Source of the DNA: Acidobacteriota bacterium
GTDB taxonomy: Bacteria; Acidobacteriota; Terriglobia; UBA7540
Assembly: GCA_021827245.1 (NCBI GenBank)
Contig: JAKAWN010000233.1
Span: 2,291 to 10,399 of the forward strand
Length of the DNA: 8,109 bases
Direction of reading: 5' to 3'
Shown here piece after piece: positions 1 through 8,109 of the stretch. Every line of letters starts with the position of its first letter. Position 1 is the first letter of the stretch. The notes under the pieces are model-generated. The model ran no database searches. It saw nothing but the letters and a program-made list of their open reading frames with translations, and was not told the origin of the DNA. Made by a program: the position numbers and the translations under genes.

Positions 1-93
1 TTCAACGTTGCGCACACCGAAAGAATCAAGAACCCTGAACCAGCGAAGGTGAGCCCCAAGGTTCCTGCTGATTCCCAAGGCCGCCACAAATAG
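1..93 (+). CDS. Possible 3' end of an unidentified gene (edge-truncated)
   Basis: Frame 1 is open from the window edge for 30 codons and ends in TAG at 91-93. The peptide is polar and ends in a basic QGRHK tail; I recognise no family. The opposite strand is also open here: an ATG near 219 reads leftward off the edge, and the encoded stretch ends in a hydrophobic run near the window border. Neither frame has a clear advantage. The gap between 94 and about 222 shows nothing I can name. Confidence 0.2.
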   Translation, partial: FNVAHTERIKNPEPAKVSPKVPADSQGRHK

Positions 94-222
94 GCTCGCA
101 CGTTTGCTCGACGGTCGGGCGAATGAATCCTGTGGATCGAACTCCCTGCTTTGTGAATGGGTGGGCGAGTGCACGACCCGTAGGCGGGCGGGGCGTATGT
201 GCGCCACGAAAATTCCATGCAT

Positions 223-976
223 TTTTCGTTGACCTCCAGCGATTAAGCCGGATCGTTCCGGAAGTGGGCTGAGACGTCTCATGATGTCGCCGGGCACGTT
301 CACCGCGACGGGTCCGGTCAGTATGGTCATCAAGTTTGCCTTCGACCTCCAATCGAATGATCAGCTCACGGGCGGACCAGCTTGGATCAATTCCGAAGGA
401 TGCGATATCGAAGCGAAGGAGCTTGATTCATCCGTCGAAAGCATGAAGGGCATCCTTTTCCAGACGAGACCAGCGAAATCCGGCTCATGGTCCAATCGAT
501 GCTTGCGGACCGTTTCAAGTTGAAGGTGAGTCGCGAGACGAGAGAACTTCCCGTATATGCTTTGGTGGTCGCGAAGCACGGTCCGAAGCTGACCGAATCG
601 AAACTTCCACCTCCCCGCAATCATGGGTTCCACGGATTGCGGTTTATGGGATGGGGCGATCTATCACGGCAAGCAGCGTCTATGAGTCTCCTGGCTAACG
701 TGCTAACTCAGCACCTGGAGAGACTTGTTGTGGATGAAACGGGGCTCAAAGGTCGGTATGATTTCACCCTCAAATAGACCCGGCCAGGAACAGAGGGCCC
801 TCTTCATGGAGGCTACGGGAGGTAATCCCGGCATGTACAAGGTCGCTCCTGCTGAACTCTCCGGTCCTTCAATTTATACGGCGCTCCAGGAACAGCTCGG
901 GCTGAAACTAAAATCGAGAAAGGCCCCGGTGCCCCTTATTGTAATCGACCACATCGAGCCGCCCACGCCGAATTAG
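223..976 (+). pseudogene. TIGR03435 family protein, multiply frameshifted pseudogene
   Basis: Pieces of one TIGR03435 protein appear in order but in alternating frames. A start resembling F-x-V-A-S-I-K-P is split: FSLTS in frame 1 (223-237) and IKPDRSGSG in frame 2 from 242. Frame 2 then gives PGTFTATG and GGPAWINSEG. Frame 1 gives EIRLMVQSMLADRFKL (475-522), RETRELPVYALVVAKHGPKL, and VVDETGLKGRYDFTLK. Frame 2 again supplies the C-terminus, including LQEQLGLKLKS and IDHIEPPTPN, with stop at 974-976. The frame changes fall near 238-241, 450-455 and 778-790. At 775-777 a TAG stands where the family usually has Trp (FTLxWTP), suggesting TGG to TAG. The usual signal peptide upstream of the FxVASIKP segment is not recognisable. 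The function of the family is unknown; it is expanded in Acidobacteriota (recalled knowledge). No intact product can be made, so the pseudogene call is firm; the left border is approximate. Confidence 0.88.
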
Positions 977-992
977 CTACAGATCGGGATAG

Positions 993-1040
993 GGGGAGCA
1001 AGGCGGTTTCCGCCCACCTGTTCCGCGGCCTCCGCTCCCC
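993..1040. repeat. Nested inverted repeat downstream of the TIGR03435 pseudogene
   Basis: GGGGAGC (993-999) pairs with GCTCCCC (1034-1040). Inside lies a tight hairpin, GGCGG-TTT-CCGCC (1002-1014). It starts 16 nt after the pseudogene stop, so a former terminator is possible, but no T-run follows (AACCTCTTTC). I call it a repeat only. Confidence 0.4.
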
Positions 1041-1065
1041 AACCTCTTTCGGAAAGTCAGGAACG

Positions 1066-1623
1066 TCACAGGACAAGAGGCGCGGACTCAATCCAGCGGT
1101 GGAGGGCTCCCTTCCCGCAAGGTGGCTTCTGCATATCGGAGAGCTTCTTGGACCTCGGCCTTTTGTAGCCCCTATTTACCAGCAGACTTCCAAAATTCAT
1201 GTACTTCGTCAATCCCTCAAGAAAATCAGCCAAGGGTGTACCCTGAGAACGCATGCAGGGCGTCGGCTGGTTCAGGTACGGGTCCTTGGCCAAATAGCTC
1301 CACCGGGCGACTGGTCTATCCACGATTTGTCCCGCTGTTTCTACTGCCTTCCGCCTTATCGCGGGATCGGGCAAGGCGTTTCGGCTGAGGCTGGAGGCGC
1401 AGCGCACGCTCTGTCAGCTCCAGATTGAGGGGTATACTCGCGCCGTGGCCTCAGATGCCTTGACAATATCCGCGTCCGGGTAACCACGGCACCGGTTTTG
1501 CGCCGTAGGATTTCTGCGGAATACTGACGAGCCGACGGCATTGACGGCGATGCCGCGGCTACCAACTTCAAACAGAACCGTTCCTCCAGGTGTTGGTACC
1601 ATTAAAGGCGCAGGATATAACAA
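1066..1623 (-). pseudogene. Unidentified minus-strand frame interrupted by a single TGA
   Basis: One reading frame runs from an ATG at 1623 to a TGA near 1066 and is broken once, by TGA at 1414-1416. The half before the stop includes RGYPDADIVKASEATARVYP; the half after includes LPDPAIRRKAVETAG and PLADFLEGLTKYMNFGSLLV. Both halves have ordinary protein composition and share the same frame, which argues for one gene with one nonsense codon (for example CGA or TGG changed to TGA). It lies 41 nt downstream of the aldehyde dehydrogenase on the same strand. I recognise no family. Opposite-strand frames of similar length exist here, so the whole 977-1664 stretch could instead be non-coding. Confidence 0.3.
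1488..1502. repeat. 15-bp direct repeat, left copy (partner at 3303-3317)
   Basis: GGCACCGGTTTTGCG occurs here and again at 3303-3317 in the same orientation. The copies flank the aldehyde dehydrogenase, one about 160 nt beyond its stop and one about 150 nt upstream of its start. The match does not continue convincingly outside the 15 bases. By a rough random-sequence estimate, an exact 15-base repeat in a window this size is unexpected but not extraordinary. Confidence 0.5.
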
Positions 1624-1629
1624 CTGGGA

Positions 1630-1656
1630 GCTGGAATCTCCAATCGGAATTCCAGC
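1630..1656 (-). terminator. Hairpin after the aldehyde dehydrogenase, possible terminator
   Basis: GCTGGAAT (1630-1637) and ATTCCAGC (1649-1656) form an 8-bp perfect stem. A further TCC/GGA pairing inside it leaves an AATC loop. The hairpin begins 8 nt after the aldehyde dehydrogenase stop codon, the usual place for a terminator on the minus strand. What follows on that strand (TCCCAGTTGTTATAT) is only modestly T-rich, so intrinsic termination would be weak. Confidence 0.4.
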
Positions 1657-1664
1657 CTTAGTTC

Positions 1665-3155
1665 TTAAGTGTCAATTTGTGCTCGCTGGAGCCTGTCGCT
1701 GTAGTCGACATAGACGGCCTTCCATTCCGAATAGACGTCCAGCGCAGCGCTGGCCGCTTCGCGGTGTCCATTGCCTGTCTGCTTGGTTCCCCCGAAGGGC
1801 AAGTGGATTTCCGCGCCGATCGTGGGTGCGTTCACATAAAAGATGCCCGTATCCATCTCCTGCATGGCCTTAAAGGCGTTGTTAACATTTCGCGTGTAAA
1901 TTGATGACGAAAGGCCATATACAACACCGTTTCCGATCTCGATTGCATGGTCGAGATTTTCGCATGGAATCAGCGAAACCACGGGCCCGAAAATTTCTTC
2001 CTGGCAAATCCGCATCCGGGACGTGCAGTCGGAAAAGATCGTTGGAGCGTAGAACCACCCACGATCATACTCCGTTCCCGTCAACCGCTTCGCTCCACAA
2101 AGCAGCCTGGCCCCTTCCTGTACGCCGATTTTCACATATTTCTCAACGGTTTTGAGCTGTGCCTCGTTGATAAGCGGTCCCACCTGGACGTCGGGATTCA
2201 TCCCGCTGCCCACTTTCAATTCGCCGACCCGCTGCACGAATCGGCTTGTAAAATCAGCATAGACATCCTTATGGATCACAATACGGCTTGAAGCAGTGCA
2301 ACGCTGGCCGGTTGTTCCAAACCCGCCCCAGATGGCTCCGTCCAGCGCCAGGTCGAGGTTGGCGTCTTCCATCACCAGGATGACGTTCTTCCCGCCCATT
2401 TCCAGGCAAACGCGCTTGAACTGGTCGGCTCCCGCGTGCGCAACTTCCCGGCCAACTTCCGTTGAGCCAGTGAAGGAGACCAGCGGTACATCAGGGTGGC
2501 GGACCAATGGTGCGCCCGCTTCCGGCCCGAACCCGCTCACGCAGTTGACCACTCCCGGCGGTAGCCCCGCTTCCTCAAGCACGCTGACCAAGTTGAAAGT
2601 CGAAAGCGGAGTGTCTTCTGCTGGCTTGATAACCAGCGTATTACCGCAGACCAGTGCTGGCATGATTTTCCACGCAGGAATAGCCATCGGGAAATTCCAC
2701 GGCGTGATCAGGCCGCAGACGCCAATCGGGCTCCGCACGGACATAGAAAATTTGTTGGGAAGCTCAGAGGTTGTTGTTTGTCCCGAGAGCCGGCGGCCCT
2801 CACCAGCCATATAAAATGCCATGTCGATGGCTTCTTGCACGTCGCCCCGAGATTCTTCCAAAGGCTTGCCCATCTCGCGCGACATGTCGCGCGCCAGGGC
2901 GTCTTTGCGCTCCATGAGCAGATGGCCGGCTCGAAACAGGATCTCCGCACGCTTGGGCGGAGGAGTGTGCTTCCAGCCGCGATAGGCTGCTTTGGCCGCT
3001 TCCACCGCTTTTGCAATGTCTTCGGCATTGGACCGCTGAAAACTTCCGGCGACATCATTCGTGTCAGCCGGGTTAATGTTTTCAAATGTCTTACCGCTGA
3101 CTGATTCCAGACGTTTCCCGGCAATAATGTTCTTGTAAATTTGCTTTTCGTTCAT
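1665..3155 (-). CDS. NAD-type aldehyde dehydrogenase
   Basis: A complete 496-residue member of the aldehyde dehydrogenase superfamily, the usual length for a soluble cytoplasmic enzyme oxidising an aldehyde to a carboxylate with NAD(P). The catalytic set is present: Asn154 in TPWNFPM, Lys177 in VIKPAE, the FTGSTEVG turn (228-235), the general base Glu252 in LEMGGKN, the nucleophile Cys286 in TTGQRC, and Glu387/Phe389 in EEIFGP. Glu180, in the KPAE motif, matches the residue that favours NAD over NADP in related enzymes. The C-terminal segment with [13 protein letters not shown] and QTGNGHREA resembles aminoadipic-semialdehyde-dehydrogenase-like and uncharacterised AldH subgroups rather than betaine or succinate-semialdehyde enzymes, but the substrate cannot be read from sequence. 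The ATG at 3155 follows AAGAGGAG closely, a purine-rich Shine-Dalgarno site. No partner gene lies in an operon with it. A hairpin follows the stop. The frame shows no damage. Confidence 0.95.
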
Positions 3156-3453
3156 CGCTCCTCTTTATCGCCATGGCAAACTCCCAAAGAAAAAGGAAGT
3201 CGTCAGATTTTGGGGTAACTCTATACCTTATACATTTGGATGGATTGTGAATACCGCTTGTTGTATTGAATCAAAATGCTGTCTGATAACGCGCGGAGCC
3301 CAGGCACCGGTTTTGCGGCGGGGGCTTTGGGGTGTATAAAATTGGCAGGGCAGAGCAGGGAAGCGAGTAGCGCGTCCATAACTGCCCAACACGAGCCCCT
3401 GATGGAGTCCAATCTGTGTCAGGGGTTATTGTGTCCCAAGTTGGATGAAAATC
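3156..3453. other. Upstream region of the aldehyde dehydrogenase, no gene seen
   Basis: About 300 bases without a supportable gene. The first 130 or so, read on the minus strand, are AT-rich (TGTATAAGGTATAGAG) and probably carry the aldehyde dehydrogenase promoter, although I find no convincing -35/-10 pair. The right copy of the 15-bp direct repeat is at 3303-3317. An inverted repeat, AGCCCCTGA (3394-3402) against TCAGGGGTT (3419-3427) with one G-T pair and a 16-nt loop, lies at the right end. It lacks a T-run on either strand. Confidence 0.5.
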
Positions 3454-3639
3454 TCAGAGCATGGGATCCCTAATCCGGGATTGTCTCTTCGGCTGGCATT
3501 GGTAGAGGCGCCGGACGATATTGTGTATCGAAGATTGAATGTCGTCAGGAAGAGATTTGAACTGCTCCAAGAAGTCCTCCGGTACCGCGGGAACCTGAAT
3601 GGCCTCACTCGTGTCGGGAGCACGGTACTTAACATCTGA
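3454..3639 (-). pseudogene. C-terminal coding remnant of an unidentified protein
   Basis: On the minus strand the frame from 3639 down to a TGA at 3454-3456 reads as natural protein. It includes PAVPEDFLEQFKSLPDDIQ and SSIHNIVRRLYQCQP, an acidic segment followed by an amphipathic helix. There is no start codon; upstream the frame runs into the hairpin cluster at 3644-3697 and meets a stop just beyond. The likely reading is the 3' end of a gene cut off by the IS200-like insertion next to it. The plus strand is open over the same codons (ATG at 3445), because the codons are partly mirror-symmetric; I prefer the minus strand for its composition and context. Family unknown. Confidence 0.4.
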
Positions 3640-3643
3640 ACGA

Positions 3644-3730
3644 CTACCGGCTGAAAGCCGGTAGGTTTTCCAACGACTGAAAGCCGCATTTGCGGCTCAA
3701 GCCGCCTGAAGATTTCCCGGCTTGCGCCGG
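3644..3730. repeat. Cluster of three hairpins at the 3' end of the IS200-like remnant
   Basis: Three perfect inverted repeats lie in 87 bases: CTACCGGC-TGAAA-GCCGGTAG (3644-3664), AGCCGC-ATTT-GCGGCT (3682-3697) and CCGGC-TTGC-GCCGG (3717-3730). The first two share the direct repeat CTGAAAGCCG (3651-3660 and 3677-3686). On the minus strand the third hairpin has a GCAA tetraloop and begins within a few bases of the tnpA stop codon. IS200/IS605 elements have terminal hairpins recognised by their transposase (established for the family), so these may be end structures or REP-like repeats derived from them. Confidence 0.6.
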
Positions 3731-3731
3731 C

Positions 3732-3970
3732 TTAAGGCTCCTCCGGCGCGGTGGTCTTGAATCCTTGGTCATCTTGATCCCATTTCTGGCTTTCGATGTA
3801 CTCCATGATTGTCTTCTCATCTACCGCGATGACCGCCCCTCGGATAATGCTCACCTCCCGCGCTTGCTCAGTTACTTCCCCGCACAGTATCTTGTACCGA
3901 TATTTCGTGATCAGACCAGATGGTACTTGATGTCCCACACTGCATGCCCTTTCAATCGATATTCTCCCAT
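3732..3970 (-). pseudogene. tnpA: IS200/IS605-type TnpA remnant with internal deletion and frameshift
   Basis: From an ATG at 3968-3970, preceded by a GGAGG-rich stretch, the minus strand reads MGEYRLKGHAVWDIKYHLV, the typical N-terminus of IS200/IS605 Y1 transposases. The next codon is TG where TGG (Trp) is expected; after this one-base loss the sequence resumes as ITKYRYKILCGEVTEQARE and SIIRGA, then jumps to VDEKTIMEYIESQKWD and a C-terminus ending in APEEP with TAA at 3732-3734. Family members run to roughly 130-150 residues. The central part is missing, including the metal-binding HUH motif (normally in SPDHIH) and the catalytic Tyr just before the VDE-type helix. A shorter loss after TEQARE is also likely. 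The remnant therefore cannot encode an active nickase. It sits between the end of rnpB and the hairpin cluster. Confidence 0.85.
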
Positions 3971-4076
3971 CCCTCCTCTGCCTCCTTCCCCACTTGGAGG
4001 CTAAGGCTTACCACCTGAAGGGTGATGGGATTAAACCGGGCACGTCGAACTAAAAGTCCTGTAAATTATTGATATG
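3971..4076. other. Spacer between rnpB 3' end and the tnpA remnant
   Basis: This spacer carries the tnpA leader. An inverted repeat, GCCTCC (3980-3985) against GGAGGC (3996-4001), overlaps its probable ribosome-binding region. CACC-TGAAG-GGTG at 4012-4024 is a second, weaker hairpin. One of these may be the 5' end structure of the old IS200-like element. I see no clear intrinsic terminator for rnpB here. Confidence 0.4.
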
Positions 4077-4609
4077 GCGCGAGCAAGCCTGTAAGCCGAA
4101 TTCTGTTCCCCGGCGGACCGGGGCGGCGATCATTCCTCTAGCCCCACCATTGCTGATGGGGTCAAGCGACCTACCCGAGAGTCACCAGCCCGTAGCGGCG
4201 ATCAGCGACCACTGCTCGATGCAACCGAGAGATGCGGTAATCGCGTATCGCCGCTACAGCGCCTTGCGGAGCGGGCCACTCCTCCTCTCCTATTTGGTCT
4301 TGCTCCGTGTGGGGTTTACCCTGCCCCCGATATCACTACCGGGGCGGTGCGCTCTTACATTGAGCCGGCTGACCGGCCGCACCTTTTCACCCTTACCCCG
4401 AAAATCGGGGCGGTATATTTTCTGTGGCACTTTCCGTGCCGGAGGCGTACGCTCCGAACAGAGATCCACCTCCAACCCTCGCTGTTAACGAGCACACTAC
4501 CCTGCGGAGTTCGGACTTTCCTCTCCCCCGCTCCTGCTAGCCCGGCCAAACCCTCACGAGTCTGGCACAAGCGCATTTGCGGAGCAGCGATCGTCTGGCT
4601 TGCCCGCGC
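4077..4609 (-). ncRNA. rnpB: RNase P RNA (bacterial type A-like) with enlarged P16/P17 arm
   Basis: This is the catalytic RNA of ribonuclease P, which matures tRNA 5' ends. Read on the minus strand, the universal signatures occur in order: GAGGAAAGTCC (4513-4523), CCGCAGGG just after it, GTGCCACAGAAAATA, AAGGGTGAAAAGGTGCG, the GAGCGCACC return strand, GTAAACCCCA, GGAGCAAGACCAAATAGG (4289-4306), CGGGTAGGTCGCTTGA (4162-4177) and ACAGAATTCGGCTTAC (4091-4106). Terminal helix P1 closes exactly: GCGCGGGCAAGCC (4597-4609) pairs with GGCTTGCTCGCGC (4077-4089) through 13 pairs with one G-U. These ends give 533 nt, well above the usual 350-400. Much of the excess is 4178-4288, between the P15 strands, where 111 nt replace the 30-40 nt seen in RNAs such as that of Escherichia coli; it contains an 11-bp stem (4192-4202 with 4247-4257). 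A promoter precedes it. Reading frames across this stretch are spurious. Confidence 0.96.
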
Positions 4610-4616
4610 TAGTTCT

Positions 4617-4645
4617 ATGTTAATCTGCCTGTATGGGAGGGTCAA
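4617..4645 (-). promoter_or_regulatory. Sigma70-type promoter of rnpB
   Basis: On the minus strand TTGACC (4640-4645, five of six to consensus) and TAACAT (4617-4622, four of six) are separated by exactly 17 nt. The first base of helix P1 is 7-8 nt downstream of the -10 box, the expected distance to a transcription start at A4610 or G4609. Confidence 0.8.
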
Positions 4646-4700
4646 ACCGCTCTTTAGCCCGGCATTGGCGATTGCCACAATCACTGCTCGCGCCGCTCCA

Positions 4701-4707
4701 GGGAGGA
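4701..4707 (+). promoter_or_regulatory. Ribosome-binding site deciding the metallopeptidase start
   Basis: GGGAGGA stands 12 nt before the ATG at 4720. It is the only purine-rich site near an in-frame start here. The more upstream ATG at 4633 has none and lies inside the rnpB promoter on the other strand. Confidence 0.55.
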
Positions 4708-4719
4708 TTCAGCGCTCTT

Positions 4720-6123
4720 ATGAGAATTACAGCCTTTCGGCCCCGTGCGTGCTGCGAATCGCCGGCCTGCAACCATGGAACCTATGCTAAGGGTGACCGT
4801 GAGCGACGGTGGCGTGCGCTGAAAATCTTTGTTGCGCTCTTTGCCTTCGTCTGCTTTTCGATCGTAACTCCCCTGGTCCTGTCCAGCGAGCCATCACAGG
4901 CTGTCGCCGCGACAGCCCAGAAAGCCGATTCTTCCTCGCTTCTGAACCAGGCCGACCAGATTCTGCAGGAGATGAGCCGCATCACGGTCCTTCCTATCAA
5001 GGCGCCGGTGAAAAAGAAGGTAGTCAGCCGTGCGGAAGTGAGAAAACTGCTGATCCACAACCTACATGCCGATTACACGCCGCAGCAGATCCACGTGCAG
5101 GAAGCGACGCTCCGCGCTTTCGGCCTGATTTCCAAGAGTTTCGACCTGCAAAAATTCCTCATCAGTTTCTACACCGAGCAGGCTGCTGGTTTCTACGATC
5201 CACATACGAAAACGATGTACATCGCTGACTGGATTCCTCCCGACATGCAGAAGATGGTCCTGGCCCACGAACTGACCCACGCCCTTCAGGACCAGAATTT
5301 CAATCTCGAACATTACATGCAAGCGGTGCAAAAGGACGACGATGCGGAGGCCGCCCGGCAGGCCGTCGTGGAGGGATACGCGACCGCTGCCATGTTCCAG
5401 AGCATGATCGGCACGATGCCACTCTCGGATCTGCCCAACCTCGACGCGGTCCTCGAGCCACTCATCCGCGAGAAGATGGCCGAATTCCCTGTTTACTCAA
5501 AAGCTCCTTTCTTCTTCCGGCTGCAGGCGCTTTTCCCTTATGTCCAGGGCTCAGGCTTTATTGAGAAAGGCCTCCGCCGCGGAGATTGGAAGAGTCTAAA
5601 CGGTCTGTTCACGTCTCCGCCCACTTCGACCAAGGCCATCTTCCAGCCGGATATCTATTTCAACCATGTAAAGCTGCCTGAAATTCGGCTTCCGCAGAAG
5701 AACCCGCTCAGTTCAGTACGCGGCCTCAAAATGCTTGATGAGAATACTATGGGAGAACTGGGCTTCGATGCGCTGCTGGGACAATTCCTTTCCGAAGACG
5801 CGGCAAAGACCGCCAGTTCAAACTGGATGGGCGACCGCTATATTGTTTACGAAGATCGTGCCGCTCAAAGTTACGCGCTGATTGCCAGGACTCGTTGGGC
5901 CAGTCCAGAGGCCGCACTCACATTTTTCCGCGATTACCACACGATACTCACCCAGAAATATCCGGAACTATCTCCTGATCCCCGTTCCACGCTTGAGCGG
6001 TTTATCGGCCATGCCTCCTCAGGAGAGGTCATCATGCTCGACATGGGCGACGAGGTTCGCTGGGCCGAAGGCGTGCCTGCCGACAAAGTTGACGCCATGA
6101 CGAAGTGGCTGGCATCCCTTTAG
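4720..6123 (+). CDS. Secreted or membrane-anchored HELTH zinc metallopeptidase-like protein
   Basis: A 467-residue protein when started at the ATG at 4720. A basic stretch (GDRERRWR) precedes a hydrophobic segment at about residues 35-55 (FVALFAFVCFSIV), then an Ala/Ser-rich region, so it is probably exported or anchored with its bulk outside the cytoplasm. The zinc motif HELTH is at residues 183-187 inside KMVLAHELTHALQDQ, preceded by GFYDPHTKTMYIADW, a strand typical of such folds. A likely third ligand is the Glu in VVEGYAT, 31 residues after the last His, the gluzincin arrangement. I recognise similar uncharacterised putative metallopeptidases from acidobacteria but no named family; the substrate is unknown. 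The frame could extend to an ATG at 4633, which I reject on ribosome-binding-site and promoter grounds. It diverges from rnpB. An IS4-family element begins immediately after the TAG, so any native downstream neighbour has been displaced. Confidence 0.8.
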   Translation: MRITAFRPRACCESPACNHGTYAKGDRERRWRALKIFVALFAFVCFSIVTPLVLSSEPSQAVAATAQKADSSSLLNQADQILQEMSRITVLPIKAPVKKKVVSRAEVRKLLIHNLHADYTPQQIHVQEATLRAFGLISKSFDLQKFLISFYTEQAAGFYDPHTKTMYIADWIPPDMQKMVLAHELTHALQDQNFNLEHYMQAVQKDDDAEAARQAVVEGYATAAMFQSMIGTMPLSDLPNLDAVLEPLIREKMAEFPVYSKAPFFFRLQALFPYVQGSGFIEKGLRRGDWKSLNGLFTSPPTSTKAIFQPDIYFNHVKLPEIRLPQKNPLSSVRGLKMLDENTMGELGFDALLGQFLSEDAAKTASSNWMGDRYIVYEDRAAQSYALIARTRWASPEAALTFFRDYHTILTQKYPELSPDPRSTLERFIGHASSGEVIMLDMGDEVRWAEGVPADKVDAMTKWLASL

Positions 6124-6178
6124 CTCCAATACTGTTCAGTTAATGATCCTTAGTACCTATGTTTCAAGATTCTGTGCG
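6124..6178 (-). mobile_element. Detached 3' end of the IS4-family element
   Basis: Read on the minus strand, the segment from 6177 gives GCA CAG AAT CTT GAA ACA TAG (stop 6157-6159). It joins in frame onto the transposase coding sequence ending in TTT TCC GCA at 7813-7821. The remaining bases, ending with AACTGAACAGTATTGG, look like an IS terminus (the plus strand reads CTGTTCAGTTAA at 6132-6143). Assignment rests on frame restoration and adjacency; the partner terminal repeat lies outside the window, so the end cannot be confirmed. Confidence 0.5.
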
Positions 6179-6191
6179 AAACGGGCAGAAA

Positions 6192-6208
6192 GTTGAGTTA
6201 CGACGCGG
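6192..6208. repeat. Left inverted repeat of the nested element
   Basis: GTTGAGTTACGACGCGG is the inverted partner of 7765-7781, with an exact 9-bp outer block, a CGA/TTG mismatch and an exact 5-bp inner block. The stop codon of the 505-residue protein (TAA, 6198-6200 on the minus strand) lies inside it. Confidence 0.6.
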
Positions 6209-7714
6209 CGCTGAAGGCAAGTTGGGGAATGAGCACCAACTCTTTGAGCTTCAGGGCGGCGGCGATGATTTCTTTGCCGAAGTGGGTGAGGTAATAGCGG
6301 TACGTGCGGCCCACTTTTTTGATGAATCCGTGGAGCCGCAGGCGTTTCAGCAGGCGCGACACTTGCCCGCCGCTGTTCTGGGGCAGGTGGTCGCGCAGGG
6401 TTCGGTTCTGTAGGCACGGATATTGAACTCGCCTCGGGCGAGAGCTTCGATCAGTTGCTGATCTTCTTCCGAGAAGAGGTTGAAACCCCGATAGGACCGC
6501 TCATGCTCGATCACGGTTTCCGACAGCTTGCGCAACTTCTCGACCCCGGTGCGGGGATCGGCGAGGGCCGAGATAAATTCCAAGTAGCGCCGGTTGGCGG
6601 CGCGCAGGGCCTCGCGCAAGGCGGGCAAGCTGTAGAGGGTCTTCTTCATGTGCGTCCATTTGGTGATGCGGGTTCCATCGCGCTGTTCCACCTCGCGGTA
6701 GTGCGGGAAAAAGGAGACGTCGTTGACGGTGGTCTCGATGCGCAGGATGAGGCCGAACTTGTCGTACATCTTCAAGCTCACGGGTCCCATGGTGTGTTTA
6801 ATCCGCGTCCCTTGGATGCGAAGGTCGAAGCGGTTTCCGATTTCGTCCTGATAGTTCCCGTGCAGCTTCTTACCCAAGAAGGTAGCCACGTGCTCGGGCT
6901 TGACGGCGTGGATGGCGGTGCGCGTCAGGTTCTCATAGAGGGTCTGCAAGTCCGCTTGGCGACGGAACACGATGTCCGTAGCATACTCGGTCTGATTCAG
7001 GCTCCAGTGGTAAGACACCCCCAAGCCGGCGATGACCGGACAGTAGCGCCGGGCGAACTCGTCCAGCTTGTGATGAATCTTCTCCACACGCCAGCCCTCG
7101 GCCAAACGCTGCGCCTGTTCCCAATCGGCGATCTGCGTGAAGGCGTTGTCGAGCAAGGTGTAGTCGAGGTGGCGTTGGCGCAATTGGGCGGCCAGCCAGT
7201 GATGGCCGTTGAGATAAACCTGCAGCCGAAAGGGGCACCAGGTCGGAACGCGGACGTAGCCCAAGCCCAATTCTTCGTCGAGGAAATAAAAGTAGTAGTG
7301 CAGACACTTGCCGTCGGCGGGCCGCAAGAAGGTCTTCCCGCTTTTCTTGGCGTGCCAAGGCTGGTAGCTGGCGCAAGGTTCCATGGCCGAGAAGATGCAT
7401 ACCAGGCCGGGATGGCGCCCGCGCTTCGCGAGGATTTCTTTCACCCGGGCTTCTTTGCGGAAATTCTTTTTGCGGATGAACAGGATCTCCAAACCCTGCT
7501 CGGCCGCCACTCGCTCGGCATTCTCGCGCAAGGCGTGGCGCAGCGGCTGAGCAAAGCGGGGGTAATCAAAAATCCGGATCTGCCGAGCCTTCAGGTATGC
7601 CGTCATGCCCTCGGCATAACAGAGGCCCGGCAACGTGCCTTGGATCAAGATGCGGTCGTAACACGAAAGCACGCCCGCCATTTCAGCAGCATGTCGCTCG
7701 GTCAACAGTTCCAT
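6198..7714 (-). pseudogene. Unnamed 505-residue element protein, one-base frameshift before its winged-helix-like C-terminus
   Basis: The start is ATG at 7714 (MELLTERHAAEM), with GGAAGGG just upstream; a GTG at 7726 is less likely. As it stands the frame ends at 6347, in a Cys-rich tail that looks out of frame. Adding one base near 6414 (CGT-GCC-TAC should be CGT-GGC-CTA) continues to TAA at 6198-6200 through NIRGLQNRTLRDHLP, GGQVSRLLKRLRLHGFI and VGRTYRYYLTHFGK, a winged-helix-like domain. Conserved-looking blocks are DRILIQGTLPGLCY (20-33), FSAMEPCASYQPWH (108-121), GKCLHYYFYFLDE (135-147), RVPTWCPFRLQVYLNGHHW (155-173) and GTRIKHTMG followed by KMYDKFGLILRIETT (315-329). Many near-identical proteins are annotated as hypothetical in environmental genomes (recollection, unverified). 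Position inside inverted repeats in an IS suggests a transposase or mobilisation role; no catalytic motif is proven. A sequencing error instead of a mutation is possible. Confidence 0.7.
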
Positions 7715-7764
7715 GGCCCTTCCCACTTTCCTGGGAGGAAGACATCATAGAGAACCTGCCGAGC

Positions 7765-7781
7765 CCGCGCAATAACTCAAC
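7765..7781. repeat. Right inverted repeat of the nested element
   Basis: Read on the minus strand it is GTTGAGTTATTGCGCGG, partner of 6192-6208. The TGA that now ends the IS4 transposase frame (7777-7779) lies within it, so the present C-terminus of that transposase is probably supplied by the inserted element. Confidence 0.6.
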
Positions 7782-8109
7782 CTGTTTGGCTCCGGCTACG
7801 CCGGGTTAGGGATGCGGAAAAGTCGATGCGGCGCGTCAGCCCCCGCTTGCAGAGCCGCAGTGGGTAGTTACTCATTTTGCGCTTTACTCCGCGAGGGTTG
7901 ATACGGTGGCGACTGGAACTGACGCGCTCCTGTAAAATCTCCTGGAGGATGGCCTCATGAAAGGCTCTTTTCCGCCGAGGGGGGAATAGCAGCATAGCGG
8001 GCCATGCGCCGTTGTACCACGCGCACGGCATGGAGGAAGGAGAGGTGGTCGGGGTCTTCGTCCGCCTCGAGTGCGGCCTCGTGCATGAGGCCGCGAATGG
8101 CAAAGTGAG
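7777..8109 (-). pseudogene. IS4-family transposase, C-terminal part, frameshifted and truncated by the window edge
   Basis: Two minus-strand frames join into the C-terminus of an IS4-type DDE transposase. From the edge, codons starting at 8107 read HFAIRGLMHEAALEADEDPD and LSFLHAVRVVQRRMARYAAIP. After a run of six C (7979-7984) the match shifts one frame to PPRRKRAFHEAILQEILQER, VSSSRHRINPRGVKRKMSNY and PLRLCKRGLTRRIDFSAS. Five C would keep one frame, so a single C has been gained (or misread). The last residues, SLTRRSRSQTG, are atypical and end at a TGA inside the inverted repeat of the neighbouring element; the probable original end is at 6157-6177. The catalytic DDE residues lie mostly upstream, outside the window. 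IS4 transposases catalyse cut-and-paste transposition. Mutation seems more likely than programmed frameshifting, because the shift comes so late in the protein. Confidence 0.82.

Follow-up and report, generated by a model that had tools for sequence, protein, structure and literature searches.

An unnamed family of insertion sequences with a probable Rep_trans-like tyrosine endonuclease: a 1.66-kb copy in an IS4-family gene

The 8,109 nucleotides of Acidobacteriota DNA that were analysed (hereafter the window) carry on the minus strand a mobile unit of 1,656 bp, located between positions 7806 and 6151, that interrupts the transposase gene of an IS4-family element. The unit is probably an insertion sequence that belongs to an unnamed family, and its single gene specifies a putative Rep_trans-like tyrosine endonuclease with a TBP-like fold and a MarR-like winged helix; the unit would move by the mechanism outlined below. 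Insertion sequences are classed by their transposases into DDE, DEDD, HUH, serine and tyrosine recombinase types. The best reading of the data is a new class of insertion sequence that would move as a nicked strand by means of a Rep_trans-like transposase.

An IS4-family gene interrupted by a mobile unit

An IS4-type transposase frame enters the window at position 8109 of the minus strand and is then broken by foreign DNA, in agreement with the initial annotation of this sequence. The upstream part of the gene (7807 to 8109, minus strand) was recognized by tblastn comparison with IS4 transposases; IS4-family (ISBvi1-like) transposases from seven plasmid records align up to residue 85 of the window frame, and relatives are present in eight of the 396 Acidobacteriota genomes searched. 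Among 12 uninterrupted IS4 loci examined, the six with a readable end (L044, L045, L046, L049, L051 and L052, from four genomes) terminate in TGA followed by AC[AT]GTATTG, and the same end is found in the window at 6138 to 6127. The stretch 7777 to 7812, considered at the outset as a possible natural part of the IS4 3' end, is absent from these six loci. When the flanks of the unit are joined at CTA/A (the slash marks the cut), they read RIDFSASLRIIN and a stop codon, followed by ACAGTATTG, while the uninterrupted copy L044 reads WINFSKHLWIIK and a stop codon, followed by ACAGTATTG, with an equal residue count and no gap. Since this join gives back an IS4 C-terminus that is in frame and aligns residue for residue with L044, the inserted unit corresponds to the minus strand from its left end at 7806 (AC and a hairpin) to its right end at 6151 (...GGTACTA), and its removal recovers the empty site. 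The IS4 remnant downstream (6127 to 6150, minus strand) comprises the RIIN codons, the stop codon TGA at 6138 to 6136 and the IS end ACAGTATTG. A mobile element with these borders is almost certain, and its mobility is demonstrated at the level of sequence comparison. An empty site for the copy on pOLGA1 was looked for and not found.

The proposal that the 3' end of an IS4-family copy had received, as one unit, an element of an unclassified family is thus borne out by the clean empty site and by borders common to the relatives, which were checked for shared flanking boundaries and have them. The borders originally assigned to the unit had to be revised, as they deviate from the true ones by 6 nt on the left and 24 nt on the right. 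Joining TTTTCCGCA to CAGAATCTTGAAACATAG, as suggested initially, results in a frame ending with RIDFSAQNLET and a stop codon, and leaves RIIN with its own stop codon and the IS4 end ACAGTATTG behind that stop.

The other features of the window include a full-length bacterial RNase P RNA of class A (4076 to 4606, minus strand; 243 bits), which is the only Rfam match of the window at the gathering threshold, and an open reading frame of 496 codons with a DUF6782 / M78-like metallopeptidase region (4633 to 6123, plus strand). Only a few bases separate the stop codon of this frame from the end of the IS4, and accordingly the IS4 element had inserted right at the end of the open reading frame. An aldehyde dehydrogenase gene (1665 to 3155, minus strand; E 9e-173) and a fragment of DUF3738 (487 to 777, plus strand), a domain typical of Acidobacteriota, complete this set.

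Borders, left-end hairpin and gene-less copies

The borders of the unit were compared with those in 60 sequence stretches of genome G008 and 20 of genome G074, both from Acidobacteriota. They recur at 87 left ends and 70 right ends (65 and 54 in G008, 22 and 16 in G074) and are surrounded by variable flanks, so that the same borders occur at different sites, as is characteristic of insertion sequences. The 65 left flanks of G008 display mixed bases to position -7 and then C in 64, C or A in 64, T or C in 64 and A in 63 cases, and the element begins with A-C-GCGG directly after this C[CA]YA consensus. The corresponding target motif of the window is CCTA (7807 to 7810, minus strand), which belongs to the flank and directly adjoins the left end. 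The right end is formed by an ACTA motif carried by the element itself (6151 to 6154, minus strand), which is present at 39 of the 54 right ends of G008 and at nine of the 16 of G074, with near variants in most of the others. The base following the right end is A in 28, T in 13, G in nine and C in four of the 54 G008 cases, with mixed bases thereafter, and A in all 16 cases of G074; a right cut after CTAA instead of CTA is disfavoured by the mixed base in G008, despite the uniform A in G074. Several right ends of G008 adjoin the same TGCTCATTCGAC and others lie within a CTAGYCC-like 7-bp repeat, hinting at preferred sites or at a second repeat family.

A 4-bp target duplication was rejected, since equal left and right 4-mers occur in none of the 22 G008 pairs with full flanks, and the TGCG tetranucleotide initially taken for such a duplication is a chance match. 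The last three bases are equal in nine of the 22 pairs, as expected if the target is CCTA. Moreover, no terminal inverted repeat was found for the family. The 17-bp inverted-repeat arms previously regarded as the ends (7765 to 7781 and 6192 to 6208) do exist, with 82% complementarity over 17 nt, but they are internal, at distances of 25 and 41 nt from the true ends, and represent one of 18 inverted pairs of at least 14 nt reported for the window; terminal inverted repeats were thus rejected as the ends of the unit. The element differs in both respects from DDE insertion sequences. That it is an ordinary inverted-repeat insertion sequence with a DDE transposase, or that its gene encodes a host regulator, is extremely improbable: such readings could appeal to the existing repeat and to a plasmid relative annotated as an ArsR family transcriptional regulator, but the repeat is internal, the IS4 gene is interrupted with a clean empty site and matches to DDE families are lacking.

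Fourteen tandem right-to-left junctions, which are those that had already been noticed with a search expression admitting four 4-mers only, read ACTA/AC-hairpin in 12 cases and CCCA/AC in two. The view that the left C[CA]YA is part of the element is disfavoured, because the ACTA of the neighbouring copy occupies its place at the former 12 junctions. The two other junctions (L241 and L245, in G008:C156 and G074:C118) read AGA[CT]-CCCA/AC, with CCCA replacing the ACTA of the upstream copy, and are not explained by simple insertion.

The left end contains the hairpin CCGGC-GTA-GCCGG (7792 to 7804, minus strand), followed by AGCCAAACAGG (7781 to 7791). Diverged copies have in common an upstream sequence CCTAA-[CG]CCGGnnnnGCCGGAACCAAA or CATAG-CGCGGnnnnGCCGCAACCAAA before the gene. 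In an alignment of 19 selected left ends, which form two related groups and were collected with a search expression that favoured the inner pairs and left the outer pair free, 93.7% of the cells of the five-pair hairpin are paired, and shifting the pairing partner reduces this value to at most 47%. The outer pair is C-G in nine, G-C in nine and unpaired in one of these left ends, and it is formed in 35 of the 37 exact-pattern matches of G074, the pattern again leaving this pair free. The covariation score of the hairpin was reached by none of 500 shuffles, yet only one of the five pairs changes on both sides, and the number of covarying pairs is no greater than in shuffles. The stability of the single hairpin is unexceptional at four left ends (z -0.78 to -1.18). 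Folding of right ends gave z values of -0.20, -2.27 and -0.06, the right end of the window being no better than shuffles, so that the left end is the only one for which a conserved hairpin was detected.

An exact left-end pattern has 158 matches in G008, 45 in G183, 38 in G229 and 37 in G074, with no match of the reversed control in these four genomes, and 385 matches versus seven for the control in 371 genomes. All 23 pairable copies of G008 measure 189 to 253 bp and the nine pairable copies of G074 measure 140 to 654 bp from the hairpin to the right end; these copies are too short to contain the gene and are thus gene-less. G074 contains the gene-bearing copy L038 as well as short copies with the same right end. 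The short copy L167 is located between 7-bp repeats, the phase of which is kept across the cut CCA/G. With respect to the 371 genomes, the left-end pattern was detected in 16 of the 24 gene-positive and 16 of the 347 other genomes (Fisher p 7e-14), and at least five copies were present in seven and four of them, respectively (p 5e-7), where a genome was taken as gene-positive if one query, with at most three candidates scored per genome, gave even a fragmentary match at E <= 1e-3. Ten of the 16 gene-negative genomes with the pattern contain a single match, which may have arisen by chance. The gene-negative genomes G032, G069, G285 and G310 each contain seven to 13 matches and may hold remote genes, given the single query and the small number of scored candidates. 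Many family copies are located at contig ends of draft genomes.

The gene product and its predicted active site

The transposase-like gene of the window (6347 to 7714, minus strand) is open for 455 codons from an ATG at 7714, located 92 nt from the left end of the unit, and codons 1 to about 385 specify the core of the protein. The gene is frameshifted near 6412 to 6416, and the rest of the C-terminal winged-helix domain was detected out of frame by tblastn with the relative P0004 (6198 to 6421, minus strand, ending with TAA at 6200 to 6198). This relative comprises 505 amino acids, is 85% identical to the window protein and adds the winged-helix tail; its residues 435 to 505 match the window in another frame with 94% identity. 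A single large gene is thus present between the repeats, as annotated initially, but the intact frame of 505 codons ascribed to it is not found in the window copy. Since the winged-helix part is out of frame, the window copy is probably inactive, unless the frameshift represents a sequencing error.

At least 7,996 relatives (protein clusters) were obtained at E <= 1e-3, as 7,996 of the 7,998 scored candidates passed. Among the 120 relatives listed, 109 have a length of 504 to 513 amino acids, and all names given by the sources are 'hypothetical protein'. Six proteins (P0001, which is the window's own, P0002, P0003, P0032, P0065 and P0105) have only 455 to 458 amino acids and different shifted tails, which we read as probable independent decay or sequencing errors. 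Together with P0074, seven of the 120 listed relatives have frameshifts clustered in the stretch that links the core to the winged helix, which may be due to ascertainment, decay or a hot spot. Programmed frameshifting is unsupported, as the large majority of the listed relatives are of full length. Relatives are present in 15 of 398 Pseudomonadota genomes, and remote relatives (approximately 20 to 35% identity) occur at one to four places per record on large plasmids of Rhodococcus, Mycobacteriaceae, Caballeronia and Paraburkholderia. In L001, around 3128 to 3220, the element gene is broken by an insert of about 0.1 kb with inverted AACAGCACCA / TGGTGCTGTT.

The core provided no match above curated thresholds and no convincing sequence match in Pfam, NCBIfam, PHROG or PDB, models of the winged-helix type gave weak matches (for PF25213, 23 of the 33 members with a best value of 3e-5), and a PADLOC search yielded two weak matches only. 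Since structure matches of the whole model are mostly winged-helix rows (residues 388 to 505), the core was folded alone. The predicted core (residues 1 to 385) has the TBP-like fold of Rep_trans endonucleases (PF02486), with 4cij as top PDB match (E 2e-4), and thus appears to have the catalytic fold of this family; it is followed by a predicted MarR-like winged helix.

The conserved residues of the element protein are arranged as D20, Q241-x-E243-x-A245-x-D247, K315-x-Y317-x-K319 and R325-x-E327, of which six (D20, E243, K315, Y317, R325 and E327) do not vary in any of the 34 alignment rows, down to 24% identity, and Y317 resides on a predicted strand. The catalytic tyrosine of Rep_trans enzymes likewise lies on a strand, unlike that of HUH enzymes, as far as described in the excerpted review (PMC5714925). 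In RepDE, Y191 is the nucleophile and D46, D142 and E214 are metal ligands, with R140, A144, D146, R189, K193 and R212 among the conserved neighbours named in the available sections of PMC4797284, and the pT181 Rep sequence contains RLDLAFD, RIYNK and RVE at the corresponding sites. Compared with the Rep_trans set D, RxD, YxKxxE and W/LxRxE, the element protein seems, from its sequence, to have Q for R and E for D and to lack the last E of YxKxxE. Rep_trans motif II (T/SxY/ExG) is absent from the conserved stretch before Y317, where G302, R304, I305, K306 and H307 are nearly invariant. PF02486 matched neither the window protein (E <= 1) nor P0004 (E <= 10), was not among the 25 of 28 families listed for 33 members and gave no match in either of two genomes (G008 and G074) at E <= 10; a profile comparison with Rep_trans, represented by 13 closely related Reps, was likewise null.

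It is likely that the enzyme is a Rep_trans-like transposase. A new-class transposon in which the TBP-like fold serves for DNA binding only, with another chemistry for cutting, is unlikely; it would account for the lack of a Rep_trans match at the sequence level and for the higher score of TBP, a DNA binder, than of Rep_trans in VIA, and the invariant E112 and Y143 could provide such chemistry, but the D, ExAxD, KxYxK and RxE elements agree in order and local spacing with the solved Rep_trans centre. E112 and Y143, a second Glu and a second Tyr that are invariant (alignment A1), are both located in the N-terminal half of the core and perhaps form a second active or binding site.

Proposed mechanism and relation to known mobile elements

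According to the Rep_trans-like model, the left hairpin would be recognized by the winged helix and the core, and Y317 (P0004 numbering) would nick the gene-sense strand at both borders, following C[CA]YA on the left and ACTA on the right, by analogy with Rep_trans enzymes, which cut plasmid origins next to a hairpin. The strand set free in this way, perhaps in the form of a circle joined at ACTA/AC, would enter a new site on the 3' side of a C[CA]YA motif, without target duplication. The resemblance of C[CA]YA to ACTA is expected if one enzyme cuts and rejoins both ends. The short gene-less copies would be mobilised via the same ends, presumably by this protein. The tandem junctions fit either insertion beside a copy or multimer resolution. 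With orientation judged against the GC skew, which is weak (median 0.015 and 0.020), no lagging-strand bias was observed (32 of 68 and 10 of 22).

IS200/IS605 elements insert without target duplication. They resemble the element, as do REP/RAYT systems, in the hairpin, the tetranucleotide beside one end and the many small gene-less copies, to judge from the portions of PMC6006769 and PMC3733652 considered; IS91 and Helitrons resemble it in the lack of inverted repeats and duplication and in a replication-type tyrosine enzyme (PMC5714925, same excerpt). The hairpin end, the short adjoining target motif, the missing 4-bp duplication and the gene-less copies would indeed suit an element of the IS200/IS605 or IS91 type that moves by an HUH tyrosine transposase, which is nevertheless quite improbable: neither an HUH Y1 TnpA-type transposase nor an HUH Y2 transposase of IS91 / ISCR is among the matches listed for the family in Pfam, NCBIfam and PHROGs, H307 is the sole nearly invariant His (alignment A1), which leaves no conserved H-x-H, and the predicted fold is TBP-like and places the conserved Tyr on a strand. 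In contrast to IS200/IS605 and REP/RAYT, the element enzyme has about 505 amino acids with a TBP-like core and without a conserved HUH motif, and only its left end showed a conserved hairpin; IS91 and Helitrons have HUH Y2 enzymes of unrelated fold and ori/ter ends.

The Rep_trans systems (PF02486; RepDE, RepSTK1) agree with the element protein in the TBP-like fold and in the order of the acidic residues and the strand-borne Tyr, and the plasmid systems likewise have a hairpin, located beside the nick site according to the consulted part of PMC4797284. The element protein differs in the lack of a sequence-level match, of motif II and of the last E of motif III, in its extra C-terminal winged helix and in its occurrence as the only protein of an inserting unit with precise ends. 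The Rep-Arvir initiators (PF25227) of archaeal viruses and plasmids likewise combine a TBP-like core, a MarR-like winged helix and a cis hairpin, as stated in the excerpt of PMC13107129, and match two of the same BFVD entries as the element protein; PF25227 itself is unmatched by P0004 and the window protein, and Rep-Arvir belongs to archaeal replicons and not to insertion sequences. An integrated rolling-circle plasmid or phage-satellite replicon, in which the Rep replicates a circle and integration is only occasional, would be in line with this core-plus-MarR-plus-hairpin design and with the use of Rep_trans enzymes by plasmids, phages and conjugative elements (PMC5714925), and circles could yield head-to-tail junctions. 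This alternative is still rather unlikely in view of the precise ends on both sides, the target motif, the many gene-less copies with the same ends and the lack of any other gene in the unit of the window; moreover, no relative was found in phage records and no close relative in viral contigs.

On balance, the evidence favours a Rep_trans-type tyrosine endonuclease of TBP-like fold that was turned into the transposase of an abundant insertion sequence family with miniature derivatives, which would follow the hairpin-and-target logic of HUH elements with an unrelated fold and have the core-plus-MarR design in common with archaeal Rep-Arvir. In the part consulted of a review on rolling-circle enzymes (PMC5714925), transposases are described among the HUH enzymes, and Rep_trans enzymes are linked to plasmids, phages and conjugative elements but not to transposition. 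Neither a Rep_trans-type transposase nor this family was found among the open-licence papers listed, and an earlier entry in a catalogue such as ISfinder may exist.

The family lies outside the curated families searched and comprises at least several thousand protein clusters, so that naming it would serve the annotation of thousands of 'hypothetical' proteins. If the enzyme is a relative of Rep_trans, transposition via single strands evolved twice, in this case out of an unrelated nuclease. If this is true, the transition from replication initiator to transposase would become testable with one small protein and one hairpin.
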